Of a DNA stretch of 64,000 bases, positions 1-64,000 are shown piece by piece. The number at the start of each line of letters is the position of its first letter. Position 1 is the stretch's first letter. Source of the DNA: Apostichopus japonicus. Lineage: Eukaryota > Echinodermata > Holothuroidea > Aspidochirotida > Stichopodidae. The notes beneath the pieces are model-generated. The model was given only the letters and a program-made list of their open reading frames with translations. It did not search any database and was not told the origin of the DNA. The stretch is taken from assembly GCF_037975245.1 (NCBI RefSeq), contig NC_092561.1, positions 2,619,501-2,683,500 of the forward strand. Direction: 5' to 3'. Both the position numbers and the translations under genes were made by a program.

Positions 1-818
1 TCACATGTACAGCTCAGACAGATGTCTGCACTGTTTTCAAAATTGGTATTAATCTAGTCGGCTGATTTCTTTGATACACTGTTCAATAATGTTAAACCAT
101 TGATACATTTTTCAATATGTTATCTAAAGTGCTGTTCAGTTTAATAGTGCTCTGTGTTTGTGATACTACTATGTATGATTAAAACAGCTAATGTGTAACC
201 TGATTGGTCCCTCAATATCACATGCCAAATCTTAACAGTGCTCAGTGTCAAGCTAATGAAACATTGATATGGAGATATTATACTCCATTATAAGAAGTTG
301 TATATCCTAAATAGACTGTATGCACAAGCTTACAATATGATTTCCACTGGCCTGAGTTTGTGTATAATGCTTATCTTGCTTTAGTTGAGAGATTACTTTT
401 ATCTTAACGATTCTCATAATTTGTAAGATAAGCAATATATGTTAGCATGTTTCTTCCATGTGAACATCAAGCCTACATTTCCTGGTAGGCTAGTTCATAC
501 TACAAACACTATACATTATTAATCCGCAGTTTTAAGCTGTTTGGTCATTCATTGTCACATGACCAAACGAAAACAACTATTTAGTCGGTGAAATTAAGTT
601 ATGATATTTAAAATTGTATTCCAAATATATAAACAAACAGGGAGAAAAAGATGAGGAAATTTGTTCCTCTGGAGAGCAACTCAACATGTCAGCACCTTCA
701 GTATACCTGCCTGAAGTCAGATAACCTGGTAGAACATCTATCCACTCCTGATTCCAACCAATATGGTTTGATACTTTATGCCTAACAATACCTCTGTTGC
801 TCTGTTTCTTTCGGTCAG
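1..818 (+). other. Probable intron of the diacylglycerol kinase gene; no exon recognised
   Basis: This AT-rich stretch ends in a pyrimidine-rich acceptor (TTTCTTTCGGTCAG) directly before the ankyrin exon at 819. I see no further ankyrin or kinase exon in it, so the upstream exons of the gene must lie outside the window. Nothing else is supported here. Confidence 0.55.
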
Positions 819-1842
819 GTTCAAAAGCATTGTTGGACGCAGTGGATTACGAGAAAAACCAAACAGCTTTACACAAGGCTGCTTGGTACATGAGAAGGAC
901 TATTTGTACCATGTTAGTTGAAGCAGGGGCATCCCTGACAAACACTGACTACCAGGGAAACACCCCTCGTCTGCAAGCACTAAAAGCAGAAGATAGTGAA
1001 CTAGCTGAATACCTTGAAAGTGAGTGCCTCCCTCCTCACCCTCCTCTCCCTCCACTCCCCAAAGCAGACCTCCCCACCCAGGGTAGAAGATTTGTTTAAC
1101 CCGCTATGAATCAAGTTTGAAATTTATTTTATATTTATACATGTCCACAAAAAGTCAACACAGATGTTTGGTGTACAAAATGAGTATGACTACATAGGAT
1201 AGACAGTAGAGGAATACGAAAGGTTGTTTGTGAAGCTAAAACAACTAAACAGTAACACCAAGGCAGAAAATATGGAAACAAAGAAATTATAGAAATTTAC
1301 AAATAAATGTGACAGATTTCTGATTGAACCTTTAATTTAGTTTCTACGACTTCCTACGAGATGACGATTATTTTGAGATGATTTTAGAAGCCCTTTTGAG
1401 ATTGCAAGTTGAGCAAATACTTAAAGGAAGATTATACTAAATATAATGGCAATAGTTGTTGAGGAATAATTGACCATGTTTCATTCTCTAATGTGTTACT
1501 ACTGTGAAAAGGTCTTTGTTGTGAATGAAGTATGAATGCCTTTTGCTCTCTAGAGATTATAATCATTGCTACAATGAGAGAAAGAGGGTAGGGGGCAAGG
1601 TTAGCATGAGGGTTAGTGGATTGGGGGGAGGGGCCTAGATATTAAGCAAGCCTACCCTCTCCCTGTCAATTATACCCTTATTCTTCTTGGTTTTACCATC
1701 ATTTGCATGATTTCTGTAACTACAGCATTTGATTTTTTTTTTAGAAAATCCAATTCCGTTTTTTTTTTTTTTTTTGGTCTTTTACTTTTTGGTAGAACGT
1801 GAAATTACACTCAAAGGACAGAATCATGAGACTGCTGTTTGA
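819..1842 (+). CDS. DGKZ: 3' end of a type IV (zeta/iota-like) diacylglycerol kinase: ankyrin exon plus terminal exon with PDZ ligand
   Basis: Diacylglycerol kinases phosphorylate diacylglycerol to phosphatidic acid, ending DAG signalling; the zeta/iota type ends in ankyrin repeats and a PDZ-binding tail. Two exons are visible. The first is 819-1019 (acceptor CAG at 816-818, donor GT at 1020). It encodes an ankyrin repeat with TALHKAA, RRTIC, VEAGASL and a D-Y-Q-G-N-T-P-R segment that closely resembles vertebrate DGK-zeta as I remember it. The second starts at 1796 after TTTTTGGTAG and its coding part ends with TGA at 1840-1842. The first exon leaves one base of a codon and the second supplies two, so the splice joins in frame and gives a tail ending N-H-E-T-A-V-stop. 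ETAV is the PDZ-domain ligand of DGK-zeta. The catalytic and C1 domains are outside the window. I cannot separate zeta from iota; an invertebrate probably has a single ancestral gene. Confidence 0.85.
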
Positions 1843-2971
1843 CCAAAGTACTGAAGATGATGAAGAGGCGGTGAAAAAGACAGATTAATGAATGGTGACG
1901 TACCACTATGAGAAATGATTCCAGAAAGGTTTACCTGTTGTGCTAAAGAGAATTTTACTGTATTAACAAGATAGTATCTTAACATGTGCAATCTTGTAAA
2001 GAATCATTCATACTACAGTGGACCAACAACGGGAAAAGATTAATCGAATATTAAATTATTTTAAATTACTTGTTCATAAACAGTTACTAGTAATTAGATT
2101 TTGTGATCCTTTGTGGCTATTTTTCAAGTCTCTCACAAATTTTTTCTTTATATATTTTTTTTTTGTGGCTAGACAGACAATTTCAGAAAGCTCAAAATTT
2201 TTTTTGTGGTAAAGTCAAAATTTTGACTAATTTACTGTAATGTGGTATTAAAGGTTGGAAGGAAGACCTCAGCATCTCTGGAAGTTAAGTGTGGTACTAA
2301 GGACACATGTACAGTGTTCGTTTGGAATCAGTGCAATGGCTTTAGTTTGGACAGAAATACCAGAAGTGCAATCATAAATTTAAACTCAATTGGGTCGTAC
2401 AAATTTTAAATTTCAGACGCAACGCAAAGCCATTGATTGCTTGCGAATGGAATAAATATAAAACAAAAGTTTTTTTTTTCTTCGGGAATGCACAACCATC
2501 CAGAATCCATTTCTATGCTCGTAAAAATGTTATAAAGAGAGTGAATAGAATCACCCACTTACTAATATGTTCCTTTCTTATGAAAAATTTCCCAGTGATT
2601 TGAAATTTGGATGAATATCAATGGTGTCATTAGCAGGACTTTTAATGCTGCCTTATTTAGAGATGACTTTAGGGACAAAAGTAATTTTGATAAGTTGTTA
2701 GACCGTTATGGGACACTGCTATCACTCCAGGTCTGTATTTCTATATCACTGTTGACTTTTAAGAAATGCCCCTTTAAAACATGATAGGCTCATCAATGAA
2801 AGTGGCTGGACTACTACATCTAATATACAGAACATTACAGTAGGTCAATTACTCAGATAACATCACAATCTCAATAAGGAAAGCATGAGACTTTTGTGAC
2901 AAAATGGTTTTGCCTGAGTTTGTAGAATTTATAAACGATTGATTAACATTAACTATTTAGGTCTACACTGA
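1843..2971 (+). other. 3' untranslated region and downstream flank of the kinase gene
   Basis: No reading frame of interest follows the TGA at 1840. A canonical AATAAA at 2451-2456 is the best polyadenylation signal candidate. Short poly-T runs are present. No RNA gene is seen. Confidence 0.5.
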
Positions 2972-3449
2972 GTGGCCAACCTCTTCATGGATGAAGGGCC
3001 AACCTCTTCTAGGGGCCAACCTCTTCATGGATGAGGGGCCAAACTCTTAATGGATGAGGGGCCAACCTCTTCATGGATGAGGGGCCAAACTCTTTAATGG
3101 ATGAGGGCCAAACCTCTTCATGGATGAGGGCCCAACCTCTTCATGGATCAGGGCCAAACACTTCATGGATGAGGGGCCAACCTCTTCGTGGATGAGGGGC
3201 CAAACTCTTTAATGGATGAGGGCCCAACCTCTTCATGGATGAGGGGGGCCAAACTCTTCATGGGTGAGTGCCCAACCTCTTCATGGACGAGGGCCAAACT
3301 CTTCATGGATGAGGGCCCAACCTCTTCATGGACGAGGGCCCAACCTCTTCATAGATGTGGGCCCAACTTCTTCATGGATGAGGGCCCAACCTCTTCATGG
3401 ATGAGGCCCAACCTCTTCATAGATGAGGGCCAACCTTATCATGGATTGA
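2972..3449. repeat. Minisatellite, unit about 23-24 bp, roughly 20 copies
   Basis: Units of the type GGGCCAACCTCTTCATGGAT repeat head to tail with one- or two-base indels (variants AAACTCTT, ATAGATG, GACGAGG). The indels shift the frame, so the apparent open frame across the array is a by-product of the repeat and not a gene. Confidence 0.95.
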
Positions 3450-3554
3450 GTCTTAAAGGATCATTCCTAAGATTAATCATATTTTTATGCTGAATATATC
3501 TTGAAAACTGGTATTGGTACATTACATTACTAGCAGTGAAGTTTTATTTTTATT

Positions 3555-3775
3555 TTTGTCTTGGACTAATGGACATAGCAAGACTATATTTTGTCTTGGA
3601 CTAATGGACATAGCAAGACTATATTTTGTCTTGGACTAATGACATATCAAGACTATATTTTGTCTTGGACTAATGGACATATCAAGACTATATTTTTCCT
3701 TGGAATAATGGAATAATGGACATACCAAGACTATATTTTGTCTTTGACTAAACTATATTTTGTCCTTTACCAGGA
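3555..3775. repeat. Minisatellite, 35-bp unit, four good copies plus degenerate ones
   Basis: The word TTTGTCTTGGACTAATG recurs at spacings of 35, 35 and 34 bp, each time followed by ACATA(G/T)CAAGACTATAT. Copies after about 3690 are degenerate, with an internal AATGG duplication. It is unrelated to the preceding minisatellite. Confidence 0.95.
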
Positions 3776-6700
3776 TATGAAACTGTTTGTGGATGGATTG
3801 GACTCTTTTTTCTAAGCATCATTGCTCTTAGGGAAGGTGTGTTACATGACCAACAATGACCAGAGTGTCCAAGAGAAGTATTTTCTATCGTAGTGAATAG
3901 CTTTGGGGATCATATTATATTGGAAATATATGTTTATTTATGGGATGAAAGATGAATTGTAGATAGATTTGATCAATTTGAACAGTGTAATTAACCCAAT
4001 TAGATTAGTAAGCTCATGGTTAAATATTGTGACATTGGTATATTCATCAAACTGTAAATATATATATCAAAATTTTCTATTAATTTCCAAGAACTCCTTG
4101 TACAATGCAGGTCCTAGCTCCAAAATATTATTATAAAAACTATTTTTCAAAATTGAGATGACTGTATAACTAAGAAACGTCAGTACATAGTGATGCACTT
4201 CCATAAACACTGGGAGATAAATTGACCCAAACAGAAATTGATTTTAATATCTACATTATTACCTTCCAACAAAAGTAAAACACAATCACATCTTTCGTGA
4301 CCAGAATTGGCGAGTATAAAAGGCTGGCCATTCTTCTCATTTATAGTGCTGCTTTAGGGCTTGCTCAAACCCCAACCTACCCCTCTCCCCCCCCCCCCAA
4401 AGGAAAGAAAAACCCCACACACCGAACCACTGATGAGAGCACACACAGTGACGGTTTTCAGTTAATGGCCCAAGCTTGCTTGTTTAGGTCACATGTAAAA
4501 TTACTTTGACATCATTGATGTAAGAAATACATTTGTTAAAGACTCTACAGTTTTAGCCACCTCAGATGACTGCCTGTCAGGAAAACTATGAATCATTCTG
4601 TTTTTCCCGACTGAAGCTCATGATGTGACTTAAAACTGGCAAAAATCTTGATCCACTGTGGTCTTTAGCTCAACCATACCCTGCCGGACGATCCACGATT
4701 TTCTACATGTAAACGACTGAGGTTAGTGTTAGAGTTGATGGTACTATATGGTTGAAGCAGTAGTGTCAAGCGAGACCCTTTTAATCCCAGAAAAGTGATA
4801 TTATCAAACCGTATCTAGAGATAATGGTACTATATGGTTGGAGCCGTAGTGTCAAGAGAGACCCTTTAAATCCCAGAAAAGTGATATTATCAAACCGTAT
4901 CTATAGATAATGGTACTATTGTGGACCATGATAACATTGGCTTGCATACAGTCATCATTCTTGCAAAATTTTAGAAAAACTAGCATAGCCTAAATATGCC
5001 ACCTGTATAAAGGAGTATCAGGTGATCACTGAGTGACCATTCTGGTAAAATATAATGAAATTAATTAAATAGAAGAACTTAAAAATGAGTCTTTCTGTAT
5101 AGCGATGGGAGATATGATTAGATTATATTCAACTTGTGTAATCTCTTGTTATTACATTAAATGTGACATGATTCACACTGTAGGTATAGGTATGTATTTT
5201 ATCTAGTATTTAATCATGTGACCATTTGTAGAGCGTAGCTTTAGGCTAAGTTATATCAAATTCTGAAGGGGGGGGGGGGAGAAAAAAGGAAAGAAAAAAA
5301 ATGGTGTTTTTCTGTTTTTTGAAGATATATTAATTTTATTTTATTTTTATTTTTGTAATCATAGCTGCTATATATGTCCGAATATATTGAAAAAATATAC
5401 ATATTCTATACTGTCATTTGAATGGACTTTAGACCTATGTGACTAGAAATGTCGTCCTAAAGAGTCAAGGATGTCAATTTTCTTGAAATCATTACTCGAT
5501 ATGTTAACCATTTATGATTTATTCTGTAGAGAAATGACTAAAACAACAAAAAAATAACAGTAATTGTTATGATTATTTTTCTAAAAGTAGCCATTATAGA
5601 AATATCAGGCATATGTTGCATTTAGTTACTTAAGCAATCATAGTTTTATGCTTCAAGCAGCCTTAACATTTTTTTTTAATATTTATTAAAAGCGGTGTTC
5701 GTTAACAGCTGGTTTAAAAAAAAAATCAAAATCTGGCAATCCTATCACCCTTTTCTCTTGGTATGAAGACAAAAAATGATTTGGATTTTGGTTTAAGATG
5801 ATATTTTTAAAGAGTTATTTATATCTGTTAATTTGAGTGTAGGAGCTGTTTCTTAAAAGTTAACTTTGACTTAATTATCACAGAAATGTTTCAGCTCTTC
5901 GCATGCATTGAGGTAAGATAAAATTGCACTAAAGCTGATAGAACTAAACCTTGACTAACAGTAAACACATTCAAGTTAGTTCTCCATGTAGCCGTATGGG
6001 GTAATTATTGGTGTTGGTAGGGTTTACTACAATATATAGATAACTTGTGCAGTTTTGTTTCACACTGAAGGAACTTACACTTTTCTGGGGCTAGTTCACA
6101 AAGTGTCATGCACATGGATTTCTTTGGAATCTTTGCCACAGGGTTGCTGCAGACTCCACTTTCAACCCATGTTCTGGGTGGGTTAACCCTATGAAAAACT
6201 TGTGGTAATAATGTGTGATAAAGGGTGGAAACTGGCATGCGTGCGTTTGTGTGTGTCAAAATCACACGTTTTCAGTGAAAGCCGTCGTGATATTGAGATA
6301 TAGTCTGCATGCAAATTTGGTGTCATTGATATGGGTTTTCTTTTTGTTTGGTTTCTTGTTTTTCCTAGTTAATGCCAGCTCATATTAATTATCAAGACCA
6401 ATGAAGTATTGTGTCACATGTGTCATGTGTATCAGCATGTTGCAATTAGCCACAACTTTGTGGTGATCCTGCAGATTTAACTAACTGTGACCAAATTGTA
6501 ATCACTTTCTGTGACTCTGTCAACAAGTTCATGTTACAAGGATTTTTCGTTAAAAGTTGGAAGGATGGATATATCAAGCAAGCTAAATCGTTGATCGATG
6601 GCATTGCCAAAATTTCAGCTGATTGCAAAATGCTGCTTTTGACCTTCCAAATGAGTAGAGAAAATATTATGGATAATGTAGAATCAGAAAATATGATATT

Positions 6701-9019
6701 AAATGATGTTTATTTTAATTCTCTTATGAGGAAAGAGTGTGACTACTTGTTGTAACAGATTAGATCAGAAGGTTTTCCTTCAAGAACAGAATTTGGGAGC
6801 AGACTTTCAGAATAACAAATTTTGAGTTACGTTTAAGACTTTGAGACATGGAATGCAAGGACTCCATTATATACCACCCCCTCCATCCTCCATCCTACAT
6901 AGATGCCCCTAATCCAGTTCCTCTCTCCACATAAGTAGTAGCATTGCTCTTAGCGCTGATTGTACAATGTTGAGAACTAGAACAATCAAGTAACAGCAGC
7001 ACTTTTCACCACCTTAACACCAGCCAGATTTAAATCTCATAGCGGTAGAAAAAACACTAAACATGATGTTATTATTAGAACCTCAGAAGATTTCTCATTA
7101 TTTTGTTTTGCTAATTTTGTGTTGTTTTCCATAGTAACGCCCACCGCCACAAGCAGTAAATAATGTGCATAACTAGAAACAAAGTACATCACTGCCTGAT
7201 AATATAGCATTAGCATGGTTAAACACATTTTATGCTATGAGTAAACTCTGACACTGTTTGACCCATGTCAAGAGTAAACACACTTTATTACAAGTTGGAC
7301 ATAAACATTTAGGGTATATCCCATTATTAAAAGCACATGCAAATTTCCATGAACAAAGGAATCCATTTCATTCACAAATATATTTCACAAGCGAAAACAT
7401 TTTCTTATAGATTTTTACCAGCAAAGATGTTGAGAATTGCTGAATGGTAGGCACACCGACTGATCCTCGCTCTGGCCAGGTAACATCCTCTGGAAATGTT
7501 CTTCTCATGTAGAAGGCAGAATAATATATAGAAGGCCGTAAAGGCCAAAAACACATACTGCTTAGATTAACAATATAATACAATATCATCACAGATATCA
7601 AGTAGGTAGGAAGTCAAGTATGTTCGTTTGTTCATGAAAATGCACTTTCTATGGGATATATATATACTTAACAATTTAGCCTTACTGTGATGATAAGGCA
7701 GTAGGCTTCACTAAACTAATCAACATTTATTTTATTTTCATGGCTTACGTACCAGCTACTCATGAATATTTATTGAATGAATTACACACACAAAGCCTAC
7801 AATGTACAAAAGTGCCTGATATTGAAGCAGTGGACTGTGTTTTTGGCTACCGTGCCACTCATATTACCTGTCTGTTCAATTCAGTGAGAGAAACTTTGGA
7901 CGTTTGAGTAGAACCCCCACCCCCCCCCCCACCCCCACCCTCCCGTAACACCCTTTGTGGGGTGCAATGTGGCATTTGTAACTCTGTATGTGTCTGACCA
8001 AAAGTGGTCCTATTCCTATGTATGTTGTTAGTATATTAACTTACTTTTAATTTGCATTGTTGGGCTGGAATGTGTTTTTTTTTTGTTGGTTACTAAGCAG
8101 GGTATTTTAAGGCAGATAAGTTCCAATTCTCTTTTGTTGTTCCTTTTTATTGCAAAAAGTTATTATTTTCTTCGGCAAATTCATTTATCACTTGCAGAAG
8201 TTTAAAAAATGTAGTGCTATTTTTTTTTATCATTTCACTTAACTTTAGTTTTCCCAGGGCATTTGTGATGTTGAATCTACCTCAGGGGACATTAAAGTCT
8301 CAGTTTAACAAACCAAAGACTAGGTTAACATTTAAGGGCTATATTGTTTGGAAACTTGCTGGGTTATTTTATCCTCCACATAAATAAAAGAAACCCACCC
8401 CCCACCCAAAAAAAAATATATAAAGATATATATATATCGATCCTGTGTTTACAATCATGGTGCAATATTTCACCGTCTTTTAAGAGATCTCGATTAGAGG
8501 GAAATAGTTTGATCTTAAAAGAATCATTAATAGGAACAAAAGAAGGTGTGTGGTGGTGGGGGGGGGGGGGAAGAAGTTAGAAAAAATAATAGTAAGGTAT
8601 TTTAGTAATTACCAGATTTTTTTTATGTTTTAGCTTAAAGTTCATAGAGATATTAGCCGTTCTGTCATGTTATAATTATGTACTCATTTTCTAATCCAAG
8701 CATTTCAATTTAATGGACTTGTAATAATATCATTTTTGTTGAGATTACAAGGCTAGCTTATATTACAACCCTTCAACCTCGGGCCCCCTTGCCTTACCCC
8801 CATCTTTTTTTTCAGATGAGTACACAAACTTTATGAAGTTATATAGTCACTATCCTGATGATGTATTTAGTGTATGTTCCATTAAGTGAAAGGTTTTCTT
8901 TGCTGTTAGAGTACCACACTCTTCTGATATGTCCATGTTGAGTACCTCATTCTAGTACTAGTACTTCTAGTGATGAGCCTCATTAGAGTACATGTGTCCC
9001 TTTGCTACAGAAGATGATA
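3776..9019. other. Intergenic stretch without a recognisable gene
   Basis: The stretch is AT-rich with poly-G/poly-C tracts (5269-5279, 7917-7931, 8559-8570), a (TA)n-like stretch near 8420-8440 and the 86-bp duplication listed separately. Open frames are short, lack splice context and show no domain I recognise. Confidence 0.5.
4741..4919. repeat. 86-bp tandem duplication (two copies)
   Basis: GTACTATATGGTTG begins at 4741 and again at 4827, and GTACTAT recurs at 4913, giving an exact 86-bp period. The copies differ at only a few positions, so the duplication is young. Confidence 0.9.
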
Positions 9020-9905
9020 ATGAACCTAGGTAGGGAGGTTAGGATCCCCATGTATAGTACCCTGGTCCCTCTAGTAGAGATTGCAGACTGTTAGGTAGGC
9101 TAGAGTACCTACATCACATAGTGATGACCCTAGGTAGGGAGCTTAGGATCCCCCCCCCCATATAGTACCCTGGTCCCTCTAGTAGAGATTGCAGACTGTG
9201 GTAGGTAGGCTAGAGTACCTACATCACATAGTGATGACCGTAGGTAGGGAGGTTAGGCTCCCCCCATATAGTACCCTGGTCCCTCTACTAGAGATTGCAG
9301 ACTGTGGTAGGTAGGCTAGAGTACCTACATCACATAGTAATGACCGTAGGTAGGGAGGTTAGGCTCCCCCCATATAGTACCCAGGTCCCTCTAGTAGAGA
9401 TTGCAGACTGTGGTATGTAGGCTAAAGTACCTACATCACATAGTGATGACCGTAGGTAGGGAGGTTAGGATCCCCCCATATAGTACCCAGGTCCCTCTAG
9501 TAGAGATTGCAGACTGTGGTAGGTAGGCTAGAGTACCTACATCACATAGTGATGACCGTAGGTAGGGAGGTTAGGATCCCCCCATATAGTACCCTGGTCC
9601 CTCTAGTAGAGATTGCAGACTGTAGTATGTAGGCTAAAGTACCTACATCACATAGTGATGACCGTAGGTAAGGAGGTGAGGCTCCCCCCATATAGTACCC
9701 TGGTCCCTCTAGTAGTGATTGCAGACTGTTGTAGGTAGGCTAGAGTACCTACATCACATAGTAAAGACCCTAGTATGTAGGGAGGTTAGGATCCCCCCCC
9801 CCCCATATAGTACCCAGGTCTCTCTAGTAGAGATTACAGACTGTGGTAGGTAGGCTAGAGTACCTACATCACATTGTGATGACCGTAGGTAGGGAGGTTA
9901 GGATC
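9020..9905. repeat. Satellite-like tandem array, 106-bp unit, about eight copies
   Basis: The word ACCTACATCACATAGTGATG begins at 9107, 9217, 9323, 9429, 9535, 9641, 9747 and 9862 (last copy with one mismatch). Spacings are 110, 106, 106, 106, 106, 106 and 115 bp; the two longer ones come mainly from longer poly-C runs. Each unit carries GGTAGGGAGGTTAGG, a C-run, ATATAGTACCC and GTCCCTCTAGTAGAGATTGC. No reading frame is conserved. Confidence 0.95.
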
Positions 9906-9963
9906 CCTTTAGGTTAGGAGTACAGGTTAGAAGTATAGGTTAGGAGCATAGGTTAGGAGTACT
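9906..9963. repeat. Short array of a GTTAGGAGTA-type 13-15 bp unit
   Basis: Four to five copies of AGGTTAGGAGTACA-like units follow directly on the 106-bp satellite and appear to have grown out of its GAGGTTAGG motif. Confidence 0.8.
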
Positions 9964-12900
9964 CACATGCTCGTACTAGGCATATGGTGAACTCTGAAGC
10001 TGGGGAGGGAGGCTAGGACCCCATACAAAATATCACATCCCCCAACTCTAGATTACCATGGACCTGTGGTAGGAATCTTTGGAACCCATAAAGTACCACT
10101 CCCTCCTTTTAGGGATGATAAACCACAATCTACCTCATAAATGTGAACCGTGGGGTACAACTCGTGCTAGTCATAGGCTGTGAACTAACCCTTTAAAATA
10201 GTTTGTGATTATTTTCTGTCTAAATGAGCAACTTAGCCTCTGGGATTTATATCAGACCTAAATAGGTTAAATACCCAAGTAAAATGAATTACTAAAGTAA
10301 ACCCCAATTTGTGCATATGTCTCAAACTATCACTGAGGTTAAGCGAGTCATAACTGAGGCTATGCTAGCACGAGTGCCTCATAGTGCCTCATTAATATAC
10401 ACTCCACTGGGCAGCTCATGATAAGCGGCGTAGCTTTCTAGGTCATAGTAGAAGCAATGCGTTTATTATTTCATTCTTTGTTCGCTTTTAAACCATTAAT
10501 ACCTCATTTTAAGATTATCGGGGGAAGATGACATCAACTTAAAATTTCTAAATAAATTCAGTTTACTGACATTATGAAGATTTATGCAATGTGATCAATT
10601 AGAGAGAACCCTTCATAACCCCACTCCACCCCCTCCCCTACCCCCCACCACCTCCCCCAGTCTCCTTCCCCCTAACCTTTCCTTGTTTTCCAGATTATAG
10701 AATCAGATTTGCATTCAACTAGCTACCCATAGTTAGGTCTGTTTATTTGAATGTTTGTTCTATTAGTTGCTTCCTTCCAATAAACTTTGCACAGGACTGG
10801 GTAATTGGCAACTTTAGAACCATCTATAAATAGACATGTCGCTTCAATTTAATACCATCTCCCTCCCCCCACCCCCTCCCTCTCCTTTGTGTAGAATGTT
10901 AGTCACGACAAGATGTATGTTGTCTCAGTCAGTCAGTGTGTGTGTGTATATATAAATCTATATGTTAGTTTGTTATGTCTGTTTTACTCTAGTGATTTGT
11001 AATAGGCTTTCAATTTGAAAGCATTCCCAGTGAGGGAGAGGGTTGGGTGGAGTTTTTTGCATTCTGAACCTTAGTGAATTATTGATGGCGGATACTGTGA
11101 TGGCAGCCTTTGCATTCCCTGATCTACTCCATCGTATGTTTTTACCTACTATGGAATCCGTGACGGTACATTGTTTTTACCTAGTTTGTTACAACTATAA
11201 GTAGTCACACTGTCAAGGGCTCAATTTGAAATGACCCTCCTCCCCTACCGTATAAAAGCCTGTAGATGATCAATGATGCAGTTGAGTCAGAGGTCATTTG
11301 TTGTCTTTTAGTTCAAAATGAATCATCGTTCGTTCCAACACTTGTGAACAATTTATTCAATGATATACCAACCACTTCCTCCTGATTCTATAAGAGGGAC
11401 AAAGAGATTATTGAAACGCCAACCTTATTATTACCTGCGAATTACTTTTCGGTCTTTTTTTCTCTCTTTAAAACGTTACAACTCAGTTTATTGTAAAGTA
11501 AAAGAGGTTTCTATGTGGTCATATCAGTACCTTCTGATTTTGACGTCATGAAGATGGAATGACGTCATGAATATAATGAATAATATTATCACCGACTGCC
11601 GAGAACTTGGGAAGCACATGTGTTGTGTATGTATACATATGGCATCTGGATCCATTTGTAAGTTTAATTACCTACAATATGAATGCACACAAACAAAACT
11701 TGGCTCTTTTACTACAAAAAGAATAGTGGCGTGAAATGTACTGTGAGTCTAACGATTATTTTCAGTGTACAAAACGAGCTGGAGAACATATGCCAGGTTA
11801 CTAGAATTCAGTAATTATACCAAAATGTCAAAAATCGATATAATTTGATATAATTTTATGATAATCGTTTTTGTTGATCAGTTGGTAATGTTTGTTAGTT
11901 TATGCTCCCGTTTTGATTAATACACACATTGGTTATGTCTGTGATGTTTTATTTTAAACCAATGCTAAAGTTTTGATTGAAGTTTTTGAATTAATGAATC
12001 GATCTGGTATCACAAAATTGAATTGTACTATTGCGGAATTTATGAATATTCATTACCATACAGTGCAATCTTTAAATAATTGTTTGTGAGTTTATTTTCT
12101 TCTTTCTTTTCCATGAAAGAAATATTGTGCAATTAGTGGATAAAAAGATGGCTGTATATATTATGCAGAATTTACAATATTCTGTACGAAAAGATAGCCC
12201 CCCCCCCCCCAACACACACACACACACAATTTCACCATCTCAGAAAACGACCCATCAGTAATCCAAACACGGATCATTCAATTCAATGGACACTATAAGG
12301 TCGCACATGCGCATCAGCTTGGCTTCATCATTACGCATACCTTGAGGCGTTGTGAGCAAATAACGTTGCGTTGATTCACTGTTTTTGGTGTGTAAGAAAT
12401 GAAGGAGTCTTAATTGTTTCTAGCCCTCTTTAGTTACTGAAATTTACTGAACCACGTTACTATTATTTCTTATGTACGTATTAGGTTGTTTTCATTCGTT
12501 TACTCTGCATATTTTACTAGATAATTTATTTCTAACCTATATTTTACATGAGTTAAACATCACACCTTGAAAATGACCCTTTAAAAAGTGTGGGCCTTTT
12601 GCACTTTCTTAATTAATAAATACAGCAGTGATTAATAATCCTTCTGCGAAATATTGACTGATGGTAGTATTTGACATCACGTGATATTGCAACGTCTCAA
12701 GCATATCAAAGGGTTTTAATGTTTGAGGGGAAATTTTGAATTTTGGACAGCCAGTTTGAATGTACAGTTTTGCACAGTAAATTTTAACTTTCATTTTAAA
12801 TTTTAATTAGGAAATTGTCCTGGCCATTTTCGATGGGATACGGCACTTTCGCCGTTCATCCAACCACCACCATGGGTCAAGTCAGTGGACGTTGTTTTAA

Positions 12901-13530
12901 AACCTATGTTGTGCTGTAAATTTCTGTCAAGAAACTTGTGTACACACAGTTTTCAGTTGAACTTCTTGCAGGGACCCCATAGCCACTGCCTATGGTGGTA
13001 GTGATCATTATCATTGTACAAGCTAACTGGATGACATTTGGATCCAGAGTATAGTACAATGTGATGTTATACCTAATGATTTTGAATGTTAGTTATAGGA
13101 AGTCATTTTAATTAACGTTACATATTGAATCAACAGGGGTTATTATTCCTGGAATAATGTCATGTTGTAATAGAGGGAGGCATTATACAGAGGGCGCCGT
13201 GATTTAAAGAGGGCGGTGTACATCATATAGAGAGCAGCATTTTCGATGATATACTATAGCACCATGCTGGTCTTGGTTCTTTAACACCATGTTTACGTAG
13301 TCAGACAAGTGTTTACAATAAATATTACGAAAAATATTGTGAGTCTCCATTGTTTTATTTTGTTTGGAAAAGAGCGAAGATATCGATGGCAAGAGACGGG
13401 ATACAAAACGGTGACCTCTGGGTAACAATCCCAGCGTATACCAATTAAGTGTCTTTTTGAAAAGAATATATACAATATATACTATAAAACAACACTAGAC
13501 TATATAATATAATATACAAATATATAATAA
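9964..13530. other. Intergenic stretch, no gene recognised
   Basis: Contains C-rich runs (about 10620-10670 and 10860-10885), a short (TG)n/(TA)n tract near 10937-10955, poly-C followed by (CA)n at 12199-12228, and two palindromic TGACGTCA sites at 11541-11567. A TATAAAAG at about 11251 is a possible promoter, but no coding exon follows it. Confidence 0.5.
11541..11567. promoter_or_regulatory. Pair of CRE-type palindromes (TGACGTCA) 19 bp apart
   Basis: Two perfect TGACGTCA octamers occur at 11541-11548 and 11560-11567, each followed by TGAA. This is the consensus CREB/ATF site. No gene start is evident beside it, so a regulatory role is inference from the motif alone. Confidence 0.35.
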
Positions 13531-13539
13531 AGATATAAT

Positions 13540-14380
13540 ATTTCAATTAAAGCGTCTTTGGATAAAATATGGTCCTAATTAAATACTATTTCAGTCTGAT
13601 GTTAAGTAAAATGGGTGTCATCCATGTTTCGCATTCATTTGGGAAGATTCTAATAAGTGGTGATTTCGGCCGAAATTGAGCAAAATCATAAGGTTTAAGC
13701 CTAGCCAAATTATCAAATCTGGACGAAAACAACACATCATGTTGTCAGATTTAAGTCGGGGTGAGTACCATTGATTCATATGGTTCAGAAAACATTTTGC
13801 TGAAGTAAAATTTGAAATTCTAGAGATTTTTACCTCCAAAATACAATATATACTAAATTATAAATTAATGATAGGCTATAGTATGTCCATTAAAGTGTCT
13901 TTGTCAAATAGTGGCCTTATTTAACACTATTATAGTCAGATGTTAAGTACAATGGGTGCCATCAATGTTTCGCATTCATTTGGGAAGATTCTAAAAAGTG
14001 GTGATTTCGGCCGAAATTGAACAAAATCATAAAGGCCCCTTAGCAAATTATCAACTTCGCTTAACCAAACCATCAAATTTGGACGAAATAATACATTTTT
14101 TCAGATTTAAGTCAGGAATTATCAAAATAAAGATATAATATTTCAATTAAAGTGTCATTGAAAACCAGTGGCCTTATTTAACACTATTGTAGTATAATAT
14201 TAAGTAAAATGGGTGCCATCCATGTTTCGCATTCACTTGGGAAGATTCTAAAAAGTGGTGATTTCGGCCGAAATTGAACAAATACCAAATTATCAAATTT
14301 GGACGAAAAATTAAATTTTTCAGATTGAAGTCGGGATGATTATTATAGATTCATATGGTTCAGAATACATTTTCCTGAAG
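13540..14380. repeat. Three diverged direct repeats of about 260-340 bp
   Basis: The core GTTTCGCATTCATTTGGG begins at 13626 and 13967, and with one mismatch at 14224. In each copy it is followed by GGTGATTTCGGCCGAAATTG (palindromic TTTCGGCCGAAA) and a TCAAATTTGGACGAAA-type segment, and preceded by TTAAAGTGTC(T/A)TTG. Spacings are 341 and 257 bp. No coding potential is seen. Confidence 0.85.
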
Positions 14381-17300
14381 TTAAACGTGGGGGAGGCGAT
14401 ATATGATGATGTAACACATTTTGTTTCAAAAGTTTAATGAAGTACATATCCAACTGCAGAGTCTCAGAGTGACTCATCCTCAACAGGCATATTATTCACA
14501 CACCCCCCCCCCCCCTCCCAAATGTATGTATATATAATGCTGAGAACGGTATTTTATACGACGTAAAAATTGAAGTGGGAATGCTACCAAGCTCACTTTT
14601 GCAACTGAATTCATGTTGATGCCATTATGCTCGGAGCTAAGAAGAATGAGTCATGACTTTGGCTAAGAAAGTTAATCGCTCGTGAGAATAGCTATTCTAA
14701 AAGGTGTCGGCCTATGTTTACTATTCTGCGATAACAAGTGAAACCTTTGATCCATTCTTTCTATCTAACAAAAAAAGGAGATATTGAATCCTTTGCAAAC
14801 ATAATCTATTACTAAGTAACTACGTAGTCTACATATCCTGAATGGACGTGGTACGTTATACTTTATCATATTAATCTGTATTTTCTCAGACATCGTCTTA
14901 CTATCCTTATCAACTCTCTGTGTAAATTAACCTATGACTGCCCTGTAGGTAACTTCTTATCAACATCACCATATATAGTATCTACAATACCTGTCAAGCA
15001 CAACACGAAAAGTACACAAATGATTTTGTCATGCAACACGCATATATCAACACTCAAACACGGGCGCACACACCTATTGCTTGAATTTTTCGTGAACACA
15101 TTTCATGGCCGTATTCTTCACCAAATCCTTCACTGAAACATTGAAGTGTTCTAAATTTTAACCATCAGACGCCACCAACAAGTGGATCCTCCTGGTGGGG
15201 AATACGGGGGGGGGGTGGTAGCAGAGTTTAATTCTTTTAGAATTTTGTAAATTGCTTGCCATAGTTATCTTGGATTTTCTTTTTTGGGGGGGAAATTGTA
15301 TGAGGGAAGGGGGCCGGGGGGGGGCTTTCTAATAATCAATTTTCGAAAGCTTTATTACGTGCACGTTGCATTAACCGGTACATGTACGCGTCTCTCCTTT
15401 CACTTTTGGAGTACATGGGAGTCTATATTGGGGGACGAGGGTGGGGCTATATTGGGGGAGGGGTGGGGGAGAAGAACCTAAGACAAACAACTGAACCCAA
15501 GGTGGTCACGACTTATTCGGACAAAGTTCTGTATAACCCAAGTAAACGAATTCTATCGCTAAGATAACATAGCAACCCTATGACCGACCTGACTCTCTAC
15601 CGCAGACGGCTGTGAAAACACAAAGCTATTTTAAGAGCAAACATTGACCACTTACATGGACAACAGAATCGTTCAGCTGTGCGAGTTATTTAAATTCATG
15701 GCGAACCACGTAATATGTTTGCTTCGCAATCAAACGTCTCGTTTTCGAAGGTCTTGTCTCTAAATAAGGAGAATTATAGGGCCTAAAAACCTCTACTTTA
15801 TTTGTAGCTGAATCCCTTAAACTTGAAAACTCTCGACACAGCACGTCTGTGTTTGATTTCATTATACACAACCTTGCAACCGCTAACAAGTAGAGTGCAT
15901 ATAAATGTATACGACAGGTCCACGTCACCAGCACCTCGAATAAATGGGGTGGGGAAGAGGGAGGGGACATGGTTTTTCTTGAAAAAGTGACAAGGTGGGT
16001 TGTCGAGAATTTATTTAACTTTCTTTTAAGTTGTGTATATTACCTTTTCCTTTCAAGGAACTCTTGACAAATCCTCGTCACTTTGAAATGAAAGCAGTCC
16101 TAGGGGATGGTTCGGGAGAGTATCAGTTCAGTTTTAGGTGCATGCAGTCCTATGCAAGGGAATGTGGTGTGTGTGGGGGGGGGGGGGGGTATCAGTGCAG
16201 TTTTCGGTGCATGCAGTCCTAAGGCAAGGGAACGTGGTGTGGGGGAGAGTATCAGTGCAGTTTTAGTTTCGTTACCAGGTTCCATCGTCGGTGACTCTTC
16301 CTATACAACCAGGTCATTACTAACTCTTATCATAATTCTCAACAAGTTTGTTGAGCATGTGTTTACGGGAAGTTTTAGTTTTGACGTCACCTTAATAAAA
16401 GTTTAGTCCCTAACTGAGTGAAAAAATGAGTCGGGTGGGGGTGGGGGGGGGTAGGAGAGGATTTATTTCAGAAGGGATCATTAAGGAACTGACTGTCTCT
16501 GTGTAAGACATATTAGTCCAGCCACTTGAGTTTCGGGTCAGTTTAAAATGTCATTTCCCAAAACTTGCAAGTGGTAAGGAAGTACAAGCTCAACCGTCTA
16601 CAACACATTAATATGTATATTATATCTAAGTCACCATTTAATAAGCATGCTGAAAAAAAGTCAAAGCTGAATCGACGAAGACAATGATGTGTGGGAGGGA
16701 AGAGGTAAGCCACATTTTTCCTTTCAAGAATAACAAGAATGGAACCGACTTCTGTTAAGTGTGCTGCATAAAGAAAGCCAACAGAACAGTGCACCATTCT
16801 CAACGGCTTACTTTCTATAGAGATGTGAGCTTATTTGCATAGCCTACATAGAACCAGACTAGTCTATACGCTTTGCAGCTACTCTGGTAACTTTTATTTA
16901 TATATTGAAGTTACTCAAGAGCCATGGGTGTCTATCATGTAAAAATCCTGACTACTGTCAATAAACAAATAACGAAAATCTTACATTTAAATAGATTACT
17001 GGTAACCCAATGATCGGGTAATCTAAGCGCTAATATAACGTTCGACTTAACTCAGCATCACTGTGCGTCGACAATAAACTGTATATGTATGTATATCCCA
17101 CATAGGAAGATTGCATTATTTACATTTATCCAATAAACTACTTCACAATTCATTGATAATGTCATGATCAAGTAGAATGCTACACTGCTCTGATTTTCCA
17201 GTTCAAATAAGTTTAGTTTGCATGAAGTCAAGAACAATTTCAACCTGTAGCAGGGATTGTCAATTATTATTTTTTTTCTACAAGGATCAATAACATCAGA

Positions 17301-17650
17301 AACAAAAGTAACATTGGATGGAGCAAAAAGGCCGGCAGAGAAACAAAGTCAAGCTGTACCTGGATTGAGCAACGTGCATTGTAGGCCGGTAGGGTAGTCA
17401 AACCTAAGGCCTTACCTGTAAGGGTCAGAAATTCCGATAAATGCAAGATTGTGGGCCGATTAGTGTGATTTGTTTTGCTTTCAGACCGGTCTGAAATATT
17501 GCGGGGAACAATTTGTCCAACAGACCGCCTATTGAAACACTTGACCCAAACTACGTCACGGTTCATCGTCCGAATTTTTCTGATGGCGTACATGTAGCAG
17601 TTGCGTGCGCAGGATTTCAAAAGTTGGGTGAGGTGATACCAAATTCGTTG
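14381..17650. other. Intergenic stretch, no gene recognised
   Basis: Holds poly-C/poly-G runs (14503-14517, 15209-15215, 15315-15324, 16176-16188, 16436-16450) and a small tandem repeat at 16109-16268. Short open frames here have no conserved domain, no splice partners and partly run through G-tracts. Confidence 0.5.
16109..16268. repeat. Tandem repeat, about 75-bp unit, two and a half copies
   Basis: GAGTATCAGTTCAGTTTTAG, GGTATCAGTGCAGTTTTCGG and GAGTATCAGTGCAGTTTTAG recur with GTGCATGCAGTCCTA and GGCAAGGGAA(T/C)GTGGTGTG segments between them. The poly-G length differs between copies. Confidence 0.8.
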
Positions 17651-17675
17651 TGGTTTCTACTTGCGCGAACGTTAT

Positions 17676-17703
17676 CGTGCGAATAACATTGATTATTCGC
17701 ACG
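17676..17703. repeat. Perfect hairpin, 11-bp arms and 6-bp loop
   Basis: CGTGCGAATAA at 17676-17686 is followed after CATTGA by its exact reverse complement at 17693-17703. The arm sequence recurs in the hairpin array at 18390-18612. Confidence 0.85.
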
Positions 17704-18389
17704 CATGTAACTTGACCAATCAGCGCTCGTGATTGATGTAACCAATGAACTGTCCTGTGTGGCAACTTAACCCCCCTTAAGTTACGCCGCTGAATATGAC
17801 AACGGCCTTGCATGACCCTTAGAGAAGACTTGCTAGGAGTCGATAAAGCCAAAAGGTGCGCCATAATGTCAAAGGCAAAAAAGGCGCCACAAGAGGCCAC
17901 AGTTAAAGAAAGATTCAAGAGTAAACTTATCGGAAAATAAGCACAGTACCTGCACAAATATCACAAAAGAAAAAAAACCGGTCTTCAGAATAAAATTGCT
18001 AGAAAATGTGTTGCATCCTGTTGATTCACTGTAAATAAGCAGCCTTTGGCACTGCAGGCAAAATGCTCCAAACCGAAAATTTGAATGAATTAAATTCATC
18101 ATATTCCTTATACATTTTAAGAAAGTTTGCAACAAATCTTATTTGAAATATTCCAACAAAATCTTTTATTATTTCTCCGAATTTTCCCAGAATTGATCAC
18201 ATCTTTGATTTCTCTCATATTTTACAGATTTTGCTATTGATTTTGAGAAAGATAACCATTTTTTTTTGAGAATCAGCAATTTTTCATCGACCCAAATCTT
18301 GAGGGGGGCGAGGGGGGGGGGCAAATCGACCGTGCACACCCAAAACTGTGGTTGGGGTCATGGTTAACCTTCCCCGCCTACTCAGTACG

Positions 18390-18612
18390 AACACGTTCGT
18401 GTGAATATAAATGTTTATTGGCAGTGCTTTTCTAATCACTACATGACTACTTCATGATACCCACATACACGTTCGTGCGAATAACAATCCTTATTGGTAC
18501 GCCTTCGTGTGCATAGTCACTGTCTATTAGCACGAGCATCATGTTCGTGCGAATATCGACGCTTATTGGTACGTCAACGTGCCAATAACGGTTGTTATTG
18601 GTACGTGCACAC
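18390..18612. repeat. Array of about five imperfect 35-bp hairpins
   Basis: Starting near 18392, 18468, 18506, 18540 and 18576, a GTTCGTGCGAATA-like left arm is followed after 6-10 bases by a TATTGGTACG-like right arm. The best-paired unit is CGTGCCAATAA with TTATTGGTACG at about 18579-18606. Arms vary together in several units. No protein frame follows the array. Confidence 0.7.
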
Positions 18613-18791
18613 CTGCCAATAGCCACGACCTTAAAAATTTGCCCGACTGAAAAAGACCCGTTCATGAAAGGACAAGAGGAGAATGAAGGACTTTATCAAG
18701 GTTATGAGTGCCGTACTGAAGCTGACGAAAAAGTTACCCCCGACTGACGACGGGAGGTACGTTGGCCACCACGCCCCGCCCCCCTCCCGCC

Positions 18792-19159
18792 CAGTGGCGG
18801 AGCGTCCATACAGTCAGGGGGCGGATGCCCCCCTGACGGACTCAAATGTACTGCTGGCGCCCTTTTCAGCTTTTTACCCCCTTTACTTATTCGCGATTAT
18901 TGACTTTTTTATTGCGCTCTCATCTACCAATTGACCTTTTTCACATTTTTTTGGCGATGACACCTATTTATTCTTCGTTTATCTGCAAATTAGCAAGGCC
19001 CGGAAAAGGTCATTTCCGGCAATCTAGGGAGTATCTATACTCAAAATTTTTGGGTATGCTCCGCGCCAACCCGTGGTGGCGCTCCGCTTAGATAGTGTCG
19101 GAAGCGCCCCTACAGACCATTCTCGCCCCCCTTGACCAATACCCCTAGCTCCGCCACTG
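18792..19159. mobile_element. Non-autonomous hAT-type element (368 bp) with 8-bp target duplication
   Basis: The ends are CAGTGGCGGAGC and its exact reverse complement GCTCCGCCACTG. The flanking octamer CTCCCGCC is present on both sides (18784-18791 and 19160-19167), which is the 8-bp duplication expected of hAT transposition. The interior carries ATTTCCGGCAATCTAGGG and GCTCCGCGCCAACC...GGTGGCGCTCCGC, which reappear at 27211-27541 (inverted) and within 30207-30879. No transposase frame is present. Confidence 0.9.
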
Positions 19160-19167
19160 CTCCCGCC

Positions 19168-20008
19168 ACACCGCCACACCTCCCCCACCGACTCCTTTGG
19201 GCATCTCAGTGTTGTAATGTTTCATTTTGTTATTATCTTCCAGAACGAAGCATTCAAAATACAAATCAACATATCCATCGAAATTACAATGAACACAAAA
19301 ACGTTTTATAAGTTAATATGAATATTCATGTCCTAATGTATTATCAAAACTACAGTTCACATGTAGTTCACCAAATTGTTGTCATGGATTCCACAATATG
19401 CACGAGAAGTAATAGAAATGATAATCGTATAATGACGCTACTTCGATTCACCTTTCTAGTCAAAATGTGTTTGCTGGTTGAAACGTTTGTTTCTAATTCC
19501 TCAGGTTTGTGTTGCTAATTCACCAACAGAACTTAAACCGCATGCATACTGAAATTCTCAGGTAACTGCTTCTTATCCTGTTCTAGCCATCTACTATTAT
19601 TTTGCTCTTTCAGAAATAAATCCCGCTGTTAATTATTTTTAGAAGTGACGAGAGTCGTCTACGAAATCACTTGAAAATTCTTCAGGTAAAAATGTAAAAA
19701 ACAGGACTGTATCATATCTCTGTAGCCACGCTTATAATTGAGAAGTTGCATCGGTCACAATAATAGAAGGTGATGAGTTTCTTCATCAAGGGGGTGGGGC
19801 TGTGGGGGGGGGTGAGTGGAATTGAAAGTACGTTGGATTGGGATTGAGAAAAATGCACCAGGTTGTACTTTTCGCGTTCCACGAACTAAGTTTTTCATCA
19901 ATAGCGGTGTATATTATTTCGTAATATCTTAAGTACATAGCCAAAGGGACCATCGATCATTGTCCATGTTGACATAATGTTTTAATCAGCTGAAATGGAT
20001 GACGAAGC
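19168..20008. other. Intergenic stretch, no gene recognised
   Basis: AT-rich sequence with one G-tract at about 19790-19811. No exon, repeat unit or RNA gene is supported. Confidence 0.5.
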
Positions 20009-20598
20009 TACGGAAGCTTAGAAAAGACATGTCAACTGATGTTTGGTATAGATGTAACAATTCGTTATATGACAAGAACATGAAATTTGGACAATTTGTC
20101 GACAAATACCAACTCATCAAAATTGCCAAAATTCTTGACATTTTGGCGTGATCATTAACTCGCCAAATGGCACCAATTGGAAACTAAAGTTTTGACTAGA
20201 TCATACCTACTCATCAAAGTGACAACACAACTGAAATTGACATTTTGTCGAGGTGCATCAACTCGTCAAAATGGAGAATATCTTAAGATTGACGTTTTGA
20301 CATTATACCAGCTTATAGTTTTATATTTTTCAGATTTGGAAGAGGGCAAGTCGGTCATTTCAGTTTTTTTTTGTGCACTTCGAAAAAGTTGATGCATCGC
20401 ACCAAAACGTCAATTTTCACATTCTTGTCAGTATGACAAATTTGATGCATCTCGACCAAACGTAAATTTTCAGATTTTCGACATTTTGACGACTTAGAAT
20501 ATGTCTTCAAAACTTCAATTCTTAACTTCTTGTCATATTGATGAGTTGTTGCGTCTCATCAAAACGTCAACATTACATGTCTCTTCTACGCTTCCGTA
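20009..20598. mobile_element. Foldback MITE-like element (590 bp) with an interior of short dyad repeats, just upstream of esterase gene 1
   Basis: The left end, TACGGAAGCTTAGAA followed by AAGACATGT, matches the reverse complement of the right end at 22 of 24 positions. The outermost TA is present on both sides. The interior is a scramble of short words such as TGACGTTTTG, CAAAACGTCA, CATCAACTCGTC and CAAATTTGATG in both orientations. The element ends at the TATAAAG in front of the esterase gene. No transposase is encoded. Confidence 0.8.
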
Positions 20599-20603
20599 TA
20601 AAG
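20597..20603 (+). promoter_or_regulatory. Candidate TATA box of esterase gene 1
   Basis: TATAAAG lies about 177 bp before the chosen ATG at 20774. Its first TA is the terminal TA of the foldback element ending at 20598. A start site roughly 30 bp downstream would give a leader of about 145 bases, similar to the paralogue at 34951. Supported by sequence and position only. Confidence 0.5.
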
Positions 20604-20773
20604 CAGGGCGCTAGCTCGTGTGAGTTTAATCAAAGGAGTAAACCAACAAGGTGTTTAGTCACAAGTGTAGTGATATTAGTTAGTGTACAGTGGGGACTGT
20701 ATCGTCTATAGTCCACACTGGAACAGAACTTTGCTGCACTAGAATTCGTGGTCAAGTATTAATGTGCATGAAA

Positions 20774-23700
20774 ATGTCGCCAATAGCACTAGCCTTTCTC
20801 ATCTTGGTTTCCTCCGTAACAACCTTGATATGTGCGGAACAGGAGCAGCCTACAGTGACACTCAAAGATGGTACTGAACTTGTTGGGATCTACGATGAAT
20901 TCCATAGCGATGAGTTACCAGCACACGCCAAGTTGGAAACTTATTATGGTATACCATATGCGGAGCCCCCTGTTGGAGACCTTCGTTTCAAACCTCCTGT
21001 CGCCAAAGGAAAGTTAGAGAGTCCTTTTAGTGCTTCAGAAATTGGAAAATCTTGCTTTCAGATTGATCCTGAAGTTACTGGACTTCCATTGACGAACGAA
21101 GAAATGTCAGAGGATTGCTTGTTTCTAGATGTGATTGTACCTCATCCCAGAGTAAGTTCTCCTCAATAATTGACATAAAAGTCTTAATTAACCTAAGTTA
21201 ATGAACCAGACACGTTAATCAATTCTGTCAACTGGACCATTAATATTATTGCACTACTGGAAAGAGACATATCTCGTTTCTAGTATTCTATCCAGGTCCA
21301 TTGCTATAGGGAGGTGATAATAGGCGGTGTGGAGTCGGGTGGGTGGAGGGGGGGGGGGTAGGGGGAGTTACTGATCACCTGTCTCTGAAGCAGTGCCCCC
21401 AACTTCTCGTAAGTCCGTTGCTTTGCTCTAGGTCAGTTGTAACCGGTTCAATATGCAGATCTTCTTAAAACATGGTATACTAAATGTAAAACCTACGGTA
21501 TTTGCACGCTTATAGTTGAAATAATATTGTATATGACTCTAATTGCCCAATATTGTAGACAGTATCAACTATGCAGTTGACAATGTAAACAAACAATAGT
21601 AGAATACACTCACAATAAAATGCAGTAAACGTGTAACAACGGATGATTCAGACACACATGTTGATTATTGAATTAATATTGATTAACCCAAACTGGCTAG
21701 CAATAGCCTTTCTACAGCTAAAATATTGCATATACTCAGTCGCGTATAGAAAGCTTAACAAATGTGTCAGTGGTAGGGGGGGGGGCACAACACTGCCGGG
21801 GTTTGGGGTCATTTCCCAGGAGAGTGTTATAGTGACGAACCACGTTAGCCCAGAAGAGACATTTGAAATAACATCGAAATATTACAAAGTCGAAATATGT
21901 AGACCATATTCTACTTTCTCTTAAGAAAAAAAAGAGAGCAGGCAGTTTTGTGCAGAATATTAGCGTATAAGCAATTTTATTAACTGTGCATTATTTGAAG
22001 GTTCTTGCATATTTAAATGATATTCCATAGGTAATAGAACTAAAAAAAAATGGTTGGTATGATTGCATCGCTCTTTCGTTTTGTTGGTTCAACTAATCTT
22101 GAATGATCGGAAAGTGAAGGCTAGGAGGCATAGGCGTAGGAGCCCAGTTTGATTTGGGGGGGGGGGGGGCTGTAACGACTTGCCCGAAAATATAACCAAA
22201 GTCGTTTCAATAATAATGATAATAATAATATAAGTTTAACCATTGAAAAACACACAATTTATTTCTTTCAGTAGGTGCCCTGAAAATTCTCCTCATATTG
22301 CCCGAATTTTCACAAAAATTACTTGCTTGGAGGGCTGAACCCCCCCCCCCCCCCAGCTCCCACCTCGCCTCCTATGCCTACGCTGGGAGGTGCTTACTCC
22401 TACCATTCATTCATGTTCTACGCCGCTATTACTGCATTTGCTTTACAACAATTGTTGACACGAGCGAAGGATTGATAGAGTAAAAACAAGCTTTGCAATG
22501 CATCGAGCAGTCAACAAGATGTAAAGGGACCCTTCCCTGTCCTCTACGGCTGGCACCCATCACACCTTATAGAATGATCTTGACATAGATATGTCGTAGA
22601 TCGTTGCATTTCGATAACATTTTGAAAGACCGGTTAACCGCTGTGGTTAATTGGCTGTATTATATAGGCTTATATACAGACAATTAGATCAGATGCAACT
22701 TGCACAACACTCAATGAGCAAACATAAGACATCAATGGCCTCAAATGATTTGTTTCTAATGTGTTATAGATTTGACAGGAAAACCTGGTGTTGAAGGTGA
22801 TCTAAGGGGGCGCTGCTATCTTATATGAATTTGCAAGACATGGTTTGGATGAATTATTAGAATTAATAGAAACAATGGATTCAATTTTAAAGCTTGAACT
22901 GAGGAGCCAATCATTGTTATCGTTTAGCCTCAATGTTTATTTTATTGTCTTGGATTATAGCATACCAAGACTAAAATTCTGTGTAAAGTCATCCTTTTAA
23001 TATATGTAAATTAGATTTAATTATACTGCACAAAAACCATCTTTTGATTAATTCCACAGCCAGAGAAAGCTGCTGTGTTTTTCTGGATTCACGGAGGAGG
23101 GTTTACTATAGGGGCTGGAAACATGCCACTGGGTGGTACTATTCCACTTGTTTCTTATGGCAATGTTATTGCTGTAAGCATCAACTACCGGCTGAATGCA
23201 TTTGGGTTCATGACAACAGGTAAGCTTGATATTGTGCTTACAAATTTATGTTTACAAAGTTGCCTTGTGAAAGCATACAAAAGCTTGGTGAAGAAATGAT
23301 TAGCTAACCATGTAAACGTCATAATCCCAAAGACAAGGACTCACGAAAGAACCATAATGCAATGTAATGTATGATATATGTTGCAAGTGTAATTTTCAAA
23401 TTAACTTCGTTCATAACACACATCAAGGCAACTTCGCTAGCCTCGCGAAAACTTCCGGACGGTATCTATATAGTTGCTTATTGTTTTCTCTTTTTAGTTT
23501 CGAGAGAAAACTTTTTAAGTTATCTTTCCAAGTACAATCTTCAAGTTTAATGGGAATATCAATGTTACTCCTGGTTTCAGTCCATGAACAATTGTACTGA
23601 GGTAGTATCAAGATTTGATTTGAATCATGGTACATTATGTTCAACAACTATAGCGACCATGATTGCCTGTTTCTTATTGAACTCCTGCTGGGACAATGTT

Positions 23701-26700
23701 TTCGATTAACCTTTTACTTTCACTTGGATGCTTTCTTTGACTTGGAAAGAATGGCTTCTGCGGTACAGTTTTCAGGGTCATTAGGCAATTTGTGTCTTTT
23801 ACCAAAAGTCTCCATAGGTAGCATAAAATCGTCACATTTCTATATTTTTCAACAGTTGATGACCTTATTCCAGGCAATCTTGGACTCAGGGACCAACAGC
23901 TTGCTCTCAAGTGGGTTCAGGAAAATATTGAAGGTGTGTATGACTAACATTAGAAGAAATCATACTAAAGTTCATCAATGGCATTGTTCTAGTGACAACT
24001 GAAACAGACAGGGCAAAAGTGACTCAGTGTTGTTTCATCTAAGTCCTGTCTCTGGCTGGTGATGATGATTGAGACTCCCTGGAACCATTTGGCAAAAGCG
24101 GAGAGAGCAACCCTATACTGCGAGGTAGTTTCTGTCTTTGACTTGGTATATATTAACAAGTTTGGTTTAGCTTTACTCTATATAACTTTCCCTATCGTTA
24201 ACAGTTAGAACGGCACAACGACGTTGTATAATATATTCCAGTGCGAATATTCCGGTGGAAATTTCATCACGAATTACTATTATCTGTCAGCTTATATGTG
24301 GCTGATTATCAGATGCCATGGTGTCATTAGTTAAAGATCAGGAATCTTCATAAGCATTTTTGATTTTCATCACGGTTATATACTTTCCTGACTCTACCAA
24401 GTGTTACCACCTTAACCTTAACCTTACAGCATTCGGTGGAGATCCAGAGAGGGTGACAATTGGTGGTGTTAGTGCAGGATCTTCGAGCGCTTCATTACAA
24501 ATGCTCTCACCAGACAGCAGTGGCCTGTTTAAGAATGTCATCATGCAGGTAACGACTAACATGCTAAGGCGTAAACAATACACATTATCCAAACATTTAT
24601 CCCCATTACATCTTACCCAGCAAACACAAAAACGTTTTTAAAACGTTATTAAAACGTTTTGTCTTTTGTTTTGATATCGTTATGTGTGGTGTAATAAATA
24701 TGTCTCGAAAACGTTTTCAGGCTATTATTTAAAACATTTTTTCGTTAAAAGATTAATATAACATTAATATCTCATAAAAACGTTATGCCGACGTTTTTAT
24801 AACACCACATTTAACGTCATAAAAACATACTTATATAGGCCCTTTTAAAAATGTTATGATAACGGTTTGTGTTTTCTGGGTAGTACGGGTAATCGTGTAC
24901 GTATAAGTCCTGAACATCACGCTAAGTGCTTACCACACAGTACAAATTACAAATTACTTGTCCGTGTTTACGTTTATCAACTTAGTATCGCCATGACCTT
25001 TAATACCGCTTCATCTAAGAACAAAGTTAACTTTATCTCTATTGTTAAGAAAAACATGTTTGCTTTCTTCAGTGGATATGCAAAGTCTTTACATGTAAGA
25101 ATGGCATTTCTTGTTCACAAATATCATTCAGCCTTTTGTAGAACATCTGTCAATTAACATTCTTGGAAATTAACACTATCACTGATTGCTCAGAATATTT
25201 ATCAATTATATGTGAATATATTTAAACAGAGTGGATCTTTATTGGATGTGTGGAATACATTCCGTTCTCCCGAGGATGGTAGGAGGGAGGTAAAGGCGAT
25301 GGCTAAGCTGTTGGAATGCAGCCCAGAAGACATCGAAGATGACCCCAAATTGTTACAATGTCTATTAGCTGCCCCGGCGGAAGCGATTCTTGAAATGAGT
25401 TCCAAGGTAGCGTATTCAAAAGTCCTTGCTCTGTATGGGTGGACATTGTCCTAAGGTTGCTCTAGGCAATGCAAGGATGATCCATATAATTTCATTTTTT
25501 TTCAAGCTCGTTTGACAATACCTTTAAGTTTACTTAATGTACATTTTAAGAAGGTATGATCTAAATATGTCCAATGTGAAGGCAAGCTATGAGATAGATG
25601 GAAATGAAATATTGAATTCCATAAAACAAGTCTGTCGTCATCCACTGATGCGAGCCAGTTTCGAAACGGCATACAATACACCCATCGCATATCAAACCAC
25701 ATATACTCATTTTACCTAATCGAAGAGAGTTGTAAAAAGCGCAGAAACATATCACATATTATCCTATATACAAACGTAAATACCTACCTTCATACCTATA
25801 TGGGCTTCCCACAATCTTCACCTCACCTAGCTGTTACTGCTTGTATCAACATTCCATTGAAGTATTAGCTGATATTTTAATTTGTTCAATTCAACCCGAG
25901 CATCAACATTACTGGCAAACTGTGAACTCATATAATCTAATAAATCGAGCTACCAAAGTATCTATTAGACCATGGAGACTTTACCTCCATGATTAGACAT
26001 AACTAAAATCTGTGCGGGTTCCTCACTCCTTAATCGAATGTTTTACTGTCTCCACAGTAATACTTCATATAGTAGTTATAAACATCCACACTCTTGTCTT
26101 TTCAGGTAGGTGAAGAACTAGGCAATCCCGGTTTGCCATCTCCCGGGCCAAGCCTGGACGGAGTGTTCCTCCCACAAGACCCTCTATCACTGATAGAAGC
26201 AGGCAAGATAAATGGAGAAAACGTGATTGTTGGCACCAACGCGGAAGAAGGGACCTTATTTCTCTATATGATATCTCAAGACAAAGAAGTTAGACCAAAA
26301 GTTAACTCTACCACATTCGGCGTGGCTCTTTCTTTATTGTTTAACGATAACATAGATCCTGCTCTTCACGACCTCATAAAGTTGATCTATGCTCCTGATC
26401 CCAGCATCTTGCTCGATGAATCCAGAGATGACTTCTTCAAAGAAGTTACACAATACTTAGGTGATCGTACATTTTTGTGTTCGGAATCCAAGTTCGGTAG
26501 AAAGGTGTCACCATTCCTTGACGTCTATAGATATACAATGACGTATGTCCCTTCCAAAAACTTTGTGGACATCAAGTGGGCGGGCGCCGCGCATGGAGAT
26601 GACATACAATACGTTTCAGGAGGTGTTTTTGAAGGGAAATTCTACAATGAGTCCACTGAAGAGGAGAAAGTTTTATCGAGAAAAGCTTTAAGTTACTGGG

Positions 26701-27934
26701 TCAATTTCATTCAAACAGGGTGAGATTTTTTGTTGATACCAAATTACACTTTGTAAATCTTTGCAGATTCCGGTTTCACATATATTGATTTTGAATAATT
26801 CTGGAATAACTTTTAGTGCCTGAAATAGAGCGTTATGTTTCGCTTTTAACACATTTCCATTAACTCCATTTTACGAATTAATTCTCTTCATTTAATTTGC
26901 CTTTTGCTACAGAAATCCCAACACACCCGAAGATGCCGAGCCAAATTCGCTTCCCATTTGGCCTAAGTTTACGAAAGAAGATGAACTGTTTAAAGATTTA
27001 ACACCCGCTATGAACAACATATACATGAAACGAAGAGAATGTTACTTTATTGAACATGTCTTGCCGCCCTTAAAGAAAGCATTTGGTAAGTATATATATA
27101 TATATCGATACCTTGCCGTGATGTGATGAAAGTGGAGGGGATGTGGCGGGGTCACAGTTTACATCATAGATATAAAGCTGTGATTGAATTGTCCTATAGA
27201 GTGAAATATTCAGTGGCGCCACCACAGGTTGGCGCGGAGCGTACACGATTTTTTGAGTAAAGATATTCCCTCAATCGCCGGAAATGGCCCATTCCGGGCC
27301 TTGCTAATTTGCAGATAAACGAAGAATAAATAGGTGTCATCGCCATTTTGTCATAAAATTACACCAACAAAATGTGACGAATGTCAATAGGTATTTGAGA
27401 GCGCAATAAAAAAAAAGGCCAATAATCGCGAATGAGTAAAAAGTGGTAAAAAGCTGAAAAGGGCGCCAGCAGTCCATTTGAGTCCGTCGGGGGGGGGGGG
27501 GGGCATCCGCCCACTCTGACTGTATGAACGCTACGCCACTGAAAATATTATTCCAATTCTCTGAATAAACGATGGCTACCATCGGTGCATGTTGCTTGTT
27601 CCTTTCGAAGGGAGGGTGTAGGGGTAGCAAAATATATTGTATCATGTTGGGGTTATGTCATTTGCTGCAGACGCTAATCTAAGTTCTCAAGCATAGGTAA
27701 TCTTTGAAACTTATAAGATTGGAAACAAAATGCGACCATGAAGTTATACCTATCCCTATAGAAGACAAAAAATGAATTGTAACCACTAATTAGGCCAACA
27801 ATGCTGTTTTCATTTCAGAGGAATTGAAAGAACTGAGACTGAAGAGAGACGAACAGTCAAAATGGTCCGAAGAGGGACAATGCGAGGGAGAGTCTTGTCA
27901 TCAGGATCAACCCCCAGTGGAAAATGAACCTTGA
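20774..27934 (+). CDS. Secreted type-B carboxylesterase / cholinesterase-like hydrolase, copy 1 (8 exons, about 604 aa)
   Basis: Coding exons: 20774-21151, 23060-23219, 23856-23933, 24430-24548, 25230-25406, 26106-26719, 26913-27085, 27819-27934. All have AG/GT borders and matching phases, for a total of 1815 nt. ATG 20774 is chosen because it starts a hydrophobic signal peptide that aligns with the paralogue; ATGs at 20762 and 20768 are in frame too. The protein is an alpha/beta-hydrolase of the carboxylesterase type-B family. Visible features are [17 protein letters not shown], the EDCLFLDV cysteine motif, oxyanion-hole HGGGF (about 137-141), nucleophile elbow GGVSAG (Ser about 220), acid Glu about 352 in AEEG, and His about 467 in AAHGDD. 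The triad is intact, so an active secreted ester hydrolase is likely; the substrate is unknown. Most relatives have Glu before the nucleophile (GESAG); here it is Val. The usual NYRLGVFGF reads NYRLNAFGF. The C-terminus is short, charged and Cys-containing, with no membrane anchor evident. Confidence 0.92.
22127..22385. mobile_element. Short inverted-repeat element in intron 1 of esterase gene 1
   Basis: ATAGGCGTAGGAG near 22131 and CTCCTATGCCTAC near 22370 are imperfect inverted ends (11 of 13 positions), enclosing a G-tract and a C-tract. The ends resemble those of the elements at 35764 and 45691. No clear target duplication is seen. Confidence 0.45.
24614..24883. mobile_element. MITE of about 270 bp in intron 4 of esterase gene 1
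   Basis: TACCCAGCAAACACAAA at the left and TTTGTGTTTTCTGGGTA at the right are inverted ends with TA at both borders. The interior is rich in AAAACGTT/AACGTTTT words. MITEs with CCCAGCAAACACAAAAACG-type ends are, as I recall, widespread in animal genomes. There is no coding capacity. Confidence 0.75.
27211..27541. mobile_element. Non-autonomous hAT-type element (331 bp) in intron 7 of esterase gene 1, inverted relative of the 18.8-kb copy
   Basis: Begins CAGTGGCGCC and ends ACGCCACTG. Flanking octamers GAAATATT and AAAATATT agree at 7 of 8 positions. The interior matches the 18792-19159 element in reverse orientation, including GGCGCGGAGCGTAC, GGAAATGGCCCATTCCGGG, the TAAACGAAGAATAAATAGGT segment and GGCGCCAGCAGT. 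Confidence 0.85.
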
Positions 27935-29285
27935 AGCAATATCACCACTAATTGATTATTTTACCAAGAATTATCACAGAGTAAACAGACTTAATAATTG
28001 TATTAATATTCGATAGCGAGAAATTTGATGTATTCGCTTACTGCCATACCCAACTGAACGGACATTAAATTGCATAATTTTTGATCACCGACTTGTTTGG
28101 CCATTGGGCCGTGTCAGGGACACTTATAACTTTCAACGAAACATCATAAATGTCTGCAAATATTCACCTATAGCGATATTTAACCATAAGTACACCACAA
28201 ATAGAATAGCCAAGAGTCCAAAATTGCAATATTTTTTATACCCTTTTGGGGTCGTCTGTTATTGCAAAATTGGAGTGAATATACCACATAAATGCGGAGT
28301 AAGTTAATATATCAAAATGCTATTTAGTTACATTTTACCGAAAGATGACCATGACCAAAGGTCAAAAACAGTTGCGTCACCAACTGATTTTAGAACTTGA
28401 GTTTTAAATGTGTTTTCAATATGTCTCTTAATCATAACATATTAAAAATTCCATTTGTGTTCATGGCTGTAAGGGCAAAATGCAGATCTTTGAAGTTAGG
28501 GGGTAACTTCATTTTTATGCAATTCTTACATTGCGTTTAGAGACAGTGGTAGTTGAAATTGTCACACTTCCTAGCATACGAGCAGTTGCACTAAACAGTG
28601 GTAATGTGATAATAAAATGTAAGAAATAAAGGCAAATAAATGCAAATTTTACCATGCTGCCTAATATGTAACTCTTTCAACCGCTTCCTAGAGTATCTTT
28701 ATAAAAGGTGAGACGTCGTGGCAGTAAAAATACAAGTCATGCAAGATTGGTCAGAATGTTGGAAAAAAGTACAATTTTCTGTGAGGAACCATCAGATGGG
28801 TTGGAATAATTATTTCCATGATATTCATGCAAAAATAAAATCACACGCCGGCAAATCTAAATATGTTATTATCAATTTTTTACTTTTTCTTCGTAAACTT
28901 ACGTCTGTTTTAAAATGCTCAATTTACAATCCGAAGCTTAGGTACGAAAGTTATACAACAATATATTAATTAATACCCCGGAATTATGAACTAAACATGA
29001 ATATCACATGGAAAGTAACTATAAAGGTCTCTTCTGGTGACACTATGACATTCACACAGAGTTAGCCCTTCCCACTTCAAGCTGAACCCCATTACTGAAT
29101 TCTTAAAGGTATAACGAAGGCATGGGATCACAGACAATTCACATTATTAAGTAACCTCAAAACTCTCTAATATTCGATATAACCGCTTCGTGTATGACTG
29201 AATACGCTCGCTTTGAAAATTGGCTCCTATAGAGCCCTCACCACAATGCACTGTAAGCCGCCATTGCTTACGTATTACACTTAAA
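27935..29285 (+). other. 3' untranslated region and flank of esterase gene 1
   Basis: After the TGA at 27932-27934 no coding exon is seen. AATAAA at 28611-28616 is a candidate polyadenylation signal, with further AATAAA-like words at about 28626 and 28635. Nothing else is supported. Confidence 0.45.
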
Positions 29286-31007
29286 CAGTGGCGTCGCCAA
29301 GGGGGGGGGGGCAGGGGGGCACGTGCCCCCTGGAAAACCTAGTGCCCCCCCGAGCGCCCCCCCCCCATCTGAGATTTGGGTTGGTAAAAAAATATATATA
29401 TATTTTGTTATATTCAACTCCCATCATCTGAGTTGGTTTTTCATAAGGACAAAGAAGCACAGTAATTCGTATTTTCTTCAAATGAGCTGCGAAAAAATGA
29501 ACAAGTTTATCCTTGAACGTCGGGTATCGAAGTCGTAACCCGCGCCATCACAACAGGTGTCGATATTTACATTGAATGTGTCAGTGCTCACGCCATACCA
29601 GCGGATATACAAGTCCGCTTCGCGAGCTACATGACTGTGAGAAGGGAGGGTACTGCAATATGTTGCCTTGGTCTGAGGTTGACAGGTTAGGAGCTGACGA
29701 AATGTGAGAATGTGAGGGTCCGCAGGCACCATACTTGCCTATATTTGTGGACCCATATATTAACCCTGTTGTGTAGGGGGTGCAGAGGTCATTTGAGGTC
29801 AGATGCTTGTAGGAACAAATGGCGAATGTTCACACCTGCATACTGAGCCATACTCGATGTGTGATCAAACTTTGGATTGCATGGTGAGATCCCTGATAGG
29901 AGCCAATAACGATGCTGGAACCTGTTACATCTTAATAGATAATGGGCGAAAACGAGAAGGACAAGAAAGGAGTCGGGGGTCATGCACACATTAAGTCAAC
30001 AAATGTAGGTTCTATTGATAGGGTTAGGCATAATATCGACAGCATGTGGTTCATATCCTCTGCAAAATTCTGCGCCTTGTTAAAATCATTACCTCAAAAA
30101 TAGCAATTTCTGGAGATATCTTCAGATCGAATTTAGCATCAAATGTGGCAGCATTTTGCATCTAGCCCATCCTCCGTATGCGAAAATTTTCCAAAGGGGA
30201 GGGGGGCAGTGGCGGCGGAACCGGGGGGCTTGGGGGGGCTCAGCCCCCAATGAAAAAGTTGAGGGGGCAAATGCATGATAAGCCCCCCAATATTTACCAA
30301 GGCTCCGAACGTGCATCTGCCATTTTTCAATGCATACTTGTCGATCTGTCCGATGCACACGTACACTATATAGGTGTAATAATTTTAGTAAATGCTGGGG
30401 GACCCTCGGCCTGTCCCCTGGCTATAGACCACATTGTCACCCCAACCGCGTCTTCACGCCCCGTGAAAAGTGGAAGCAGTGAGTGTGAGTACCGGTAAGC
30501 GCAACACAACTTCGTCTTAGGCCAATGACTTGCTTCATTTCAGCCAGTTCTCCAACATCCCCTTACTACACTCAAAAACGTCTTTGCGAGTACACTACGA
30601 GTAATAGCTACTCTCTTAAAACACCATCGAATATACAAATTACAATGTTTTTACAGACTTTTACGTGTAATCTGAGAAATTGCAGGCTTGAGACCCATAT
30701 TTTAGGGCTAGGTATTCGCAGCATAAAACACTCGGGAAGTGCCGTTTCCGGCCATCTGGGGGTTTGAAAAACCAAAAATTTTCTTGTACGCTCCGCGCCA
30801 ACTGATGGTGGCGCTCCGCTTAGATAGTCTCTACACATTAGCCCCCCCCCCCAATAATTTTCCCGTTCCGCCGCACCTGGAGGGGCACCCCCTCCCCTTA
30901 GACCCCTCCCCCAGGACGTTGATCCGTATCCACCTAAGTGCCCCCCATCAAATGCTGGTGCCCCCTGTGCCCCCCCCCCCAGACTGAAAAGTCTGGTGAC
31001 GCCACTG
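29286..31007. mobile_element. hAT-type element (1722 bp including a nested element) with exact 8-bp target duplication
   Basis: The ends are CAGTGGCGTCGCC and GGTGACGCCACTG. The octamer CACTTAAA occurs immediately on both sides (29278-29285 and 31008-31015), an exact 8-bp duplication. Near the ends are G-rich and C-rich tracts with GGGGGCACGTGCCCCC-type words. The open frames inside show no transposase domain. A second element (30207-30879) appears inserted within it. Confidence 0.88.
30207..30879. mobile_element. Second hAT-type element nested in the 29.3-31.0 kb element
   Basis: It begins CAGTGGCGGCGGAACC and ends GTTCCGCCGCACCTG, an imperfect inverted copy. Flanks GAGGGGGG and GAGGGGCA agree at 6 of 8. 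The right part carries the GCTCCGCGCCAACTGATGG...GGTGGCGCTCCGC core that is shared with the 18.8-kb and 27.2-kb elements. Confidence 0.65.
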
Positions 31008-31635
31008 CACTTAAAATTTCACATTAATGAAAAAACAACAACTGAACCACTCTCAACCCAGTTCCCCTGCATCGAGATTCCGACCGAATGAGTATTGGTT
31101 TTTGTCAGGCTGATGGCGATACGGCTTGTGGGCTTCAGCCGATAGTTTAAGCATAGAAAACGCTTGCCATGGCCTTCGTTTGGTGTCTTGAACAACACGA
31201 GTTCCCAGCAGCGCTTGAGCCAGACAAAAAAAAACAGGGTCGCATTGCATTACATAGTTAGGACTACGTATTACATTACACATTACGCCCAATATACCTC
31301 ATTCTTTGAAAACACCTCTAAACTAAGGGGGCCTGACCTACTGTACATAAGACACTCTCTTGGGCTATTGTTGCAACCCGCGGATATTGCTAGAAGAAAT
31401 TTCTCTATTGACTTCGAGTAAATCGTTCTTCCACGTTGGATGAAAACACGATAAGCCTATATACTTACCAGAGAGCTAGCGGACTCAACAGAACAAAAAC
31501 ACGTTAATCCCACGATGTAACGTGAGCTGTGCAATGCAATGAATAAACTAATATCGAAGACAGCTAAAGGGGCGGGGATTACAAAAGAAAGCTGGTTGAA
31601 TAATAATGACTATTGCGAGAGCAACTACTGCTAGA

Positions 31636-32079
31636 CAGTGTTACCAGAGTTAGCGTTTTTACACTAGATCTAGCGTTTTTAGTCATTTCTGGGTTTCTAG
31701 CGCACGTTTTGTCTAATTTTGGTAATTCTACCGTTTTTTGCCTAAAACTAGTTAAATTTACAAAAATAGACCATTTTTCAGATTTTTTAGACAAAATTCT
31801 TACTTGGGAGACCCATCCAAATTTATTTTGAGTATTTTTGCCCAATCTTCGGAATTTCCTACCAAAAATTTCCATATTTTTTTCAAATTATCTGGGTCAG
31901 ACTATCACTCAAATCAACTATTCATGATCTATTTTGTGATCGGTGACCATTCATCCTACGAATCTGTGCTAAATTGACTCGAAACAACACGAAAGTTAGG
32001 GAAACTACCATTTAGCGTTTTCTAGGGTTTTATTTTCGCAAATCTAGCGTTTTTTCGTCAACTGTCGCTGGTAACGCTG
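31636..32079. mobile_element. Short hAT-type MITE (444 bp) with exact 8-bp target duplication
   Basis: The left end CAGTGTTACCAG and the right end CTGGTAACGCTG are inverted with one mismatch. The octamer CTGCTAGA flanks both sides (31628-31635 and 32080-32087). The interior repeats TCTAGCGTTTTTA and related words. Its short open frame is not a gene. Confidence 0.88.
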
Positions 32080-33009
32080 CTGCTAGACATTGATCAAATA
32101 ATTCCGCCTCGCGTATCTGTTCTTATTCGCGTCATATTGCAAACAATGTTCAGATATGAGTAATAAAGCTATATTCTAAAGAGTATGCATGTAGCCAGGT
32201 TTCCTTATTCGGTTTATAGTTGCTTGATGGATGATGTGATTGTTTGCTGTGACCACTTCTTCCATATTTGGAGTTTGAATTGCGTTCAGAGTATTGATCG
32301 CACACTAAAGTGTACAAGTGCATTCAGGTAGGCTGTAGCGGAAGGCTGTCTGTTCAAAATATAACTCAGCAGTACTCACGTACCGTAACATACTGTACAT
32401 ACATCATATGTATCACGTACAGTCAGGTGTAAATATAACCCTCATACCGTAGAACTGTATTTGCCGGCAAATACGCTGTATTGTAAAGTGCGATTGAAGA
32501 ACTTTTCGGTTGTTGATGGTGTTATTTTTTAGGCGGACAACACAAGGGAGTACAGTCATGAAGTAAGGGCGCTTGTGATCGCCGTGACAGGCTCAGGATA
32601 AGTTGGCAGCTAGTCTTTGAAACTGCAAATGTACAGAGACTGCATGAAACTAAGTTTCAACGCCGAGTCATATAGGTATCGTTAACTTGGCCAGTAATGC
32701 CATGATTATAGCGCGCATGCGCACTACAATAATTAAGCGGGACTTACTCTTATATAAACTCGAAAATTTGTTGAGGTTCTTTGAAACATAAGAAGAGAAT
32801 GATTTCAAGCCCATGCATAACCCTCTGTTTACATGCCTGTCTTTCATTGTTTTCGAGTAAAAAACTGGAGCAATAATAATCGATAAAGCTATGCGTCAGT
32901 CAAGAGAAGCATACAATTCATATTATCTTAGGTACCGATATGTGCAGTGGCGGGATTACAGGGGACAAGCGGGAGCGGCATTCCCCCCCCCCACCCTTTT
33001 CCTTCAGAT

Positions 33010-33125
33010 CTTACATGTTGCAGGAGGAATGTTTGAGGGGAAATCCTTTAATGTGTCAACTGAAGAGTGTAGAACATTTTATCGAGAAAGGCAATGAGTT
33101 ACTGGATTAATTTCATTAAACAGGT
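33010..33125 (+). pseudogene. Relic of carboxylesterase exon 6 (3' part)
   Basis: The sequence aligns with the end of exon 6 of copy 1 (about 26605-26721). Shared words include GGAGG(A/T)(A/G)T(G/T)TTTGA(G/A)GGGAAAT, TCAACTGAAGAG, TTTTATCGAGAAA, AGTTACTGG and TTCATT(A/C)AAACAGG. It lost reading frame within the ACTGAAGAG-to-TTATCG part, and no other esterase exon is found nearby. It is best read as the remnant of a third, dead or partial copy between the two intact genes. Confidence 0.85.
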
Positions 33126-33443
33126 GATGGTCTGTGTACTTAACAATGTTTGCTATAGTTGTTATCACTCTATGGTTGCTCTTGGTGGAGCTGGTTATAG
33201 GTCATTTGAGGTCAATAGTGGTCAAAAGTAAAGCCATTCGTGTGAACAAGTTAACTCAATTGCAAGGAAATATAGGCAGTCCTATCAGTGAATGAAGTTA
33301 TATGGACCACTATTACAATACAATTTTTCAAAGAAATTGTTAACACTTACTTGGCTACCATGAAATAATGTTATTCTTATTTTTCATTAGATGATTTTGA
33401 CTTCTACATATATGATCTTAGTTTCTCTTTTCCTTCCTACATG

Positions 33444-34028
33444 CCATCGCCAGGGGGGGCACAATCGGGGGGGGCACAACACTTAATAAGGGGGGTACAC
33501 TGTTTATTTGTGAATGCCGTCCTGTGGGAGAGGTCTAAGGGGGGTGTCCCCCTCCCCTTTTGAGAAATTTTTGATCAATAAATTGAGGGTCCTTGGTGCT
33601 ATATTTTGCAACTAGAAGTAATTTTATGTTCAAGAATTTTCGGGCCTAGTCTGTCTGATATTTATGTTTTTAATTGAGGCGGATAAAAAAGTTGGAAATT
33701 AACCCTATTGCTCTGATAATGATTTTAAATATGAGTGTTGAACATTGACTGAAATTCATGCAGGGTTGTAGTGCAGTTTAAGCACTAGCGATTCACGCCG
33801 GGCCCCCAGCTGTGACCTTGTTATAATGAGAACTTGCAACTAGTTATTGAGATGATCGGTGTAAAGAAGTTTTACTGAAGAACATGATACGTTTCGTCTT
33901 TGTAAAGAAAGTTTATGTTTGAGTAATATTTTTAACACTACAAATCGCATCTGGGGGGCACCTGGGGGGCACGATTTTGTTTGGGAGGGCACGTGCCCCC
34001 CTTCCCCAATTGCATGGTGACACCACCG
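33444..34028. mobile_element. Degenerate hAT-type element related to the 29.3-kb element
   Basis: The left border CCATCGCCAGGGGGGGCAC and the right border GGTGACACCACCG resemble the ends of the 29286-31007 element (GTCGCCAAGGGGGG and GGTGACGCCACTG). Flanks CCTACATG and CCTATATG agree at 7 of 8. The outermost CAGTG is lost at the left. No coding frame. Confidence 0.5.
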
Positions 34029-34744
34029 CCTATATGCACAAATATATGTCATTCCTGCATGTATTTTGTTACACAACATATCATGAGCAACAAAGAACAA
34101 ATTAAAAGGAAAAGTGACTAATTCACGATCAACTTTGGTAGCTCGTGTTCTCTCGGTAGGGAAAGTTTCAAAACTCAACTCAGCCATCAGCACTCGAAAC
34201 AATCATGAACAATTTTTAAATACGTCATGTAACTCAATAAGTTTAGCATTGGTGAATCTATCAGAAAAGTAAGATTGAAGATCATGGTCGTTCCTCCTCC
34301 ACGCTAGGCCCCGAACACCTCTCCCCTACACAAATTCATCGCTTCACATGAAATGAAATGATTAGCACTATTAGCAATACTGAGACCACTTTACAACGTT
34401 TGAAAACACCATTAACATAAGGGGCGGAGCCTGTACACATTGGCTTTCGTGTTGAGCAACAATCAATCTTACTTGATGAGCTCATTTCAACTATAAAGTC
34501 CAACCTGTGAGTTTCAACTGACGTGTATACGTCACCATATCTTCCACTTTACACTCTGACCTGAATATCACTTTTCTCTTAGGTTTTCATTCCTTTTATG
34601 GATGACATAGTTCTTAGCTGCTGCAACTCCTACCATATTTGGTGTTTGCTTTACCTTCGGTATTATTACGCAACGGATCAATTAGTACACAGTTTAGGTC
34701 CAATTGTGCACACAGTGTAAATTAACATAACGTGCTTCTGGTTG

Positions 34745-34754
34745 TATATATAAA
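34745..34754 (+). promoter_or_regulatory. Candidate TATA box of esterase gene 2
   Basis: TATATATAAA lies about 200 bp upstream of the ATG at 34951. A start about 30 bp downstream would give a leader of roughly 170 bases with no intron. No foldback element abuts this one, unlike in copy 1. Confidence 0.55.
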
Positions 34755-34950
34755 CAAGGAGCTATAGCTCCATGATAAAACCGACCATACAGTGTGTGCG
34801 TATCGTACCGTGAGTGTACTGTGTTCGGCAGGCAGTACTCGGCAAATCGAAATCAGCAAACCATACCCAGACCGGGTGCATAGTAATAAACAGTTATACA
34901 GTTGGACTAAAAGCGTACTTACAACACTAGGCAGGAATACATACGCCAGG

Positions 34951-37900
34951 ATGTCACGGCTTAAGTTAGCTGCCTTTCTTCTTTGTGTTTTCGTGGTGTC
35001 GCCCGTCAGATCGGCGGACGACCAACAGCCTAAAGTGACCCTCAAAGATGGTACTGAACTTGTAGGAATCTACGATGAATTCCACAGCGATGATTTACCA
35101 GCACACGCCAAGTTGGAAATCTATTATGGTATACCATATGCGGAGCCCCCTGTTGGAGACCTCCGTTTCAAGAATCCTGTCGCGAGAGGCAAGTTGGAGA
35201 GCCCTTTCAGTGCTACGGAGGTTGGAAAGTCTTGCGTTCAGATGGATCCTAAACTTACAGAAATTCCATTGACCAACGAAGAAATGTCCGAGGATTGCTT
35301 GTTTCTAGATGTGACCGTGCCTCACCCTAGAGTAAGTGTGTAACTCAATTCTTTTTCGTATCTCGTTTTCGTAACTCTTTTTCGTAACTCAATGCTTTTT
35401 CGTATCTCGAGTGTTAAAATTAAGTTCAATAACGTAAAAGATTTCAGTAAGTACCACCAAATCTGCTGAAATGATATCCATCCAAAATACGACAAGATGC
35501 ACACAATTTTTCAACAATTTTGTGAAGCAATTAGCTTCAACCACTGTCCTTTATATGACAGTTTGAAAGGTTTTTTTTCCAGCTGTATTGACCCATCTTT
35601 ATAACGTACGTTAAAGCCTGCAAAGAATCAAACGTGTTTTGCCTGTAAAAATATATAACTTCTATAGAAAGATGAACCTTCTGACAGTTCATTACAGTAT
35701 TGTCGGTAACTAAACTTCATACACGACAGTTTAATAGATTATACAATCTTTCTGGCCTAACAGCAAGGGCGTAGGAACCGGGGGGCTGGGGGCGCCAACC
35801 TCCCCCAGTGAAATATATGGGGGGCGGAAGTATCATCCCGCCCCCCCCCCGCTTCGCAAGTCAGAAAACCCCTTTTTCATTTCCAAATGAGAAAAAAATC
35901 TCATTTGGAGCACCAAATTGCATCAAAGGCCAGGTGAATGTGCAAAAATTAATTACAAAATGGAGTGGGTGTTGAAGTGTGCTATATTGCACCAAATTGC
36001 ATCTGAGGCCACCTGGAAATGCAAAAAAAATTCCACCCCCTCCCCTTAGACCCCTCCCCCAGGCCGGTCATCAGTCTTCAGCCCCCCCTCCCCACTCAAA
36101 AGTACCTTCCTACGCCACTGCCTAATATGAACGGACAATAAACGTTACGACAAGATACATTAATGTTCGGGGTTTTACATATACGTACAGTACAACTTTT
36201 ATGTTCTAATCCCTTGCACTGGAGGTTGATGCAGACGGTTATGGCAAGCCATGTGGGACAAACACTGCATAATAAATATATCAGCGTATTAATCGTAATT
36301 TATACGCGTATTATTTGGAATATATACGCGTATATATTATTAGCCAATCATATGGCCCAAATATATCCGCGTATTAATTCGAATATATACACGTCTTAAT
36401 TCGAATATATTCACGTATTAAATAGAATACATATGGGGATTAAATACAATATATGCACGGATTAATTAGAATGTACTCGAAAACACATTTCCGCTCTTGC
36501 TGTGTACATTACCAACAATTACCAATACCAACGATAAATGTTATGGCGGGCTCGCGAGATCGCTTCAAAAAGCGAAACTTTACACATGTACAACACATAT
36601 ATATTCGAATTAATACGCGTATAAATTCGAATTAATACGCGGTTATGCGGTGTTTGTCCCACATGGCTTGCCATATGCGTCGGTTTATATTCATGGTAAA
36701 CACAGACGACACGATCCAGTAGGTTTGTCCTTGAAGCATTACGTAATGTTGTAGTGGTATGAGTGGTTTATGTAAATTAACATAACATACAAAGACGTTA
36801 CTGCAAGGTTGTAATGCATTGGATGGTGTCCTAAGAACGTTCAGCAATCGCATGGCCATTCTTAAAAACGTAACTTGAACATTACTATATCACACATGCT
36901 GTCGCCAGCCTGTCGGTATGTTATTCCATAGCCTTAAAAACAAATGGAATATAGATAATTAAGTATGTAAATAATAATCAAAATGAGGGAAATGATGCGC
37001 TTTCTCTATAAAATTACATCTCGTTTGATTACACAGCCAGAAAAAGCTCCTGTAGTCTTTGGGATCCACGGTGGAGGTTTCACTATAGGAGCTGGAAACA
37101 TGCCATACGCAAGTTTTAGGCCAACTGTTGCTTATGGTAATGCCATTGTGGTAACCATGAACTACAGGCTTGGTGTATTTGGATTCTTGACAACCGGTAA
37201 GTCATGTTATATTTGCCAATGCTATAATCTAATCTCAGAAATCAGTAAGAACGAGTACAGATGACTGTCCACGCGTATATGTTTTTTTTTTTTTTTATCA
37301 TTTAATCCTTTCGTTTCTTATTAGCAACAATTTCATCCACCGAATTGTCTAGATTTAAACAAGGAGTTGCTAGAGCTCCTGATGTTAATAGTTTTATGAT
37401 TATCTTGAGGGTATAGTATACTGTACTTCCATGTTATGACTGTGTGCCTTGTGGGGCAGGGTGTGCTGAGGGGTGCAAACTTGTACTTTAATATGGAGAC
37501 ACTTTCAATGTCTTGAAAATGCTTGAGTATAGAGGTAAATGTTTTGTAATCGATTGTGTAAGGCAGGACCGCCGAAAATGTTAATCCAGTCAAGATAAAC
37601 AAAACAAAAATTAGCAAATTCTTTTCACTAATCGGGGTATGTTGGCCCTTGATTTAAGACCTAGTTCCGATGTTTCATACCTCTTACCCTCGTATGAAAT
37701 TAACTGAGAACACTGGTGTAATCAGATAGAGTAACGTCCTACTGGTTGATCATATGGCATCAAATACATGTTTCTGATCTTATCTTGAAACGTCTGATAT
37801 CTTAACTTGATTGGGTAGCTACAATGGTTACCGCTTAATATGGCCTGGTATGTTGATAAAATTGAGCCACGATTTATTATTAAACAATGGTTAAATTTGA

Positions 37901-40900
37901 TTTAATATGTTCTTAAATATGACTGTTCTATATAAGTAATAAAGACAACTATATATCTAATATCTGTTGATGTAAACAGTCCAGATTTGACATATCTGAT
38001 CGTATCTTCGACAGCTGATGACCTTATTCCTGCTAATCTTGGACTTAAAGATCAACAGCTTGCTTTAAAGTGGGTGAACGAAAATATTGCAGGTGGGTAC
38101 GGTTACTATGTTGATAGATAATTGGATGATGGAGAGTTCTTGGTAGCTCTGTTCAGCCACGTGAAAAGGAATGGCATAACTTACATGAAATCTATATTGT
38201 GAGGCCGAACACAAACGTGGGTGGGCAATGGGACGTGTGACATGCGTCATGCGTGATACGACACTCCAATAACAAATCTTGAGTAGAAGAACCCAATTGA
38301 TTTTGGTGCTCATCTCATGAATAATAATGAGGTCACGGGGTCAAACGTGAAAATCTCCAAATGCTAATAACTCCGCAACCGAAAGTCAGAATGTATTCAT
38401 ACTTGGTATTAATGTGTTGGTAGATAGTGGGTACATGGTAAATAATATATGTTAAAGTTGATATTATGCATATTTATTACGGGGGCGGGGCTTAAGTTGA
38501 TTTCCACTAAAATAGCTTGTAAACACGGTAACTGAACAACGACAAGTTGGATTGAAGTCATACTAGGTACATATATACGCCATAGTGAGTAGAAGAGCCC
38601 TATTGATTTTGGTGCTCATCTTATGAATATTAATGAGGTCACAGGGTCAAATGTAAACATTTTCAGAATTGAATCATACTTTGTGTGAAGGTGTTGGTAG
38701 ATAGCGGGTACATGATAATGTATGTTCAATGTGATATTATGCACATTTATTATGGGGCAGGGCTTGAGTTGATTTTTGCTAAAAATAGCTTGTAAACATG
38801 GTAAGTTAACATATTTTAGTAGGTAGGTCCAGAGTCAGTGAAAGAACCTTGTTGATCAAATTAATCAACAATGACGAAAGCTTGGGATTATAATCTCAAA
38901 TGGCAAGGAATCACAATAAGCCCACTGGCTTTCTGGTTAGCTTAAGAAAAAGAAAAGTGGGTACATGTTATTATTGACAAAAGGGGCATTTCTTATCAAT
39001 GAAACGGATACTTTCCATATTTTCATAAAAGTGATTGCATGTGACTCATGTAGTCTGCAATCCAAGTTGGCATCCGTTGGCTCTGAGTTCCGTCCCTCTT
39101 GATTAAGTAGTTGCGTGACTTACTGAGTTGCATGATGAAACACAAAGGAAGACGGCTTCTCCGCGAAAAGGAACGTGGATCAATATCTGTTCAAATAGTG
39201 ACAAACACACTTGCATTTCGTTTGTACGACGAAATCATATACGTAAAGTATCGAACTAAATTCTTTCCAAAAAAAAGTTAACAAGAAAATGGAAAAACAA
39301 GCTATTCTGACCTCATACTGATAATGGAATCGAAAGTATCAAGGTGAGTAGATGCGTATATCTTATTTGTTGATATTCATATCCTAAAATCAACTGGAGT
39401 AACAAAGATCTTGCTGGCTTATTTGTACCCTTGACAGCATTCGGTGGAGATCCAGAAATGGTAACCCTTGCTGGAATTAGTGCTGGTGCTGGTGCCGTCG
39501 GATTGCACATGTTATCTCCGGGTAGTAATGGACTATTTAAAAATGGTATCATGCAGGTGAGACGCCAGTGATTACACTATGTAACCAAAAAACATGTACT
39601 ACTTATATATTAAATGCAGTAATCCCACAAGTATGCTCACCTTAAACAGAAATCATACTGACCATTCTAAAATTTCAGATGCTATTAATATGCTACGATA
39701 AAATTGATTAAGATGGAGACATGCAGTGTTCGACTTATGGCCAAAAAATTGCATAGCAACAAATTTCGACAATTGCTATACAATATTTTTGTTGCATAGC
39801 AGTTCCCCAATATTGAATAGCAGTTTTGAAATTACCACAAAACGGACCAAATGTTGGCGATCAATGTATTAACTAGAAAATGTTTGTTTATTATTACTAT
39901 TTATACTAGTGTTGCTACGATAATCGTTTTCAATATCGGTATCGGCCGATATTTGCAATGTCGGCAGCATATCGGTATCGGTAAAATTTTGCCTAATTGC
40001 CGATAACAGCAAACCGATATTGAACTTTACTTTTTAACAGCAGAGCTACCTGTACTTATTTATACTTGCAATGATTTGTTAATCTGCCCAAGACGATCCA
40101 TTTCTTTAGCGTCAGTTAAATTCAGATTCATTTTCGATTAATATCCATGGAAACCTGACTCTTCGTAACATTTAAAAACACTTCTATGGCGCGCGAATAT
40201 AACCAATGACCTTCGTGAACCTTGGCCTACACACAGCATTAGTGCAGCATATATACACTGTACTAACCATTCATTTCCTCAAAGGCCTCCGTGAAAACCT
40301 TGAACATGATGCATACAGTAACTGCACAGTTCAGCAGTGTTGGAAAACCTTGTTCAATTTCCCGTCAACACACTGCCGATTTCCCGCCGGTGTTCGCCTG
40401 CCTAGCACGCGTAACGTGCGAGCATAAAGGCGTGGTGTCCAGGGGCCCGTCTTAGGGCTATGGTGGGGTCATGGGGTAGAACCCCTCGCGGGGATCCTGG
40501 GGCGAAAGCCCCCGAAAATTGTTGTCATTTTTTGCGATGTCTGGCGATGAAAAAATTCGCAGTTGAGGATGCAAAATACTGACAACTTTTTTTATTTAAA
40601 TTGTCACGAAACTGATGAAAATTTTAAAATGACAAGTTAAAGTAGCTATATTATGTTATAAAATGAAAAGAGATTTAATCTGTCTTTCAATCTTTAAAAA
40701 GTGCAACTTACAAAACTTCCCATATTATGAAACAAACAACGTTCAGCAAAGCCCCGTTTCTAGACTGCCTAACAATGAATAGCGTGCACTATGCGTACAT
40801 TTTTACAACTGCAGTGTTTAACCCTATACCCAACTACTGTACCACGGTACATGTGCTGCGAATTTGCCCAGGTACCTTCCCAACACTGTGAGCTCATCCC

Positions 40901-43900
40901 CTGTGTAACACCTGTTTGTTAACATTTTTTTGGCACGCTGCCAGGGAACCTTTTAGTTACGTGAGATCCGTAACCGCCGAGGTGGTCAGGCTATTTGCTT
41001 TACACTTAACTATGGTAGGATATTATTTTTTCAGGGATTTTTTTCGCTATACGGTCCAGTGAATAAGTTGTACATTGAGTATAAACTCAATAAATTATAA
41101 CTTCTACATTGTGATCGACAGTTCGTAAGTTAAGGTTTGAGTGTTTGCTCCCAAATCTGACTAGGAATTTGTATCGCACAAATCGGCACAATGTGCGATG
41201 CTGATTTGGAAACGTCTCGCAAGTTTGTCGTTTTGGATCGCATTTTGCGATGCGATACCGGAAAAGTCGAACACTGGAGACATGTGCTTTTTTTTAATTA
41301 TCAAACTTCATGATAGATCTTAATATACATACAAAACCTTTGGAAAGAGCTGTGTGTTATACTTTCTTACTTATTTATTCTATGTTCAGAGTGGATCTCC
41401 GTTTGACATGAATGAGATCATAAGTGCTTCAGTGGAGGCAAAAAGGCAAGAGGTCAAAGCGTTTGCTAAATTGTTAGGATGCAGTCCAGAAGATACCCAA
41501 GATGATGTCAAGTTGTTAAACTGTCTTTTGGTCGCCCCAGCTGAGGAGGTTCTTAACAAAATAAACCATGTAAGTTCTCAAACAATCCGTATCTTGCCGT
41601 GCTCTCTCTTCCTTTCATAGACATTGTATGTAGTTTACAATTTAATTGAAATTGTGGTGAAAACTTTAGGACGTTGATGCCAATAATGGTTAACTTATTT
41701 GTCAGAGTATTTATAGCATCGAACTTTGTAACCTTGGTTTGAAGCCATTTGCCTGGCACACAGGGCATCATATGAATTAAATCAGCCCACAATAGCAGTA
41801 CCTACCGTTAAAATATTGAATCACAAGCCTGTGGAATGTCTCACATATGACGAGTTTTCCTCGGCCAGTTGCTGTGATTTGCTCTCAAAATGATAATTGC
41901 CGCTGGTAAATTTATATTCTAACAATAACCACGTGCAGGCATATCGCTATAATTTGAGGAGCAAAGTAAGAGATAAGATTGTAAAAGGTAGATGTTATCG
42001 CCTCCACGGAATAAAAAAAAATCGTCAAGAAAGCTCTTTGCCCTTCTGTTATCTTTAAATGCCAATGAACAAGACGCTACCGTCGTGGCACAACCACGCA
42101 AGACAAACGTTTGGTCAACTTACCAACGCGTTCCTACGTTTTTCTTCCCCAAACCTTACCACGGTAACCTACCGAATAAGAATGTTACTTAATGGCCACA
42201 TGTCCTCTCCTCTTCCAACCGGTAATTTCGTACCACCTTTACCTTCGGTGATGGTTGTGTCAGTATTTGAAATGCTTTAATGCAGCATTTTGCTCTCATC
42301 ATTTCCTTCTAGGTTGGTGCAGAGTTAGGGAACCCCCGATTGCTCCCACCTATTCCAATCATCGACGGAGATTTCCTCCCAGATCACCCTGTGACATTGG
42401 TAGAAGAAGGCAAGGTTTATGGAGAAAGTGCCATCATGGGTACTAGCGGCGATGAAGGGACTGTATTTCTCCACTCGTTGAATTTAGACAAAGAAGTGAG
42501 ACCAGTAGTTAATTCTACAACTTTCGGTACTGCTATTTCTGTGCTCTACGGTGAATATATAGATCCGGCACTCTATGACCTCATCAAGTTAATCTATGCT
42601 CCAGACCATAGCGTCTTGCTTGATGAAAATCGAGACGATTTCTTTCACGAAGCATCACAATTCTTAGGTGATCGGACATTCATGTGCTCACAGTCCCAAT
42701 TCGCAAGAGGATTATCTACTTCCATGAATGTGTATCGACATACTATGACGTACGTCCCCTCTAAGAACGTTATGGACATCAAATGGGCGGGAGCTGGCCA
42801 TGGCGACGATTGTCAATATGTTTGGGGTTTCGTTTTTGAAGAAGAAGACAGGAATCTTTTCAAAGATGAGGAAAAAGAACTATCACGAAAAGCGATGAAT
42901 TACTATGCGAATTTTTTACGAACAGGGTAAGACAGCAAATTAATACGTGTCACATTTATGCACATCAATGTGGTCTAATAGATCCATGAACTGTACACAG
43001 GAGATCATCACTTAACAAAAGTTGGCAAACATTATCGGAGGCTGAACAGATTTTTGCGACTTTCTAGTTTGGGGTTGTGCTTGCAAAACTTAAAAGCGAG
43101 TGGGAGCAAGTATATGTTGTCAAATGACCTCGAGGTTTGTAATATTTCCGCAAACCAGTGGCCGGCCCTGCCATAATACCTCGTTACATAACCATATAAC
43201 TTTGCCAGAATGATTCATTTTGTGATGATATTATAACTTCAATTTTCATTCGTGCAGAGATCCGAACGCACCAAAGGTTGGCGAAGATTCGTCACTTCCG
43301 GTTTGGCCTAAGTTTACCAAAGGAGAAGAATTGTTTAAAGATTTTACTCCCGCTTTGAACAATGTTCATATGAAGAGAAGTGAATGTTACTTCAAAGAAC
43401 ATGTTTTGCCGCCCTTGAACGAAGCATTCAGTAAGTAATGTCATTGAGATCTTTCTGATTTAATCTTCTTTAGAGGAATCTTCAATAAGAACGAAGAAAG
43501 AAAAGAGACCACGTTTGCTTACCATCTCACGAAACAAATTATACTGCAAGATGTGGAAAGGGGACTGGTAGCAGTAGTACGTATAAGAGTAGAGGTATAT
43601 GCACTCAATTTTAGCTTGAGCTAAATTTATAAAATGCTTTCTCAGCGCTTGCTCGTGGATACAATCAATTTGACCATAGGATATAGGAACGATTTCGATG
43701 AAGGGTTATCTACAGTGAATCCAGAACGAGTCATGCATTGCAACAATTACGATTCTAATCCCTTACTATGTATATAGTGACCCTTATTGAATTTTATTTT
43801 CTCTTGTCGGTGCTCTTCACATTATATATACCATGCATGTCGTCTAACGCAGGACAACGGTAGGTAGTATACGAGGACATTGTTTCCTTTCAGAAGTATT

Positions 43901-44100
43901 TCACTTTTTATGGTTTTGTTTTATTTTATTGTACTGTTCGGTAACACTTCGATTCGCAATAATTTTTGTTTGGTTTAATTGCAGAAGAATTACAAGAATT
44001 GAGACAGAAGAACGATGAAAAGTCAAAATGGTCTGAAGAGGGGCAATGTGAAGGAGAGTCTTGTCATCAAGATCAACCCCCAGTTGAAAATAAACCATGA
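34951..44100 (+). CDS. Secreted type-B carboxylesterase / cholinesterase-like hydrolase, copy 2 (8 exons, about 606 aa)
   Basis: Coding exons: 34951-35331, 37037-37196, 38015-38092, 39438-39556, 41390-41569, 42313-42926, 43258-43430, 43985-44100 (1821 nt). Lengths of exons 2-4 and 6-8 equal those of copy 1 exactly, and all phases agree, so this is a tandem duplicate. ATG 34951 starts a clear signal peptide (MSRLKLAAFLLCVFV); the longer upstream frame has no better start. Key sites are HGGGF (about 138-142), NYRLGVFGF, nucleophile AGISAG (Ser about 221), Glu about 354 in GDEG and His about 469 in AGHGDD. The triad is intact, and a secreted ester hydrolase is likely. As in copy 1, the residue before the nucleophile is hydrophobic (Ile) rather than the usual Glu. 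Exon 5 is one codon longer than in copy 1. Both copies end in a near-identical acidic tail with two Cys. Intron 4 carries a hAT insertion and intron 1 two small elements. Confidence 0.92.
35764..36120. mobile_element. Short hAT-type MITE in intron 1 of esterase gene 2
   Basis: Left border CAAGGGCGTAGGAACC and right border CCTTCCTACGCCACTG are imperfect inverted ends; flanks CCTAACAG and CCTAATAT share CCTAA. The interior (GGGGCGGAAGTATCAT, GCTTCGCAAGTCAGAAAACC, CAAATGAGA...TCTCATTTG) is almost identical to the copy at 45691-45965. Confidence 0.8.
36240..36675. mobile_element. Foldback MITE-like element (436 bp) with palindromic ends and AT-rich dyad interior, in intron 1 of esterase gene 2
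   Basis: The ends start TATGGCAAGCCATGTGGGAC and match as inverted repeats over about 33 bp with one mismatch, bounded by TA. The tip itself is a palindrome, ATGGC-AA-GCCAT. The interior consists of short repeats of the ATTAATTCGAATATATACGCG kind in both orientations. No protein is encoded. Confidence 0.85.
38282..38830. repeat. 306-bp direct duplication in intron 3 of esterase gene 2
   Basis: AGTAGAAGA(A/G)CCC followed by ATTGATTTTGGTGCTCATCT starts near 38282 and again near 38588. TGTTGGTAGATAG(T/C)GGGTACATG and GGGGC(G/A)GGGCTT(A/G)AGTTGAT follow in both. Copies are moderately diverged. Confidence 0.85.
39724..41276. mobile_element. hAT-type element (1553 bp) inserted in intron 4 of esterase gene 2, with exact 8-bp target duplication
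   Basis: The ends are CAGTGTTCGACTT and AAGTCGAACACTG, a perfect 13-bp inverted pair. GAGACATG is present on both sides (39716-39723 and 41277-41284). The interior has no intact transposase frame. It contains a TATCGGTATCGGCCGATATT region near 39940 and a possible second element at 40335-40888. Confidence 0.93.
40335..40888. mobile_element. Possible nested hAT-type element
   Basis: CAGTGTTGGAAAACC at the left and GGTACCTTCCCAACACTG at the right form imperfect inverted ends of the hAT kind. Flanks CAGTTCAG and TGAGCTCA do not match as a target duplication, so the borders may be those of a degraded or rearranged element. Confidence 0.4.
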
Positions 44101-45690
44101 AAAAGTCAGCTTTTTTTTGGGTGAACACATCTCTTGCGGAGACACAACTTAAGTCACTGACAATAACAAACGTCTTTCGTGTAACTAGGCTTATTTGATT
44201 CGACAGGGATACGAAACTAAATATATTATCATCCGTACTGAGGATACACCATTTTTTTTTTACAAATATAGTTTCTGCAGAAGTGTGATTCAATACTTTA
44301 ACATTGTGATTTTGATACTAGAACAGTGATCAACCGTACGTTTTGTATGTAAGATTTAGAATGATGTTTCGTCCCGGGTTTGTGCAGCAACAATTCATCT
44401 CCGGATGTTCTAAACTACTTTTAAAGCCATCGATGGGGAAAATACTACAATGGTCTTGAATATTCCACCTTGTATAGATGAAGTGATTTGACAACTGTAT
44501 GCTTCAATACCATTTGGTCCAGTATCAGAACGTTTTCTCGAAGGATTTATTGATACTGAAGACAAACTGTCTTTTCAAGTCGCAAGATATCACAGAACCT
44601 AGATATTCAATCGTGACTTTCCACTAGGATGATTTCAAGTGTATATTTAATCGGGGATATTCTAAACGAGTTCACTCCAAGGGTTTACATTAGCTTTGAT
44701 AAATTTGGGCATTTTCCTATAAGAACGTGTTTACTAGTGAATGTTTTAAGATTTCGACGGCAACTTAACTTGGTAGTATCATATATATGCATTTCATAGT
44801 ATACATTGTAAGAGGACGAAGTGTTGCACGGAATGCTTCTTTTGTCATTGAGTAACGAGGTAAGGGTACGGTATGGTTAATTGGTATAAGGTCATATATG
44901 TATATTATCGTAAATAATGCCCGACCTGCACTCCCTGTGATTCCGTACACTGCGTATCTGATAAAGGACTTTTGAGATAATCATGTCATAGTGATGGTTT
45001 GTCAATACCTATTCAGTCTATAGGAATGTGTATTAGTCGACATATCGACATTATTATTGCTAGAAAGAATTTGGTACAGACTTAAATCTCATAGGTGCAG
45101 TATTTGAGTTTTTGTGACTGAAAAGTATTCAATAAAGCGTTCGTGATTACCTTTGCAAATTCTTTGTAACATCATGTCGATATCGTGAGGCGCATCCACA
45201 AAATGTACGTGGACCGTTCAAATGCATTTAGGCTTAGCCCCCCTCCGTCAGTCGAATCTGCAAAACCTGCTAAGGTTGGGTAGCGTTTTAACAACATGTG
45301 TTGGGCATAATGCACGCATATATATTAATTTTAAGTGCCCCGATAAACGTGTTATTAATGACCAAGTATATTCGCATTAATGCTGCATATATTTTATTCA
45401 TGAAGTGCATACCTCTATCACGTTACCAATTATGCAAATTTATTTCCTCTCATCAATGGTGATGTTTAACCTGCCAAGATTTACGTCGTTTAAGTGGAGT
45501 AATGAAGTAATGTTGACAATGAGAATGTGCTCGGTGATCATGAAAACACAGATTTCAACGCAAGAAAACTTAAAGAAATATATAGTAGTGGTTGCCTGTG
45601 AATGCCTACCATTTAATGATGAATGTAGTGTCGGTCCCCGGGAACAAACCTAACCATCACAAAGTAACTTAATTGACAGACAGGTAAATG

Positions 45691-45965
45691 CAAGGGCGTA
45701 GGAACCGGGGGGCTGGGTGGGCGCCAGCCCCCCAGTGAAAAATATGTAGGGGCGGAAGTATCATTCCGCCCCCCTCCCCCGCTTCGCAAGTCAGAAAACC
45801 CCTTTTTCATTTCCAAATGAGAACAAAATCTCATTTGGAGCACCAAATTGCATCTAAGGCCAGGTGAAAATGCAAAATTATATACAAAATGGAGTGGGTG
45901 TCCCCCTCCCCAAGGCCGGCCATCAGTCTTCAGCCCCCACTCAAAAGTACCTTCCTATGCCACTG
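45691..45965. mobile_element. Short hAT-type MITE (275 bp), close relative of the 35.8-kb copy
   Basis: The left border CAAGGGCGTAGGAACC and the right border CCTTCCTATGCCACTG are inverted. Flanks GGTAAATG and GGTAAATA agree at 7 of 8. The interior is nearly the same as 35764-36120 but shorter, missing part of the C-rich segment. Confidence 0.87.
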
Positions 45966-46303
45966 GGTAAATACAACGACAACTATATAACGTTAATCAA
46001 ATCCTTGGTCTGCATTGGAATGTAGCACGATTGGCTATTATATTGAATGAATAACATTCAAATTAAGTCATCAACATATGAATAGTAAAAGATCCTTATT
46101 AATTGAAACAACGTACTCAACACTGACCAATATTATAACATCCGTAAATGCATGCACTGTCTTTCATTCTTTGTTTTTATTTGGATTCCTTGTTTGTTTT
46201 TTATAGGATTTTTTTTTGGGGGGGGGGGGGGTTGTTAATCATTATCGGTAGACGGTTTGTTCGATATATTTAACATGAGAACTTACCATTGTTAAAATTG
46301 CAG

Positions 46304-46351
46304 AATAAACTACAAGAATCAATACAGCAGAGAGATGAAAAATCTCAGGCT
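46304..46351 (+). pseudogene. Relic or alternative copy of esterase exon 8
   Basis: After a plausible acceptor (TTGTTAAAATTGCAG) the sequence CTACAAGAATC...ACAG...AGATGAAAAATCTCAGG resembles the start of exon 8 of copy 2 (43985 onward), which encodes ELQELRQKNDEKSK. It carries an inserted base: in the phase delivered by exon 7 it would give one Lys codon and then TAA. It is most simply a dead duplicate of the last exon. Confidence 0.55.
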
Positions 46352-47874
46352 TAATATTCTGCAGGCCGAATATAAGACATGTAAAATAATTGTATTACAC
46401 TTCTCAGTCGCGGGGAGATAATTTACACTTTTCGAGTTCTGATTTCATACCGCGAATGGAAGAAGGAATTACCATTTGAAATATGTTCCTACGATGTTAA
46501 GATGAATAATAATTATAGTAAAAATAGTTATAATAACATTTAGGAAGCGCCACATCTATAAAAAAAAAAAGTATCATGTTGCGCTGTACACTAAAAGAAG
46601 AATAGAGAAAAACAAAATGAAGAAAACGCATAAGAGATACAAAAAAAAAAAACAGAACAGATAAGACGTTGAAAGCATGCTTGGAAAGATATGTTTTTAG
46701 TTTACATTTAAAATGACCAATGGAGGTGGTTGCAAATACTTTCAATTTATTACATTAATGCACTTTCTAATATTTTTATGAAAATAACCCACACGGGATA
46801 ATATTGAAAAACGGGTCGTGTGAACTTTTTCCGAAAACAAATACGACATTTCCGGAAGATAAGAGGAGATTCCAAATTCCAAATATTTTGTTAAAATAAG
46901 TGGCAGCTAAGACGGTTTTGGCAAAAGTTATTTTTAATGTACTAACCAGCATTTCAGTGTACTACTCTACTAAAAGTCAACAGCAAATTTCTTCAGAAAC
47001 GTGAATAATTTGCATTCCATAAAGACCAAATACAGATAATGAGATTATGAAATATCAATATGAAGACTGTTGGAAAACTTTGTCTATTGAACGAAAATCT
47101 GAAACTACGTGAAATAAAAATCATGACAATTTTTGTGTGTTTACAAAGTCAATATTTATTAACAGAAATGAACTATTCAGCATTTTTAGAGGAAAAATTA
47201 ACATTATATATGCGCGAATGGAAAAGAATGTCCAAAATTTTAATCTGTTCTAAAGCACACTAAAGTTGAAACAGTATGTGACGGAGCAAACCTAAACATG
47301 TTTTTACTTTGATATGAATAATAAATGAACATAACTGAATTGAGCGCTGTTGATTTATGGTTCACAAGGGACTCTTCACAAACTCGAGCGTTTTACGTCC
47401 AAAGTCAATGGGTGTAAAATTGTCAAAGTTGACTTGCTTGACGGACCCCTGGTCCCTTGCACCTATAAAACAAGGGAATTAGCCCGGTGAGGGTGTTGTG
47501 ATATATTTCGTATACACCCTCTAAACGTTGTATAAATTTGGTAGCGAAAGGCGTTTTCCCGTGGGGGAGGGAATTTTGTCAACCTCTCAGTGATCACGGA
47601 CTTAGGTTTTTTTTAGATTAGTTATACGTGCAGTCAATGAGAGATTTTAGACTCAGTCGAGATTTGTGTACTACTGCTTGAAATTTAGCCTCTGTTAGCG
47701 CTATATCCCTTACTGATGTGTTTAGACTGGCTATGAAACGATCCATCGCGTAAATACTAGCACTTTGTACTAACCTACCGTACTACCCCCATACACGATA
47801 GCGTAGTGATACTTGCGTAGCAGCTTGTGCCTAGTTTAAAGTGGTTAAATTACGACTGAGCCCCTTGCCACCTT

Positions 47875-48043
47875 ATGATACTTTTTTAGAAAAAGTCGCC
47901 CAGGAAAGAACCTACCTAACGACTGATCCGCTCTCTTCCCAGTCCCCTTGCATCGGGACTGTGACTGTGTGATCATCGTCAGGTGTGCATCACAACTCCC
48001 CTCGAAAGGGCACAGATACTACACATGATCTTAGCCAAAAGGC
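47875..48043 (-). mobile_element. SINE-like element with a U2-snRNA-derived head, copy 1
   Basis: Read on the minus strand, 48043-48012 matches nucleotides 12-43 of U2 snRNA at 31 of 32 positions, including the branch-site-recognition GTAGTA. The U2 similarity then stops and an unrelated body follows, with a CAGTCCC-GATGCAA-GGGGACTG hairpin and a tail of GGGCGACTTTTT. The same body and breakpoint occur at 49357-49546. A full U2 gene (about 190 nt) is not present. Confidence 0.8.
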
Positions 48044-48081
48044 ATGATGCAATAAGCTATCTTGTCTATATCTTTTGTAGA

Positions 48082-48284
48082 AAAGGCCATTGTGGAAACT
48101 CGGCATTTTAATGAGCCTGTATCAGCAGTATTCTACATGGTGGATGACCACAGTAAAGGCAAGCATATTTTACATGCAGTAATTGACTTATTAAAACAAA
48201 GGTGCTATGATGCTCCTCTGAAGCCAGTAACTTTAGAAATATGGCGATTTCACGCAAGACATAAACCAGACAATAATAGAGCAT
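48082..48284 (+). other. Candidate orphan exon or coding relic, unidentified
   Basis: After a good acceptor (TATATCTTTTGTAG, ending about 48080) a frame of about 67 codons runs to a TGA at 48284. It contains ETRHFNEPVSAVFYMVDD and a hydrophobic-charged segment HAVIDLLKQRC. A possible donor (CCAGTAACT) lies near 48229. I do not recognise the family and no partner exon is visible, so it may be chance or a relic. Confidence 0.25.
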
Positions 48285-49356
48285 GAAAATGGTTAGTCGA
48301 TTCGTCAGATAGGGGGTTGTAGCTGGAACAATGTACCGCGAGATACATTCAGACACGAATAGAGCATGGAAATGGTTAGTTTAGAAAAGAAACAGAGGAT
48401 TTATTTTCTCACAATAATAAAAACAACAATCTGCAACCTCTCTAAGGCTGTTTGTCTGTTCATGAAGGCAGAAAGGTTATCTTGAAAGTTAAGTGTGTCA
48501 TGTTAAACGCTCTCCGTCAAATATGCGTGATGAATGTCTTGGGCGGCATATTGTTAAACAAATGACAGTGTTTTTTGTAGAGCTTATAAAATATTGCACT
48601 ATTTGAAATAACTCTGTCGAAAGCGAGAGTAACGTAAACCCTAGTTAAAGAAGGACGTAAAGAATTGAACAGAATGAATGACACATTAAATAATATAACG
48701 ACAATGGTCAGTTTCAGGCTCCGTAGAAAATGCTATTTGCAGGCTGCAGGGTATTTCCGCTGTCTCTGCCGTCTCCCGTGCTAGAATATTTGTCCCGGAT
48801 GAGTGATTATGAGGTGAGTGCTTGTTGAACTCCTGTATATACTCAAATACTATGCAGTTAGTGATGACATCAGTACTGTGCTGTGAATGTAGCCAACACG
48901 TTAGCTTTGAAAGGAGGAAGCATGAAGCTGTAAGTACTACGTTTTACCTCACTTAGTGCCAGAAATTTACATGACAGGCTATCCATTTATGTGAATTACT
49001 TAATTAACTGATTATCGACCTTTATTAAGTACAAATAGAAGATAACATGGTGATATAAGGTTGTGAAAACGTAATCAAATCTGCCATTGCGAATGTACAA
49101 ACAACCATCAAAGACTAGGCTTGGTACGAACGCTTAGTATAGTTAACATAGTTGCATTGTAGTATAGGCCTATACAATTGCACGGTTTTGCTTGACTAGT
49201 TTTATAGAAAGTGAATCTGGATATGCAGTAGGTATAGGCTGTGGCACCGATTGAAAGCTTATACAACCCTCGTCATTCAATTCAGGGAACTACTATTCGG
49301 AGTTTTTTATTGCACTATGCGACGTATAAAGATGCACGACTGTGTTTGGTTAGTTT

Positions 49357-49546
49357 TATAATACTTTTTGTTAAGGAAAAGTCGCCCAGGGAAGAACCTG
49401 GGCACGAAACCAAACTACCGAACGACTGATCCGCTCTCAACCCCAGTCCCCTTGCATCGGGACTGTGACTGTGTGATCATTGTCAGGTGTGTATCACCAT
49501 TCCCATCGAAATTGGAACAGATACTACACATGATCTTAGCCAAAAG
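49357..49546 (-). mobile_element. SINE-like element with a U2-snRNA-derived head, copy 2
   Basis: Minus-strand 49546-49517 matches U2 nucleotides 14-43 with the same single change as copy 1 (position 30 U instead of A). The body matches copy 1 closely over the GATCACACAGTCACAGTCCC region and the CAGTCCC/GGGGACTG hairpin. Relative to copy 1 it has about 15 extra bases before the GGGCGAC tail. Shared head, breakpoint and body show a repeat family. Confidence 0.8.
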
Positions 49547-49752
49547 TACAACCATCAAATGAGGGGACTACTATTCGGAGGTTTTTTTTCGTGTGTCTAC
49601 GCATTATACTGTAAATACATTACTACATGTTTTGGAATCACAGCGAGAAGCAATGCTTTACAAATTTAAAGACATAAGGCGTAAAAAGATATGTATATTG
49701 CTGGAAAACGGGCAAGGTAACTAGTCAATAAAGTGATAAAGGAGAGAATCTG

Positions 49753-50442
49753 TATGGCGGGCCATCAGTCTCAAATCGTGGGGAATCGACTTATACCGTT
49801 TTATATCGACATATACCAATTTTCTTCGAATTATAGCAGTTTCCAGCAGCTTAAAATGACTTCTCAGTACCGATTTAAATCGATTTATACTAGTTTTATT
49901 CTACATATCATTGATTTAAATCGACATATACAAGTTTAATTCGACATATCATCGATTTAAATCGACATATACCAATTTAAATCGATGATAAGTAAAATAA
50001 ATCGGTATATGTCAATTTATATCGACATATACCAGTTTAAATCGATGATATGTCGAATTAAATCAGTATATGTCAATTTAAATCGACATATACCAATTTA
50101 ATTCGACTTATACCAGTTTAAATCGACATGTATCTCCACATGATGTATCTCCACATGTCAATCGTCACCAAAATCGGGATTTGGAATATGTTAAAGAGCT
50201 CAATCGATGATATGTCGATTTAAATAGGTTTAAGTCAATTTGAGTTGCTAGAAACTGGTATAAGTCTACGGAAATTGACTTTTACCGACTTAATTCGACA
50301 TATCATCGATTTAAAATGGTAGATGTCGATTTAAATTGACATATACCGATTTATTTTACATATCATTGATTTAAATTGGTATATGTCGATTTAAATCGGT
50401 ATATGTCGATACCCCACGATTTACGACTGATGGCCCGCCATA
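49753..50442. mobile_element. Foldback MITE-like element (690 bp) with palindromic ends and a dyad-repeat interior
   Basis: The ends TATGGCGGGCCATCAGTC and its inverted copy match over about 38 bp with only a few differences, bounded by TA on both sides. The tip is again a near-palindrome ATGGC-GG-GCCAT, as in the 36.2-kb element. Nearly the whole interior is made of short repeats such as TTTAAATCGACATATACC, ATTTAAATCGATGATATGTC and their complements. No protein frame is supported. Confidence 0.88.
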
Positions 50443-52075
50443 AGTCTGACCGCTCATTTGTTGCAGGTCCCCATAAAACGGATATTCATACCCCGCTGGT
50501 ACCATGCAGAGCTTGAAAAAGTAGCAGAGTCAACGCTCTTGAAATTTTTCGAATTGTACACATTCGTTGTCACTTCAAAGCAACGCCAAACCTGTGTTAT
50601 GTTGCACTGCGTAGTATATAGACTTAAAACATAAATAACTTCCGTTATAGGCACTACTCAAAGGTCAACTACTACAATTACAAAGGCGACTCATATTCAG
50701 TCGTAAATCATGAAAGAATTTTCACAGAAGTCATAGTTCAATTGGAAACTATAAGACGTGAAGTTTGACTTGAAATTCCTGCATGTCTATTGCCAACGTT
50801 TATACCTCAAAATAGGGGTACATAACTATTTATAGATTCAAAGCATTGTAAGCTTCAGAACCACTATATGTTTAAAAAAATAAGTCATATCCTCTCCAAG
50901 GGTAACACAAGCAAAAAGTGTAATAAAAAGGAGCAAAACATAAAATCTTGATGTCAGTTTTCAACTCTGACATCAATATATGTTTACTTATTTAAGTGAT
51001 TACGTGCGTTTCGAAAAAGGAAATGCATAAGATAATGGATCGTCTTATGTTTTCGTTATTTTTCAAAACGTACTACCGGTTTTGTACATGAATGAAATAT
51101 GCCAATTGATGACTAATAATGACAGTGATAGTTGTTAAACCATAACGGAAACGAATTAAAAACGGTAAAATGAATGCATTTTGGAAAAAAAAAATCGTTC
51201 TCATTACAGGAGCTAGACCACGCCTAGATGTGAATTTAGTAATGAATATGTTCGACTAGACAGTGACGGTGTCACCGGTGTCACACATGCTCCTACTCCA
51301 TGTTTAGTTTTAGATTCCAAATTTGAGTTGAAAAGTTGAAGTTGTAACCATAAGCACTTGTGTGCTTCTTCCACTTTGGCAAAGTGTCGTAAAATAACTG
51401 CCCAAAGGCCTGCAATTATTTGTTTAGCCCTATATGTCCGGCAGCAGTATACTGATGTATGTAGTCTATACATATACATAGTGCACACTAATCCTGTTAT
51501 ATAGTAGTAGCTAGGCTAAGTGATACCGGTTGTTTTATTCTCGACTTGATTAATTCTTCCTCTGCATTAGGTTTATCACAGGACGTGTAGGATTTTGGAA
51601 GCAAGATTATTGCTGAATTTGATATACAATATAGAAGGTAAAAGTGTTCCATCGCTCAGCTTCCTCAAACAACTTCATTCTACTGTTTCTTTTAGTAGGG
51701 CCTAGGTTTGAGTATAATATTAGTAGCCTGCCTAGTTCTAATAAAGTTGTTCAAACTTGACATCCGATTCACACATACATTACAGTAACTACTGTAAATC
51801 ACAACAACTTGATTTGTTGGAATTACACATATCCTCAGTTCTTACTGTAATCCAAATAGCACATGCTACCGATGTATCACGATCCAGAGTTTTCTTTGGT
51901 ACAACAATTTGAGATTTACACTGGTTACTGTGTTCTCTGTGTGTATCGGGTGAACTTGAGTATTTGCATTGTTATGTTACGAACATTCTGTCACTTCTGA
52001 TCTATTTTTAATCACTATTGTGTTTCTTTTTTTATTCAAAGAATTTCTTTGGTAATTGCGAAATAATATTCAAAG
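50443..52075. other. Upstream region of the CARD-GTPase-Hint gene
   Basis: No gene recognised. A pyrimidine-rich tract ending in AAAG (TTTCTTTTTTTATTCAAAG, about 52023-52041) may be the acceptor of a 5' untranslated exon just before the ATG at 52076. I see no convincing TATA box close by, so the promoter may lie further upstream. Confidence 0.4.
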
Positions 52076-55000
52076 ATGGCTATGCCTACAGCAAAACGGA
52101 AGACCTTAGACAGGACGCTAGAGTTTTTGACTGAGGATCTTGATGTCATGCCTGCAATTATTCATCTCAAAAGTAAAGAAATTCTTAAAGACATAGACGA
52201 AGAGAAAATCAACGCCAAAGTTACAGAGAAAGAAAAAGTCATGGAGTTTGTAAAAATCGTCAAAAAGAGGGGCGAAAAGGCATACCGAATTTTCAGAGAG
52301 TACTTAGGGGTTTGTGAAGGTTCGGAACATCTAGCAGAAGAAATGGACAAGAATTTACAGGCTGTTGAAGAAGAATTACAGGGTTTAACGGTATTTATTA
52401 TGTGAAGATACATTTCAAATCATTTCCATTCTGGTTTTTAAATTAATCTTCAAGAACAATAAACTGGATACTTTGAGACCTGTTAGGAAATTGCAGGGAA
52501 TTTATTCCTGCAGACTCTTCAGTTAAAATGAAAATAAGGATAACAATCGTAGTGAAGATATGTAGAATATGAGCATTAAGCAGGGCAGGGGATAGCTGAA
52601 ATTGTGAGTTAAACACAAATTTATTTCACATTTAGAGGTTTGTGAAATGATACTGTGAAGATATTTAAATAGACCTGTGGGTTATCATCTCACCTGATGA
52701 GAAACATAACCATTGGCTATTTCGAAATAATGTTGTTTAATGTCTAAATGATGCAATTCTCTGCGTTCCCTTGACGTTTTGTCGACAATGTGTTGTGTTG
52801 GTATGTGGAGGAAAGGTATAAACATTACGACGTTCCGGTAATACGGTTTTGTCAGCTTATAGTATATTGACCATGTGCGTTAGGAAGAAATTAAGACTTG
52901 TAAAAGAGTTGGGAGAAGGAGATTTTATGACATTCGCAAATTGATTTTAGATTCTATACATAATATTTTCATTATACATATTTTCATCATATTTTTATAA
53001 TATTTTCATTGTAGAGACAAGCCGATGGAATGAAGCAGATCGAAAGATGGAAAGCCTTAGAAGAGAAATTTTATTACTTCAGCTGCAAATATGACAACAT
53101 AGGAAAGTACACAGATATTCCTGAAAAAATTAATATACTTTTGATTGGGAAAACTGGGTCCGGTAAAAGCGCCTCTGGAAACACACTTATCGGGAAACCT
53201 TATTTCAAAGAAAGTGGCACCAGTGCGTCGGTGACTAAGACAATTAGCATGAAAAACCTGAAGGAGGATAGATTTAATATTACAGTCATTGACACACCTG
53301 GTCTTTTTGACACGGCCAAAGATTTTCAAAATGAAGATTTGGTGCTTGAAATAGCGAAAACAATGATCAACTTTAAGGGAGGAATCCATCTATTTCTGCT
53401 GGTTTTGAGTTCTACAGCTAGATTCACCGAGGAGGAACAAGACACCATTAACGCCATTGAGGTAAGTTCGATTATCAAGAAGTGTTTGCAACTCTCAGCG
53501 GATGGTTTATTTCAGTCTATAGAAAGTTCCACGAAAGAGCAAGCGTGTAAACCACTGTTTGAATGCAAAGTTTGGGTTTAAGTGAATGCGTGTGTGGCAC
53601 AAAAGCAAAGTAATGAGAAACAAAGAATGAGACGACATTATGGACATAATGAAATAATGACTAAGACCGTTGCATAGTGCGCAAATTATTATCGTTGACG
53701 AGTGGTGTGCCAGTTTCTAAGTATTTATTTCCTCCACAGTTCAACATAGCCACGCCGATATTTATTATCGTAGCGTAAATGATTGTTACATGTTGAATAT
53801 GTATTTGTAACTCATAAAAGATGTTCTCATGTATGCAACTTTCATTGAATGTTTCATATTGTACCCGTACAGAACATCCTTGGCAAGAGTGTTTATCAGA
53901 ATTGCCTCGTAGTTCTGACCTACGCTCGTGCAAAATTTGGTTCTAAGGACAAGCAGTCGTTGCGTCAGTACGTTACACAGGAAAGGAAAGATGGGGGCAA
54001 GTTTGGGGATCTACTTAAGCATGTCAGCAATCGAATAATAGCCGTTGAGAATTGCTTTGAAGATGACTTTCTGACAGAGAAACATCGTCAGAAACTCCTT
54101 TGTTGTTTAGCTCAAATGATATACGACAACAAAGGGTCTGTGTATTCCAACAAGGCGTTTGAAAAAGCCAAGGCAAGAGTCGAGCAACAAGAGGCAGAAC
54201 GAGAGAGACGTGTCGCCAGGGAAACCGAATTGACCTTTATGAAAACCAGGTTGCGTGAGTTTCTTTTGCAGAAATATCTGAAGCATTTAACAGAGAAACA
54301 ACTCGACAACATACTTCCAAAGGTAAGGAAGGAGATACTACACATCATGATCAGGTCTGGGGTGAAGCAATTACCTTTCATCACAAGTGAAGATGTCAAG
54401 ATATACGTAGAAAACTTCATTCAGGAAAATGAAGTCTTCATTGCAAAGTTAAAAGACGTGAAAATTCAAGAGACGATACAACAATTAGAATACGAAAAGA
54501 GAAGAGAGCGGCTGAAAGGAAAGGAGGAGATTAATAAAATGCAGAGCATTGTAATACCATTGGTAAGTAACTACTTAACACAACAGTCAAAACAAGCACT
54601 AGAACAGATAATTAGACACAAGCAACTGCCTGATGATTGTACTAATACAATATTTGCGGCTCTTGAGTCATCCAAAGTGAATGTTGAACGTCAACACATT
54701 GAACAATTTATTCAGGCAACGTTTTTTGAAAATCCTACTCAAATCCAAGGATATATAGATGGTAAAGTGTTAATAGAAAGTCTTGAAGAACAGTCAAAGC
54801 AACTGCACCAGGTCCAAAGAGAACAGAAATTAAACGGAATCATGGAAACCTTAAAAGAAAACCTTTATGTCAGTTTGGAAGGTAAAACTGACAAAGAGTT
54901 AGATGACCTAAAAACTGACTTGACGGACATGAATGACTCTGGTCCAGGTCATTGGAAACCATTATTTACTGAACTTGTGGGAAGTCAAATTGAAGGTTCT

Positions 55001-56029
55001 GATATTAGTATCATGGAAGTATCCAGTTTTTTCTTACAGCAGAATAACAATTTGCTGCAGAGTGTCTTGGGAATCCTGTTCGATAAACGACAACAACAAA
55101 GGGAGGCAAAGCGTTTGCAGGAAAGGGAAGAATTAAGGAACAGTGCCTTCAGTATCATTTCAACAGTAATTAAACAAAAACTGAAATCATACTTAACAGG
55201 TAAGACTACAAGTGAATTAACAGAAATGGAAGCACAGATAGGTAGAGGTGAGGTTCCTTCAGATGTCTGTGATAAAGTGTGTGGACACCTGACAACTGCA
55301 CAGATGCAGTCTTTAGGATTCGATGAAGTAAAAGCTGAAATAATTAAACAAATCAAAGAGCAAAACAAAGTTATTGAGGAATGTAAGAATGAGGCTGGGA
55401 GATGCTTTGCGGGTTCCACTGAAGTTAGAATCAAAGAGAGAGGCATCGCAAAAATATCCAACGTGAGAGTAGATGACGAAATTCTAGTCTTTGACGAGAA
55501 TGGGCTTCTATTCTATGATAAGGTCTATCTCATTTCTCATGCAAGAGAAGATGAAAATAATACCTTCGTCCGGTTGCAAACATCTTCAGGTAAAGACCTA
55601 CATATTTCACCAGGTCATTTATTACCTGTTGGTAGTCTTGGTAGTAACGTCGCAGCTAAGGACGTTTCCTTTGGTAGCGTCATATTTACATTACAAGATG
55701 GTGTGATGATGCCTGACAAAGTTACCTCAGTAACTTACGAGGTATGTCGAGGAGCGTATTGTCCAATGACGATGGATGGGACTATTGTTGTCAATGACGT
55801 AGCAGCATCCTGTTATACAACTTTCTTCCCATCCCCTCTTGCTCACGCTTTGCTTTCTCCCATAAGACTCCTCTTCAGTTATTTACCTCTGCCTCTCTTT
55901 AATCAATTACTTCCATATGATACTGAGGAAGGGATGCCGGTGCTGCTCCTAAAATGCCGTTCCATAATCATCAGGTTGCGTTCATGGTGTACAAGAAATG
56001 GTAACCCAAACAAAGCGTGTAGGTGTTGA
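52076..56029 (+). CDS. CARD - AIG1/GIMAP GTPase - helical repeats - Hedgehog-type Hint fusion protein (3 exons, 972 aa)
   Basis: Coding exons 52076-52390, 53015-53461 and 53873-56029 join in phase 0 at both introns. The ATG at 52076 has a good context (AAAGATGG). Residues about 8-95 form a six-helix CARD-like death fold (EKINAKVTEKEKV, VKKRGEKAYRIFREYL, SEHLAEEM). Residues about 140-345 are an AIG1/GIMAP GTPase: P-loop GKTGSGKS (150-157), DTPGLFD (198-204), the family box HLFLLVLSSTARFTEEEQ, and NRIIAVEN near the G5 position. The G4 motif is atypical (VVLTYARAKF, no RKDD-type Asp). A charged coil (EQQEAERERR) follows, then four degenerate helical repeats (about 379-475, 475-572, 573-673, 674-764). 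From Cys765 a Hint domain like that of Hedgehog C-termini begins: CFAGSTEV, ISPGHLLPV (His836, Ser833), GAYCPMTMDGTIVVNDVAAS then Cys901, and a hydrophobic tail with SPLAHALLSPIRLLF. By analogy it should self-cleave before Cys765 and release or lipidate the CARD-GTPase part. A role in innate immunity or cell death is inference. Confidence 0.88.
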
Positions 56030-56415
56030 AACGTGTTAGGGCCCTAACAACCCCTTGATAATATTGTTAGGAGGTGATTTTTAGCTTTTCTTTAGAAAAG
56101 CGGGATTTACACAACATTTGCTTTTCAATTCCTTTCACTTGACATAGACGGACTAATTTTTTGACTCTTTTAATATTTGTAGAATCCGACAGTCTGATTA
56201 CGAGGCCAGTTCATTAAAAGGCAAATAAAGGAGAGAACACACAACTCCAAGAACAGTTACATGTGTCAATAATTTATAATAACCTGTACAAAAGAATGAA
56301 AACTACCATACTATCTTCTTGTATACGTTTTACAAAACAAGCTCCATCGTTTTAAGTGCTATTACGGGATTGTCACAGTTGTATGAATTTTACGTAATTA
56401 TTACTTGTGTAAAAG

Positions 56416-56520
56416 TAAGTGGCCCTGACGTTTAGAACCTAACAGGATCTTCTTCAGATGCTGAAGAAGGCTTTCAGAGGCTTCAGCCTCTGAAGAAGAT
56501 CGAAACGTCAGGCCTACTTA
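56416..56520. repeat. Composite palindrome (nested hairpins) in the 3' flank
   Basis: The outer arms TAAGTGGCCCTGACGTTT and AAACGTCAGGCCTACTTA pair at 16 of 18 positions. Inside are two perfect 9-bp hairpins, CTTCTTCAG-ATG-CTGAAGAAG (56449-56469) and TTCAGAGGC-TTCA-GCCTCTGAA (56473-56494). GATCTTCTTCAG can alternatively pair with CTGAAGAAGATC. Confidence 0.8.
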
Positions 56521-58479
56521 CTTAGACACATTCTCTTACACAGGCTCTGTAGTGGATCAGCAGTTTGCTAACAGTTTTGTTTTTTGCTGTAAATATTACT
56601 TATTCGATGTATTACTAGTTTTTAATACAGGACGGTTTGTATGTGTCAATTTCACCATTTCTATTCTTTTCTTTGTTCTTTGTTTCGTTTTGTTGAGCAA
56701 ATTGATAATACTTTTCCTTTACCTTCCTTCAATGACTCTAGAAACGGTGAAAACAACTTATTATTAATTCATTCCACGAAGTAGTCCGTACGTCATATTA
56801 TATTTTTCAATTTTTTATTAATTCTAATTAAGCAATCGTATTGTCATTAATGTCACAAGATACGGACGTGAAATCTAGCAAAACATTCTTCTTTTAATTT
56901 CCACAGTAAAGTTTGTTACTCTCAGCGTCAACCATTGATGAGATCATTGTAATACCAAATACGGTTACACTTCCATGGTAATACATTCAGTTAAATGTTA
57001 TTTAATTCATTGCCCCTGTTGAACAGTGAGGGGTTCACATGTTAATTTCGGTTAGGAGTTCTATCAGGGATATGTAAAACATCACTGGTTTTATTGATGT
57101 TTATTAATATCGTAATATAGTATACGCTAGTTTATGACTACTGTTAAAAATGTAAATCAATCAGTATCAGAAAGACAAATATAACTGCAGTTCATAAGTT
57201 GCTGTGAATTGATATGAGTCTATACTACAACGTCTTTCACCAAAAACCCGACCACTCCAGCTATCCTTAAATATTAAATTACTCTCAATATGAAAAATGC
57301 AATTTGATAGATACAATGTAGTACAATATCTACGGAAGTATATCTACGTCTAAGTTGATTATAAATGAATCCAACTTTTTGAACTATGAATGAAGTTAAC
57401 CTTTCGTTTCATATATCATGAATAAACTTTTTTCTGTTATTTTTTTTTTAAATTAGGTGTTAATTATTGACACAAATGTAAAGATGAAGAGTAGGAGCTG
57501 TAGAAACAGTCGTAGAAATATTACAGCGGAATCGTTTTTGAATGTATTTTATATCGTAGCTTCGCTAGTATAGTTTAGTATTAGTGTGTAAAATTTTAAC
57601 CATGTATGGAGTCGAGATGGTAGTTTAATGTGTAAAGCAATTATTCAGAACAATTTGAAGTTTTTTTCAAATTGTGTATAGTGATGTGTAAAGATCTTTT
57701 TATCTGAATTGCCAACCATTAGAAAATAAACAAAATTTTCAAATATACATTCACGAAGAAATCACAGTCTTCAAAGCATTCCCATTGAGGTCTAGGAGAC
57801 CAACTGTGGACCCCAAAAAAAATATGTGTGTCTAACAACACTGCATATCGACGATGTTATGTTATTTATTCAATGTTAATTAAATCAAATGTATCAATGA
57901 TTTTGATAGTATGTGATGATTTATTGAAGTAAAAATTGAATGTCAAGTATTGGAGAGGGGGAGGTCTATTTAAATACCATGATAATATACTTAAACTGTA
58001 TATGCATAAAGGTGTTGGTTAATGAGGGTGTTTTGATTATTAACATTGATCAGTTAGTAGTAGACTTAGAGAACTGGCAATTAACAGTTTATATTTTCTG
58101 TTATATACTTTATGTATTGTTACTATAACAATAAAATATACTATGCGATACATTTTCAATTGATTAATATGGTCATATGTTATGCACTATATATTTTTTA
58201 TAACCATTGAAATTAAGGGGTACTTTGCAACGGTCAAAGCGCCCTCAAATTTATACTTCAAAGTAGGCATAGTAAGCGTGTAGCATAGCTAATAATTTGT
58301 CACTTTGTTTGTATTAAGTCTAGAAATGCAGTGGCCGACTGACCGGTTGGGAGAGCGATGTTTTCCTTCTATTGTTCTTTGTAGAATTTGAGGTCATGAA
58401 GGTCATCAAACTTGCGTTTCAAAACAATAGCGTATCTGTCGTGAGCTGCCCTTGAAGGGACAAATTCGGCAGAGGTTCA

Positions 58480-58615
58480 TTTTTGCCTAATTCTTTAACT
58501 ATTCCCTACATCGGCCGATATTGGCTAATTCTTTAATTAGTCCCTAAATCGGCCAAACTTGGCCAAATGTTAAACTGTTCCCTACATCGGCCAAATTGAC
58601 AGACTGTTTAACGTA
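58480..58615. repeat. Small degenerate repeat with TCCCTACATCGGCC motif
   Basis: (T/G)TCCCTA(C/A)ATCGGCC occurs three times at about 30-60 bp spacing, with TAATTCTTTAA and (T/A)TTGGC(C/T)AA words between. No gene is associated. Confidence 0.6.
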
Positions 58616-59458
58616 TTTCATTGTATGACGGTAGTATCAAAAATGCATAAAAGGGGGTGAAATTCCGCTTAGCAGTTCACTTGTGGTTCGGGGTTCACAG
58701 ACTCGGATAGCTAGCGTCAAGGTAGTATTCGCCCATTAGTAGTACACCGAAAGACTCTCAGAGGTACCGTAGTCTGATTAGGTATTTGTACTGGCACTGA
58801 CCAGCAGTCTAGGAGGTATTGCTTTGTAGTAACTCAGTAAATAAACATTATATTACTATTTCTCACACATTTTTTTTCATATAAGGTTCATAGAGAATAA
58901 ATATAAGTAATACCGCTCGACTGCTCTTCCGACATTTTCTTTTCCTATCGCCTTATCCGCGAACGCGACAACACATACTGTACATTTTCCCATTCCCAGC
59001 ATCAGGACACAAATGATTTGGAAACATATCAATTCCCTGCCAATTATTGATGCCTAATATTTTATGATATAGCATTTATTGGTTATACACATAGGCTACG
59101 TAAAAAATGCGGCCTTCAGCATATTGTCACTACAATACCGATGAATTTGTTGGATACCAAGCTTGGCGCCCTCTCTAATTTGTGTCATGTAATAAATTAG
59201 GCTACTGGGTGACTTTTGTTAACACAAACCCCTATATATAATCACCTGACATGGTGTGTGAAGTGCCACTCTTGGCGCAGCGGAATCAGTTGAGTCCTAT
59301 GAGGGCATCAACCTGATAAATACCGTAAGTACTGTACTCAAATCACACTTCATATAGTATTGGTCCTAGTTTAAATTTCTTATATGATTTCATTTATCGG
59401 TCCTATTGCTACAAGTATAGCCTAGATGATAATATTATTAAATAGAAGGAGTTTATTA

Positions 59459-60519
59459 GCACATAGGCTACATACATTCATACACATTAGTGTGCTGTCC
59501 AATGCGTGGAACATCCATGATGTGCAGAGACTGTTGCATGATCGCTATTGTTCAACGTTACGTCGAGCTTCCTTGTTCTGTCTTTGCTAGGTAAACTCGT
59601 CATATCATACCTATTGGTTAAGTTAAGTTGATACTACTAAGCCGATCATAAATGTTTTGAGATCTTAAATAAGGTTGGTTTTTTTATGCATAGAAGACTT
59701 GTTGTTAACTAGGAAATAAGAAATGGATAAACGGTTTTCCTATATTGTTTGTGAAAGTAATACCACGCCCAGTTGTATTGCATGCGTAGGCCAACATGCT
59801 TTGGGTTGTTAGTGTGCTGTGTGTATGCCTTTTTGTATCGTGATTACCGTACTACAATAGAGTACATCGGAGTTTCAGTATTAACAAAGTTGACAAGTGA
59901 ACTTCCGTCAGGAATTTGTAAGCTATTCTATCGGGAAAATGGATATGAGATGAAGTATTACAGTTGTGTGACGGTTAATATTAGTTTAGTTTATAAGCAC
60001 ATAGGCTACATACATTCATACACATAAGTGTGCTGTCCAATGCGTGGAACATCCATGATGTGCAGAGACTGTTGCATGATTGCTATTGTTCAACGTTACG
60101 TCGAGCTTCCTTGTTCTGTCTTTGCTAGGTAAAATCGTCATATCCTACCTATTGGTTAAGTTAAGTTGATACTACTAAGCCGATCATAAATGTTTTGAGA
60201 TCTTAAATAACGTTGTTTTTTTGCATAGATGACTTGTTGTTAACTAGGAAATAAGTAATGGATAAACGGTTTTCCTGTATTGTTAGTGAAAGTAATACCA
60301 CGCCCAGTTGTATTGCATGCGTAGGCCAACATGCTTTGGATTGTTAATGTACTGTGTGTATGCCTTTGTAGCGTGATTACCGTACTGCAATAGAGTACAT
60401 CGGAATCTCAGTATTAACAAAGCTGACAAGTTAATTTCCGTCAGGAATTTGTAAGCTATTCTATCGGGAAAATGGACATGAGATGAAGTATTACAGTTGT
60501 GTGACAGTTAATATTAATG
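59459..60519. repeat. 538-bp tandem duplication (two copies)
   Basis: GCACATAGGCTACATACATT begins at 59459 and again at 59997. The copies remain alignable throughout, with scattered substitutions and 1-5 bp indels. A short open frame at 59773 exists only in the first copy and is disrupted in the second, so it is not read as a gene. Confidence 0.93.
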
Positions 60520-63139
60520 AATCATTATATCTTTTGAGTTTTGGTATGACACAGAATCTACCATTTCGAAGATGTTTGTGTGTATCGTTTGCTGACACTT
60601 GACAAAGTGTATAGCTAAATGATTAGCGACGCCATAGCTGCGGGGGGGGGGGTGTCAATGACGTCACGATTGATGTCGTCACTAGGGGATTTCCCGAATT
60701 GCATCATCTGCTGCAGTTTGGACTGCTTGTGCATAGAGTTGAACTGAGTTATTCTTAGTGTTCGTTAAGACCTCGGTGAAGTTAATGTATATTTCTTTGA
60801 TAGTAAAAAAGGGTATATGTGGTAATAATGAGTTCCGCCACACTGTAAATTGGGTGGAATCACCTAAAGTCCTTGAATTAAATCTTGAGTCAGAAGCCTA
60901 AAATAAATAAGATGTCAATTTCAAAATACCTAATATGCCTAAGGAGAGCAAGTTACTTTGTATGTTCCGGTTATATTTTACCGTTCTTCGTTTATATGAC
61001 CCGATATACTGAAATAAACTTGCACTTGAGGTACAGAATACAGCACAGTACCTGTTGGAGGTTTTGAAACATGTGCTTCGGTAGCGGTGCGCAAGGAAAA
61101 GGGATTGAATGGTGTGTGTGGGTACATTAATAACAATACGTGTATGCAAGGAATCTGCAGTTTCTATAAGCGATACAATTTGGTATATCTAAGAGAAACC
61201 GGCGCTGTTTAAAACGTGCTGTAACAGTTAAAGGATGCTTGTAATTATCCAAATGGCAGTAGCCACAAGTGTCTATAGACCAATGTAACCTCAAGATCAA
61301 GGGGCCACAGTGAATACTTCCAAGCATGACATCAACTTCCAATTTTTGTTGTTGCGACATGCAGCACTGAATCAGACGGGGGATTTTTGGGTGTGGGGAT
61401 ATGGTTTGAGGGGGAGGAGGGGGGGGTCAGGCATAAGCATAGGCCCTATAGAGAGGGTGTTATTTTGGTACTGCCTTTTATCTGTGTATTAAATTGAAGC
61501 TTGATTGTTGAAATTAACTGACAAACATTTTCTCAGAAAATTTCATCGGAGACATCAGCCTTAATGCAGGGATGATATAGTGTTCAGATTTTCGTAGCAG
61601 ATTTGTGAATATTGTTGTTCAGAACTACTCCAAAATTTGTGTTTCTGTGCACAAGAAAAAGAAAAACTGGTATGCATCTATGCATGCACATTGCATCCAA
61701 CATTTCCAGATAAAACATTCCCCATGATATCATTGCTCCGACCATACGATTTCCTGTACAATATCCTGGTAGTAGATATAAATTCGCCCTGAATTTCAAA
61801 GATACTCATCAGTCATCAAGCATGTCAGTATGTATGAGCCATTTTTGCATATACTGTATGACTACCACTGGTAATTTACAATTCATTAACACATGGTGCC
61901 TGATCGATTAACACATTGTCCTTGTTTTCTGAACCTATAGTATCATGCATGAAATATATCAGCTGATTTACCGGAATAAAATTCCATTTTACGGTGAAAG
62001 ATGGATTATCACATGTTATCAAAAGTACAGCTCTGCAATAAAGTGTTTTATCTTCAGAACAGATGTATTGATCTTAGTTGTGTGGTGAGCCTTTCAGCAT
62101 TGCATATTGTCGGCACAAATTATTGAGAATCCTGCACAAAAGGTGTGTCGCTTTGCCATTACCTTAATGATCGATATAAAGGAAACAAGAGTGAAACGTG
62201 CCAAAAACACTAGTATCAACTTGGCAAGACAATTTTAGTATTGGCTTCTGTAGTGTTTATTGTACCTATTGTAAGTTGATGGAAATGATTTATAGAGGGG
62301 AATACCTCAGTACCTTGAAGTGCCTATTTCTTGGAGAACCCTTGTTTTTATAACACTTGTGTCATAGGCCGTGTTTACATTAGGGATCCAAAGTCCATGC
62401 ATGCTCGGTCAATAGAACAGGATGACTTTGATTTCCAAGCTCTTGGCGATTATATTAGACACTGCTCAATATCAGACCCTGTTCTCGGGATCACCAATCG
62501 TCTTTCCTAGAAAAAGGGCACCAAACCAAAAGTGGCTACATATACCTAGCATTCATTGCGTCAAGTTACACACGTAACAAACCTTAGATCATATTGTATC
62601 TGATCCGGGTCTACATTACAAATCGATGTTTATGGTTATTGTGTGTTATGTGATAGTTTGTTGTCTACTTTTGTCTTATAATGGTTTAGCAAATGAGTTG
62701 ACAAAGCTTCAATAGAGTGCTAATATAGTTGGATACACCCGATGGTTGATGTCAGTTAGTGCTATTCTTTTAATGGTGATTCCCGCCGGTTTTGAATTTC
62801 CTGGGATTTTAGGGGAAATGACTGTCAAGACCTGTGTCTAAGTTGTGAAAAGCTACAGTATTCCAGGAAATACAGTGCTAGTCAAGAGATTCATAAATTG
62901 AAAATATGTCATGGAAGTAGGACTGGATATTACATTGGTTAATAGAAGATTCATTGCTTTTGCTCTATATCATGAGTTAAATTGGGGTGGATGAGAGGGG
63001 GGGGGGGTGGTTGGGAGGAGTGGGTTGTGGATGGGAGTGATAGAGGAAGATAGAGGGTATCTCACCATTTGCATGCTGCAAAGTGTTCAAACATGGCAAC
63101 AACCTACAGTATGGTTAATTTGCTTTGCTCGTCACTTAC
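60520..63139. other. Intergenic stretch, no gene recognised
   Basis: Contains G-tracts (60642-60651, 61411-61426, 62998-63007) and otherwise AT-rich sequence. Short open frames on both strands lack domains and splice context. Confidence 0.5.
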
Positions 63140-63330
63140 CTGTCTCTTCACAATATCTGCACACTCGCTCTACCATGTCTAGAGTAACCTGGTAACCTTT
63201 GACACCGACCTTCCGTGGTGACCGGTTAACTCCACTCCCTTTACCTCCTCGTTCTTCCACCCAAAGTGTATAGTTGTACCCTATAGAGCTTTCAAGATCA
63301 CTGTGTATGTTGACCACCAGTAACCATCCT
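63140..63330 (-). CDS. Candidate minus-strand exon of an unidentified protein
   Basis: Read on the minus strand, an open frame encodes SIGYNYTLWVEERGGKG, then RSPRKVGVKGYQVTLDMVER and VCRYCEETG. It ends at a strong donor, GAGACAG|GTAAGT, whose intron side is at 63139-63134. The balanced, protein-like composition and the consensus donor support a real exon. The upstream border is uncertain: an in-frame TGA lies near 63352 and the acceptor candidate CGCAAAAAAG is poor. I do not recognise the family; the rest of the gene would lie at lower coordinates. Confidence 0.4.
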
Positions 63331-63638
63331 CCTTTTTTGCGTATTTTGTGGTTTCAGAAGTCCAGTGGAGGGACTTATCCATATCTCTTTTAGACCACTT
63401 GAATACAATTTCATATAAGTTTCTTTAGATAAAATCCTTGGTGTATATACTGTTTAAAGTGGCCATGACACGAAAATTTCAGTCCTATATTTTTGGGAAC
63501 CATCAACGAATGTTCTCTAGAACATGTATCAACCAATCTGCCAGTTTAAAACTTGATCTTTCAAGTCGAAAATTGAGAATGAATTTACCCTCTTCGGCGT
63601 TTGAAACTTTGTTTACTCGAAAATTTTCCGATTCGCAT

Positions 63639-63656
63639 GACGTCATGTGACGTCAT
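63639..63656. promoter_or_regulatory. Pair of CRE-type palindromes (TGACGTCA) before the reading frame at 63799
   Basis: TGACGTCA occurs at 63639-63646 and 63649-63656, about 145 bases upstream of the ATG at 63799. The arrangement resembles a CREB/ATF-type proximal promoter; function is inferred from motif and position. Confidence 0.45.
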
Positions 63657-63798
63657 GTTATGAACACGTTTGTTGTCGCTGTTTACGATCCTCCGAACAT
63701 ACCATTCACTTACACGTTAGACAAGTACACATACCACTAGTAGTTACTAAACAAAACACCGATCACAAGTGCGATATCAAATCAAAATTTCCTGTGAA

Positions 63799-64000
63799 AT
63801 GGCGGATCCAGAAGCAATTGCGGCAACCGAAGTTCAAAGTGATAGTGGTTCTTCACCAGGCAGTGAAATTGGGCTATAATTAGAGTGCCCTTTTCTCATA
63901 TTCGAAGCAGAGAGTGAAAGCGATGATCATGCCAATATTGAACCGAACGTTGAGGGTGGACCTGAGGTGTTAGAATCGTATCAGTTCGAGCCTGTTAAAC
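63799..64000 (+). CDS. Partial 5' coding frame with an acidic region and a YQFEP motif, interrupted by one in-frame stop; runs off the window
   Basis: ATG 63799 has a strong context (GAAATGGCGG) and opens MADPEAIAATEVQSDSGSS. An in-frame TAA stands at 63877-63879, after which the same frame continues with an acidic segment (EAESESDDH) and ESYQFEPVK to the window edge. An acidic stretch followed by a PYxFEP-like motif is, as I recall, typical of the N-terminus of uncharacterised invertebrate and fish proteins with a P2X7-like intracellular zinc-binding domain. That domain itself is not in the window. The TAA may mean a pseudogene, an alternative start or a sequencing error. Many such copies are repetitive, so this could belong to a dispersed family. 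Confidence 0.4.

Follow-up and report, generated by a model that had tools for sequence, protein, structure and literature searches.

What does a Hedgehog-type Hint domain do at the end of an immune-type GTPase, and is the gene that joins the two real? This question is raised by a locus of the sea cucumber Apostichopus japonicus that encodes a CARD, an AIG1 GTPase, a helical stalk and a Hint domain in this order. The locus lies in the window, the 64,000-nucleotide stretch of DNA that was analysed, which belongs to contig C1 (21.65 Mb) of the 671.6-Mb A. japonicus genome. Three forward-strand exons joined in phase 0 translate into 972 residues followed by a stop codon, with GT–AG boundaries at both introns, and the exon coordinates and joins of the preliminary description of this DNA are thus correct. 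Exon 1 (52076..52390) encodes residues 1-105, including the CARD (residues 9-90), and was delimited by its open reading frame, a GT donor and a match to PF00619. Intron 1 (52391..53014; GT...AG, phase 0) has the donor sequence gtatttattatg, which recurs in the sister copies A2710 and D2826. Exon 2 (53015..53461), recognized from PF04548 and its splice sites, encodes residues 106-254 and contributes the first half of the GTPase, whose translation contains the P-loop GKTGSGKS and the DTPG (DxxG) motif. After intron 2 (53462..53872; GT...AG, phase 0), exon 3 (53873..56029) encodes residues 255-972 and the stop codon in one open frame that spans the second half of the GTPase, the stalk, the Hint domain and a tail. 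The earlier claim that the Hint domain and the helical region share an exon with the second half of the GTPase therefore holds, and the same frame is open in six other copies. At the very end of the window copy, a small frame difference (56009-56026) generates a C-terminal Cys-X-Cys (...KACRC); the sequence of several sister copies finishes with ...KSV.

Pfam searches of the 972-residue product matched all three domains above the curated cut-offs: CARD at residues 9-90 (36.9 bits; cut-off 23.9), AIG1 at residues 145-361 (150.8 bits; cut-off 27) and Hint at residues 761-922 (103.8 bits; cut-off 29.7). The Hint homology that had been proposed downstream of residue 765 was found as a strong match. 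The exon reading frames searched singly also matched Pfam (CARD, 43.1 bits; AIG1 first half, PF04548, 107.1 bits). In sequence searches of the PDB, the best match on the AIG1 side was GIMAP7 (5.6e-24), a Hedgehog match was obtained at 2.5e-16, and the CARD exon matched ‘Cell death protein 3’ (2e-4). The Hint domain is Hedgehog-type by both profile and fold. The Hedgehog N-terminal signal domain was absent from the 972-residue product in Pfam searches at E up to 1, no signal peptide was seen in the product, and the GTPase, which is of the immune (AIG1/GIMAP) kind, is probably cytosolic. The protein is classed here as an AIG1 GTPase that also bears a CARD and a Hedgehog-type Hint domain; it is neither a Hedgehog nor an intein. 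The stalk (residues 362-764; 54194..55402, forward strand) had been described as a helical repeat region; the model of the sister protein P0002 shows it as helical (pLDDT 67-90). Its roughly four divergent long-helix modules are weakly supported as repeats.

The window contains several further features. Two tandem carboxylesterase-type genes (20684-26723 and 34768-42930) lie upstream of the CARD–AIG1–Hint gene, each matching COesterase both at the start of the profile and further along it. Just upstream of the gene (50000-50420), densely packed short repeats of 'atatgtcgatttaaatcg' type are visible by eye. An ankyrin-repeat exon is located near the left edge (752-1099), and an open frame of repeated 'FMDEGPTSSWMR'-like units (3173-3493), for which Pfam gave nothing at E up to 0.01, is probably a translated tandem repeat.

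The gene belongs to a tandem family. An AIG1 profile search of the A. japonicus genome returned 36 matches, from which regions on C1 (1.19-1.22 and 2.71-2.92 Mb) and C7 were examined; those on C8, C16, C20 and at C1:15.09 Mb lie outside this set. Ten stretches were scanned for Hint, and no match was obtained in L015, L017 and L018, while L011 matched only after extension. Two C7 stretches (8.0 and 8.5 kb) carry AIG1 without a Hint match. In the examined C1 regions, eight Hint-bearing loci are arranged on one strand: the window copy, six copies within ~250 kb downstream of it (A2710, B2772, C2794, D2826, E2863 and F2911) and G1194 at 1.2 Mb. Seven of the eight have an open big exon that encodes the second half of the GTPase, the stalk and the Hint domain, and splice sites and phase are conserved across the sister loci. 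The eighth, D2826, is a broken copy with frame changes and stop codons, and its CARD exon has no ATG and contains two stops.

No annotated protein of the window copy was among the NCBI proteins returned by the protein search, in which the nearest annotated single-GTPase proteins are P0002 (86%) and P0003 (89% over 91%). P0002 (977 aa) contains the joined exons of A2710 (C1:2711158-2715071; 970 residues), 40 kb downstream of the window copy, letter for letter behind seven extra N-terminal residues, and was therefore rejected as an orthologue from another species. The joining of the CARD exon to the GTPase exon is thus seen in an annotated sister protein, and it recurs in P0008, an unbroken frame described below. 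A second AIG1 lies upstream in B2772, C2794, E2863 and F2911. The corresponding annotated two-GTPase proteins, P0005 (B2772), P0001 (C2794) and P0004 (E2863), have a single N-terminal CARD and pass directly from the first stalk to the second GTPase exon; exon 2 of B2772 as delimited here ends one codon short, and this codon is present in P0005. Two CARDs are kept in P0007 (G1194). None of the proteins returned matched F2911 exactly.

The fate of the CARD exon tracks its use. A CARD-like exon persists between the two GTPases in B2772, E2863 and F2911; the annotated B2772 and E2863 proteins leave it out, no F2911 protein having been matched. These internal relics contain three (B2772), four (E2863) and five (F2911) stop codons, of which two, four and four, respectively, fall inside the BLAST-aligned part and one each in B2772 and F2911 lies upstream of it. 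Open CARD exons are found in the window copy, A2710 and G1194. Their omega, from Nei–Gojobori counts as throughout, is 0.30 for the window copy and A2710 and 0.13 for the window copy and G1194, and dN reached or exceeded dS in 33 and 0 of 1000 bootstraps, respectively. In short, the CARD exon has degenerated where splicing passes over it and in the copy that is itself broken, and it has been preserved where it is used. This pattern answers the main worry of the preliminary description, namely that the CARD exon might never be joined to the GTPase exon, and we regard it as virtually certain that the CARD–AIG1–Hint fusion is a real, protein-coding gene of A. japonicus.

In the dN/dS set, from which the broken copy D2826 was excluded, Hint omega between the window copy and A2710, B2772, C2794 or E2863 is 0.30-0.32, rising to 0.53 against F2911 and falling to 0.17 against G1194. 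The corresponding stalk values are 0.89 (A2710), 0.75 (B2772), 0.53 (C2794), 0.65 (E2863), 0.73 (F2911) and 0.33 (G1194), with a range of 0.53-1.04 among the array copies. Hint dN was lower than stalk dN in 997 (A2710), 895 (C2794) and all (B2772, E2863, F2911 and G1194) of 1000 bootstraps. The contrast is weaker on omega than on dN: Hint omega equaled or exceeded stalk omega in 3 (A2710), 66 (B2772), 83 (C2794), 30 (E2863), 202 (F2911) and 35 (G1194) of 1000 bootstraps. Against G1194 the GTPase has an omega of 0.15-0.19; the array copies, compared with one another, give 0.35-1.07, which is no clear sign of constraint. The tails of E2863 and F2911 (L013 and L014) are identical, with no substitution over 54 codons, and the parts upstream differ; gene conversion is therefore likely in places among the copies. 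Because conversion could also keep the Hint domains alike, low dN by itself is no proof of constraint.

Is the Hint domain equipped for catalysis? Its core comprises residues 765-901 (55403..55813, forward strand, as are the residues that follow), and its residues were compared with those of Hedgehog in a structural alignment (13..150 to 258..401) and across an alignment of 12 proteins, A1, on which all residue counts are based (n=12). Cys765 (55403..55405) corresponds to Hedgehog Cys258 and is the predicted nucleophile, with predicted cleavage between residues 764 and 765; it is present in the window copy and in all 12 proteins of A1. His810 (55538..55540) takes the place of Hedgehog Asp303, at an offset of 45 from the nucleophile in both, and is His in 12 of 12 A1 proteins and in the seven array copies, where fly, human and sponge Hint domains have Asp. 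In Hedgehog, Asp303 is the general base that activates the cholesterol hydroxyl. The segment Ser833-Pro-Gly-His836 (55607..55618) corresponds to Hedgehog T326xxH329, with Ser and His in 12/12 A1 proteins and Thr in fly, human and sponge. Cys884 (55760..55762) in GAYCPMT is likewise invariant in A1 and is Ala in the fly, human and sponge Hint domains, and Cys901 (55811..55813), in the SCY motif, is equivalent to Hedgehog Cys400 (12/12). Immediately ahead of Cys765, at the -1 position, the window copy has Arg, and the A1 proteins have T, I, E, S, K or G, with Gly in one of the 12. Relative to the Hedgehog autoprocessing domain (1at0, 6tyy), His thus replaces Asp303 in this family, Ser replaces Thr326, Cys replaces the Ala of GAYxP and the -1 position varies; two hallmarks of Hedgehog Hint domains, Asp303 and Gly at -1, are missing from the 972-residue product. 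The equivalents of Cys1, His329 and Cys400 are kept in all 12 proteins, down to 25% overall identity. Judged from these residues, the Hint domain looks catalytically equipped, and its unusual active site is where the A. japonicus proteins depart from the characterized Hint.

The tail (residues 902-972; 55814..56026) is a predicted helix-loop-helix where Hedgehog has its sterol recognition region. Its modeled helices span local residues 156-172, 175-181 and 192-210, with pLDDT mostly 52-67, and the first tail motif, LAHALLSPIRLL, resembles the fly LAHWGLAPMRLL. The second motif of the Hedgehog sterol region (HWY) was not seen in the tail, for which model confidence is low. Inteins need a C-extein and a terminal His-Asn for splicing. 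Here, SCY closes the Hint core, with nothing but the tail and the stop codon beyond it, and an intein reading was therefore rejected. The preliminary designation of a self-splicing-type Hint at the C-terminus is right about the position of the domain and calls for care over splicing: from a Hedgehog-type Hint without a C-extein, cleavage or transfer would be expected rather than splicing.

The architecture itself is already in print. The preliminary description knew of no described protein with this domain order; a report on lancelets, however, published in 2025, describes GIMAP-like proteins with CARD, AIG1 and HINT (PMC12373286, PLoS Genet). Its authors describe the recurring architectures with CARD and HINT as “unique to amphioxus among animals”; outside amphioxus, CARD+AIG1+HINT is stated to occur only in a few multicellular fungi (PMC12373286). 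As described there, the lancelet proteins have the same three domains in the same order and belong to an expanded immune-type family of an invertebrate deuterostome. The A. japonicus proteins, likened to them by described architecture, come from an echinoderm and form a tandem family in which some members have two GTPases. The echinoderm family contradicts the quoted statement as worded in that report; either the fusion has a deeper origin within deuterostomes or it arose on more than one occasion. Proteins with an AIG1-type GTPase followed by a Hedgehog-type Hint have likewise been reported from coral (PMC3723955), from snail, where CARD with AIG1 also occurs (PMC7053062), and from a fungus (GmGIN1; PMC2362128); unlike the A. 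japonicus proteins, none is described in those accounts with a CARD in the same protein as the Hint. For sea cucumber members, no description was found in the open-access literature searched. New here are the echinoderm family, the decay of skipped CARD exons and the family-wide change of the Hint active site.

Protein searches extended the family further. P0008 (CARD, AIG1 and Hint; 44% identity) is an unbroken 975-aa frame on a 5,225-nt contig, and P0010 (AIG1 and Hint; 35% identity) is an unbroken 977-aa frame on a 3,694-nt contig; from their frames and contig sizes, both are most simply explained as transcripts of other animals. The N-terminus of P0010 is DED-like at a sub-threshold level, which hints that the death-fold part may be exchangeable. 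P0121, on a 10.8-kb contig, has its start near the boundary of exon 3, as a genomic exon would, and P0033 of Holothuria leucospilota has AIG1, Hint and a partial CARD. In the sponge (Amphimedon) protein P0122, a Hint domain lies inside the chain, together with Pfam domains that we take to be those of multicopper oxidases.

From the domains and exon structure, the gene family and its constraint, and the predicted fold with its active-site residues, we infer a mechanism in which a self-cleaving Hint domain yields an acceptor-bearing CARD–GTPase–stalk that signals at a membrane. After folding, Cys765 would attack the preceding bond in an N-to-S acyl shift to form a thioester. The thioester would be resolved by a sterol or by water, the most likely candidate being a 3-beta-hydroxysterol held as acceptor by the helical tail, and an 88.1-kDa CARD–GTPase–stalk would be freed from a 23.1-kDa Hint (computed masses). 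The N-terminal part would carry the acceptor at the end of the stalk and be anchored there in a membrane, on which GTP-driven assembly could gather the CARDs for caspase or NF-kB-type signaling. From the sequence, self-cleavage of some kind is probable; transfer to a sterol or another lipid is evenly balanced. The mechanism as a whole is the best explanation that we can offer and is held at even chances. Counted against it are the substitutions of Asp303 and Thr326, the -1 residue that is not the Gly of Hedgehog, the missing HWY motif, the GTPase that is not clearly constrained among array copies and a tail omega above Hint omega in 14 of 20 scorable pairs.

Compared with Hedgehog, a CARD and a GTPase replace the ligand. 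Some vertebrate GIMAPs have a membrane anchor at the C-terminus; the A. japonicus proteins share their AIG1 GTPase but have a CARD in front, a long helical stalk and a Hint domain in the anchor’s place. The closest working analogy is with guanylate-binding proteins: GBP1 (1f5n), which the low-confidence full model matched in Foldseek, likewise combines a GTPase with a helical stalk and possibly a lipid at the stalk end. Guanylate-binding proteins belong to a different GTPase family, however, and their farnesyl is attached by a separate enzyme, whereas the A. japonicus protein would be lipidated by its own Hint. A more specific version, in which the GTPase lipidates itself outside the secretory pathway, its stalk end is esterified with the animal's unusual Delta7 or Delta9(11) sterols, and its Hint carries naturally the Asp-to-His change known from engineered Hedgehog, is tentative and on balance unlikely. 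Cholesterol reaches sea cucumbers via the diet (PMC9236903), and unusual sterols therefore need not have driven the His change.

Other explanations compete with this mechanism. The Hint domain could act only as a switchable protease, with water resolving the thioester to release a soluble CARD–GTPase–stalk effector without lipid. Cys1 and His329 are kept, with Asp303 changed to His, Thr to Ser and the -1 Gly lost, and hydrolysis is a side reaction of Hedgehog (PMC9163320); on the other hand, a ~70-residue tail with predicted helices is retained after the Hint core, and fly Hedgehog D303H is reported to retain activity (PMC9163320), so we consider protease action alone rather doubtful. Cleavage could instead have been lost, leaving a structural cap or redox latch (for example, Cys765–Cys901 or Cys884). 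The two substituted catalytic residues and the invariant extra Cys agree with a latch, but it is distinctly improbable, given that the Cys1, His329 and Cys400 equivalents are retained across A1 and that D303H is active in Hedgehog. By analogy with complement thioesters, the thioester might couple the GTPase to a pathogen molecule or partner protein; the freely varying -1 residue and the fast stalk, as expected when facing a changing partner, would fit such coupling, but the tail resembles a built-in acceptor site, and we give the idea very little weight. Finally, although the window copy lacks an annotated protein among those returned, a mis-joined gene model, or any assembly artefact or chance fusion, is hardly credible and was rejected, given the identical joins in P0002, the conserved splice sites and phase, the constraint on CARD exons in use and the decay of skipped ones, the unbroken frames of P0008 and P0010 and the seven loci with an open exon for GTPase half, stalk and Hint.

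The family provides a natural Hint with His303 and Ser326, a counterpart to the engineered D303H. Should the Hint prove active, maturation of an innate immune GTPase would proceed by autoproteolysis, and possibly by its own sterol, through a chemistry otherwise described for Hedgehog. If self-lipidation is true, sterol attachment by Hint domains would not be confined to Hedgehog morphogens, and membrane anchoring would be coupled to death-fold signaling; this self-lipidation could then extend to the AIG1–Hint proteins of fungi, coral, snail and lancelets.
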